Below are positions 1 to 64,000 of a stretch of 64,000 nt of DNA, one piece after another. Under the pieces are notes generated by a model. That model saw only the letters and a list, made by a program, of their open reading frames with translations. It made no database searches and had not been told where the DNA came from. Source of the DNA: Hoplostethus atlanticus (lineage: Eukaryota > Chordata > Actinopteri > Trachichthyiformes > Trachichthyidae); NCBI GenBank assembly GCA_034670405.1, contig JAXDDX010000071.1:378001-442000 (forward strand), written 5' to 3'. A program made the position numbers and the translations under genes. How positions within the stretch are numbered: the stretch's first letter is position 1; each line of letters begins with the position of its first letter.

Positions 1-140
1 GAAAATGGAAAAATGCAACTCCATGCAGCTTTTTGCTGATTATACTGATTAGAAAACATCAGATCTGTGTCACATGAGTGGAAAAATAAGAATAAGAATG
101 GGGACTCTGAGCTGCAGTGTGAACAGAGCCCTTATAAAGG
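1..140. repeat. Dispersed repeat, copy 1 (second copy at 58020-58140)
   Basis: About 120 bp here, from the CTTTTTGCTGATTATACTG stretch to the TGCAGTGTGAACAGAGCCC stretch, matches 58020-58140 closely in the same orientation. It is a fragment of an interspersed element cut by the window edge. The family is not recognised and no coding sequence is seen in it. Confidence 0.65.
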
Positions 141-328
141 GCTTATGAAGCAGTCCTTCCCTTTGACAGGAACAGAGATGTGGTCATTAAGGGTAACACG
201 TCGCTGGTCATTCAGGCTTCAATCTACTGGTGAAAATAGCAGGAGAGTGAGCTGCCACTCAGTCAGTGGTTCACCTCAGCAGAGAGATTTGAGTCAACAA
301 CACATTTGTCCTGGGCACAGATACACTG

Positions 329-331
<3 letters not shown>

Positions 332-374
<43 letters not shown>
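332..374. repeat. (CA)n microsatellite
   Basis: An uninterrupted CA dinucleotide run of about 21 units. Open frames over it on both strands are products of the repeat, not genes. Confidence 0.95.
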
Positions 375-378
<4 letters not shown>

Positions 379-2520
379 GAAATGTCAAGTGGGAAGAAAA
401 GGCCCTTGTTAGGAGCTGAAACGCTGTACCAGCTGTAGTAAAGGTCAGGCTTGCCATCCTCCCATCCCTCCATCCTTCCTCCCCTCCTCCAGTAACACCC
501 ACATGATAGAGAGAGATTTCATCAATGTTTTTTTTCACTGCACCAACATACCACGCTGTTTCTATACCGGCACAGACCGGTTTATTGTTCCACTCTCACA
601 GGACTAACATTACCTGGGGACCTCCAGTCATTTGTAATAATTGCGGAGATCGTCTGCGATTTGAATCCCGTGCAAATCTGCCACGTCTGTAATTTGTAAA
701 GTAAAAAGTCCAGAGCAAATTACCCACCACAAAGGTCCTGATAATACTAATCCTGTGCAAATTGAGCGCTGTGATTTGTTTTTGGCTTGCAATTTCTTTT
801 TCTCCTTCTCCTTCTTCTCGACGTGTGATTTCTATCTTCCTCCTGTCAGGCAGCGATGGAATCTAAAGAGGTTTTGAATGACTTGCCAACCCTGAGAGTC
901 CAGAAATGGGGAGATTTTTTACTTTATTTTCTGCATTCTGGTGACGTTTTATGCATAAAATAACAATAACATTTTTTTTGTTGCTATCTTTAATGAACCC
1001 GAGGAGAGGAAAATAATGAGGTAACTAGTGGAATTTGTTTGGCTACAAAACACTTTTTATTTTTATATTATTATTATGCTGCACAAGCTGTTTGGAGGAA
1101 TTTAGGTTACGGTTGTTTTATGCTTTTATGCAGTCTGAAGGCTGAGATGGAGCTATGGGGGGCGGGACTCGCTGTGTGTTTGATGGTCCTACAAACTTCA
1201 ATGGAGTATCGACTGACATGGGGGTGAGTACATGATGAGTGAATTCATATTTTGGGGTGAGCTATTCCTTTAAGACTGCAGTAGGTCATCTAAGGTCTCT
1301 GGTTTACCAGACGGGAACCTCCAGGGTTTAGAGACCTTTACTGGTCTTTGAAGAACGGTGATTGCTTGAAAGACAAATTAAGAACATTATTTTGCCCCTT
1401 CATTGAACATTTTCTGGTAGAGGATGATTTAAAATGTCTTTACCAAGAGGGTGAGGTGGAGGACATTTTCACATATCCATAGTTAAACGGCCTCTTTTGA
1501 CCAAAGTATAATTCAAACTGCAAATAATGTGGACTGGCTTTCCCCCTGCAGGTATGTTGGCTGTCCAAAGAAAAAGAGAATGGGTGGATAAGACAACTCC
1601 CATCTGTATTAGTTTCTTCTTTATTGAGAGAGAAAGGCTGAGGCTATTTTTCACTTGAACTCTTTCCCCTCTAACTTTTCTCTCTAACAGTGTTTTCCAC
1701 TCAGCTTGGCCGTCGTCTGACTAAAGGATATTTCTTCACTTTATTTTTTTGGCGATAATGCATCCAGGGCGCCGGTGCATTAATATCAGTCAAACTGGAG
1801 CAAATTGGTAAGTTGGATCGTTCCGATATCTGAAGGCGTGGAGCCGACCGCAGCCCCGGATCACTCGGAGACTTCTGAACTCCAACCAGACACTCGTGAA
1901 TCGGCTCTTCATGCATAACTGGAGCGAAGAGCAGAAGGGGGCGAAGGGAACATTTAGATGAGGAGACCGGGAAAAAAATTGTCTTGGAGGAAAACTGGCC
2001 TCTTAACGTGAGCATCGAAGTATGCAAGTCAACATGTGAAGCTGCCAGAAGGACGAGCTGCTTGACTAATGTGAGAAGGAAAAGCTTTTTAAAACTCATC
2101 TCCCTCACATAGCTGACAGGGGAGTTCGTGATCAGAGGGTTGCTGGTTATATAAAAAGGTATTTTGAAGCTGGCGTGGCTGATGCACACATGAGTTTAGC
2201 TTTTGACCTTTCCTATCCTTCCTGGTGTAGATGCATCTAGGCCAATATAGGTGGAAAAAAGGCGTCAGTTTCAGAAAAGGGTCCCCGGGGTTAAAATCTG
2301 ATACCTAGAGCTTCATACTCTTCAAAGTGAATAGTTTATTCAGACAGATGAACGTTAGATTTGGATCTGATCAGTATAGAAAAATGTGCATCTGTCATCT
2401 CGGTTCTCAACTGTACTGTTAACTCCATCTGAAGTTCCCCTATCATTAAACTGGACTCAGCAAAGGGGCTTGTGGGAAATGTGGTTTTAACTTTAAGAAA
2501 CACAAAAGGCTGCATGTAGC
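375..2520. other. Intergenic stretch without recognisable gene
   Basis: No conserved coding sequence was found on either strand. Around 1235-1256 there is a TTTTGGGGTGAGCTATTCC motif of the kind often seen at the ends of fish DNA transposons. Open frames here, including a 162-codon one on the minus strand at 1701-2189, show no recognisable domain. Confidence 0.5.
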
Positions 2521-2524
2521 TTTA

Positions 2525-2730
2525 ATGCTTTAATGCGGTCACCTCACAGCGGGTGTCAGGGTGGCCCATTAACAGAAGGTCACAGGTTTGATCGTTGCAA
2601 CATCTATCGTGTCCATACACAGCCACGCGCCCTGTCGAAGCGTCCTTGAGCAAGGCACTGAACCCCTCGCTGCTCACTGACTGCAAGTCACTCTGGATAA
2701 GATTGTCAGATAAATGCCCACAATGCAGGT
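2525..2730 (+). mobile_element. tRNA-derived SINE-like fragment
   Basis: The stretch contains CACAGGTTTGATCGTTGC, which resembles a tRNA B box, then TCCTTGAGCAAGGCACTGAACCCC and a tail of the form TCTGGATAAGATTGTCAGATAAATG. This order is typical of fish tRNA-head SINEs, whose tails usually read GGATAAAAGCGTCTGCTAAATG. The A-box end is degraded. Confidence 0.65.
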
Positions 2731-3879
2731 CAAATGAAGATGAATCATACACACAAACACACACACAGTACCCTGCAGTAAAGCGCAGTGTCTTCCCACC
2801 ATGCATTGCTGATGGCTAAACAAACTGTGGTTGGCAGTGAGAAGAAAAGGTCAAACCAATTAACCAGACAGAGAGGAGGCACCGCGGCTCTGGACAGCAT
2901 CACAACGCTGCCTCGTCCAAAATGAATCACAAGATACAAAAAACATACGCAGTGTTTTGTTCCAAAATGAGACAATCTACTATTTAACAAAGTAACATCT
3001 ACTCTTAGTCGCACACAATGAAACCGAATGATTGTACTTTTTAAAGGATAGCAGGGACCTGAATGACGAGATGCAGGTAATATTTCTTTCCAAAATGTAT
3101 TTTTAGTGTTTTGGACATGGACTCTTCATATAGTTGTCTAGTGGTTTCAGGCTGGTGGCATTTGGCCGATGTTTCACACACGGTCATCATCGTCTCAGTA
3201 ACTGGGCCACTATGGCATCTAATAGACAAAAGGTCACCAACACTGGTGGTAGTGGTCTATATTTTTATGTTACTATTTTTTAACAAGTATAATAAACTCA
3301 GGAGTCTTCTGGGAAAATCAGGAGTGTTTGCAAGTATGGCTGTATCAGTGAAATCAGTTCCCCGTCAAAAACTGAACAGAAATCAACCGTGTTTATTCAA
3401 AGTTGCACAGTTAGAAACACAATCAACTGTTCACAACGAAGAGCTGAGGACCTCCAACATGGCCGCCGGTGGGTGTGAAAGCCCTCTGTAGCTCAGCTGA
3501 ACACCTGAAATAGAAGTCTGAACCACCCAGGCAGACCACTGGTGACTGATGGGGTCTCAACATTTTATACACTGTCAGTCCAATGTGTAACACTAGTCAT
3601 CATCTTCATCTTCATTATAGGGAGTAACACATTACAAAGAAAGGTATTACAATAATGTCATAAGAAAAGTATTACAGTTACAGTTGAGGTCAAAGTAACA
3701 GAAACAAAACTATAGAAAGTAGAAATAGGCCTTTAGTTTGAGACGATAGACTAAAACATTACAGTACACACCTTGATGAAAAAATGTCTGATAAGTTATA
3801 GTGATAAAAAGAGCAGCATTCAAATGACAGTCTGTATGTTGTCAAATTATTAACGTTACAATTATATTACCTAGGCAGG
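2731..3879. other. Intergenic, nothing recognised
   Basis: There is no convincing coding exon. The stretch is AT-rich with short CA-rich and GAAA-rich runs. A 126-codon open frame at 3111-3491 (+) has no recognisable domain and no splice context. Confidence 0.45.
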
Positions 3880-4425
3880 CAGGGCCGGCCCTAGACTTTT
3901 GGGGGCCCTAAGCAGGATTTGGTTTGGGGGCCCCCCTCATTGTAACGTGTTGCCACTTCACATGGCACTGAACCAACTTGTGTATTGTAAATATTAGTTT
4001 AAGCACACATAATGTACAAATAAGCATGTAGAGACTAAAGTGGGACCCATTAGCAGCAACAGTATCTTTAAATTGACTACAGTAAATACAGTATTTGTCT
4101 ATTACCCCCTAAGTGCTGGCAAACTGTCGAAGTATAGCTTGTGAAGATACTTATCGTGCAAAATGTGATTTTTTTACCACAGAATCCTGCAGTGCTTGTT
4201 TCGTAGGTGACAGTAAATTACTCAGCCTACCTAAATCGCCGTATCTGAGCTTATTGTTTTGTCACTATTTGTGGGCAAAAATGGCACGAAATGTTGTCAG
4301 TTTTTGTTTAGGAAGTTCAATTTATATTTCATTATTGTCTCGTGTTCATTAAAAACAATATTTTCTAGGGGGCCCCCAGAGAGCAGGGGGCCTTAAGCAA
4401 CTGTTTATATTGCTTAATGGGTAGT
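3880..4425. mobile_element. hAT-type non-autonomous element (CAGGGCCGGCCC end)
   Basis: The left end reads CAGGGCCGGCCCTAGACTTT followed by GGGGGCCCTAAGCAGG, typical of fish hAT terminal sequence. Near 4366-4400 an inverted counterpart GGGGGCCCCCAGAGAG plus GGGGGCCTTAAGC appears, so the subterminal repeats are present but the outermost right end is not. No transposase reading frame is seen. The right boundary is approximate. Confidence 0.6.
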
Positions 4426-5700
4426 AACTCTCTGTTGTTACAGTGTTGGAGTACTCCAGCGGATTAGACTTTTCAGACGGTGATCAGTGAACAATTACAC
4501 ACCTCAGCTGAGCTCACCACAGCCTGGGCAACAGCACCACCTAGAGGAGGTCGGGAGAACTACCTCAGAGGATACACTGTAAGAGTGTGTGAGTGTGTCG
4601 ACCTGGTTTACGTGAGTTCAGGTGGGACCACCGGAGTGAAAAAAAGACGACAGGTTTCACTTCCTTCACAGTGAACAACAGGAAATCAGATTTCATTTTT
4701 AAAAATAAATGTCGTTCTCAGTTGGATAACATCTTTATCGGCAGCTTCAATCCAAGTATCTGTCTCGATAGGATCCACAGTTTGCTGCTTCAGTAGCATA
4801 AGAAATAAGCACAACAATCAAAATAACAAACAAAATCCCTAAAAACTGGATAACAGAAGCTAAATGTTGACAAAACTCAACAAAGGTGGAAACCCTATAT
4901 GAATTGAAGTGAGGGAAGGACACTCTTTTCTGGGATTTAGACAAACATGACTCTAGAGCAGCTTTAATGAATAGAGTTAGTCAACTGTACGGCTGCTGAG
5001 CTCCAGGTGGAGAGTTGACTGAGGCTTTCAGGAGAGTGAAGCCAGCTGCCTACGTGCCAGAGGACTATGTTCCAGTGTTTCCTGAATCAGTGCCAGTGTT
5101 TACCAGCCAGGGTTTCCACTACGTTCAATGTTAATCCTGTTATCGTCCCTGGAACAGAGGAATTTCTAGGGAAGGGAACACAGACCTTTATCTATTGGCC
5201 ACGTGATGAACTTATTAGGCAATGGACACACAGAACGTGCATCTGCAAGAACTGTAATAAAAGTACGACTATGGACTATAACTTTCTCCCTGGTTCTTAT
5301 TTCTTTCTCTAGCACATCTCTATCATATGCTGTAAGATCATTCAAAAAACCTGCAGGAATATTTGGTGCATCCATCGGTTGCTGTGACTATGATGTCCCC
5401 TTGAACTGAATGTGAAGTCCAATGTTAAAAAAAAAGACATTTACAAATCATGACTCTCATTCCTTAGTGAGTGAAGTTATTTTTTTTCTTGATCTGAAAT
5501 AATGCATCATAGTTTTCAGCAGCAGTGGATTCTAGTCGCTCCTGTCCTGGTTAGATAGTCCCCAGTCTTGTGTGGTATTCTGCTGACGTTAAGGCGATGT
5601 AACTTCAGGCTATGTAAGAAGTTCAAGTGGAAAAAATAGAGCTGTGTCAAGCCACCAAGATTTAATACCGAAAGCTCGCTTTCACTTCAAAATAAAAGCA
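4426..5700. other. Intergenic, nothing recognised
   Basis: Only short, unconvincing open frames on both strands. Core ACGTG motifs (the HIF-binding core is RCGTG) occur at about 5201 and 5224, roughly 1.1 kb upstream of egln1. At this distance and length they could be chance. Confidence 0.4.
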
Positions 5701-5714
5701 CATATTCTTTCACT

Positions 5715-5815
5715 TGGACTAGCGACCTGTCCAAGGTGTTTACATGCCTTCCACCCAATGCATGCTGGGATGGGCTCCAGCCCCCCACCACTCTGAAAAG
5801 ACAATTGCTGGACAA
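5715..5815 (+). mobile_element. LINE 3' tail or LINE-derived SINE fragment
   Basis: The stretch GCGACCTGTCCAAGGTGTT, then ATGCTGGGATGGGCTCCAGC and a CCCCCACCACTCTGAAAAG end, is the widespread fish tail normally read as GACCTGTCCAGGGTG, GCTGGGATAGGCTCCAGC and so on. It is associated with RTE/Rex-type non-LTR elements. Only the tail is present. Confidence 0.6.
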
Positions 5816-6348
5816 AATCTCAGAGAAACAGTTCAGAAACTGTAGGACTCTGTGGCCCAGTGCATGTTTCATGCATTTTTATCTTTTACATGTATTTCTT
5901 TTTGCATTTAAGATTAAGTATTTACTTGTTCCTAATCATGGCCGATTTTGTCCTCCCTACCCGTTTAAGATTATTTTTATGGCATGCCAGACACTTCCTT
6001 TTTTGTGTTTTTGTCAATGTATTTCATCACTGTGTTCACTTCTGACTTTAGCAATTGAAGCAAATGAGCTCAAATTTAAGTTACACACACACACGCGTCA
6101 CGGGCTCGCCTCTAAAAAAGATGACGTTTGTTTCCAATGAAATTTGACGTTGCAGATTTTATTTTGAAAGAAATGACCAAACGTCCCTAATCATGTTGTG
6201 TCTAGCTTGATACTGGCTCAACCAACTAAACACCGCTAAAGGAGGGGCTCAGCCCATATCGTGAAGTTATTTGTCTGGGGGCTGTTTTCGGGAAACTTTC
6301 AAAGTTAAAAGTGAGAGCAGGTGAGTTGAAACAGCCCGGTCCGGCGCC

Positions 6349-11141
<4,793 letters not shown>

Positions 11142-11226
11142 TACTATCTAACGGATGGAGAGACGGAGAAAACAGCATGAACCACTTGGACAAATGTCAG
11201 CCTTCCAAACACTTCTCATCCAAAGT

Positions 11227-11280
<54 letters not shown>

Positions 11281-11519
11281 ACCCTGACTACGACGATGCT
11301 GCACTGCAGGACAGAGGCTCAGCCTTCTTTTGAAGCTGCATTGTTTTACTGAATGTAGAAAACTGGTATAGAACATTTCATTTGAGTCATTTGAGTTTAC
11401 AAGTCTGTGCACAGGGCTGGGCTGATTTGATCAAATAGGGTTTTCATTGCACAGGTACTATTGGTCCTACTATGGTGATTATACAGTATAATACTACAAA
11501 CATAGTGACAACATCCTTG
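11142..11519. other. egln1 3' UTR with (CA)n microsatellite
   Basis: This directly follows the egln1 stop and contains a perfect CA run at 11228-11276. AATAAA-type signals appear only much later, at about 12314, 12395 and 12482, so the 3' UTR may run to about 12.5 kb. Confidence 0.55.
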
Positions 11520-11720
11520 TCAGCAACCTTAGAAGGTGGGCCAGTACCAAAGAGATGTAGGTGCCTTACCAGCAGACTTAGTGGGCCTGCACCAAACCAA
11601 ACTGTGCTCACCCTGGAGGGGGTAGGGATTCAGTGCCTTGCTCGAGGACACGTCAGCAGCGAGGTCATTGAACCTGAGACCTTCCCAGGTACAGGACGGT
11701 TTCTCTAACCGCTAGACCCC
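11520..11720 (-). mobile_element. SINE-like fragment, reverse orientation
   Basis: The stretch GATTCAGTGCCTTGCTCGAGG, then CATTGAACCTGAGACCTTCC and CTCTAACCGCTAGACCCC, reads on the minus strand as a tRNA-like head with A-box-like GGGGTCTAGCGGTTAGAG. It probably lies in the egln1 3' UTR. Confidence 0.6.
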
Positions 11721-13028
11721 AGCGCAGCATAATTGCTGAATGTTTGTGTTTCTTTGTGTATTAAAAGAATCAAAAGGCAAAATGTGAACACAACCTTGGG
11801 TAACCGAATGCCATATTGTGAACCTGATTTTGAGGTGAAAGGAGGTACAGCACTGTTACTGTAAATTCTGTTGTGGCTGGTAAGATAATCTACTACAGTA
11901 GAAGTGACTCTTCCTCAAATACAAGGTGTCATTGTAAAGGTTAAGGCCACAAAAATCAAAGAGTTTCATTCCAAAATGGTAATGATCCTACCCAAAGGTC
12001 ATAGGATGATTTGTAACTTCAACAGTAACCCATGAGGGGCTTTACTTTCATGCCAGAAATCATTTTGTATGAGTAGGTGATGGTGGGTATCTGGTTTTTG
12101 GGCTAAAACTCCTCAGATTTCTGGTAGGATTACATATGGGGGTTTATCACAGTGCCAAGCTGCTCAGCGTTTCTTTTCAGCCTGTTTGTTGTCATGTCAG
12201 TGCATCACTGGAGTGTTGTGGCCTGGGAGGATCAGTGATCTATCTGTTGTTGCAGACGTTATGTCACCATTGTCTTAAAACCAAAACCACCCATCTACTA
12301 AGCTTTCGGCTGTGAAGTTTAACTTTGAATAAAAGCAGGTTTTGTAAGGACCTGAATCTGTTGTTTCATTTCTGCAGAAATTGTCACTGTTTTGAATAAA
12401 CACTAGAAAAGCCAAACACCGCCAGTTGACTGCTGTTTTGAAATATCTCAGCTTTCAGTACAAGTGACTGTTTAGATTTTCAATAAATATGGACCCCCTT
12501 CACAATCCACTTGCCTTTCTGCTGATCCATCGAACGCAACTATTTAATGCTGGTAGCAACACAGAATGAACTGATACAAGACTGCCGCCGTGTGGTGATT
12601 CTGAGTAATTACATCTCAGGGTGAAAAAACTCCTCACTTTCATTTTTCTTTCATTGACAAACAGTTCTGTAGTGCCTGAGAGAATGGAAAATAAAGAATA
12701 GGCTGACAAAACCACATTGGAGGCATTGAAAACACAATATGGTAATAATATTGTTTTATTTAATTTTATTTGACCTCCCACTAAAAGCTGACCACACTAA
12801 CATTGCAAGTGTGCATCAAAGCAGACCTACAGATCAGTCACCCCATTACAGCTCAAATTAAGAGCCATTAGATGGTGATAGACGTTGTGAGGACAGTAGA
12901 AGAAGATCATGTGACTCCAATGGCGCCATGCAGTGAGGAACAGGATACGTCATGAGTGCTCACTCCCATCTCTATGGCAGCATCCACCCTGTTGAATCAA
13001 GTGCCTCTGGTCCAGATTTCGTCCAGCA
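11721..13028. other. egln1 3' flank, no further gene seen
   Basis: Candidate polyadenylation signals AATAAA occur at about 12314, 12395 and 12482 on the plus strand, consistent with the end of egln1. On the minus strand, TTTATT at 12755-12760 reads AATAAA and could end the cystatin-like transcript. No coding exon was recognised. Confidence 0.45.
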
Positions 13029-14601
13029 TTAAGAACAATGATCCTCTAACAAGTAGCTTGGGACCTGAGAGTTTGGTACGGCCAGCACAACAAAACGGCA
13101 GCTCATCGTCTGAAAAGGAACAGGAGACATCAGATATGTGGAGAATAAACTAGAAATGTCACTATCACCTGCAACATGGCTCACCTTACTAATACCAAAT
13201 ACCTAACATGTCATCTGAAGATTGGAGTTTTAGTTCTGCAAACATTTATCAGAGGTAGAGCTGCTCTGGAGGCAGACATAATCTCATTGGTTGAGTTAGA
13301 CCTCAGTGGGTGGAGCCAAAGAACCACAGTTTTTCTGACTAAGTGACTGAAACCCAGTGAAAAATACAAGAGGTAAGGGAGGAGCTAGCTAATATTATGA
13401 AGCCTAGCACTCTGCTACTAACTGAACAAACGCAAATGCAGTCTGGCTCTACTAAGCTTACTATAGCTAACTAGTTAAGCTAGTTAGCCTAACTGAACGT
13501 AAATTCAAACTAGCCATACTAGCCTATAGCTTACTAGTTAAGCTAGTTAGCTAGCCTGCTGACCTTCCAAGATCATGAATGTCATGGCCATGAATGAATG
13601 AAAGAAGAAGTCATTGCCATTTATATTTTTTATTTATATTTGACCAGAGTTCCTTGTTTGACAGTTAGCTAATTTGGAAAAATCTGTAGTTCTTTGGCTC
13701 CGCCCACTGATGTTTAGCTCAACCAATGAGATTATTTCTGCCTCTGAGAAATGTTTGTAGAACTAAAACTACAATCTTCATGAAGTCAACAGTAGACTTA
13801 GCTTCTATTCCTGGATCACCAACATTATAATCAACCAAGTTCAAGGGTCAGAGGTCACAGCAGTCAATAGATGGAACAGATATTCCTGTAACCCTGGAAT
13901 GATCATGTATAGAGAAGTGCTAAAGAACTAACAGCCATGGAGAAAAGCGAGAACAGTTTATATGTATTAAAGTGTTTCATTACCTTGAGGTGTTCAGGGT
14001 CCTGGAAGCGACATGAAGCCAGGTTAACACTGGGCTCATTCCTACAGACAGTCTGGCCCACTTTCACTGTCATGGTGAACTTGACCCGAGCCGGAGGGTA
14101 CATCTACAGGTCAGACAACAAGCCAGAAGGATGCTGAAGGCCTTTCACATACTGGACATTGTGTACAAATGGGACAACCGAATTTACTGTCGATCTTACT
14201 AGAGGTGTTGTGGCTCACTTTCAACCAAACACCTAACCTCAGTGACATACCTGCCCCACCGTTAAATAATACACAATAAAATGATTCCTGACATGAAAGC
14301 AAAACTCAGTATTGAATATTGCTGAAGTTATGATCTACCTGGAGACGTTTACAGTGACATTATTAACAGGTTTTGATGTTCAGTTAACATTTTTGGAAAG
14401 AAAGCCTTCGTGACAAACCTGCGCGGTGTCTGACAGGATGGTGAGGACTTTGTAAGCATATTGGTAGTTGCTGAGGTGGTTATGGAGGTCGATGGCGAAG
14501 TCGGCTGCCTGGATCTCCCCTGAGTTGTAATGTTTCTCAGCGCTGGCCTGCAGCAGGAGGCCCAGCAACACCACAGCCAAGACTGCAAAACTACGCGCCA
14601 T
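13029..14601 (-). CDS. Type-2 cystatin-like secreted protein, atypical inhibitory loop
   Basis: Exons on the minus strand are 14601-14419, 14103-13984 and 13109-13029, all phase 0, giving 127 aa. Residues 1-21 are a signal peptide (MARSFAVLAVVLLGLLLQAS). Exon 2 contains FTMTVKVGQTVC and ASCRFQDPEHLK, matching the cystatin beta-sheet and first disulfide. Exon 3 has CRFVVLAVP and a final cysteine, matching the second disulfide. The three-exon layout and both intron sites match type-2 cystatin genes. Typical cystatins have QxVxG at the exon 1/2 junction and PW in the second loop. Here the junction reads QMYPPAR and the second loop reads PN, so papain-type inhibition is doubtful. The closest known parallel is the CRES-type cystatins that also lack these motifs. 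Intron 2 contains a MITE (13218-13778). The start codon was chosen because it immediately precedes the signal peptide. Confidence 0.82.
13218..13778. mobile_element. Long-inverted-repeat MITE, complete-looking copy
   Basis: About 560 bp with inverted arms of roughly 120-130 bp. The left arm has GGAGTTTTAGTTCTGC, TAATCTCATTGGTTGAGTT and CAGTGGGTGGAGCCAAAGAA. The right arm is the inverse, TTCTTTGGCTCCGCCCACTG, AACCAATGAGATTATTTCTG and AGAACTAAAACTACAATC. The arms contain inverted CCAAT and GC-box-like motifs. It lies inside the cystatin-like gene's second intron. Other copies are at 10582-11042 (inverted core) and 15461-15550 (one arm). Confidence 0.75.
13800..13900. mobile_element. SINE-like fragment
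   Basis: The motif TGGATCACCAACATTATAA, then CAAGGGTCAGAGGTCACAGC, belongs to a family seen also near 9238, 15170-15260, 19960-20050, 20185-20260, 21180-21355 and 43560-43680, often next to a GGATAAGAGTGT-like tail. Confidence 0.5.
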
Positions 14602-15460
14602 TTCGGAGTGATTCTGGGCTGCAAGAACATTTCTATTTATACCGCTTCTTATCAAAAGACTATCTGCTACTATGCAGTTTTGCAAATGTCAAATATTTAT
14701 TTTAAATTAATAAAGTGCGTTATCAGGCTACAGGCATGTCAGCAAAATACTTTATCAGAGAACCCATTAGCTGGCCGCTTGTTACATTTGAAGGTAAACC
14801 AAGACTATTTATCCCTGCAGGTCTGAATCAGAACATTTCTTATCAGAGAAAACAATGTTCTGATTATCACCTGCTGGGTCAAATAGTTTGTTTAACTTCA
14901 AATAGAAAAGTGTCAACTTGGGAGATTATTTCCAGAAAGCTGAAACACTGATGAATCAGTTGTTTTCAAATTTGGGTTAAGTAACCGACCTTCCCTTCTC
15001 TAAAACCCAAAACATTTTGGGCATTCACACTTTATACACTTTACACACTTTACAATACATCCTTCTCCCCCTGATGAACCCCACCTCCCTTCTTCCTCCT
15101 CTAATATGCTCTAAAACATTTCTACCTTCTCCTCAGGTCTTATTTCGTCCCTATCTCTATCATCCATGATCATTCTAGGGTCGCAGGAATATCTATTGTC
15201 TGGGTGCTGTGACCTCTGACCCTTAGCCTCCTTACTACTGTTTGTGTGTAATGTTGATGATCCACTGCATGAAGCTTGTTTGTTGATTAATAGCACCAGT
15301 TACAAGTCAAAAATATAAATCTAAAGAAATTTAAAGGGACACTGATCTGATTTGCCAAACCACTTTGACAACAGTTCTCGAAATAACTTCTTCTTCTTCG
15401 TTTAACTGTTCTTCCCATGCAGCAACTCTCAAAATGCCTGAGACAAGTGTTAGCGTGCAG
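14602..15460. other. Intergenic with SINE piece, no gene seen
   Basis: No coding exon is recognised. At about 15165-15260 there is an inverted fragment of the dispersed SINE-like family (CTGTGACCTCTGACCCTTAG, then GTGTGTAATGTTGATGATCC). The upstream side of the cystatin-like gene lies here. No TATA-like element is clear. Confidence 0.45.
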
Positions 15461-15550
15461 GTTGGAGTTTTAGTTCTACAAACTTTTATCGGAGGCAGAA
15501 ATAATCTCATTGGTTGAGTTAAACCTCAGTGGGCGGAGTCAAAGTACGAG
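15461..15550. mobile_element. Single arm of the long-inverted-repeat MITE
   Basis: GGTTGGAGTTTTAGTTCTAC through CAGTGGGCGGAGTCAAAG matches the left arm of the element at 13218. No partner arm is nearby. Confidence 0.65.
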
Positions 15551-15949
15551 CATGAGCAAGAGAGTTAACTGTAAAATTTGAGAACAGGTGGAAGTCAGTT
15601 TCCTATTTGATAAAATAAACTCCAGGCAGAATGACGAGAAGAGTGGAATAAAGAGAAAAGAGGGAGGCACTACTCTTCCAAACGAGAATCTAATAAAATA
15701 AAGAGGTTTTTACATCAGCGGTGTCAGGAAGGACAAAGACTGGGACATTATGGGCTAAATAGACAGAAACACCCACATGGTCTATGTGATTGCAATAACC
15801 CAGAGACTTTTCAACTTGTTTTACTAGATTTATACACTGAATTAGGTGTGTCTTCCTCCTCCTTAGAAACTTGACTTAACTTTACTAAATAGTGAAGAGA
15901 AGCATCAGCTAATAGAAAAGAAAGTGTTGGACTTTGTGCACTCCAATGG

Positions 15950-16330
15950 TTTATATCCAAGAATTTAAATTGGCAGCAATACACCCGTCTATCTGATCTT
16001 TACCGATGGGTCCAAAGACCTGGACACAGGAGTTACTGGTTCCAAGGTGAAAAGTGGAAGTTTGTAAGTGCACATCAAATGATACACAGTGGAGTTATAT
16101 ACTATTCTGAAGGCACTCCAGTGGATAGAAGAGGTTAAACCAAGTAAGGATTTCATTTGTTCTGATATCTGATATCGACAAGATTTGCTCTATGAAACAA
16201 TCCCAGCATACACCGAGTCAGCAGCAACTAATGTCCGTCTTATTTGGGTTCCTGCTCATATCGGAATAAAGGGAAATGCAAAGGTGGATGCCCTAGCTAA
16301 CAAGCCATGAAGAAAGAGGAGGTTGGCATT
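15950..16330 (+). mobile_element. Non-LTR retrotransposon remnant with RNase H domain
   Basis: Scattered frames read IFTDGSKDLDTGVT, then ALQWIEEVKP, then NVRLIWVPAHIGIKGNAK and VDALAN. These are the catalytic TDGS and the C-terminal H-x-G-x-x-GN-x-x-D blocks of RNase H as found at the end of some LINE ORF2 proteins (I/Jockey-like clades). Stops and frame changes break it. Weakly similar AT-rich sequence runs on to about 16740. Confidence 0.6.
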
Positions 16331-16859
16331 TATGTTTAATACAAAATAGTTAGCACTGTAAGGAGAAGTGGGAGAAACAGGAAGGAGGAGGTCATTGTTT
16401 CAAGATTAAGGGAAAAAAGTACACCAGGTGCTTGGTGTTGCAGCATGAATCAATAAAAGGTTTACTGGCACAACTCCTGAATAAACACTGAGGGATCATT
16501 TCAGTCTGCAGGCATTTTCCTTCTTTTTAAAGATTAAGGATGGGACACAAATTATTAAATAAAACATTACACATTAGAGGGATCAGAGAAATGATTGATA
16601 ATTTAGGAGAGGCTGCACTACAGGAAGTTACGTTAAAAAGGAGTGTTGGACTTTGTGGTGATTTAGGCTGCAGATATTAGTTTAGTTTCCTAGAAGAAAC
16701 GGCACTACTAGGGAGGTTATTAGAAGTGTATTATGGTGTAAAAACAGAAGATGGAGTCAATGCACCATTGATTAAGGGATGACCAATATATACAGAAGAA
16801 GAAGACAATTCTGATCAGAATAAAAATAAAAATGTATCAATGCCAGTGACTAACTTAGT
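16331..16859. other. Probable decayed tail of the LINE remnant
   Basis: A-rich sequence with GGAGAAGTGGGAGAAACAGG and short broken frames. It plausibly continues the LINE remnant to its left but is too degraded to assign. Confidence 0.35.
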
Positions 16860-17190
16860 TTCAGGGCTCTATTTTCGTCAGTGTTCACTGGTGCATTGGC
16901 AATTTCGTGCAGCGCAAATGACAACCGTTTTAAGCCGTTGTCAGTTTGGTGATTTGGTGGATAGATTCGCGCCGTGACGGGCGGGGCGACGCACCAGGGG
17001 TGTGTGTCACTAAAAACCAGCTGGCCCAGTTGGATTTGTGTTCCAGTTTTGGGGTGGAGTTACGCCTGCGCCTTCCGCATGTGAAGATCACTGCAAGACA
17101 ATCACGCAGCCTTTTGGCCATACTGTTGTGTTTTGGAAGGATTTCTCCGAATTTATTCCCAGAAATGTATGTGATCTTCTGATTGATCAT
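16860..17190. mobile_element. hAT-like non-autonomous element (CAGGGCTCTATTTTCG end)
   Basis: The left end CAGGGCTCTATTTTCGTC is a recurrent fish hAT-type terminus, followed by a GC-rich interior with CGGGGCGACGCACCAGGG. The right end is not clear. The overlapping opposite open frames of about 80 codons have no recognisable domain. Confidence 0.5.
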
Positions 17191-17859
17191 TTTTTATTAT
17201 ATTGGTAGAATTCCTTATCCATTAATGCAAAAAAACTCATTTTTATTGTATTTGAAAAAAACAATATGATCAAAGTATTGCAGCCTCTAAAATATCTAAA
17301 GCATTGAAGACTGTGAATGTGTTCTTTTAAAACGTTTAGAGCACTTTTAGGGCATTTTCTCATTTGTTTTTCTTACTCCGTATTTTCAATAAAGTTATGA
17401 TAAAAAAAGGAGGAAAGCAGGATTTAGGAGGAGGAGGACTAATGTTTGTTTGTGATACTATGTGAATTTTTGTGATATGCACTTTGTGTGGGTTTTGATG
17501 CACTAAACTGATAATACTTTTATTATTTATATTCAAACACAAGGGTGAACGCTTGCTATTCGTTTGCTGTCAGTGTGACAGGAGGAGACGGTGGTTGGTA
17601 TCGCCATAACAGCTACGCGCTGTTACCCCCGGTCCATACCCTGGGACCCGTAACACTAACACTTGTCTGGAGGACAAATGTTGCTTATTCGCTTTCATTT
17701 GTGTCATGAAAGCACATTTTGTTTTACAGTTCCAGGCATTTTGGAAGTTAACTTCTATGTGTTGGATCTGCCAGTCGGACTGACCAAACTGTCACATCCT
17801 TGTTTTGTTTCCTCCTAGTCCGGAGCCTTGTCCTTGTTTACCACCAGTCGTTGCTCACC
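17191..17859. other. Upstream region of the glyatl-like gene
   Basis: AT-rich sequence, then CG-containing sequence near 17575-17650. One or more noncoding exons could lie here but none can be fixed from the sequence alone. Confidence 0.35.
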
Positions 17860-20800
17860 ATGTTGGTTCTGGGCACAGAAGAGCTGAAGGCAGCGCAGGA
17901 GCTTCTGAAGCAGGCATTTCCTCACTCCATCAAGGTATCATGTATAACTATTAAACCACACACCTGTGTCAAGTAAGTAGCTGTTTATTTTGTGGCATGT
18001 ACATTTCTTTCCAGGGACAAATAATTCTGTCTGTCTGACTCAATATCGGCCTGTCTGTCACACAATAATCAAATGATTGTTTTTGCTCTGATTATTCTCT
18101 CCCACTGAGGTAATAAATAATAATAATAATAATAATAATAATAAACAATAATAAACTGTTTACATGCATACCAAAAACATAATTCTCTGTTAACACCTTT
18201 TTCATCCAGTCTCAGACCAGTGATTGATTAATGTCTCACCCATGTTCAAAAAAGTTTAATATAAGTGATGTTAAACATTAATGAAGTGCAATTGCAATGG
18301 GTCTCCAATCCCCATACAGCAACAATGGAAATGTAAATAATACAAATTATAAATAAAATAAAATAATAAAATAAAAATAGGGGCAGGGACATAAACAGGG
18401 ATGGCGTTGGCTGGATGCGGGAGAGAATCAGGCTGGTAGGCTGGTTCTCTCTGCATCCAACACCGGCTGCTGGCTCATTTAGCAAAGCAACTGATCATGT
18501 TAACATGTGACTACTAGCCACTGCTAATGCTAGCTTCTACTAGATACGTTAGCTAGTGTGCTAATCAGATGTGTTAATAAAAGACAGTGATTAAGGGTTA
18601 AACATCTGTTGAACAAGTGATGTCAGTGTTGTGAAGGACTCCTATTATTATTGATTATACCCTAACTTCCAAATTCATGAACAAATGGTTTCTGTGATGC
18701 GTAACAGGTCTACGGCTGTTTATTCACCATCAACGCAGGCAAATCCCACAACCTGGAGGTGGTTGCCGACGCCTGGCCGGATTTCAGAGCTATTATATGT
18801 AAACCAAAGCAAAAGGTGACTTACTTTCAATAGTTCTTTAGTATCACTGCTGAGCTGAGCATTGCTGACAATTTTTCAATGCTGATACTATTCCCATACT
18901 TCCCATACCAGATTCAATACGATTTTCATCAATCTTTATTGAATTAGATAACGCACTCAGAGTAAATACTTTTCTGTGTAAAATTTATACATATAGATGT
19001 TCTACATTATGAGGCCACATTCTCAATGGAAATGTAAGATTTTCAGTACCTTTTGAGGCTTTCAGGTCAATACCAAAACCAAAGACATATAGAGCATAAG
19101 CACTTTATGACAGACTTTATGGGTCACGTAGTATTTGCAAATTAATTTTGTTTTTTAACCTGCTGGTAGTGCGAATGGGAGGAGTTTCATCAGGACGATT
19201 CCGCTAAATTGTCAATCACAGACAAATATACTCAATTTCTTTCCAACAAGCCCAAAAAATGGATGTACATACCCTGTACCAAGCACAACACGGGTCACAT
19301 ATCTGTCCTGTGGACCCCAGGGCTCTGCTGACCGAGAGGGTGAATACAACATCTACAGTGTCTACTCCAAAGACCAGGACAGCCTGAGACGTCTGCTCAG
19401 CTCTCCTGGCGTTCTCAACTGGGATACTTACACTCTGCTGGCAGGTAAAGTGTTTTTTCTATTCTTTTAAAAAAAAAAATCTTTTTCTACTCAGAAGACA
19501 GGAAGTCGTCGTCTTCAAAGAACTTTGAATGTCCTGGACATATTTTTTCCTACTCGACACAACCCTTTGTCCCCCCAAAACTACTCTAACCTATTCTGTT
19601 CATTCAAACTTCAATCTCCGTGTCTACATTTAACAAAAGGACAAAATAGACACCCCTTTTTAAGAAGGTTTCTAACATTTGCTGCTGTTTAGCTAATGAT
19701 ATATTCTGATAGCTGAAGATGCAGTATCAGTACCATTCTCCAACCAACTCAAACATCTTGCACTTTCCATTTCCATGCGGAATCAACCCATCCAATCCAA
19801 CCTAACCTATCAACCTATCCAATACATGTCTCATCACAATCTTCAAATATCCCAAAATAGAAATATACACATCTCTTCTCTGTGAAAAGGGCCAACTTGG
19901 GGCCAAATTAATGGATTACTCTTCCTAGTGATGACCTACAGGTATTTTGAGGCACACAACAATATGTTCCATCTATTGTCAGGATGTGACCTCTGATCCT
20001 TGACCTCCTTGACTATTGGTTGCTTGTAATGTTGGTGATCAGCGCATCAGCTATATTGTAAACAATTCTTTAAAAAGAAATCCTAAATTGTAAAAAAAAA
20101 AAAAAAAAATTGTAAAATTTCCAAAATACAAAATGCACTGGAAATGCTCCAACAGGCACATTACTAACTGTAGCTGAATTTGATTTTGACCTTTGACCTC
20201 CTTAATATTGGTTGCTTGTAATGTTAATGATCTGGAACAGAAGCTTATTCTACTGTTGCAGGCAGTAAAATATAATGTTTTTTCCCATCCGGATAAGGTG
20301 TTGACCTCCGCCACATCGATGCAGTGAAGGAGCTTGCAACTCTGAATAACGTCCCTTCCAAAGTCCAGCTCATCATGCATGAAATGATGCTGAAAGACAG
20401 CAGTCAACTAACTGCTCCTAAAAGGTGGGCCGCACAGTCTAGAAAGAAGCCCTTGCTCTTTGATTCTGAGGGGCTGACACCAAAACCTGACGTTTACCGT
20501 TGGTGTTTTAGATCGCTGAAAATTTTGCTGCTATCAAACTTCATTGTAGCTCCTGGAAATATCTCAATGCGACATCACATTGTCTGCGTTTGACCATTTA
20601 CCTGTGGGTATAAGAAAAATACACCACAAAACAAATATAATCCATCTAAATTAGACCTAGACACAATCTGGACACAATGGCATCTTTGCCATGTGTAAAG
20701 GGGGACAATGACATTGTCTTCTCATCCTTTTCCTCAGCCAACCTGGAGGCAGGCTGAGACCTTTGACCTCTGCTGATGCCGAGCTGGTAAGCAGCTCCTG

Positions 20801-21143
20801 GAAGCATGGAGGAAACAGGAACAGCTTGAATTCGGTGCTGAGTTACATCTCCAACCATCCCAGCCTGTGTGTGACCGTGGAGGGGGAGGCCACCCCAGCG
20901 TCCTGGCTGCTCGTCTACAACCACTGTGCTCTGGGTCTGCTGTTCACCCGGCCAGAACACAGGAACCGTGGCTACGCCAAGCTTCTGGTCTCCACCATGG
21001 CACCAACACTCCTGCAGCAAGGCTACCCGGTCTACTGTTTCATGGAGGAGGGCAACGAGGCGTCCTATCGGCTGTTTAAGTCTCAGGGTTTCACAGAGGA
21101 TCTGAGATTTCGCTCTGTGTGGTTTGAAGTGAACAGTCGATGA
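17860..21143 (+). CDS. Glycine N-acyltransferase-like protein, five exons
   Basis: The family transfers an acyl group from acyl-CoA to glycine or a related amino acid, usually in mitochondria. Exons are 17860-17934, 18708-18815, 19321-19444, 20298-20424 and 20738-21143, with consistent phases and a total of 279 aa, within the usual 280-300 aa. The N-terminal half has VYGCLFTINAG, EVVADAWPDFRAIICKP and YSVYSKDQDSLRRLLSSPGV, the order seen in GLYAT-like proteins. The C-terminal half is a GNAT fold with WLLVYNHCALGLLFTRPEHR, RNRGYAKLLVST (the acyl-CoA pyrophosphate loop) and GYPVYCFMEEGNEASYRLFK followed by QGF. The ATG has the context CTCACCATGT. Which GLYAT or GLYATL paralogue it represents cannot be settled, so no symbol is given. 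It is followed 640 bases later by rbbp9 on the same strand. Confidence 0.9.
18112..18145. repeat. (TAA)n microsatellite
   Basis: About ten ATA/TAA units in intron 1 of the glyatl-like gene. Confidence 0.9.
19960..20260. mobile_element. Two SINE-like fragments in glyatl-like intron 3
   Basis: The motif TGACCTCCTTGACTATTGGTTGCTTGTAATG at about 20000-20036 recurs as CCTTAATATTGGTTGCTTG at about 20200-20220. Each is followed by TGATC and AAGCTTATTC-like sequence. They belong to the same dispersed family as 21180-21355. A poly-A run at 20092-20110 separates them. Confidence 0.5.
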
Positions 21144-21174
21144 AGCTTATTACAAATATACGTACTTCCTCCCT

Positions 21175-21355
21175 GTGAAAAGGGTCAAATTCAGAAGCTC
21201 TACTAGCAGCACATTTCTCTACTCTGACCCTTGACCTCCTTACTATTGTTCGCATGTAATGTTGGTGATCTACGACTTGAAGCTTATTCAGCTGTTGACC
21301 ATTGGAAGTTTCTCTGGATAAGAGTGTCAACTAAATCTCTACATTGTAGGTGTAT
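21175..21355 (+). mobile_element. SINE-like element with GGATAAGAGTGT tail
   Basis: CTCTGACCCTTGACCTCCTT, then TGTAATGTTGGTGATCTACG and TCTCTGGATAAGAGTGTCAAC and TAAATCTCTACATTG. The tail is typical of fish tRNA-derived SINEs. It is the fullest copy of this family in the window. Confidence 0.6.
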
Positions 21356-21781
21356 TTCAAAAATACACACAATGCACTGTAAATGCTGAAACAAGCACAT
21401 TAATTATAATTTTTGTGTGTCCTTGATGAGGAAAAAATTGTATATAATTTTCATATAATATTGTATATATATATATAAATTATATAATATACTTTTATTT
21501 GTTTAAGCAGCTTAATCAATCCCTGATTAGACAGCTATAATGGAAACTACCTGGCAGAGTACTGCTGGTTTTCTACTCTGCCAGGTAGTTTGAGTACTAC
21601 TCTGGACCCCGAGGCCCGGATTTGAGGACCACTGATATAGCGTATGTGGTCCATTTTCTTGTACGCATGACCCTCTTATTTTGAAATGAACATACCGGAA
21701 CTCCTATTCTTGTTCCGGCTGGCAGAACTTATCCAACCAGAGCAACGAAGAGGGAAATTTAGCTATCAAGTTTTCACAGAA
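21356..21781. other. Intergenic gap between glyatl-like gene and rbbp9
   Basis: It contains an AT-rich patch (21440-21500), a hairpin made by ACCTGGCAGAGTA and its inverse TACTCTGCCAGGT at about 21550-21593, and GGATTTGAGGACCACTG, a motif common in fish interspersed repeats. The rbbp9 promoter must lie in or near it. Confidence 0.45.
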
Positions 21782-24764
<2,983 letters not shown>

Positions 24765-24794
24765 AGGTGTCTCATGCACTTTTAATACAGTTGG

Positions 24795-25075
24795 AGAATG
24801 TCCCGTAACCAGAATGTCACAGGTTCAATCCCTGCAAATTGAAATGGAAAAGGTTCTAGCTGGAAGCGTCCCGGCTTCAGCTTTGAAACCTAAAAAGTTA
24901 AAAAAAAAAAAAAAGCTTCCAGTTGGTGACCACATGGTGTCAGTATTCACTCACCGCCATTCATTTTGAGTGCTGTACTGTACATGTGTCCTGTTGAAGT
25001 GTCCTTGAACACCTTGCCACTCAAAGTTACTTTGCAAGAGCGTCTGCTAAATTCTGTGTAAAATGTAACTTAACA
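24795..25075 (+). mobile_element. tRNA-derived SINE
   Basis: CGTAACCAGAATGTCACAGG and TTCAATCCCTGC resemble a tRNA B-box region. A poly-A run (24900-24914), TCCTGTTGAAGTGTCCTTGA and the tail TTGCAAGAGCGTCTGCTAAATT follow. It begins within 40 bases of the rbbp9 stop, so it probably lies in the 3' UTR. Confidence 0.65.
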
Positions 25076-25930
25076 TCTCACCTGAATATTGACAAACTCC
25101 TGTAAACCTTTTTGGTATCAATTTCAGATTTAAGGTATTGAAAATCTTCAAAATGTTTTCTTACAATTAGAACTCAAATTTAATATATGAAATCAACTGA
25201 GTATGATCTGATTCTGTTCAGAGAAGCAGATGATGCAGGCATTATTGCGTAATGAAACGTGCTTTCATTTGACAAAGTATATAAAAGTGTACTGTTTCAC
25301 AGCGATTAGGAAGGAACAGAACTCGATCACACTATTCCTAATGAGATTCAATTTAATTTCCGGAGAGTCAAGCAAGCGAGGTGCTGCTGAACAGTTTCAT
25401 TCTACAGGTTATATGCTTGTATTCTCAACACAGTCTCTCAAAGGTTTGTGAAATGAGCACAGACTCAAATGCAAGTTACATGTTGTGGACACAAATAATG
25501 TGAAAATTGAATATTATTTTCCTCCACTGCAATTTTTGTGACAATAGTACGAACTGGATAAGCAATTGTCGCGTGAAAAGGTTAGCTGATGGTTTACGGT
25601 GATTTAACAGGCGATTTCTTGCCACTAGAGGGGGCTACTGAGTCAAAACAAAGTTGAGCGTTTGACTATACAACTTCCGTTCCTTGCAACTTTTATTTGA
25701 GTTAATTAGTAGAACCAGGAGATGAAAATCATGAGTTGGTTTTGTGTCATCATTTGCAATGTTCAGGATGAATTTGATACCAAGACAGCGAGTTTATATA
25801 TTTCCCAAACTTTTGTAGAAACTGTAGAAAGTTCAACTACAGCAGTGAAAATGTAGATTAAAATTGTTCTACGTTGTATAAAGTTACTGCTAGGTCATGT
25901 ATTTCCGGCCTGGGGCGCAAAAATCTTTGC
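25076..25930. other. Intergenic, nothing recognised
   Basis: AT-rich sequence without a recognisable exon. An open frame of 73 codons at 25230-25451 has no family match. Confidence 0.45.
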
Positions 25931-27236
25931 CCATTGGGGCCCAATCCCAATGTCCCCCCTAAGGCCTGAACCCTCACAGACTTAACTGACGTCACCTGGT
26001 AAGTGCTTGAGTGTGACAGGCTGCAAGGGCTCGAAATTGTATGAATAGGAATGGGACAGCACTTGGCGACATATCGCGTTACCTTGACGACACCAATTTT
26101 TCTTTGTACGATTGTGGGTTTGGGACTTTTTATTTTCCGTTTTTTACTTTCTTCTCGACCAAGGCACTTAAGGGACCGACTGCCTGTCTTCCAGGCTCTT
26201 GAGTGGACGAGAGTTAATTGTCAATAATCAATTGACTTGTTTTGTCAAAACAGCATCATCAAGCAAAAATTTAAATAAATGGTTGATGAATAAACATTTG
26301 TCCTTGCATTTGTTTACCGTTTCTTTTTACCGCTTCCAGGCTTCCCCTGGTAACCCCGTATTTATCGTCACAACGCTATGAACTGTGGGTAATTCCCTCA
26401 GGCAAAGTCTGCAGGCATTACGGAAAGTGCTTAATGATGCTGTTTTGCCAAAAATTAGTCAATTGATTATTTGACAATTACCTCTCGTGTACTCTGTAAG
26501 GCAAGAGCCTGGGTGAAGAAAGTATAAAACGTAAAATAAAAAGTCCCAAACCCACAATCGTACATAACATATTTTTGGTATCGTCAAGGTAACGCGATAT
26601 GTCGCCAAGTGCTGTCCCATTCCTATGGCCCAATCCCAATGTCCCCCCTAAAGCCTAAGCCCTGAACCCTCACAGACTTAACTGACGTCACCTGGTAAAT
26701 GCTTGAGTGCGAGAGGCTGCAAGGGCTCGAAATTGTATAAATAGGAATGGGACAGCACTTTGCGACAATACCAAAAAAAAATGTATGTACGATTGTGGGT
26801 TTTGGGACTTTTTATTTTACGTTTTTTACTTTCTTCACCCAGGCTCTTGCCTTACAGAGTGGACGAGAGGTAATTGTCAAATAATCAATTGACTCATTTT
26901 GTCAAAACAGCATCATCAAGCAAAAATTTAAATAAATGGTTGATCAATAAACATTTGTCCTTGCATTTGTTTACCGTTTTTTTTTTTACCGCTTCCGGGC
27001 TTCCCCTGGTAACCCCGTATTTATCGTCACAACGCTATGAACTGTGGGTAATTCCCTCAGGCAAAGTCTGCATCGATGCGGACTTACGGAAAGTGTGCAT
27101 AAAGGGCTCAAAAAGTCTGCGAGAGCGCCCTCATGCACTTGACGATTTGACATTGGGACAGCCCTAAACCCTCGCGGATTTAGCGGGAACGCGCCTCAAA
27201 GTCTGAGTCAGTGAGGGGGACATTGGGATTGGGCCA
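25931..27236. mobile_element. Two nested foldback MITEs with GGCCCAATCCCAATGTCCCC ends
   Basis: The terminus GGCCCAATCCCAATGTCCCC occurs at about 25939 and 26630, and its inverse ends the block at about 27213-27234. Both copies carry the same inner segment (GAGTGGACGAGAG, TCAATTGACT, GCATCATCAAGC, GGCTTCCCCTGGTAACCCC) at about 26199-26415 and 26862-27072. Between them, 26515-26625 is the inverse of 26029-26170. This gives two head-to-tail copies, one carrying a long internal foldback. TA lies outside the last copy at both ends (CCTA and TAGTA). No transposase is seen. Confidence 0.7.
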
Positions 27237-28540
27237 TAGTAGGCTCCATGCTAACACTTTAGCATACACTGTCCAATGATAGTAGGCTTCATGCTAACAC
27301 TTTAGCATGCACTGTTGAGTGATAGTAGGCTTCATGCTAACACATGTATGATTTTGGTGTCTATGTTCTCATCATCATCAGTTGACCAAAGGTAAAATCT
27401 CCCAAAAGCTCTGTGTATTCCTTTCTCCTTTCCTTCTCCCTGGACCCCTCCTCCCTTTACCAGAAAGACTGTAAACAGAAGTCTGCCAGCTCGGCCATAG
27501 GTTTGTCTCAGATGTCCTTCCACACACTTTGCAGTGATGTTCTTTTTTTCTCCTTCTCATGGTATAGTGGAACCCAACCAAACGTTACCCTCCTGCTTTC
27601 CTGTCAGGCTCATGTCAAATTGTAGGTAAAAGGATTATTTTGAAAGGATAGATGGAATATATTTTGTCCCAGAGTCATGATGGAGATGAGCATCGGCAAA
27701 AGCAACACACTGTGCGACACCTTTAACGAACCTATCGAAGAGTTGTCATGTTTTATTTTCATATGATGATGATGATAATGTGTGTATGGTTGAAGAACTG
27801 ACTCCTTAATCCTGAGATCTTTTCTGAAATGGCTCATTAGAGGAATCTGTTATTTTAGTATAGAATTAGTTTAGTCTTCAAGATGCATTTAAACAAGATG
27901 CTGAAGGGACAAAGTAGGCCTACACATGCTCACGAACAACCTTCTTCATGGCACACACAAAAACACACACACACTGGAGCCTACTCAATGGCCAGTTCCT
28001 GTACATTAGGTGTTTTGCAGATTATTCCACAACCTGAAACAGCTGAACTGTTCATTCAGCCCATACATCCTGTCAGGGGAAGTAATGGAAACACACGTTT
28101 ACACACACTTACAAACTCTATGCCAATGGCAACACCGTCTCAGGACCGCGCTCTTGTGCTAAATATTCTCTTAAGTCTCAAAAGTAATCCTATGGTCCAA
28201 CATGGTTAAAAAATAAAAGGAAGTCTCAACTGATAAAACATCTGGTGACTGAACTTGTCCTTAAATGTTTTTGACACCCCCTTCCAAGAACCCTTGGTTA
28301 AGCTAGACATGAATTTAGGTGGATTTTTTATTTTTATTTCTTTTATATGTACACTGCTTCACTTCTTTGTTTTATCATCTGTTTTGTCTCTCTAACTGTA
28401 CATGATTAATATTAAAGATGAGAAGGTTGTGCTTAAACCTGCAAGGTGTGCTTGCATTCTTTTGAAGTGTCCCACACAGTGAACATCATGCTGACATTCA
28501 GAGTCACAGACAGACAGACACTTTTCTTACAATATAACCG
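27237..28540. other. Intergenic with a short tandem motif, no gene seen
   Basis: TAGTAGGCTTCATGCTAACA recurs about three times at 27236-27340. A 67-codon minus-strand frame at 27378-27581 contains an HHCKVCGR-like run but no full zinc-finger domain, so it is not called. Confidence 0.4.
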
Positions 28541-28544
28541 CCCC

Positions 28545-28734
28545 AAGTTCTCCCACACAACTAGCCTTCTCTGTTCTCTCCACTGGCTAGCAGCTCATCC
28601 AGTTTAAGACCCTGATGCTACCTCCTACCTCCAGGCTATGGTCAAGCCTTACATTCCCGCCCGAACACTTCTCTCTGCTGCCTCGAGGCGACTGGTTGCC
28701 TTGTCGCTGCTCGGAGGCCCCTGGGGGCCGATCT
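28545..28734 (+). mobile_element. LINE ORF2 C-terminal fragment
   Basis: In broken frames the plus strand reads QFKTLM, then LQAMVKPYIPARTL, then SAASRRLVAL. This matches the conserved tail of fish L2/Rex-type ORF2 proteins (IQFKTLML, YIPARTLRSA, RRLVVP). It ends against the NLR fragment. Confidence 0.6.
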
Positions 28735-29835
28735 ATCTGACACAGAGACACTGAGGAACCAAACAACCCAAACCTAAACCCAGGGTAGAGGGGTTCAGTG
28801 AATGTGGAGGTGAAGGTGTGGAGGTGGATCAGAGAGTCAGAGGAGACTCTGTAGAAGGACAGAGTGCCAGCAGGCCAGTCCAGATACACTCCTACTCTGA
28901 GGAGGAGGAGGGGATGTGTATGTGTGTTGATGTTATTGTGCCAGACAGAGTAATAACCATCAGAGCACTTCAGACTCCAGGACTTGTCATTCTGTCCAAT
29001 CCAGCAGTCAGCACCCTCTCCTCTCCTCTCCTTCTGATTCCTCTGTATGTCACTCCTATATCAACCACTCCTTTCCTCTCCACCTCCCAGTAACATCACC
29101 CAGTCAGACCATTTCTACACAGCACCTGCTTCCAGTAGTCAAACCTCTCTGGGTGATCAGGATATGGATGCTCCTCTTCCACCTCTGTCACCTTCCTGTT
29201 GTCCTCAGACAGAGAGAGGTTTCTGTCTGCTGTGTTTGGGTCCAGTGTGAGTTCACAGGCATCTGATGGGGAGAACAAGACACAATACAGCATCAGTTTC
29301 TGATCTGAGATCTGTTCTGTTCATTATTAGTTAGTTATCATCTTCATTCTCAGTAGGATTTGAATGAATGGAAGTCATATTCTGCTGTGTTGATGGGCTT
29401 TCCATCTCAATAGTTGAATGTTCAGGAATAAAACTAAATCCTCACTTCCTCAGACCTGATTTCAACCAACACACTCCACCATGGTCGACACTGGGGGGAT
29501 AATGGACATATGGGCATTTAATAACCTTCCTTATGAATGAGTTTCCATACAACATCACTGATATCCACCATTAAGCATTAAACAATATGACCCAGCTTCA
29601 CAGTCTGACTGAGAACATGGCTGCCAACTCCATCCGTCTAGAAGACATTGCCTCTCCATACCTGAGAGTGTCCAGTCTCCAGTGTGGATCCTCCAGCCCA
29701 GCAGAGAGCAGCTTCACTCCTGAGTCTCCTGGGTGATTGTAGCTCAGGTCCAGCTCTCTCAGATGGGAGGGGTTGGAGCTCAGAGCTGAGGCCAGAGAAG
29801 CACAGCCTTCCTCTGAGACCAGACAGCCTGACAGG
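28735..29835 (-). pseudogene. Fish NLR-family fragment: one LRR exon and a B30.2 exon
   Basis: Fish NLR-C type proteins are cytosolic immune sensors with NACHT, LRR and often B30.2 domains. The minus-strand exon 29835-29662 is exactly 174 bp, the standard LRR exon length, and reads LSGCLVSEEGCASLASALSS and LRELDLSYNHPGDSGVKLL. The B30.2 exon begins at 29262 with ACELTLDPNTADRNLSLSED and HPERFDYWKQVLCRNGLTG and ends near VYLDWPAGTLSFYRVSSDS and GSSVSLCQI. The B30.2 exon has an in-frame stop where GRCYWEVE is expected, and the frame shifts before VYLDWPAG. No NACHT or further LRR exon lies upstream; a retroelement fossil begins there instead. It is called a decayed gene fragment. Confidence 0.8.
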
Positions 29836-30049
29836 CTGGAAACACACAAAATCACCAGTTGGTCCACCAGTATGTCCGTCCATGTTATGCGTGTGTCAGC
29901 TGACATGGTGTCCGCCCCCGCTGAGTTGGCCCGAGGCAGCACCGTGTTGCAGAGGCGCAGTTGAAATCACCAGAAACATTCACCTCAGATTAGTTTTTAA
30001 AGCGTAATCTCTAGCCTCATAGTTATTCAGGTCACTCTTTTAGGACTGG

Positions 30050-31850
30050 TGCTGCTACTTAAGCTCCCATGTAGGGTGTCCCTCTGCCTCTCTACCAGTT
30101 CAACCTCCGATCATTATCCGTATATGCTTCCTTTATTAGACCGGATCCCCCAGCTATTGTAGCTATTCAAAGAGGGCTTCTGCCATGATCATTTTGGTGA
30201 TCCACCACCATCTCTGGTGGTGTTTGCACTCGGAGAAGATTTTGTAAATCCATATTGGTAATTGGCTCCTCTATCACTCAGCTAACTGGGGTATTACATT
30301 ATCGCTCATTTAGCTCACACCGGCTAATCTATGACACTGATCCTCCATCAGTCAACCAGCCCTCTATCAGGTAGTTGACCCTACTCAGTCAGCGTCTCTA
30401 ATGTTACCCCATGGATTTTGTCCACCAAATCCATTCCGTGATACACAACATGCATTTAGTGCCCGCACTAAATGCCACTGCCACCTGATTGTCCCACCCC
30501 TTGATGTGCCGGATTTCAAGACTATAAGGCTGCAGGAATAGAGACCAGCACACCTGTGGGAGTAATAAACGAAGAAATCTCTCTGGCTCTTGGAGACAAA
30601 GGCACCTGCCAGTACCCCTTCAACAGGTCAAACTTACTCACAAATTATGTAGAACCAACACAGTCAACACAGTCCTCCATACGAGGGAGTGGGAATGAAT
30701 CAGGTTTTGTGACGTTGTTTACCTTACGAAAATCTGAACAGAACCTTGGTGTTTTGTCAGCCTTAGGAACCAGCAGATAGGGAGAGGCCCAACTAGAGTT
30801 ACAGGGTTGAGCAATGTCAATTATCAAGCATACACTTTACCTCTGAGTCTAGACGGTTGCGTTTCTCTAAAGAAACGCGATAGAAGCGCTGTCTGATGGG
30901 CTGAGCATCCCCCACATCAATGTCTTGTTCTATCCAGTGTGTGCGAGTTGTTCAACCGGCCACAATTTCACCTCTCACCAAATCTGAGGTGAGCATCACT
31001 TTATGCAGTGGGACAGACAAGGTTGTTAAACCCATCCCCCGGATCAAGATACAATCCCCTGCATCTGTCTCCTGAGAAAAAGGCAGCACTGACTCCAGCA
31101 CAAATTAATCAGAAGCACCAGTATCTCTTAAAATTCTGACTGGCACCTTTTTATCACTCCCAGCAATTGACACATAACCCAGGTGTGATAAAGAGCAGAG
31201 TAAGTGGAGTAAGTGGAGTGGCCCCATCTGGACTGTCCATCAGATGGGGCCACAACCTTAACCAGACATGTAACCGGAGCAGCTAATGCGACAGATTTTA
31301 CCTGGGCATTACCACTTACATGTCTTGCTTTAACGTTAAGGACAGGGCACTCCATTTTCCAGTGTCCCTTCCCGTGGCAATAATTACAAACCTTAGGCTC
31401 AGACTTTCTAAATGCACTATGAACAAATTCAGGTGAGGTAGGACGGACACCAGTAGTATTTTCAAAAACAATACCAGTACGAGGTTCTCCATAGGTACCT
31501 TTGTGAATCAGTATATATTCATCAGCTCGAGCAGCAGCCTCAGTAGCAGTCTTCACCTTTCGCTCATTTAAATAAACATCAGGGAGTTTTTAAACTGTTC
31601 AAACACAACTAAATCACACAGCCCCTTAAAAGTCTGAGTATCTGTAGCAGTGCACCACCGATTTCCCGTGCAAATTCTACATGGGTCTGTTTATGTCCAT
31701 TCTTCAAGTTCTAAAACATTGATGGTAAGCCTCTGGAACTAACTCATAGGCTTTTAATACCTTAACTGTTGAATAGGTCTCACTGTCAGCTGGGGTCAGA
31801 GCAGAATAGGCTTCCTGGGCTTTTCCAGTCAAAACACATTACAGTATTAA
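30050..31850 (-). mobile_element. Ty3/Gypsy LTR retrotransposon fossil, internal part only
   Basis: On the minus strand, 31556-31128 holds a gag-type segment with a CCHC zinc knuckle, and 30827-30645 holds a reverse-transcriptase segment of Ty3/Gypsy type. The part between probably derives from the protease region. No clear LTR pair was found, and both ends are approximate. The element is broken, with several interruptions and much of pol missing. It is old enough that its ends have been lost and lies beside the decayed NLR fragment. Confidence 0.75.
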
Positions 31851-32245
31851 AGGGGAATTCCGGTATTTTTAAACCTGGGCTTTATTTGTACAAATTTGTC
31901 ATCTATACCGCAAAATAGGTCCAAAAAGTTTTGGAATTGCTCCGGTAGAGCGCCTCAGTCGGCAGTCGTGAAACGGGCTGCAATGGCTGCAACGTAATCC
32001 GCAGGGGCAAGTGCGCCAATCAAAGTACGTCCACTAAAAGTGCTTGTTTTTGCCACTGACAGGCTCAGATTGTTATTGGAAGTGTCTGACAACATTACAG
32101 AAAGGATCGCTACAGAGATAGACCTTTTTTTAACCAGAAACAGAAGTCTCGCTCTGAAATCTGAAATATGAGGTGAGTTGTTGCAGGAACAAAGGTTAAA
32201 AAAAGGTTTCTGGTTAAAAAAAGGTCTATCTCTGTATCACAGATA
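31845..32245. mobile_element. Non-autonomous DNA element (AAGGGGAATTCCGGTATTTT end)
   Basis: It starts TTAAAGGGGAATTCCGG, a recurrent fish interspersed repeat end. It also contains a perfect-looking inverted pair, GAGATAGACCTTTTTTTAACC at about 32119 and GGTTAAAAAAAGGTCTATCTC at about 32212, flanking about 75 bases. Its far end is not clear. Confidence 0.55.
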
Positions 32246-32669
32246 CTTGAATAAGTATTAACACTTTAGAAGAACTGCATGATCTAATCCCATATAAACG
32301 GATGTTCTAGTGTTACGTTGTTGTTTTGTTAGGCAGTTCCAATCTTAAAGAAGACACTGGGAGCCAGTCAGCCAGACCATTTATTCATCTATTAATTCTT
32401 TCTGAATGAACCCCTCACTTTAACAATGTCACCCTGAGTTAATCTGACTGTCTCGTCCCTTTTAATTCCCTAAACTCACTTTTAACCCCATGCATTGTGT
32501 ATGCTTTTAAACCATTTAAATACCAGTATTTTGGAGTAATTGTCTGATAACATTAGAAAGGTTATGGGCTGACTTCACTGGACGTTGAGATTTTCAATTT
32601 AAATTGATCAAACACTGGAAATGCTATGTCCTCAGGAGACGAGAGACAAGTAGTAGTATTCTCTCATTA
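32246..32669. other. Intergenic, nothing recognised
   Basis: AT-rich sequence without coding features between two mobile-element fragments. Confidence 0.4.
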
Positions 32670-33310
32670 GTTCAAGTTCAAGTAGTTTATTTGTCACATA
32701 CACACACGAGGTGTGCAGTGAAATGTAAAAGTGGCAATGCTCAACAGAAATGTGCAAGAACAAAATAACAGGTTCACACTATTTACAATAAAAAACCAAC
32801 ACAATATTTACAATATCACAGTAAGAGCTCTATATAAAAAACAACACAATATTTACAGTAAGAGCACTTTGGAAATAAAAATATAGTAAAAAAAGGGAAA
32901 TCGTATGTATGTAATATAATATCAATTATGTGTAGTCTTTACCTAAGTGTGTGTGTGTGCATAAGAGGGGCAGTGTGTGTGTCTTGGTGGGGGCCCTGGT
33001 GAGGTCGGAGTTCACAGTCCTGATGGCCTGAGGAAAGAAACTCCGTCTCAGTCTCTCTGTTTTGGCAGCGTGACTACGGAGGCGCTTGCCTGACCGCAGC
33101 AGCTGAAACAGTCCGTTGTTGGGGTGGTGAGGATCCTTCATGATCCTGCAGGCTCTGGTTCTGCACCTCCTGGTGTACAAGTCCTGCAGGGTGGGGAGTG
33201 TAGTTCCAATAGTGCATTCAGCCGAACGCACTACTCTCTGCAGAGCCTTCCTGTCCTGAGCGGAGCTGTTGCCAAACCTCTCCAAAAGGGTCCAGCTGCA
33301 GACCTCCACT
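32670..33310 (-). mobile_element. LINE 3' end with ORF2 C-terminus
   Basis: The minus-strand frame 33309-32926 reads LERFGNSSAQDRKALQRVV, IMKDPHHPNNGLFQLLRSGK and LRRSFFPQAIRTVN. This is the conserved C-terminal motif of many fish ORF2 proteins (DPSHPLHNLFQLLPSGRR, NSFFPQAI). The 3' UTR follows down to GACAAATAAACTACTTGAAC at about 32675. It is 5'-truncated, as is usual for LINE insertions. The clade (L2 or Rex1-like) is uncertain. Confidence 0.75.
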
Positions 33311-33715
33311 CACATCACCCTACCTCCACTCTCATCACCCTAGTTCTGTGAGCCAATGGGGTTTGAGACCTCCACTCACAGTACCCTTCTGTGAGCCAAT
33401 GGTGAGCCAATGGGGGTTGAGCATGAGTAGTGGGGTGGTTGAGCATGAGTAGTGGGGTTGGTTGAGCATTAGTGGGGTTCCGTTGTATGAAGTACTTTCA
33501 CTTATTTCACCTTAGCAGTCCACCAAAATCTGTTTCTGAACAATTTTGAGGCGAGAAATAAGCTATCCAGTTGCTGAATCTTCACTCATATTAGATCTAC
33601 AAGGCCTAATTTAAAAGTTTGTTCCGACTTTCGTAAGTCAACGGCACTACTGCACTGCCGGTTGCCACCGCTTTCATCTATCTATCTATCACACACATAC
33701 ACACCCTAGTTCTGT
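33311..33715. other. Short repeats before the duplicated block
   Basis: It contains two ACTCACATCACCCTA-like units, two GAGCATGAGTAGTGGGGT units and a short (ATCT)n run at about 33676-33690. The phrase ACCCTAGTTCTGTGA occurs at about 33339 and again at 33702, right at the duplication junction. Confidence 0.55.
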
Positions 33716-36449
33716 GACCACACTGCTGAAACAGAAATGCAAGAAGGTCCGATTGATCTTTGCCAAGACAAAGGGTGAACAGAAAGATGGCCACCCATTC
33801 ATTTAAACTCAAGTTGCTCACACAGCGCATACAAGTTTTTTATTTTCTTGGCTTGCTTCCGTGTTGTGTGGCCAGTGGAGCATGCGCATTAGTGTCTTAG
33901 TGTCTACGCACTGCCGCCAGTAGTAGCGTGCCCACGTCATCAGGTGAACAGGTCGGGCGCGAGGGAGCCTGCCGGCAAGAATGGCCAGTCTGGTAAGAGC
34001 AGGAGTAGAGAACCTGAGCTTAGAGCTGCTTTGCCTGGATAGTTTTGTGTTGCACGTCTTATGGGGAAATGTACTCATGAAGCCAGGATACTTCAGACAA
34101 AATATTAAAATGAGGTATTCTATTGCACTTTGTTTGCACAGATTTTTTTTTGTCACCAGTGGTGAATTTATACACAAATGTCATATGTAGCTGTGACACA
34201 CTACAAACATTTATGTATGACATTGTTTGACTGTTAAAATGTTCCTATATGAGTGTCTGTTCCTCTTGTGAAGGAAAAAATAACCTCATTCAGGTGCCCC
34301 CCCCCCGGTCGAAGGTCATGGGTCTTCCAGCAGGACAAGAACCCAAAACACATCCAAAAGCACCCAGGAATGGTACATTGGACTGTTCTGGAGCGGCCAA
34401 AGAGGAGTCCTGAACTCATATCCCATTGAGAACCAATGGCGAGTTGGTCAAAGGAATCCTTCAAACATTGAAGAAGTGGAGGGGGTTGTAGTTGAAGAGT
34501 GGGAGAAACTGCCAGCATAAAAGCACAGAAAGCTTATTGATGGTTACAAGAAACGTTTGGAAGCATCGTCATTACCAAAGCCTGTACAATTAAATATTAG
34601 AGAAGGTGCCAACAATCATGGCCACTTTTGTATTCTTATTGTTTGATCATGTGCTGTTAAATAAAACAGCCGAACGTGTGAAGACTGAAAGTTGTTTCAA
34701 TTTCCAAATATTTCAAGATGATAAAATGCAAGGCTGCCAATAATCTTGGCCAGAACTGTACGTCTGTCAGGACTGTACAACAATATGTTCCCATTCTTTG
34801 TTTGTGCAATTTCCAAACTTATCAAGGCCTGGAAATTATGAAAATCTTTTTTTCAAACATTTCCAGACCTGGGTAGGAATCCTGCACAAAGCAAACAAGG
34901 CCACTGTACTTCGTTTTCCAGGTTTATTAAACTCAAGATAAATACAAAATAAATTCACATGGATCACAGATCGCTGGGACCAACATCAGGTTTTCATCAC
35001 AGAGAAAAAAGCAACAAAAGGAGAGCTGGAGATCAGAAGTTCAACCACTCTGTCATGTAGATACAGTTGGATGGAGAGATTTCTCCTCCTTCTTGACAGT
35101 CGTCAAATACCTGTGGAGAAAAGAGGAAAGATCCCATATTACAGAGGGTTCAGATTTAGTCTGTAATGCTTCACACTACCAGATAATCCTTGCTGATCTC
35201 CTCTAGTGCATTTCCACCTTAAGCAGGTGAATTAGAGGAGCTTGAGTTGTCAGCCAATCAGGGTCCAGCATTGTGAGGACTTAAGTCTTCACATTCATTC
35301 AATGTAACTAATTCAGTTGAACTTTTAATAGTACATTTGAAAACAAAATCATGAAAAACAAATAATATGGAACCTTTAATATTCAATTTACCTCAACACA
35401 AGTTTACTTGTGCAAGGCACCAACACTGCTGGATTTAGGATTTGATAGACTGATACTAGTGTTGTAATTGGACAAAATATAATAAAATGTCAAAAATGAT
35501 CTTGTAATTGTATTAACTGACATGAATATATGTAATACATTATGAAAGAAACCAGCACTTGTTGCATAAGAAGGGGTGTGGCGATGTGTAACAAGCCATG
35601 TTGAGGTGTCCTTGAGCAAGACCTTGAACCCCTCATCCTGGAGAAGTCAAGAGCAATACTTACCGGGCAAATGCCGCAGGGAGCCTTGACCAGACCGGTG
35701 GGCAGGATGATGGGGTTGACGCCACGGTAAAGCTTCATCTGGCCGTCCACGCTGCCCACTGTGCCCTCCTTGGCGGCGATGATGGTCATCTCCACCGTGC
35801 CGTCGTAGATCAGTGTGTTCAGGATGGTTTCGATGTCCTCCATGGACGGGTCCACCTGGAAGCCAAGGAGAGCAAACATCATTTATGATTTCATTTTCTT
35901 CACTACTTCAATATCCATGTTATCCATGTATCCTATTGTGTCATTCGGAATTGGTTTCTCATCTCCTAGCAAACATTTTTATATATGTGGCATTTGGAAC
36001 CCTAATGTCTTTCTGGGTCTAGACCAAGTTAAAACCAAGACCAGAGTCCTATTCAAGACTGAGACCAAAATAGGCAGCAAACAGTGTACATATCTCTCCA
36101 AAAGTAAATGTAATTATTAAGGAGTTTCTTAAGGATCTAGAGAGATGGAGGTCCATCTGCAGGAGCTCCGCACTAAACCCTTCAACATCCAACTAAATGC
36201 ACCGAGGTTTGAGGACCATTACTATATACAGGTGTAAATAAAACAAATGTATCCATTTTTATATGGGCAGGAAAAAGTCAACGGAAAAAGTAAACATCCT
36301 GTAGTGGTGAAACAAAGCCATAATAGGCATGAGACCGGACTCAGGATGGAGACTGGACTCTGGTACTACATCCCTGGTAATGTCTAACTGAAAGTCACCT
36401 TGCTGATGCCCAGTTCACAGATGTACTTCCAGACTTCGTATGATGTGGC
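33716..36449. repeat. Segmental duplication, copy A (copy B at 52579-55308)
   Basis: These 2734 bp match 52579-55308 (2730 bp) in direct orientation with only scattered differences, by eye roughly 98-99 per cent identical. The copy begins inside a Tc1 transposase reading frame and ends inside polr3f exon 7. Copy B has intact polr3f beyond the right junction and more Tc1 sequence beyond the left one, so copy A is the derived copy. Past 36449 the sequence (TCAATCTACTCCG) is unrelated to polr3f. Confidence 0.92.
35033..36449 (-). pseudogene. Partial polr3f duplicate (end of exon 7, exon 8, exon 9)
   Basis: Minus-strand pieces at 36449-36399 (last 17 codons of exon 7), 35855-35664 (exon 8) and 35110-35033 (exon 9 with stop) match functional polr3f. 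The splice sites and frame are kept, with three amino-acid changes in about 106 residues (H to Y, L to P in VDLSMEDI, K to T in YDGKVEMT). The first six exons and the promoter are absent, so a working subunit cannot be made. The 3' UTR and its AATAAA are copied as well. Recent origin is inferred from the low divergence. Confidence 0.88.
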
Positions 36450-38350
36450 TCAATCTACTCCGTTACTCCTCGGTTCCTTTCTCATCATTTACTTTCATTG
36501 TATAAAACACTGCATGTAAAGCATTGGAGTCGATGTCTCAGCATCAACTACTTGACTGTATTTCTTACTTTGACCAAAGAAAATTAAAATCTTTTGGTTC
36601 CTTCATGTCTTCTCGTGTTTCAATGCTGTGTCGTCATCATTGGTTCGTATAAAGGAGGCGTGGTTTTGTCTGAGCGCATGGACAGTAATGCATAAGCTAC
36701 AATTAGAATAAGATGGCTTTTATTATTCATACGTTTATATACGTTATACGTTTAATCTACAAGATCTTCATCAGAGCATATGCACAACCTTGGTAAATAG
36801 TAAATTGCATGGATCGAGTTGTGTAGAAGATCTTTTTCACTGTGGATTCAACTGGCACTGCAGAACTTTACCAAAGACTCTCAGCCGAGTGAGTGGTAGA
36901 CACATGGCACGCCAGCAGAACATGCAATAAAGTGACGCTTGAAAAACGTAGACAGCGGCATCCTGGAGGCCAGGTGGATCAGGTGTGAGCCACATAACCA
37001 TGATGTGTTGGGTTCTTGATGTCATCCCTCAATCCCCCCTGGCCCTCTCTCCTACCAACTATCCAATGAAGGCAAAAATGGCCAGAAGATAATCTTAAAA
37101 CAAAAATAGAACCTTTTTCACACAAAATAAGAATGCCTCTTTTTTTACCTCTGACTCCAATGAGCATCTGAAGCATAAAGCAAGGATACGCTCTGCCCCC
37201 GCCCCCCCCCAACCTGCAAGATCCATTAAAGTATTAGGCCTAGTGGAGATTTAGGTTCAATGTATGTTATGCATCTTCTGTTTAATGCTCAAAGAAATGT
37301 ACAGAAATATCATTGAAAAAAAACACATTGTATGAATAACACTGAGCTATAGGAGGCTTAGCATGAGCGCTTCTATCTGTAACAGTTATTATCTAATCTA
37401 TTGTCACCCATAAGTCATTATTTTGTTGTTGATGTTTCCAGACAATGGACATGAGCCAGAAAAGGTTTGACAGCTTAAATGGGAGGAAAGCAGTCCAACC
37501 TGTCCCTCCATGCATTCAACCCCATGAACTAAACTCAGTCACTGTGAAGAGGACCTGCTCTGCCTGACAGATGCAACATACCATCTACACTACGTAGATG
37601 CAATGTTGGTTTACGTGTCAGTGAGAGTTCAGATCAGTATTAGATTAGATCAGTAAAAAGACATTTCACTCTGAGAAGACAAAACTTCTTATCGACAAGT
37701 CCTTGAAGGAAACGCTGAAATAGGCTACCTCAAATTTAAAAAAGTACTTAAAATATTAGACATATGTAATATCTAATGATGGTAAATATCATTAAAGGTG
37801 GTCATTCTCCTGATGAATCAACCTGTGTGATTATATAACCACAAAAGGCTGCGATTTAATTAAATAGAAAATGTATGTGTGTGAACATGACAACCTACTC
37901 TCTGTTTGTGTGTAGTCTGCTACGCCCATAATAAAGAGATGACCAACCAATGTACTACTTGGCAGTTGCTATCCCAGAGCTTTACAACAAAACCCAGTTT
38001 CATTTTTAGAAGAGGTTTGTCCTTTGTCCTTGTTTGTTTGGGCATTCAAAATGTCTTATTTAATTATAATTATAATTATTTATTGTTCTATTTTTTTAGT
38101 TGTACTATTGAGAAAACCTAACAAGTTTGCAGAAATGCCTTTATTTTGAAAAAGATGTTTTTTGTTATTATTTATTTAATTTTGAAGTTAAGTTATTTTG
38201 AAATCAGTACTGTACAGTTTTGGGTTTGGTATTTTTTATGCTAGTTTAAGTTTGTATGTTTGAGTTGAGAGATATACATTTCAAAATGATCAGTAATCTG
38301 CATTTTCCTTGATAACCAAGCAAGTAGACTCATGATACCATTTGTTTATT
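36450..38350. other. Intergenic, nothing recognised
   Basis: No conserved coding exon on either strand. The stretch is AT-rich with short A and T runs. Minus-strand frames at 36837-37212 have no recognisable domain. Confidence 0.45.
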
Positions 38351-38354
38351 ATAT

Positions 38355-38425
38355 CGCAATCGCAAATTGCAATATTGTCCACAATAATCGCAATATGACT
38401 TTTTCACCAAATCGTGCAGCACTAG
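38355..38425. mobile_element. hAT-type end (CAATATTGTCCACAATAATCGC)
   Basis: ATATCGCAATCGCAAATTGC, then AATAATCGCAATATGACTTT and AAATCGTGCAGCACTAGTA, read on the minus strand as the common fish terminus TAGTGCTGCACGATTTGG. Only one end is present. Confidence 0.6.
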
Positions 38426-38597
38426 TATAATGTATATTTGTCATTTCAGTCACTCCAGTATGTTTTAAGTATTTCACGACACAACGGTTCAGGAGTTATA
38501 GTTTGTCTTCTAAATGCAGCAGCAGCTCTCAGTGTTCTCCCAGGAACAATGTCAGCACAAGGACCCCATGCTGCTGTCTATTGTAATGACGGGGTTA

Positions 38598-39310
38598 GAG
38601 AGTGGTGCAGGGATGACGTATTTTTGTAGCCAACCCGGAAGTTAGCATCGCCCTGGTTCCCTCCACAAAAAGCCAATGGGATTTTTGGATCGGATTTTGG
38701 ATTATGGCAGAAAATAAACTCTGTGGAAAACAAAAGTTTATGATAGTTACACATTTTTGTTCAGCAAGATAATCTTCAATCACAAATGAACACCACTTTA
38801 TGATTTATGAAGCGTAAATGCAATCGCCAGAAGTAAAAAGCTAACGTTAGGCTATAAGCGAACTACACCACGGTCACATGACTTCAATGTCACCACCACT
38901 AAAAATACTATAAACTGATAAATCTACAAGTTGGAAAGTTTGAGTTAGAATAGTTATAGAAAAGCGCGAGTAGAAACACAACTAGAGGCTGTAAAGGAGG
39001 ACTAGTGAGTAGATGAGTTACCGTGTTCGGCGTGATGCGTTTAATGTCCCCGACAACCTCTGTAGTCTCATTTAGCCAAGGCAACCGCCTTTTTTAAGAC
39101 ACGTAAAAGCTTCAAAATTCACGAGTGGGGTATTTACTGACGTATTTTATGTCGTAGAACAAAACGTGAAAACCTCTTAAGCTTGTGTTAACCACAGACC
39201 TTATTTCGGGCATCTAACCAAAAACCCTTTCAAAAAACTGAGGCGAGGAAACCGGAAGTGGAAAATGCTAACTCATGTCTTGGTTTAGGACTCATTCCTG
39301 CACCATTCTA
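38598..39310. mobile_element. MITE with GTGGTGCAGGGATGA ends
   Basis: The left end is AGAGTGGTGCAGGGATGACG. The right end, TCATTCCTGCACCATTCT, is its inverse with a few mismatches. The interior contains GTAGCCAACCCGGAAGTTAGC and CCGGAAGTGGAAAATGC. A shorter deletion copy lies at 60152-60276. No coding capacity is seen. Confidence 0.7.
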
Positions 39311-39689
39311 TTTTCAACAAATGCATCCCGTTTACAGTAACCACGGTGTGTTCTGAACAAAGAGTACAGTGTTGTGAACTCAGTGAGGAGAGGCAGCTAA
39401 ACCAGTCTGACTCGCAAATCATACCATGACTTGTTTATTATCATTACTCAATAAAAGCTTCACTAATCCCTGTGGGGAGCTTCATGCATGGTGTCATGCA
39501 ACCACAACTTCCCCCTTTCCATGTGCTATGCTGTTCTAAATCTCTTCCCATATATTTCAACAGCAATAGTAAGAACTGGTGATAGAACTTTAAAAGGACT
39601 TGTATATGATTTTGAGTCATTTGTACTCATTGACAGGCCTACAACATGTAAGTGTACGACTGAACACGAGTTAGGCCCCGCTGAAAAAA
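39311..39689. other. Intergenic, nothing recognised
   Basis: No recognisable coding or repeat structure apart from an AATAAA at about 39450. Confidence 0.4.
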
Positions 39690-40090
39690 CAGCCCAGACC
39701 AAACGTGCTGGTTTAGCTGGTGACCAGTTCAGAATACAGTTTGAGGGCTTTTATCCTGGTCTACCAGCATCAGACCATCTCTGCCAGCTAAGACCAGCAG
39801 ATGACCAGCGGAAAACCAGCGGAAGACCAGCAGTAGACCAGCGGAAGACCAGCAGTAGACCAGCGGAAGACCAGTGGTAGACCAGCAGTAGACCAGTGGA
39901 AGACCAGCAGTAGACCAGCAGTAGACTAGCAGAAGACCATCAGGAGACTAGTGGAAGACCAGCAGAAGACCAGCGGAAGACCAGCGGAAGACCAGCGGAA
40001 GACCAGCAGTAGACCAGCAGTAGACCATCAGGAGACCAGCCATCAAGAACCAGCCCAGACCATCAACCAGCTTTAGCTGTTCTAGGCTGG
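39690..40090. repeat. Degenerate (GACCAGCAGTA)n minisatellite within a palindromic repeat
   Basis: About 250 bp of 11- to 12-bp units such as AGACCAGCAGT and AGACCAGCGGA. It is bounded by GTGCTGGTTTAGCTGGTGACC on the left and AACCAGCTTTAGCTG plus TAGGCTGGT on the right. The flanking inverse motifs suggest expansion inside a GCTGGT-type interspersed element. Confidence 0.75.
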
Positions 40091-40132
40091 TGCATGTATG
40101 TGAAATAAATATTGAAACCATGGATGTGTTCT

Positions 40133-40332
40133 GTATGTTCTTTATGTTCTGTATGTTCTGTATGTTCTTTATGTTCTTTATGTTCTGTATGTTCTTTATG
40201 TTCTGTATGTTCTGTATGTTCTTTATGTTCTGTATGTTCTTTATGTTCTGTATGTTCTGTATGTTCTGTATGGTCTTTATGTTCTGTATGTTCTTTATGT
40301 TCTGTATGTTCTTTATGTTCTGTATGTTCTTC
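40133..40332. repeat. 10-bp minisatellite (TATGTTCTGT / TATGTTCTTT)
   Basis: About twenty units alternating TATGTTCTGT and TATGTTCTTT. Open frames over it on both strands (one reading EHTEHK repeats on the minus strand) are products of the repeat. Confidence 0.92.
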
Positions 40333-41060
40333 TTTTAGAAAACGTTGGAGCAACAAATGTTTTCTATCTAAGGTGATGTGGTGTAACAGTAGCAGGTGGA
40401 GAGCCACTCCTGCATGCTGAACATCACGTTGCCTCAAAGAAGGAAACAGGCTTTTCTTCTTGCATTTTTGCATTGTGACAGCTCTGGGTTTTCCTCCCTG
40501 GAGTATGCAAGTGTGACACAGCAAAAGTAGACTAGCTAAACTAGTTCAAATTGACATTTAAATCCTATGCATACAATTTTAGTTTGAAACCAGACTCACC
40601 ACCAGTCCAGGTGCTCTTGTGCAAGGCACCTCTGTGGTCCACTGAAGCTGCTCAGGAGCCGACAGTGAAGGCCTGGGCAGCAGCGAGGTACCGGTTTGTC
40701 AGCGTATGACTGTGAAGCACAGTGGATAAAGCTTAGGAACAAGCATATATCCACTACAAGCATACACGTGACTTGGACCAGTGTTCACAAACACTTAAAA
40801 GTGAAAATGAAATGTAAAAGTCTTTAGCTGCCACACAGTCCTGATTAGGAGCTTGGTCATTACGTTTGGAAATAATAAAACAAACCCAACTGCGAATCTC
40901 ATGTTCATGTCTGAGGGGGCGGGGCTTTTATACTGTCGTGTGATCTTAAAGAATCATCTCATAATCTCTCCACATACTTGACATTGTATTCTCATACGTG
41001 TCACGGTTCCTTGTTCCTTGAAGGAAATAGTTTAAACAAACCACACCAGGTTGCTCCATA
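40333..41060. other. Upstream flank of the lysozyme-like gene, with SINE-like piece
   Basis: At about 40610-40750 there is GCTCTTGTGCAAGGCACCTC and AAGCACAGTGGATAAAGC, which look like pieces of a degraded SINE. No other gene is seen. Confidence 0.4.
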
Positions 41061-41072
41061 GTGTTGAGTCTC

Positions 41073-41080
41073 TATATATA
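41073..41080 (+). promoter_or_regulatory. TATA box of the lysozyme-like gene
   Basis: CTCTATATATACGCG is followed about 30 bases later by CACACAAAGCAGCAAGCTG, a plausible transcription start. A noncoding first exon probably spans about 41105-41146 and ends at the donor GGTCTG/GTAAGA. It would be joined to the coding exon through the acceptor GTGGTCTAG just before 41931. This is inferred from signals only. Confidence 0.5.
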
Positions 41081-41394
41081 CGCGCTGAAGTGTTCCTCTG
41101 CACACAAAGCAGCAAGCTGTCATCAGGCAACACTCAGCAAGGTCTGGTAAGAAACTGATTTAGTGTCAGTGATGTTTGTTAGTGCTCTTCTATATCACAG
41201 CAAACGGTTTTGATATTTAAGATTATTATTGGCAGTAACAGTAGTATTTTAAATACTTTTACTCCTCACCTGTAATTACCAGATATTATATACACACTAA
41301 GTTTGGTCTGAAAAAAATATTGATATTGCTCTGGCAATTTGTCTCAGCCTTTCAATCAAATCCATTAGGTTGTGTTTGCAATGTATTATTATCA

Positions 41395-41490
41395 TCGTTT
41401 GGCCCGGACAGGGTCGTGGGTTCGATCCCCACATAGTGTCAACTATCACCTTTGTAAGTCACTTTGGATAAAGGCGTTTGCTAAATGACT
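41395..41490 (+). mobile_element. Short tRNA-derived SINE fragment
   Basis: GTCGTGGGTTCGATCCCCAC is a clear tRNA B-box. It is followed by AAGTCACTTTGGATAAAGGC and GTTTGCTAAATGACTGTAAT, the usual fish SINE tail. The fragment lies in the presumed 5' intron of the lysozyme-like gene. Confidence 0.7.
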
Positions 41491-41935
41491 GTAATTTAAT
41501 TATTGAGTAACAACCCGAGATATCACAGTAATATTATATTACAGTACACACTCCCTCACACACTCATGATGGTAGCCATCATGAAAAAAGCGTTGTTTTT
41601 TTGTAGTTAATACAGTTTTAAGTACAACCCATTAAAATAGTTGGTCTTTTGGCACATTTGGGACATTTTACAATTGCAAACAACTGCTTCAGCCAGAATC
41701 TCAGGCCCACAGCTATGCTACATTTATGACCTGACATTGTACCTTATAAAGCCTTAAACCAATGTATATATATAATACAGCCGTAAAACATGTCTGCTCC
41801 CATTCAGACACAAGAATCATCACATCTTTACAATTCCCTGACCTGGATAACGTACATCTCACAGAATCAAGGAAATTAATTATTCTTCCTAAATGTGTGA
41901 CCACGCGGTTCATTCTGTGTTGTGGTCTAGATATC

Positions 41936-44204
41936 ATGAAGGTGTGGCTGCTAGTGGTGCTGGCCGTGGCGGTCCTGGCCCCCAGGCTGTCGGAGGGCCG
42001 GAGAGTCTCTAGATGTGAGCTGAAGACCAAACTGGACAAGGCCCTGAGGCTGCCCTACTGGCTGGAATGGTATAGGGATTACATCTTGAAGAAAGGTGAG
42101 GTTATGAGTGGCGGTGATTGAGAAAAGCATGTAGCACCCCAACCTTTTCATTGGAGCTGTTCAGCTGTATTGAATTTGTCTCTGCTTTCACAATGTCCCT
42201 CCATTTTTCCTATACCCAGTTTTTGTACAAACCTAAGTTGTAAGGTTTTCAAAATGAAGTAATATGAGTAATATTCCCCCCCTTCATTGACTGCTTGGTC
42301 TCCCCCATTGGGTTTTCCAGTCTTAAATGGGAATGTGTATAACTATAAATAATAAATTAAACTTTCAGATTACACGTTAGACTGAGAAAATATTTCTAAG
42401 TGTTGCCGACTCTATAGAGTACCTCATAAACCTGTATTTACTCTATATACTCTATATATATATATATATATATATGAACCGACTTCTCTGGTCTGAGGGA
42501 ACCTGAAGACTACTGGAGATGCTGCAGGCTCTTTGAACTCGGTGGAAACTCTTCGGTCTTCGGTCTAACTGGTCTTTCTCCTCTTGTCTCATCTGTGTGG
42601 TTTGGTGCAGTTGTCTGTGAAGTGGAGAGGAGAAGCCACCTCAACACTGACCTGGTGAGAGTCTTCGGCAAACGCAAACCAAAGCCTACGACGACAGTGA
42701 GACCAACACTAGCACCAACTATCCGGCCAACAGCAAAGCCAACAGCAAAGCCAACAGCCCGGCCAACAGCAAGGCCAACAGCCCGGCCAACAGCAAGGCC
42801 AACAGCCCGGCCAACAGCAAGGCCAACAGCCCGGCCAACAGCAAGGCCCGGAAACGCCACTCAAGTCAGGGGAAAGAGAGAGGCGAGCGAGGAGAGCGAG
42901 GACTTCGAGGCACAAACCGAAATGGAAGACACCATGCAGGACTTGATACACGAGGAAGAGGACAAGACCAACGAGGCCGGGGAGGAGAGGGAGGGGGAGG
43001 GGGAGGGGGAGGGGGAGGAGAGGGAGGGGGAGGGCAAGCCAGCTGATGAAGAGGAGGGTAACATTGAGACGGATGAGGGGGAGGAGGAGGAGGAGGGCAA
43101 GCCAGCTGATGAAGAGGAGGGTGACATTGAGACGGATGAGGGGGGTGAGGAAGACGTCGAGGAAGGTGGCAGCAGGAAGAAGAGGTGGACCCACAGGAGA
43201 TACAGATACAGATACAGGTACAGGTACTGGTCCCTTGGGTACTACGGTCTGTTCCAGCTGAAGGACAGCGTCCACTGTGATTCAGGATACCGCCACTCAA
43301 GGAATTTCTGCCAGAAAGCCTGCAGCGGTGAGTCTCCAGCAGACCTGGCCGTCAAATCAATAATCAATTATTACATCATGAACTCAATTAGTAACATTTT
43401 GTTTTGCATCCCCCCCTCAGCCTTCACTGATGATAACATTACGGATGACATCGACTGCTTTGTGAGGTCTCGCGCCTGGTTGTAAGTACTGCACAGCAAT
43501 GTTTAGTACTAAAACCGCTAACCATGACTAGTGTTAGTTTCCATGTATCTTATATTATATAGTTTAGGCATTTAGCTGATACTCTTATCCTGAGTAACTT
43601 CCTAGATCACCAACCTGTCAAGCAACCAATAGTAAGGAGGTCAGAGGTTGCAGCACCCTGACAACAGATGTCATAAATATTTCTGTGTCTTTATGAAAAT
43701 CATGTATGGTAAAAAAGTACTAGGTAAAAAAAATAAAAGCCAGGAGAAAGTGACGGGACTCCTTCACTTAAACTATCTCTTATTTCCCTGGTTATCATAA
43801 TATATCATTAGAGGAAATACGATAAAACGATCCTTGAGGGAAATAAGGGTGTTGCAGCAGCAAAATTAATAGGATTCAGCTGAGAAAACAACAAAGAATA
43901 TAAGGATAAAAAAATATAAAATAAGTAAAAAAACAAAAAGGGAATAAAATAGAAAAGCACGAAATAAAGACTAAATAAAAAAACACCACAGCAATGAACG
44001 TTTAGCACCAAAATGAAACAAAAAAACAAGAATACCACTTTAAACTTGGATTACCACATTTGAAATATTTGAAAGCAGGTGTAGTGAACCAAATTAATGA
44101 GTGCTATGTTTGATGAGTGCTGTGCTATGTCTGACTCCATCAGGAGACTGGTGAAGTACGGGAGATGTAGGCCCGGCTGGAACTTCTTCGCCAACTGTGA
44201 ATAA
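41936..44204 (+). CDS. C-type lysozyme-like protein with large basic/acidic insert
   Basis: Coding exons are 41936-42095, 42611-43327, 43421-43481 and 44144-44204, with consistent phases, giving 332 aa against about 145 for a normal c-type lysozyme. Residues 1-21 are a signal peptide. All eight lysozyme cysteines are present: RCEL, VVCEVE, VHCDSG, FCQKAC, DIDCF, GRCRP and ANCE. YGLFQLKDSVHC matches YGIFQINSRYWC. The catalytic Glu (position 35) is Arg61 here, and the catalytic Asp is Tyr/Gly in SLGYYGLFQ, so muramidase activity is unlikely. Between the second and third cysteines lies an insert: about eight A-R/K-P-T tetrads (residues 84-136), an N-A-T glycosylation site, RGKR (140-143), about 98 Glu/Asp/Gly-rich residues, RKKR (242-245) and an RY-repeat. 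Both R-x-K-R sites suit furin. The insert is continuous with exon 2 and open throughout. Function is unknown; a cleaved two-chain secreted peptide is inferred. An AATAAA lies at 44493-44498. Confidence 0.85.
43560..43680. mobile_element. SINE-like fragment in lysozyme-like intron 3
   Basis: TTAGCTGATACTCTTATCCTGAGTAAC, then CCTAGATCACCAACCTGTCA and TAAGGAGGTCAGAGGTTGC, match the dispersed family seen at 13800 and 21175. It falls inside intron 3 between exons 43481 and 44144. Confidence 0.5.
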
Positions 44205-44601
44205 GCAGCCGTCAGGAAACACCCAACATCACCTGCAGACGGCGTCCGGACAGCGACTTCATCCTGTTAGTGCGTCCCCTAGGCCTGTAACTGCACCTCC
44301 TAAATCTGTTAAAGTGCTTAAAATGGTTTGAATTCTGATCAATACCTTGCTCCAGGGTTAGGGTTAGTGAAGTCAGTTAGCTTCGGTTTCTTTAGGATGA
44401 ATGTGAAGTAAAACTGACACACTTGTTGTTCTTTACTGCTTTAATCAACAATTACACCGTGATGATTGATGATTTTCTCTGTGATGATTTACAATAAAAA
44501 TTAATTTTCCTCCAAAAAAAAGTATTTATAATTTGATTACTGATTAAAGTTACTGTTTTGTAATCAGATTACTGTAATCCTCAAGGACACATTCTCTAGT
44601 G

Positions 44602-44805
44602 CAGGGGTGTCAAACCATGTGCCATGAAGGGCCGAGAGTATGCAGGTTTTCGTTCCAACCCAAGAATACAGCAGGTGATTCCACTGATTACCACACCTTC
44701 ACCAGAGAGGAGGGACTAATCAGTGAAATCACCTGGTGTAGTGTTCGGTTGGAATGAAAACCTGCATACTCTCGGCCCTCCATGGCACACGGTTTGACAC
44801 CCCTG
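44602..44805. mobile_element. Palindromic hAT MITE with 8-bp target duplication
   Basis: The ends are CAGGGGTGTCAAACCATGTG and its inverse CACACGGTTTGACACCCCTG. The two halves are inverse copies over nearly their whole length (GAGAGTATGCAGGTTTTCGTTCC and its partner). The target duplication CTCTAGTG is present at 44594-44601 and 44806-44813, the 8-bp size of hAT transposition. The intact duplication suggests recent insertion. Confidence 0.9.
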
Positions 44806-45114
44806 CTCTAGTGCATTATTTCCCAGCTCGGCCCTTCATGTAGTATCCCTGATCTTCCCTCATATTAAGGTCTGTTTTCAGGATATGAAGTGTCCATGAT
44901 CCTTTTCCAATCACATTATCTATATTTTGGACACATTGACACCCAAATTGCATATGGGGTTTTACAGATATAACAAAGGGGAAAAAAAGACCCATATACA
45001 AATAACCATCATATACCTAGATACATACTACATTCAGGGTGGGGACAGTACCACCAGCCACCAACCAAATGCTGGTGAAGTTTGGCTGTGGCCAGTAAAA
45101 GTACAATACCTGAT

Positions 45115-45298
45115 ATTAAATAAGGTTTTTACTGCCCCATAGAACAAAATAACCGCAATATATCTGTGGGGGGTTTATACGGTTGCTGATCAATACCAAT
45201 GAGTCATTGATTACTTTGCCAAAACTCACGTTCCAGCCTGTACTCTGTTATGGAACAGAAACTACCCACCCACTGGAGATTCCAGATCCTCCCAGTCT
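45115..45298. mobile_element. MITE fragment related to 57330-57594
   Basis: GTTTTTACTGCCCCATA, TCTGTGGGGGGTTTATACGG, GTTGATCAATACCAATGAGTC-like text and CAAAACTCACGTTCCAGCC follow the same order as in the element at 57330-57594. It stops just before exon 2 of the second lysozyme-like gene. Left of it, 45040-45110 carries another common repeat (CCAGCCACCAACCAAATGC). Confidence 0.6.
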
Positions 45299-45320
45299 CC
45301 CCTCGACCGACTAGCATTTT

Positions 45321-46729
45321 GTTGTCCGAAGTGATGGTGCTGATGATAGTGATGATGATGGTGCTGATGATAGTGACGATGATAATGATCGTGGTGATGG
45401 TGATGACGATAGTGATGGTGATGATGATAGTGATGATCGTGGTGATAGTGATGATGATGATAGTGATGATGCTGGTGGTGGCTTGGCAGTAGAGAGCCAG
45501 TCAGGGAGGACCAGCACCACAGCAGAACAGGTTGAATCTGACGCAGACAACAGAGCGGGTGAATGTGAGGAGGAGGATGATGAAGCACAAGCGTCATCAT
45601 ACGCTCTGACAGGAAAAAGATCTTTGGACGGACCCAGAGGAGGGGGGGGGTCCGGTCCCGACGGTCCAGCAGCCTCTACGGTATCTTCCAGCTGAGTGAT
45701 GGCGTGGCCTGCCTCTCCAACACCAGGGCTCGGTCCGCCAACCTCTGCAGGACACGCTGCAGCGGTGAGCGCAAAAGATGAAAACCTTGCATCTTCAAAA
45801 AAAAGTCCAAAACATTCTCAGGATAAGAATCTTTTTAGATTGACCACCTTATATTTTTTAACGTCATGCTGGTCATTGAATGGGTTCCATGGTCCCACAG
45901 CTCCTCCCAGAAAAAAACTAAAATTGTATTGATCTTTGATGTGGTGGCAGCAGCGATGCTATTAATTGTATTATTAGTTTCATTATTCTTCTTCTACCCC
46001 ACAATTTCTCCATATCCCTCTCGTTACAAACTGGATATACAGTATACTGATACTTCTAATATTGGCTCCATATTCTTACATAGAATATTGATCCTGATCC
46101 CTTCTTTCACTCTATTCAGTTCTATACTAATGATACTGGCACTATTTCACTGTTAGTAAATCCAAGTCTATAGTCTAAGTCTATACTCTTTCCCACACTT
46201 CCCACTCTTACAATCTGCTTAACGTGTTGAAATTGTCAGCTTCATATGTTTCCAAAAGTGAAAATTGGTTCTATTCTATTTCGTATTGCTTTTTAATATT
46301 CTATTTGTATGCTTATATTCTATATTTTTTTCTGTTTTGCTTTCTGCTGCAAAAGTCCGAATTCCCCCACAGGAATAAATACGGTTTAATCTTAATTTAA
46401 CTTCATACCCTTCCAGCTTTCACTGATGATGACATCCAGGACGACATTGACTGCTTCCTGAAGACTCGGGCTTGGCTGTAAGTTATAAACATCCATAAAA
46501 ACAGGAAACACCCCACTTACATCCCCTACACTTTACACAGCAGCAGTGTTTTCACCAGCAGTGGTGCTACGGCAGCGATGGCTAAGCTGTGTTTTCTTAT
46601 GTGCGTTACAGGAAGGAGCCGAATGCTTTGCGTGAATGTGCAAGAGTGGATCCCAGCTTCGTTGACTGTAAATGCCTCACCACCTCCACCTCAGAAGAAG
46701 CAGAAATAGGGAGCCGAGGCGGAAGTTAA
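45321..46729 (+). pseudogene. Second lysozyme-like gene, tandem paralogue, probably broken
   Basis: Exon 2 ends at 45764 and encodes SSLYGIFQLSDGVACLSNTR and ANLCRTRCS. Exon 3 (46417-46477) encodes AFTDDDIQDDIDCFLKTRAWL and has the same 61-bp length and phase as in the first gene. Exon 4 (46612-46729) encodes KEPNALRECARVDPSFVDC plus a short Ser/Glu tail. Six of eight cysteines are kept. The insert is Asp/Ser-rich (45331-45480), then Glu-rich, then GKRS. No first exon or signal peptide is found upstream, where a MITE lies instead. The second cysteine is replaced (SEV where the first gene has CEV). The insert frame and lysozyme frame differ by one base across a run of nine G at about 45643-45651. 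That shift may be real or a sequencing error. Confidence 0.68.
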
Positions 46730-48950
46730 CCAAGACCGCCCACTGGTGGACTAGCGGCTAGGTGATTTTCCATAGACAAGAGGGCACACATAGTATATAT
46801 CAACTAAACGAAGCAAAAGATTGTGTTGGAAATCACCTGGGAGCACTCTCCATAAGCAATCATAAGATATACACATTTCTATCACTTTTGTTGAAAAAAA
46901 ATTTGGTGCAAAAGTGTGTGTGTGTACTACTGTACGGTTAGTAGTTTTCTTGTATCAAGTAATCTGTAATAGACTACAATAGGCAGAAGGGACGTAAACT
47001 TCAGCTCCCTATTTAGGTCTGAGATCACTCTAATATACTATATACTATTCCTCTAATATACCTTAAAAAAGTACATTTAGTACATGTACTAAGGCACACC
47101 AATTTATTTGATTAATGAAAGGCCTTCATTTGTAATTGCTGAGCAAACATTGGCAATATTGTCTCAATACAGACTCATAAATGAACATTTGTTATAATGA
47201 AACATGCTTGGTCAAGTTAAGGAACTTCAATTAATGCAAAAAAAACAAAAAACAAAAAAATCTGCTAACACAAAACCCTAAGACAAATTCTGAACACAGT
47301 AAGTAAAAAAACAAAATGAAAGAAAAATAAATAAATATGGTATTACATTTGAAATACAGTACCATCAGAAAGCTACGTGACTCAAGCTCTTGGACTCTTA
47401 GCTTCTCTGGCAATGTTCTTCTCTCAAAGGTTGTTTCCTTTAGTGACTTCACTGAATTTTCTCTCTCCATGCTAGCTAGCTAGTTTGCGATCCCTGTCCG
47501 TTTCAAGGCTGTTCCAACTCTACCAGCTCAACGACGCGCCTAGCTCCGGACTTGCCATCAAATATTTAGAGAGTAGTGTACAAAACAATTTTCCTTCATC
47601 CAGCCAAGTAAGCTTTCTGATTTTTATGCGTATTATGAGTACTGCAGAGCCGATATTTCCATCAAACATGGTGGGTTGAACGATTTAAACAAACATGGCA
47701 GTTATACGAAGATCGTTCAAGCTAACAAATCTAATAACAGATTGTTCACTGTAGACCAAAGTGAGTGTGAAATAAACCAACGTAGTCGTAATATAACGTA
47801 CAGTACTTGATGTAGTTCTAGCCTAATTCACTGTTGACAAAGGTGACCAGTCTATAAAACAATTTTTATGGGCAGTTACAGGCTTACAGTTACTAAAGGG
47901 TAGAAAAAACAAATCTATTAGTAAAATGATGTTGATAACATTACCCTAATCTTCCATGATTAATGGATCTTTATCGCTCTGTGAAAGAGCATTTTTCCCC
48001 CCTACACATGAAATGAATCTACATTTCACAGCATGTTACGTAGAGCCTGTACTGGTCTCACCACGATGAACGAAAAAGATCCAACAATAAATCAACGACA
48101 TTACATTTACTTTCTTTCCTAGAAACCATGTAGTATCACCCTAGCAACCATCTAGTACTAACAACCACTTTGCAGATATCTCACATATTGTAAAAAATAA
48201 TTTTGCTCTAAACTATTTATAGTTAGCTCAATAGCAATTTTGCGAGCGCACTAAAGACCTTTGGATGACATACCTACGTCCTGTCGTCATCACCTACGTG
48301 TGCTGCGTCTCCCTATACTTGACATTGATTGGTTTGTAGACGGGCGTGCATCTGACGTCGGCGTGTTGTCAATTCGGCGGATAGCCTTTTCCGTGTGAAT
48401 GAAATGAATGAATAGATTCATTTCGTTGCCACTATACAGTCCCTTCAGGATGTTGCGATTGCAATAATCAACGCAAATTCAACTAATTGCCTGAATACTT
48501 GCAAGAGCTTCCATTTTGCCAAAGAATACCCTGCAATATTCCCGCATAAAACGGTCAAATTGGCACAATGCTTCCACATTAATACTCCTACATGTTCGGG
48601 AGGTTTTTTTTTAAAATTTAAATATGCAATTTGCACCATTTGCTTTCTTGTTATCCTGAGCCTTTGATAGGACAATGCCGGAGTGGCCAACCGGGACGAA
48701 TGCCGGTGGGCCGGTGGGTCTTTGGGCCGGTTGGACGGGCCGCGCCGCGGTGTAGCCTAATCATTTTATAAACTGTTCAAGTTGATTTGCTGCTAACAGG
48801 CCGGTGACTAGTTAGATGTGCGTTCTCCGCTCCGGACATCTCTCTCCTTTTCTCTGTGTCAAACTGGCAGCACTGACAGACCTGACAGATTAGAGCGGGA
48901 CGGGAACGTGACGGGTCAACTAATGATGTCATGGCAAATAGTAGATATGC
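46730..48950. other. Intergenic, no gene recognised
   Basis: AT-rich sequence. Around 48670-48760 there is a GCCGGTGGGCCGGTGGG patch resembling part of a fish interspersed repeat. No exon of a known family was found. Confidence 0.45.
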
Positions 48951-48954
48951 TGCA

Positions 48955-49868
48955 TTGCAGCCTAAAGGGAAAAACAAACAAAAAATATAGCCGCAAGCGG
49001 AGTGCATGCGGAGTGACAGAAGAAGATCAATTCCACAAACAAATATATGCAGTTAACTGTATGTTTAAGTAAGCAAGGCCACTAGGACAGAGGCTTCCAT
49101 TCTCAAACAACAAAGTTCAGTTTAAACATAAAAGCCCTAGAAAAAAACTCTACTAATAATTTTACACACACGGTTCAACATTGTTATCAAACATATCCTG
49201 AGGGTTTTGTAATGATTGGATAAACAATTTCTGATTTATAGTCTGATTTGTGTTTGTGTCATGCCCATTCTTTGCATTCTTCGCCCCCTAGTTGTCGATT
49301 TTAATTAAACTTTCAGGGTATGTTTCAGGTACTTATGTGGACATATCCTGCAATTCTTGTGATGATTGGCCTAACCGTTGTTGACTTTGGTCTATTTATG
49401 TGCTGAGCCACGCTCTTTTGAAATTCATTGATCAATATCTTGAAAACTAAATAAGATATCAGCAAGCTTTATATAACTTTTGATGTGCTTGGTCCAATAA
49501 TGCTCCACAGAAAATCTGGTAGCAATCGGACCTACGGTTTAGGAGATGTCAAAAATGTGTTTTTCAAAAAATTCAAAATGGCGGAGAATCTAGTCAGGCG
49601 GACTTTAGTGGTTCTAGAGGCTTTTTTGTAGAGCACCTTGAGCTGGACTTGTGTGTCAAATTTCAAGTCAATCGGACACACGGTGTGAGGGGTGTGGCCT
49701 TTCCAAAATTTCGCTTTTGGGCCTTAATTACAGCGCCACCATCTGGCTGATTGAGCTCATGTTCCTTGGGAAGCATTTGCACATCATTTCCAGTTATTGG
49801 GCCAAGTTTCATGGTTTTAACTCATTCCAGCTCACAGGAATTTGAGAAACGGTATAAGACAACAAAGA
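48955..49868. mobile_element. Large non-coding interspersed element (ATATAGCCGCAAGCGG type)
   Basis: It starts near AATATAGCCGCAAGCGGAG and contains AAATCTGGTAGCAATCGGAC, AAAATGGCGGAGAATCTAG and CGCCACCATCTGGCTGATTG. It ends at GGAATTTGAGAAACGGTATAAGAC, after which the hairpin array begins. The same ordered motifs recur widely in percomorph genomes. No protein is encoded and the class is not settled. Confidence 0.55.
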
Positions 49869-50473
49869 ATAATAAACCGAGGTGAAAAACAATAGGGTTC
49901 TACCCCTTCGGGGTTTGAACCCTAATAATAAACCGATACGAAAACAATAGGGTTCTACCCCTTCGGGGTTTGAACCCTAATAAACCGATACGAAAACAAT
50001 AGGGTTCTACCCCTCCGGGGTTTGAACCCTAATAATAAACCGAGGTGAAAAACAATAGGGTTCTACCCCTCTGGGGTTTGAACCCTAATAATAAACCGAT
50101 AGGAAAACAATAGGGTTCTACCCCTCCGGGGTTTGAACCCTAATAATAAACCGATAGGAAAACAATAGGGTTCTACCCCTCCGGGGTTTGAACCCTAATA
50201 ATAAACCGAGGTGAAAAACAATAGGGTTCTACCCCTCCAGGGTTTGAACCCTAATAATAAACCGATAGGAAAACAATAGGGTTCTACCCCTCCGGGGTTT
50301 GAACCCTAATAATAAACCGATAGGAAAACAATAGGGTTCTACCCCTCTGGGGTTTGAACCCTAATAATAAACCGATACGAAAACAATAGGGTTCTACCCC
50401 TCCAGGGTTTGAACCCTAATAATAAACCGATAGGAAAACAATAGGGTTCTACCCCTCCGGGGTTTGAACCCTA
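49869..50473. repeat. Tandem array of eleven hairpin units (55-56 bp)
   Basis: Each unit has AATAATAAACCGA, a short A-rich spacer in two versions (TAGGAAAACAAT or GGTGAAAAACAAT), and a stem-loop built from AGGGTTCTACCCC, a short loop, and GGGGTTTGAACCCT. The stem is about 12 bp with one bulge. Hairpins start at about 49893, 49948, 50000, 50056, 50111, 50166, 50222, 50277, 50332, 50387 and 50442. Loop bases vary (TTC, TCC, TCT, CCA) while the stem is kept. A single hairpin of this type normally ends the neighbouring element, so this looks like expansion of its terminus. Confidence 0.88.
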
Positions 50474-50965
50474 CTAATTATGTAATGAACATGTGCTTCA
50501 GTCTATTTTTGAGAAGTATGACTTTTTAAGCTTTTTTTTTTTTTACATATTTTTCATTACATCATCTTAGTGTATCATAAATGTTTTCAGAAAATATGCT
50601 TGAAATACTGTAATTAAGACAAGCTTAGTTGTACTTCAGAAAAGTATCATTTCAAACATGAACTACACAGTATTTTTCAAAAATACATTTTATTCAGTCT
50701 TAATGCAATATCATTTAACATTTCTTTTCACAAGTATGTTAACATTTAACCATCAATAGTGCATTTCTGACAAGAGTACACTAAATGGGAGGAGTTGCAG
50801 GCAGTTTGAGCACTCCACTAAAAACCTGTAAATATACAGTACCTCAGTACCAGTAACTGTAGATCTAAACGACTATAATGTATGACTGCACATAAAATAA
50901 GGGTACACTGATTTCAGTGGTTAATTTTGCTTTTATAAAAAAAAGTATTTTTGTCCCTTCCACAG
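50474..50965. other. AT-rich spacer, nothing recognised
   Basis: It contains a T run at 50532-50543 and no coding signal. It ends in a pyrimidine-rich acceptor CCCTTCCACAG. Confidence 0.4.
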
Positions 50966-51138
50966 ACACCGTGATAAAGCAATTTCCGGATACCTCAGTG
51001 TCTGAAGTGCGAGCCGTCATTCGCAGAAAATGCAACAATGAGTCCTACTCAAATAAAACTGTCCCCTCCACTGGAAGGATGAAGATGGTGACATTAAGTT
51101 TTAGTTTCAGTGTTTGGTTCAACCATTTGTATGCTTAA
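50966..51138 (+). pseudogene. Possible terminal exon with BEN-domain-like end
   Basis: After the acceptor CCCTTCCACAG the frame reads DTVIKQFPDTSVSEVRAVIR then RKCNNESYSNKT and stops at 51136-51138. The pattern of a helix with FP-x-x-S-x-x-x-x-R followed by KCNNE resembles the C-terminal end of BEN domains. No upstream exon was found within the window. An ATTAAA lies at about 51454. It may be a terminal exon fragment carried by a repeat rather than a local gene. Confidence 0.35.
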
Positions 51139-52199
51139 CTTGAGTTTGTAAAAAAAATGCACTTTATTTCTGCACTTTCATTATTTTTTAGATTCTTATA
51201 TTTTTGGTACAGGACACTGTAATGTGAGCATGCTCTAAGAAAATCATCCTTGTTTTGATTAATGATGGGATATTCATAGTTTACATTTCAGTAACAGTGG
51301 TATATTTGAAGTGTGCTACAAATTGTTCTGTTTAAAGTAGCTCGGCCATACCACTGATACAATACATTATTTATTTTTGGTTAAGATTTAATATATGCTG
51401 TACTTGTTATGTACACAGGGAATTTATTTTTGTCTGTAATGTACACAAGATCTACATTAAAGTTGTCTAGTGTTCTATGTGTGTGTGTGTTGGTTTAAAC
51501 ATATATTTTCTACAGCTTTTTGTTATACTAATAGTGGCTCTTGGAGTATATTGGTAATACATTACTAATGAAATGATATTCTATTGAAAGTGTCCATGGA
51601 ACACATTGATATGAAACTTAAGATATACTCAGAGTACCTCAAGTACGACAAAAAAGTGTATTTTGAATGTAATTTAAAGTAATACATTTCAATTACAATA
51701 AAGGTACTTAAAGTTGTTCCATTTTAACACAACTAACTAAATATATTGCAATTAGCTTAAAATTGAACTTAAGCATTTCTAAAAGAACACTTAACATACA
51801 AAGTTGTTCCAAAATAACACACTTAGTATGCGGTTAGTATAGCACAATTAAAATATGATAAGTACATCGAAGAAAAGCACAACTTAAGTATATTTCTTTT
51901 TCACCTGGGGTTGTCAAGGAGACGGCGGATTCCGCCGAGGCAGAGATCAGAAGCGTGTGCTTTGCGCGTGCCCTGAAGTGACGTCACACAAAAATATGAG
52001 CGTTTTATGAGTGCCTGTGTGATTCAAACAGTGTTTTTTTTTTGACTTGTGCGGCATGGACGGTATATTCCTAACAGTTTTAGAGCAGTGTCCCTTTTCA
52101 ATGGCTGTCTATGGGGAAGATGCTTTCGGGCCGCATCAGTATTTAGGCTGCAATACCACCGTCGGCCACCATGTCAAATTGGCAGTAAGGCTTAGATAT
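51139..52199. other. AT-rich stretch with repeat-like end, no gene seen
   Basis: The part 51590-51905 contains many AACTTAAG and AAGTACTT-like short inverse motifs and ends CTTTTTCACCTGGGG, similar to fish DNA-transposon termini. Nothing coding is recognised. Confidence 0.4.
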
Positions 52200-53612
52200 A
52201 ATAGTCTGATCTGTCTGTGAAAATGGTGAAGAGAAAAGAGCTGTCTGAGGATGTCAGAAAAAATATTATCGCCAAGCATAAGCGTTCACGGGGCTATAAG
52301 ACCATCTCCAGAGACCTTGGTATTCCTGTTTCCACAGTTCGCAATGTTATTAAGAAGTTTGCAGCTCATGGGGTTGTTGAGAATCTCCCAGGACGTGGAG
52401 GTAAGAAGAAAATTGATCTCAGATGTCGCCGAAGGTTGGTGCGAGCCATTGAAAAAACACCTCGCATCACATCCGAAGATCTCAAGGCTGACCTGGAGAG
52501 GTCTGGGGTAATGGTTTCAGCCCGTACCATACGCCGGACACTGAACCAAGAAGGGCTTTACGGTCGGAGGCCACGGAAGACCGCACTGCTGAAACAGAAA
52601 TGCAAGAAGGTCCGATTGATCTTTGCCAAGACAAAGGGTGAACAGAAAGATGGCCGCCCATTCATTTAAACTCAAGTTGCTCACACAGCGCATACAAGTT
52701 TTTTCTTTTCTTGGCTTGCTTCCGTGTTGTGTGGCCAGTGGAGCATGCGCATTAGTGTCTTAGTGTCTACGCACTGCCGCCAGTAGTAGCGCGCACACGT
52801 CATCAGGTGAGCAGGTCGGGCGCGAGGGAGCCTGCCGGCAAGAATGGCCAGTCTGGTAAGAGCAGGAGTAGAGAACCTGAGCTTAGAGCTGCTTTGCCTG
52901 GATAGTTTTGTGTTGCACGTCTTATGGGCAAATGTACTCATGAAGCCAGGATACTTCAGACAAAATATTAAAATGAGGTATTCTATTGCACTTTGTTTGC
53001 ACAGATTTTTTTTGTCACCAGTGGTGAATTTATACACAAATGTCATATGTAGCTGTGACACACTACAAACATTTATGTATGACTGTTAAAATGTTCCTGT
53101 ATGAGTGTCTGTTCCTCTTGTGAAGGAAAAAATAACCTCGTTCAGGTGCCCCCCCCCCCGGTCGAAGGTCATGGGTCTTCCAGCAGGACAAGAACCCAAA
53201 ACACATCCAAAAGCACCCAGGAATGGTACATTGGACTGTTCTGGAGCAGGCCAAAGAGGAGTCCTGAACTCCTATCCCATTGAGAACCAATGGCGAGTTG
53301 GTCAAAGGAATCCTTCAAACATTGAAGAAGTGGAGGGGGTTGTAGTTGAAGAGTGGGAGAAACTGCCAGCATAAAAGCACAGAAAGCTTATTGATGGTTA
53401 CAAGAAACGTTTGGAAGCATCGTCATTACCAAAGCCTGTACAATTAAATATTAGAGAAGGTGCCAACAATCACGGCCACTTTTGTATTCTTATTGTTTGA
53501 TCATGTGCTGTTAAATAAAACAGACGAACGTGTGAAGACTGAAAGTTGTTTCAATTTCCAAATATTTCAAGATGATAAAATGCAAGGCTGCCAATAATCT
53601 TGGCCAGAACTG
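52200..53612 (+). mobile_element. Chimeric Tc1 element: N-terminal transposase, foreign middle, Tc1 3' end
   Basis: The frame 52217-52669 encodes the Tc1 paired-type DNA-binding half (MKMVKRKELSEDVRKNI, GYKTISRDLGIPVSTVRNV, PGRGGKKKIDLRCRRRLV). It stops shortly after. From about 52670 to 53155 the sequence is not Tc1. From 53160 Tc1 resumes with FQQDKNPKHTSKS, the second catalytic aspartate block, in broken frames. It ends with the terminal repeat TAATCTTGGCCAGAACTG next to TA. The first catalytic aspartate region and the left terminal repeat are missing. The foreign middle contains a CpG-rich stretch with GCAAGAATGGCCAGTCTG followed by GTAAGAG, which looks like a short first exon with its donor. 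Confidence 0.8.
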
Positions 53613-55308
53613 TACGTCTGTCAGGACTGTACAACAATATGTTCCCATTCTTTTTTTGTGCAATTTCCAAACTTATCAAGGCCTGGAAATTATGAAAATC
53701 TTTTTTTCAAACATTTCCAGACCTGGGTAGGAATCCTGCACAAAGCAAACAAGGCCACTGTACTTCGTTTTCCAGGTTTATTAAACTCAAGATAAATACA
53801 AAATAAATTCACATGGATCACAGATCGCTGGGACCAACATCAGGTTTTCATCACAGAGAAAAAAGCAACAAAAGGAGAGCTGGAGATCAGAAGTTCAACC
53901 ACTCTGTCATGTAGATACAGTTGGATGGAGATATTTCTCCTCCTTCTTGACAGTCGTCAAATACCTGTGGAGAAAAGATGAAAGATCCCATATTACAGAG
54001 GGTTCAGATTTAGTCTGTAATGCTTCACACTACCAGATAATCCTTGCTGATCTCCTCTAGTGCATTTCCACCTTAAGCAGGTGAATTAGAGGAGCTTGAG
54101 TTGTCAGCCAATCAGGGTCCAGCATTGTGAGGACTTAAGTCTTCACATTCATTCAATGTAACTAATTCAGTTGAACTTTTAATAGTACATTTGAAAACAA
54201 AATCATGAAAAACAAATAATATGGAACCTTTAATATTCAATTTACCTCAACACAAGTTTACTTCAATAGGTAGAGCAAGGCACCAACACTGCTGGATTTA
54301 GGATTTGATAGACTGATACTAGTGTTGTAATTGGTCAAAATATAATAAAATGTCAAAAATGATCTTGTAATTGTATTAACTGACATGAATATATGTAATA
54401 CATTATGAAAGAAACCAGCACTTGTTGCATAAGAAGGGGTGTGGCGATGTGTAACAAGCCATGTTGAGGTGTCCTTGAGCAAGACCTTGAACCCCTCATC
54501 CTGGAGAAGTCAAGAGTAATACTTACCGGGCAAATGCCGCAGGGAGCCTTGACCAGGCCGGTGGGCAGGATGATGGGGTTGACGCCACGGTAAAGCTTCA
54601 TCTGGCCGTCCACGCTGCCCACTGTGCCCTCCTTGGCGGCGATGATGGTCATCTCCACCTTGCCGTCGTAGATCAGTGTGTTCAGGATGGTTTCGATGTC
54701 CTCCATGGACAGGTCCACCTGGAAGCCAAGGAGAGCAAACATCATTTATGATTTCATTTTCCTCACTACTTCAATATCCATGTTATCCATGTATCCTATT
54801 GTGTCATTCGGAATTGGCTTCTCATCTCCCAGCAAACATTTTTATATATGTGGCATTTGGGACCCTAATGTCTTTCTGGGTCTAGACCAAGTTAAAACCA
54901 AGACCAGAGTCCTATTCAAGACTGAGACCAAAATAGGCAGCAAACAGTGTACATATCTCTCCAAAAGTAAATGTAATTATTAAGGAGTTTCTTAAGGATC
55001 TAGAGAGATGGAGGTCCATCTGCAGGAGCTCCGCACTAAACCCTTCAACATCCAACTAAATGCACCGAGGTTTGAGGACCATTACTATATACAGGTGTAA
55101 ATAAAACAAATGTATCCATTTTTATATGGGCAGGGAAAAAGTCAACGGAAAAAGTAAACATCCTGTAGTGGTGAAACAAAGCCATAATAGGCATGAGACC
55201 GGACTCAGAGACTGGACTCTGGTACTACATCCCTGGTAATGTCTAACTGAAAGTCACCTTGCTGATGCCCAGTTCACAGATGTACTTCCAGACTTCGTGT
55301 GATGTGGC
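52579..55308. repeat. Segmental duplication, copy B (source copy)
   Basis: This is the counterpart of 33716-36449. Here the block is continuous with the Tc1 transposase frame on the left and with the rest of polr3f on the right, so this is the original location. Confidence 0.92.
53777..53782 (-). terminator. Polyadenylation signal of polr3f
   Basis: TTTATT on the plus strand reads AATAAA on the minus strand, about 105 bases past the polr3f stop codon. The only other minus-strand candidates nearby are weaker variants. Confidence 0.6.
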
Positions 55309-57976
55309 GAGGGAGCTGTTCCTCTGGACCATCGGACTCTGCTTGCTGTCCCTCGCTGCTTCAGCCTGGAACAGAGGAGAAAGTCGGTCACATACGAGGA
55401 CACAAAACTTTATTAAATCCTTCATAAAATCAGAATGTAAACCTCTGGAAAATGTCTTCTTTTAACCTCTTAACTTCAAGCTCCACTTCACATTCATACA
55501 GTTCCTGTCTGTGACAGACCCCGGTACTGTGGCGAGTCCGCCAATTAATTATGTTAACCAGCCAATGCGTACGCTCGTAAATTCACTCCGGCTCACTAAA
55601 CACGGCGAATGTCAAAAAGCTCTTTGTGGCAGTTTTTCTACAAAATTGAGGGAGATTACCAAACAGAGCAAAGTGTGTATTATGTGAAAAAACACTCATT
55701 ATACTAGCCCTCAAGTGTTGTTTTCATTATGAGTTTAGTCATACTTTACACCAAATACACATGAATATGATTAATTTAATAATGAAATGGAAAACAAATA
55801 ATAAAAAACTTCCAAAACACAGGACTTTTTTTTTTTTTTTTTTTTTTAAACCACCACAGTTGGTGGTTTCTTTTCCATCCGCGGGTGCCTTGACACAACC
55901 GCGGTGGTGCGGTGACGCGGTTACCGCGACAGCCCTATTCTAACCCCAAACTGCTCCCAGTTAACTGTGGTTGTACTGGCCAGCTCCCAGTAGTATGTGT
56001 CGATGTAACTCCTCCCACAGGCTGTTGTGATATGAAATCCCTTTGTCCCGCTCACCTTGCTCTGGAGGAATTTGAAGCACTGCTGGTTGAGAACCTCCAC
56101 AAACTCCGACTCAAAGTCCTGGTCGCTGTACCAGGCGCCTCCCGTCACCGAGCGGTCCGGCTGCAGGTTGTACAGCATGTACACCTTCTTCTTCGATGCC
56201 TGAAAAATATGATGACACATTTTGGGTTTTTTTTCGTCGTGGTTGACAGATTGGATGTGGAGTTATATGTGGCTGATATTGTCCTTTTATTAAAATGGGA
56301 TCTGGTCCAGTCAGTGTCATCCACCTCTGATATGATGCAGTTTGAGTGATTACATATTTATTGCAGAATTGATCAATACTACTCTGGTTGTCGATCGCAG
56401 GTCGTAGGTTGAACTGATTCTAATGAGATAAGTATGAATCAATGTTTTAACATGTTTCATGTTTTTTCCAGGTCTTGAAAAGTTTTGGAGTTATACAAAA
56501 AAACTCTGGAAAATTATGTGAGTGATAGGTATCACATGTCAGCATTCAGTCCCAGTTTGCAAAGCCTGAATCACATTCAAACTCACAGCAACGGACTTGA
56601 CAGCCTTGATCAGCTTCTTGCTCTCCAGGTTCTTGAGGATCTTGTTGATCTCCGTCAGAGGGAGGTTGCTCTTGAACCGGATGTCTCTGCTCCAGATTCC
56701 TACAGCAGGAGAACCGCAGATGGAACCATCAATACTGTGGATATCCAGATCATTCTGCATCTGGATCCACCAGCAGCCACAGGGCCTGACGGATTCCAAA
56801 GTTCAACCAGACACTTGTAGATGCTTACCAGACATAAACAAAACCATTAACCAGTACTCCCAGCATGTACATTCAACTATGTAATTTGAGGACGCAAAGC
56901 TACCAAGTAGTCATAACAGTATTTTTCTTGACACTGACTATTTAGGCCAGTGAGGATATACAATACAATATTGTGGTTGAGAATAATATTTTTGATGGGA
57001 AATTGCATCATTGCAGCAGCAGATAATATGATACAGAAAAAAAATATATTAATAGAGCAAAAGCATAACAACCAATTTCAACAAAATATATGAATGACAT
57101 GAACATACTGAGACAAAGAAAATAAATGGAAAATCTGAAAATTTATATTAAAGAAAAATCTGTAAGAAACTTGGCGTTTTGAATGTGGCAAGGTTTTCGT
57201 GCAGATCCTACCTTTGTTCCCCGCATCCTCGATGATCTGGTAAACCAGCTTCTCCTGGTTGTCAGAGCCTTTCATCTTACTGGGAAAGCAATGAGTCAGA
57301 GTAAGGACACCATCCACAGCCTCAGTGAGTTTAAAGGGGCAATGGGGCAAGTTTTTACTGCCCCATAACACATAATGATCATAATACGTCTGCAGGGGTT
57401 GAGAGGGTTGTTGATCAATGCGACTGACTCAACAATTACTTTGCTAGCTGCTGAGATGTCTGGCTTTCAAAACTCACTTTCCATCTTATTTCAGAACAAA
57501 ACTTCTCCCCAATTGCAATTTCAAGACACTACCAATGTGTAGGTCCATCCATGTTGCAATTCCTACTGGTCAGATTATTTAGTGCCCCTTTAAAGTGCCA
57601 TGAGTTGCATTATTTTCAGCGTCTCACCTTGCAGTCTGGGTGTCCTTCATGCGATATAAAAGGCCTGAACTGTTTCGTAGAAGGTCCAGCTGACCCTGGA
57701 AACAGAAAGACACAACAGGTTTGCAACATTTAGAAAAAATAAATTTTAAACTCTCAAGACTGTCATGCTCACTCTGTCAGTCCCTCAAGGATTTTGAGTT
57801 TTGTGATTATTATGACCAAAAGTGTGATGCAATTTGTCGAGTTTAAGGTGCTTTTTTCAGTAAAAATGCAGGAATTGGTAAAAACTGTAAATCAAGGAAA
57901 TTGGCATTAAAGAGATACCAAAAAAAACAAAAAATGGATAAATGGAAACTACAATAATGCAGGTTAAATAAAAACT

Positions 57977-58017
<41 letters not shown>

Positions 58018-59724
58018 TTACTATTATACCTGCCGCTTTTTGCTGTTAATACTGATTAGAAAACGTCAGATCTGTGTGACGTGAGGAAAAAACAAAACAG
58101 AATTGGGACACTTTCAGCTGCAGTGTGAACGGAGCCTCAGTTTCATAATTCATTATTATTCTACAGTAACTTACCAGCGACAGCAGCTTGTTGATGGCCA
58201 TGGCCCTCTGCTGGGGATCCAGGTTAGGCATGTCATTCTGGATAACCTGGTCTGTGATGCCATGAGGAAACTGATGGCAGAGGTCCTTTATCCTTCACAC
58301 AGAGAGTGGAGTAATTAGTAGGTCATGTGTAGCTCAATGGGTAGAGCAACACACTAACACTACTAGGGTTAGGGGTTCAATTCCCACTAGCATCGCATAT
58401 GATATGGTAAGGATAAAATGACTTTCGGTACAACATATCACAACTACATAATATGTTAGGATGAACATGTTGCAGCTTCCTCTTCCTTCCAAATCAATAT
58501 TTATGAACAACAACACTCTTCCAAAGCCAGTAGCCCTAACCCTAAATCCTGACCAGGACATGAACTTGTGATGTCACCAAGATGTAAAATCTAGCTATGG
58601 TCGAGATCATATCTGTTCAAGGGATAACATATTAATTATTTAACAATTCACATAGATTATTCCTCTGCCCCAGGACAGTTGAGTCAATGTTTATGAACTT
58701 ACACCACTCGTTCCTAAAGCTAGAAATGAGAAAGGGAGGGATTAGTGTGAAGTTGCGTGTGAAGTTTAAATTTCAACTTTTTCTAACAGGTATGAACCAG
58801 AATTTAAACCTCATTTGAGTGCAAGGACTCTCACAAAAATCTTATGGGTCCACAAAGTCTGTGTACCATTCAGTGCCAGATTTTCTATCAAGGGTTATAT
58901 CAATATTGGCTGAATTGTCCCGGGGCACGGGAATAATTTATGTAAAGTCCAATGGGTGACATTCCTCTTTAACAGCAAAGCTTTCAACAAGCATCGACGA
59001 GCTGGGTTAGCCATGTTAGCTAAAGGAAGTTCGCAAGTGCTGTACTGGATTTCTCTGTACGTTTTTATTATTCTAAAAGGCACTAACTACTAATACAATA
59101 CTAACTTCTCTAAATTAACTGCAAACTGAACTTGATTTCCTTTTCATATTGTACATAAAGTTAGTTGAGTCTTTTCTGTCTCCAGTTTAGTGTAGCGCCG
59201 CTACGTAGCGTGGAAACATTAAGTCAAGCACTTACTTATCGGTAGAGTACATAACTCAAACATATGACTCAAGAGCTTTTCTGAATCGCTAGAAACAACT
59301 CTTCATTTCGGCACACATAAAACACACCAATCAGCACTAATTTCAATAAAATTTCCATTTATATAATTGGTTCGCGTGTTATTCCTACCGTCCTCTTCCA
59401 CCAAAAACACACCGTGGAGGGCAGTAGAAAGCAGCGTGAACAAATTATAAAAGTTGGAATAAAGTGCTGCTTGGTTGATTATGTATGCCGACTTTACAAG
59501 AAGCCCCCAATGATTCGTAAAACATATTAGTCCTGTTCTAACAGCTGTGTACCTTTGTCGATAAGCAAGGCAACATTAAATTGCCAGAAATTTGAATGGA
59601 GTTGGGCGTGAGGTTCTCTCTCCAAGACTCGACTGGGCAAAGACTAACGTTATCCGACTGACCTGTTTTCAATCTCCGACGGGTCTGTAGGGTTAGATTC
59701 CTTTTTCACTTTGACGTCTGCCAT
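53887..59724 (-). CDS. polr3f: RNA polymerase III subunit RPC6 (POLR3F), nine exons
   Basis: RPC6 is a winged-helix subunit of the Pol III-specific trimer used in initiation. Minus-strand exons are 59724-59663, 58292-58175, 57695-57628, 57279-57212, 56699-56587, 56199-56056, 55365-55258, 54718-54527 and 53964-53887. All have GT/AG sites with matching phases and total exactly 316 aa, the human length. Recognised segments in order: MADVKVKKESNPTDPSEIEN, DLCHQFPHGITDQVIQND, KMKGSDNQEKLVYQIIEDAG, GIWSRDIRFKSNLPLTEINK, KKKVYMLYNLQPDRSVTGGA, HEVWKYICELGISK, VDLSMEDIETILNTLIYDGK and the C-terminal Fe-S type cysteines in APCGICPVFDDCQEGGEI and SNCIYMTEWLNF. Near-identity to human RPC6 makes it certain. 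Introns hold a MITE (57330-57594), a TAG repeat and SINE pieces. The last three exons were copied to 33716-36449. Confidence 0.97.
55845..55940. mobile_element. hAT-type terminus in polr3f intron 6
   Basis: The end GCGGTGACGCGGTTACCGCG and ACAGCCCTATTC read in reverse as TAGGGCTGTCGCGGTAACCG, a common fish hAT end. A short inverse pair ACCACCACAGTTGGTGGT lies at its left. Only one end is clear. Confidence 0.5.
57330..57594. mobile_element. MITE with TTTAAAGGGGCA ends, in polr3f intron 3
   Basis: The left end TTTAAAGGGGCAATGGGGC and right end GTGCCCCTTTAAA are inverse copies. The interior shares ordered blocks with 45115-45298. It is 265 bp without coding capacity. Confidence 0.75.
57977..58016. 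repeat. (TAG)n microsatellite
   Basis: About thirteen TAG/AGT units in polr3f intron 2. Confidence 0.95.
58020..58140. repeat. Dispersed repeat, copy 2 (first copy at window start)
   Basis: GCTTTTTGCTGTTAATACTG, then GAAAACGTCAGATCTGTG and GCTGCAGTGTGAACGGAGCC, match the first 140 bases of the window. It lies inside polr3f intron 2. Confidence 0.65.
58321..58400 (+). mobile_element. tRNA-head SINE fragment
   Basis: TGTAGCTCAATGGGTAGAGC is a good A box and AGGGGTTCAATTCCCAC a good B box, about 35 bases apart as in tRNA. No aminoacyl-stem pairing is visible, so it is a SINE head rather than a tRNA gene. It lies in polr3f intron 1. Confidence 0.7.
59310..59640. repeat. Dispersed repeat in polr3f intron 1 (matches 22040-22370)
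   Basis: The ordered blocks shared with 22040-22370 include GTGCTGCTTGGTTGAT, CCCCAATGATTCGTAAA, GATAAGCAAGGCAACATTAAA and TTTGAATGGAGTTGGGCGTG. It ends only about 22 bases from the exon 1 splice donor. Confidence 0.65.
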
Positions 59725-60151
59725 TATAATACTGTTAATTTAGAGGTTTATACAAGTGATGTTCGTCAGTGACAGGTTTGCTAGTTTTGGGTCCTAATGA
59801 GTTAGCTGCCGGCGAAACCGTCCTGAATATTGCCTGTTAAAAATTCACCTACAAGGTGAATAAAATATCAAAAAATGATATTCGTTGTCATCTTTTCGTT
59901 GGCATAGTCAACTGCCACTTTCTAATGTTAAAGTGTATGTTCATTTAAACATTTTTTGTTCACATTTATTATATTTATCACAATACGTGCACGTTTGGGC
60001 ACCGCGCAAACCGATTGGGTATAATTCAATGTTGTGGAAAGGCACTGGCATAGGCTCCGCCCTCTGTAGTAATCCAGAGGTTACAAAACGAGTGTTGCAA
60101 TCTCGTTGCTATGGCGTTGTCGATACCTTGACAGCCCTTCACACATAGAAC
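59725..60151. other. polr3f upstream region
   Basis: This should contain the polr3f promoter. No TATA box is evident, as expected for a housekeeping gene. CpG content is moderate around 60000-60070. No divergent gene was recognised. Confidence 0.4.
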
Positions 60152-60276
60152 AGAGTGCTGCAGGGATGACGTATGTTATGTCGTAGAACAAAACGTGAAA
60201 ATCGAGACGAGGGAACCGGAAGTGCAGAAATGCTAACTCATTTCCGGGGTGTAGGACTCATTCCTGCGGTACTCTA
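60152..60276. mobile_element. Deletion copy of the 38598-39310 MITE
   Basis: CAGAGTGCTGCAGGGATGACG at the left, GTCGTAGAACAAAACGTGAAA inside, and GGACTCATTCCTGCGGTACTCT at the right. The middle of the longer copy is missing. Confidence 0.7.
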
Positions 60277-60520
60277 TTAGCAGTAGAATGGACCTTACTG
60301 AAGAGCTCAGTGACTTTCAACGTGGCACCGTCATAGGATGCCACCTTTCCAACAAGTCAGTTCGTCAAATTTCTGCCCTGCTAGAGCTGCCCCGGTCAGC
60401 TGTGAGTGCTGTTATTGAGGAGTGGAAACGTTCGGGAGCAACACCAGCTCAGCCGCGAAGTGGTAGGCTGCTGAAGCCCACAGCACGGGGAGGGCGGGCC
60501 AAGAAGGCGCCGACGTAATG
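60277..60520 (+). mobile_element. Tc1-like transposase N-terminal fragment
   Basis: The frame from 60288 reads DLTEELSDFQRGTVIGCH, LSNKSVRQISALLELPRSAV and PAQPRSGRLLKPTARG. This is the N-terminal helix-turn-helix of a fish Tc1 lineage distinct from the two other Tc1 elements in the window. It breaks off after about 65 codons. No terminal repeats or catalytic domain follow. Confidence 0.8.
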
Positions 60521-61206
60521 TCACAACAGCAATTAATTAACGACAATTGAGTATTTTGAAGGAAGTTGAACTACCTTTCTTGACCTGTTTCTGTTTGGCT
60601 GTTGAAAGCTACCTACCTAACATCACAATTTATAATACGTGTTTTTAGTTTATGCAACGGACATTTCATGCAAACATGGAGCCACGTGAAGACATGCAGT
60701 GCGATGTATAGCTACGAAGTCCCTGGAAACTAAATTCGACGCCTTTACCCCCAACGCCTGAGCATCGCCCTGCTAAGAAATCTAACAGACCAAATTCCAA
60801 CAGCCCTGTTGTGTCCACTTCAGTTCTGCTAGCAGCCATAGAAAGGATGGAGAGGTTGCAAGAGGAATAAGGATGCAGTCATTTGAAACAACTGGCAGGG
60901 AAATCTCCAAAGTTGGAGAAGGAAAACTGAGTGATACATGATGCATGCAACATCTGTGCTGTCAAAACAAAATAAGATCAGACTCTTTGAAGATCTTTCT
61001 CAAGGATGCCAGTAACAAACTGTGGCCACTAGTTGAGCAGGGACGAAAGCGGGCTTCAGAGGACCTTTTGCTTTCATTAATGGTAAAAAAAAACTCACTA
61101 CAAATGACATTTAGGTGTTTCTACAAATAGAATAAGCTATAGTACCACATCTGTACAATAAGTCAAGGCTCAGAACAACAATAATATGTGAGTTTGTAAA
61201 GATATA
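60521..61206 (+). mobile_element. Probable LINE ORF1 remnant
   Basis: Broken frames read ATCGCCCTGCTAAGAAATCT-encoded KKSNRPNSNSPV, then AAIERMERLQEE, and later KIRSDSLKIFLKDASNKLWP and LVEQGRKRA. The last block resembles the LWPLVEKARKEGKRA motif of L1-like ORF1 proteins in fish. It is heavily decayed. A Tc1 element separates it from a LINE endonuclease fragment at 63140. Confidence 0.45.
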
Positions 61207-62782
61207 CACTACTGGTCAAAAGTTTTAGAACATCCCCCATTTTTCCAGTTTTTATTGAAATTTAAGCAATTCAAGTCCAGTGAATAACCTGAAAAGGTAC
61301 AAAGGTAAGCGGTAAACTGCTAGAGGTTTAAAAAAAAGTTTAGGTCAGCAAAAAATGAAAAATAATGTAAATTTCAGAGTTTTTTTTCTTTTTTTAAAAG
61401 GCCTTTTTCAGGGAACACATAATGGGTTAAGACCTTACAGCTGTTCTGCAGCAATGGAAGTAAATTAAGCCTTGAAAGTTGATGCAAACAATTCCTACAG
61501 GTATCCCAACTTTTGTTGATTACTTGATTACAACCCCCCTGTCTGTATAAAAGCAGTGTTGGAACAGACTGTTATTACACCCTCTGAAGCATTATTTGGA
61601 AAATATTGCACTGCAGGAAGTAGTATATTGCTATCATAATGGTGAGAAAAAGGCAATTAACAAAGGAAGACAGACAGACCATTGTAACCCTTAAAGGTGT
61701 AGGTCTTTCCTTTAGAGAAACTGCAAAGAAAGCCAAGGTGTCAGTGAGTACAGTTTCCTACACCATCAAAAGGCATTTAGAAACTGGAGGAAACTCTGAC
61801 AGGAAGAGGTCTGGCAGACCCGAAGCCACAACAGAACCAGAAGATAAGTTTCTGAGAGTCAACAGCTTGCATAATAGGTGGCTCACAGGACAACAGCTTC
61901 AAGCACAACTTAACCCTGGTCGAAGTAAGCAGGTCTCAGTTTCAACTGTGAAGAGAAGACTTGGAGCTGCAGGTTTTACAGGTCGAGTGGCAGTAAGAAA
62001 GCCATTGCTAAGATGGCAAGAAAAAGAGGCTTGCCTGGGCCATGAAGCACCACCAGTGGACTTCACCAGTGGAAGAAGGTCTTCTGGACAGCTGAATAGG
62101 CGAAAGGTTAGTTCTTCAGTGTGTGACACCAACTGTCAAACATGGAGGAGGAAGTGTGATGGTCTAGGGCTCTTTTGCTGAATCCAGAGTCGGCGACTTG
62201 CACAGAGTGACTGGCACCCTGAACCAAAAGGGCTACCACAGCATTTTGCAGCACCATGCAATACCCTCTGGTTTACGCCTAGTTGGTCAGGGGTTCATCC
62301 TACAGCAAGATAATGACCCAAAACATCCCTCCAGGCTATGTCAGAACTACCTTCGAGGAAAAGAACAAGACGGTAGGCTTCAAATCATGGAATGGCCAGC
62401 ACAGTCTCCAGACTTCAACCCCATCGAGCTGGTTTGGGATGAAGTGGACGGAAGGGTGAAAGCAAAGCAACCTACAAGTGCAACACATTTGTGGGAACTT
62501 CTGCAACAGTGTTGGGAAGAACTTCCTGAACAATATTTGATGTCCATTGTACAAAGAATGTCACGAGTGTGTTCGGCAGTTATACCTGCAAAAGGTGGCT
62601 ACTTTGAAGAGTCAAAAATTTAGATAAAAATTATTACACACAAAATTATTCTATGTTGTTTTTTTTTATCTCCAATTCATTTGTTCTATGCTTTAATTTC
62701 ACAGTACATTGAGTCATTAAACTGTAAATTTCAATAAAAACTGGGAAAAATGGGGGTGTTCTAAAACTTTTGACCGGTAGTG
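61207..62782 (+). mobile_element. Nearly complete Tc1/mariner element, transposase inactivated
   Basis: It is 1576 bp, flanked by TA on both sides, with inverted ends CACTACTGGTCAAAAGTTTT and AAAACTTTTGACCGGTAGTG. The terminal repeats extend some 55 bp. The transposase starts at 61639 (MVRKRQLTKEDRQTIVTLKG, paired-type HTH, with SGRPEATTEPED as the linker). Its second catalytic block FILQQDNDPKH and third block SPDFNPIELVWDEVDGRVK lie in the frame 62198-62623. The frame is lost around 62020-62200, where the first catalytic aspartate (normally WTDES) reads WTAE followed by a stop. It is probably non-autonomous now but still mobilisable in principle, since both ends are intact. Confidence 0.92.
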
Positions 62783-63139
62783 TATATATAAGACCTTTTC
62801 CATTTCTTTCTCTCTCCTAAATCTGGTAGCCTTCACCTCTTTATTAGGGGGTTTACTCATTTTTTTCTTTTTGTGTATCTTATCCTATCTTAATTGAGTA
62901 TATCCTCCCCACATATTTTAGTTTAGCTGATTGAAGGTAAGCAAAATCTAACTAACAATGTCCCTGTTGGAGAAAGCAGGGGGGTGATCTGTGGAATTCA
63001 TATGACTTATAGAATTTCAAACTTCTCTTTGGAAATACTAAGTGCACACAATTGAAACGTATGTAGGGGACACGGGGTGTAATAGCACGATGTAACCGCT
63101 AGATGGACCTAAAGGTATTCTTTTGTTAGCTGTACATAC
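62783..63139. other. Spacer, probably LINE-derived
   Basis: No clear frame. It lies between the Tc1 right end and the LINE endonuclease fragment and contains GGAGAAAGCAGGGGGGTGAT. Confidence 0.35.
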
Positions 63140-63601
63140 AGTATGTATAGGCTTAACTTAATGTTTAGGGATTTTCACCTCCACTTTTCATTTGGAGACC
63201 TATTGCTTTATGGTATTTTATTAATTTTTACTTTTAATAGAATTACAGTCATTTTAATTAATATATATGGATACAACTCATCTTCAGAAAATCGTATCTT
63301 ATTTGAAATTCTACAAGAAAGAATTTCACGCTGGTTGAATAAATATGCAAATGCATACTTTTTTAGGTTAGAAAAGTGTGAATCAGTAAGTGCCACTATT
63401 GACCAACTTTTGGTGGCTGATAACATAAATAAGGATCCCAACAAAATAGCTACTTTTGTGCCATTTTTTATAGTAATCTCTATAGATCCCGTTATTTGGA
63501 AGAATCAACCACCGTATTCTTGGACTCAGTTAGTAATTGCAGTCATATCTGAAGATGGCATGAGTTGGAGCAGTCATTTAACTACAAGAATGACTCAATG
63601 A
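63140..63601 (+). mobile_element. LINE (L1-like) endonuclease-region fragment
   Basis: The 152-codon frame reads ITVILINIYGYNSSSEN, then ISRWLNKYANAYF, then SIDPVIWKNQPPYSWT. These resemble the IT-x-x-NIY-x-PN block and the D-x-WR-x-x-x-P-x-x-x-x-YTW block of LINE apurinic endonucleases. The expected GGDFN stretch between them is lost. It is a fragment without a downstream reverse transcriptase. Confidence 0.5.
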
Positions 63602-63906
63602 TACAGCAATGCCACACTGACTTGTGATTGAGTAATAAAGTCATCTAAAATTTCGCTTCTTAAAGTTACTAAGATAGATGCTGGTGCTGTGAAATAAAAT
63701 AAACAAAACAATCATTAACTAACACTGTACAACATCTATTCAAAGAATAAGAGTTAAGAGAAATAACTAAGAAGAATAATATGAAAATTGAATGAATGAG
63801 AGAATAAAAATAGAAGACGTAGGCATTGACGTCTCATTGGATGTGTCACAATTAATATATAATCAACACCTTGAAATATCAGAAGTCACATATTTGCTAA
63901 ACTCAC
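63602..63906. other. Nothing recognised
   Basis: AT-rich sequence without coding or repeat features that can be named. Confidence 0.4.
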
Positions 63907-64000
63907 AGCATTGATACGTGAACTTGTGTCAAGTTTCTTCAGCACCACCCTGGATTCAGTCAGCAAAACGTGACGTAGGTACTGGCATCGGAAGTAAGCC
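63907..64000 (-). CDS. Possible exon running off the window edge
   Basis: On the minus strand the last 94 bases are open for 31 codons (AYFRCQYLRHVL, then TESRVVLKKLDTSSRINA). They end in a strong donor, GCT/GTGAGT, at 63906. The protein is not recognised. An open run of this length can occur by chance, so this is tentative. Confidence 0.25.

Follow-up and report, generated by a model that had tools for sequence, protein, structure and literature searches.

Gene structure of the lysozyme-like locus

Within the window, by which we mean the whole 64-kb stretch of DNA analysed here, a gene of four coding exons (gene A) lies on the + strand at 41936–44204, with GT/AG at all internal borders and a spliced open reading frame of 332 residues. 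A 5′-truncated, frame-shifted relative (copy B), with an acidic tract of its own in front of the same half-domain, follows 1.1 kb downstream. Coding exon 1 of gene A (41936–42095) encodes a signal peptide of about residues 1–21 and breaks off within the codon for lysozyme position 28; with signal cleavage placed by eye, the putative mature chain begins RRVSRC, in which the first Cys corresponds to lysozyme position 6. Coding exon 2 (42611–43327) encodes the second to fifth cysteines of the lysozyme pattern together with a long insert, coding exon 3 (43421–43481) the calcium-loop-like stretch AFTDDNITDDIDC, and coding exon 4 (44144–44204) the seventh and eighth cysteines and the stop codon.

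Motif scans located a TATATA box-like element (41073–41078, + strand), about 30 bases upstream of the probable transcription start as placed by eye, and an AATAAA that is probably the polyadenylation signal (44493–44498, + strand). A probable non-coding first exon with an approximate start (41100–41146, + strand; donor CTG/GTAAGA) would rejoin at 41931; it was recognized by eye and is unscored.

Exon 2 is open in a single frame, the other two frames containing 5 and 14 stops, and its coordinates in the earlier note agree with those of the spliced 332-residue model. Two of the exon borders interrupt the codons for residues 54 and 293, which are equivalent, judged from the cysteines, to lysozyme positions 28 and 82, and the third interrupts the Leu codon directly after Ala-Trp. 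C-type lysozyme genes are usually divided into four coding exons, with breaks near codons 28, 82, and 108 of the hen gene, and the breaks in gene A agree with this. Gene A is very probably a real member of the lysozyme family whose insert is coding.

The remainder of the window contains several other features. On the + strand, ORFs with a MYND finger (6349–7017) and a 2OG-Fe(II) oxygenase domain (9846–10286), which are probably parts of an EGLN1-like prolyl hydroxylase gene, are followed by a GNAT/glycine N-acyltransferase-like ORF (20763–21143; FR47, Gly_acyl_tr_C). On the − strand, an ORF at 31128–31556 with a CCHC zinc-knuckle-like stretch CNYCHGKGHWKMEC, which matched nothing in Pfam at 0.01, is perhaps a gag remnant. 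Also on the − strand, at 35490–35882 and 54353–54745, exon ORFs for Rpc34 (a subunit of RNA polymerase III) form a near-identical pair whose flanks resemble each other by eye; this pair seems to be a segmental duplication bracketing the lysozyme-like locus, in which the copy at 54353–54745 seems to be part of a fuller gene and that at 35490–35882 looks fragmentary. Tc1/Sleeping Beauty-type transposase remnants occur on the + strand at 52217–52669 and 61639–62623 (the ORF at 62198–62623 being named by eye), and a pair of inverted similar arms (..GGGCCGAGAGTATGCAGGTTTTC.. and its reverse) at 44607–44805, between gene A and copy B, is by eye likely a small palindromic transposable element. Minisatellites are present at 7787–8472 (a long repeat with two + strand frames open), 40127–40330 (a 9-base unit, TGTTCTGTA), and 49900–50480 (a repeated unit with AATAGGGTTCTACCCCT and GGGGTTTGAACCCTAATAATAAACCGATA, by eye). 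Rfam at gathering scores gave no match in the 64-kb window. The Tc1-type transposases and the gene content indicate that the host is probably a teleost.

Family membership and loss of the catalytic residues

The whole gene A protein matches the Pfam Lys family (PF00062) at 45.8 bits against a cut-off of 27. The match covers residues 265–306 only, and the N-terminal half by itself scores 13.5 bits, which is under the cut-off. All eight c-type lysozyme cysteines are present in the family order (residues 27, 56, 276, 287, 291, 305, 321, and 331), with 28, 219, 10, 3, 13, 15, and 9 residues between successive cysteines, whereas the corresponding segments of hen lysozyme have 23, 33, 11, 3, 13, 20, and 11. 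Therefore, besides the insert, the segments C6–C30, C95–C116, and C116–C128 differ from those of the hen protein (28, 15, and 9 residues versus 23, 20, and 11), the latter two being shorter in gene A.

When the insert was omitted, a PDB search returned as its top match the milk-isozyme lysozyme C 2z2e (E 1e-10), behind which ranked further lysozymes C, the lysozyme of horse milk, and lactalbumins. In total, 249 distinct PDB sequences passed a threshold of 0.001, and the best 60 of the 249 are all named lysozymes or alpha-lactalbumins. The nearest known proteins are thus the milk-type calcium-binding c-type lysozymes (2z2e and 1el1, which we take to be from dog, and horse 2eql), with which gene A shares the 8 cysteines and the calcium-loop acids.

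In contrast to these proteins, gene A carries Arg at the position aligned with Glu35 and Tyr at that aligned with Asp52/53, so that both catalytic acids are gone, and it has the insert of about 185 residues. No muramidase activity is therefore expected, and, judged from these residues, the product cannot be a normal muramidase. Conversely, the acids of the calcium loop are kept in the alignment (AFTDDNITDDIDC in gene A against KFLDDNIDDDIAC) and are present in both gene A and copy B. With the calcium-ligand Asp residues of AFTDDNITDDIDC identified as we assume them to be, gene A has the Asp ligands by which a calcium-binding lysozyme is recognized at the sequence level. An N-I-T sequon at residue 298 (exon 3) lies within the calcium loop of gene A, and copy B lacks a sequon there; a glycan on N298 could block the predicted calcium binding.

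Like gene A, alpha-lactalbumin is non-catalytic, has the calcium loop, and belongs to the same fold family; the alpha-lactalbumin chains matched in the PDB have 121–142 residues, without such an insert. According to passages of PMC5104373, alpha-lactalbumin is confined to mammals and helps lactose synthesis, and SLLP1/LYZL4 of mammalian sperm and testis are further family members that, as in gene A, lack the catalytic residues; those passages mention neither an insert nor convertase sites for SLLP1/LYZL4. The role of alpha-lactalbumin is to regulate galactosyltransferase, and the lineage of gene A is, judged from its context, non-mammalian.

A profile of the two half-domains was also run against viral contigs, where 234 stretches matched the pattern and none was confirmed, and against prokaryote genomes, where three loci were obtained from 63 stretches; neither collection was expected to include fish relatives. 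Two of the three prokaryotic loci are taken as chance matches, one within a Mur-ligase-like ORF (L001) and the other on the strand opposite a dehydrogenase-like ORF (L003), both ORFs being named by eye, and L002, from a further Spirochaetia genome, involves the same 20 residues of the query.

Anatomy and charge of the insert

Between the second and third cysteines, gene A has 219 residues as compared with 33 in hen lysozyme. This gives about 185 extra residues, close to the approximately 190 proposed in the earlier note, which had assigned the second to fifth cysteines to exon 2. The insert position is presumably the region of the first beta-hairpin of the lysozyme fold.

In order, the insert on the + strand consists of GKR at residues 73–75 (42667–42675), a dibasic site with Arg at P6 where further cleavage is possible; T/A-R/K-P-T repeats with an N135-A-T sequon (residues 76–139, 42676–42867), a basic segment of net +14 that corresponds to the Pfam PT repeat; the furin-type motif RGKR on the N side (residues 140–143, 42868–42879); an acidic block (residues 144–241, 42880–43173); and the furin-type motif RKKR on the C side (residues 242–245, 43174–43185). 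Glu (40) and Asp (10) make up 51% of the 98 residues of the acidic block, whose net charge is −45. Beyond RKKR, the chain resumes with the alternating Arg-Tyr stretch WTHRRYRYRYRYRYWSLG (43186–43239) and then YYGLFQL, which aligns with DYGIFQL of lysozymes. The basic repeat with its glycosylation site, the acidic segment of about 98 residues, and the two flanking R-x-K-R motifs had all been described in the earlier note and were recovered here, with RGKR and RKKR falling exactly at the charge borders.

The computed net charges are +25 for residues 22–143, −45 for 144–241, +8 for 246–332, and −8 for the whole mature chain. By these charges, gene A shows the two features of an antimicrobial-peptide precursor with an acidic propiece, a predicted cationic product and an acidic segment that balances it. 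The features of a furin-type substrate, R-x-K/R-R and a signal peptide, are likewise found as predictions, the former as RGKR and RKKR and the latter by eye.

At the DNA level, both tracts of the insert are mostly tandem repeats, with units of 12/24 bases and 63 bases. Of 10 A-R-P-T units scored, four are encoded with GCC CGG and four with GCA AGG, both specifying Ala-Arg, and two with GCA AAG, specifying Ala-Lys; the last GCA AGG unit finishes in Gly instead of Thr. The synonymous GCC CGG and GCA AGG units are consistent with a translated repeat, although, with units that arose by amplification, this evidence is weak. Circumsporozoite proteins also matched the A-R-P-T repeat, a low-complexity resemblance that was dismissed, and the Pfam matches to Pneumovirus G and a flavivirus propeptide were under the cut-off.

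The insert might be wholly or partly removed as an intron, leaving a short eight-cysteine protein. A strong unused donor-like sequence, CTG/GTGAGA (42652–42660, + strand; last exon base 42654), lies at the start of the insert and scores 8.9 bits by approximate scoring matrices, within the range of the used donors (11.1, 9.3, and 6.0 bits). Joined, for example, to the acceptor at 43258, which at 4.1 bits is stronger than the exon 2 acceptor (2.4 bits) and weaker than the other two (7.4 and 6.9 bits), it would remove 603 bases, a number divisible by three, so that the product stays in frame; further in-frame donor/acceptor pairs exist. However, such splicing would also remove YYGLFQ, which lies in or adjoins the Pfam Lys match, the best acceptor near the true insert end (43197) scores just 1.0 bits, and donors of at least 8.9 bits number 30 on the + strand of the 64 kb, or approximately one per 2 kb by chance. 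We consider removal by splicing improbable, because its product loses YYGLFQ, which copy B mostly keeps as LYGIFQ.

Chance occurrence of the paired convertase-type motifs

The occurrence of the two motifs was compared with that in shuffled sequences. In 37,594 of 200,000 whole-protein shuffles, at least two R-x-[KR]-R motifs were present, so that a pair of motifs is ordinary in itself, because the protein is so rich in Arg. In contrast, motifs close to both actual borders, each no more than 5 residues away, were found in 133 of 200,000 whole-protein shuffles, a test that overstates the case, since the borders were set by charge. Local shuffles yielded a motif by chance in 2% of cases on the RGKR side and in 33% on the RKKR side, and RKKR alone is accordingly weak evidence. 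These figures somewhat favour border sites that did not arise by chance.

These results bear on two other explanations of the insert. In the first, the insert is not removed: its A-R-P-T arm would serve as a stalk, mucin-like or glycosylated, and its acidic block as a tail that binds calcium or mineral, in the manner of acidic matrix proteins from the otoliths, bone, and teeth of fish, and the R-x-K-R motifs would be incidental or partly used. The Pfam PT disordered repeat, the N-glycosylation sequon, the calcium-loop acids kept in gene A and copy B, and the Glu-rich block of gene A together with the Asp/Ser-rich block of copy B all agree with such a protein. Nevertheless, two convertase-type motifs sit exactly at the borders of the block, and sites of the furin type, where exposed, are often cut in secreted proteins; we regard a retained insert as rather unlikely.

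In the second, repeats would have expanded neutrally in a loop of a decaying family member that has lost its enzymatic function, with the charge and the R-x-K-R motifs as by-products of GAG/GGG and CCA/ACA/GCA repeats. The tandem repeats that run through most of both tracts, the truncated and frame-shifted state of copy B, and the frequency with which shuffled proteins contain two motifs are as this predicts. Against it, the open reading frame, splice sites, and 8 of 8 cysteines of gene A are intact, and 8 of the 10 A-R units (GCC CGG, GCA AGG) differ synonymously only, the other two having Lys. In addition, neutral growth does not account for the constraint on the half-domain, nor for an acidic tract written in unrelated codons at the same place in both copies, both described below; taken together, these observations make it unlikely.

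A second, truncated copy downstream

Copy B (+ strand) has an acidic open frame at 45315–45620, Asp/Ser-rich and then Glu-rich. Counted from the stop in front of it up to GKR, this frame has 102 residues, among them 33 Asp and 8 Glu (40% acidic), with a net charge of −34, and it terminates in ALTGKR. At a run of nine G (45642–45650), the acidic frame gives way to the lysozyme frame, after which RSRR and the half-domain SSSLYGIFQLSDG.. extend to the end of the exon 2 equivalent (45653–45764), followed by equivalents of exon 3 (46417–46477) and exon 4 (46612–46729) with splice-site scores resembling those of gene A. The half-domain (SLYGIFQLSDG..) scores 44.3 bits against Pfam Lys.

The half-domains of gene A and copy B are 54% identical. 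Over 51 codons, dN and dS were 0.34 and 1.13 by NG86 and 0.31 and 0.85 by LWL85; the bootstrap range of dN/dS was 0.11–0.73, and the ratio reached at least 1 in 4 of the 951 usable replicates (of 1000). By these sequence measures, the half-domain is under constraint.

In copy B, KR precedes LYGIFQ by 53 bases; the corresponding distance in gene A, between RKKR and YYGLFQ, is 54 bases. An acidic tract followed by KR at a near-equal spacing favours an old, maintained acidic block. Blastn of one acidic tract against the other gave a single match of 25 bases with an E value of 1.3, which is noise; tract A is rich in GAG/GGG and tract B in GAT/AGT, and tract B past 45471 lies outside any tandem array. 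Since the tracts have no real DNA match and unrelated codons, either the acidic tract would be older than the duplication, its charge having been kept while the DNA turned over, or it would have arisen twice.

With respect to the paired-site layout, copy B has the acidic block and, on the C side, KR and RSRR, the latter nearer the fold; no N-side basic cleavage site is visible in this truncated copy, and the matching KR is part of TGKR, with Thr and not Arg at P4. Exon 1 of copy B was not found by tblastn in the 64-kb window at E values up to 10. A transcript joining exon 1 of gene A to copy B was ruled out, because the best acceptors, at 45296 and 45332, are out of phase with the acidic frame as worked out by hand, and a stop precedes that frame. 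Copy B is probably a pseudogene; otherwise, the nine-G run would be an assembly error. As a parallel, passages of PMC3141428 describe mammalian Lysc1 copies that lost exon 1 as pseudogenes.

A proposed processing model for the gene A product

Our best reading of the sequence, to which we assign a probability of roughly 40%, is that gene A encodes a secreted non-catalytic lysozyme relative from which the acidic block is excised by a convertase, leaving a two-chain cationic protein; the C-side cut is better supported than the N-side one. This relative of calcium-binding lysozyme and alpha-lactalbumin would be made as a near-neutral precursor (mature net charge −8), whose cationic parts the Glu-rich block would neutralize and shield while the protein folds and is transported. 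A furin-type proprotein convertase would cut after RKKR, and probably also after RGKR, freeing the acidic block. Residues 22–143, with the A-R-P-T arm, and residues 246–332, starting with the Arg-Tyr repeat, would remain as a disulfide-joined two-chain cationic protein, in which the lysozyme disulfides 6–128 and 30–116 presumably pair across the two flanking pieces. Such a protein might act by charge, binding microbial or other anionic surfaces without cutting peptidoglycan.

Excision is favoured by the complete gene model with its TATA-like element and AATAAA, the Pfam and PDB matches, the border motifs, copy B, and the constraint on the half-domain. Against it stand the low-complexity repeats, which can grow neutrally, the 33% chance figure on the RKKR side, and the donor at the insert start, as well as the weak Pfam score of the N-terminal half and, in copy B, the lack of an N-side site, the TGKR, the frameshift, and the lack of an exon 1 by tblastn. 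The proposal of the earlier note that cutting at two sites frees the acidic piece and leaves two cationic chains thus holds in part: the border motifs, the charges (+25/−45/+8), and the acidic tract and KR of copy B agree with it, whereas the N-side cut and an Arg at P4 find no counterpart in copy B, itself probably a pseudogene. The earlier note mentions neither the lost catalytic acids and the kept calcium loop nor GKR at 73–75, the sequon at residue 298, the donor at the insert start, and copy B.

An extension of the excision model is that GKR at residues 73–75 is also cut, which would release a free Pro/Arg/Thr cationic peptide of 64–68 residues. The precursor would then give three functional pieces: a non-enzymatic two-chain lysozyme fold, a cationic peptide, and an acidic charge-balancing piece. 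Such a peptide would resemble proline-rich or O-glycosylated antimicrobial peptides. We consider this outcome improbable; if true, a folded enzyme domain would have become a precursor from which convertases release peptides, its acidic propiece being internal to the fold instead of terminal.

Relation to known systems

In defensin-type precursors, an acidic segment balances the cationic product and is removed by proteolysis. The likeness to gene A is one of working and not of sequence; in gene A, the acidic piece lies inside the disulfide-bonded fold, so that the product would be two chains. In the literature searched, at the level of abstracts and passages, no description of a lysozyme with a convertase-framed acidic insert was found.

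In passages of a pipefish reproductive transcriptome study (PMC3853555), one transcript has the medaka protein XP_004065665.1, "lysozyme C, milk isozyme-like", as its best match, a weak one (E 2e-7), which suggests that divergent milk-type lysozyme-like genes exist and are expressed in other teleosts. C-type lysozyme genes are absent from cod, according to a passage of PMC4914998, and one lysozyme-like gene per bony fish genome was reported in passages of a 2011 survey (PMC3141428). As compared with that count, gene A may represent a second fish locus of the lysozyme family.

Should the predicted cleavage take place, gene A would represent a lysozyme-family protein that is matured by excising a charged propiece from the middle of its fold, and would thereby exemplify a route from a lost enzyme to a processed cationic effector.
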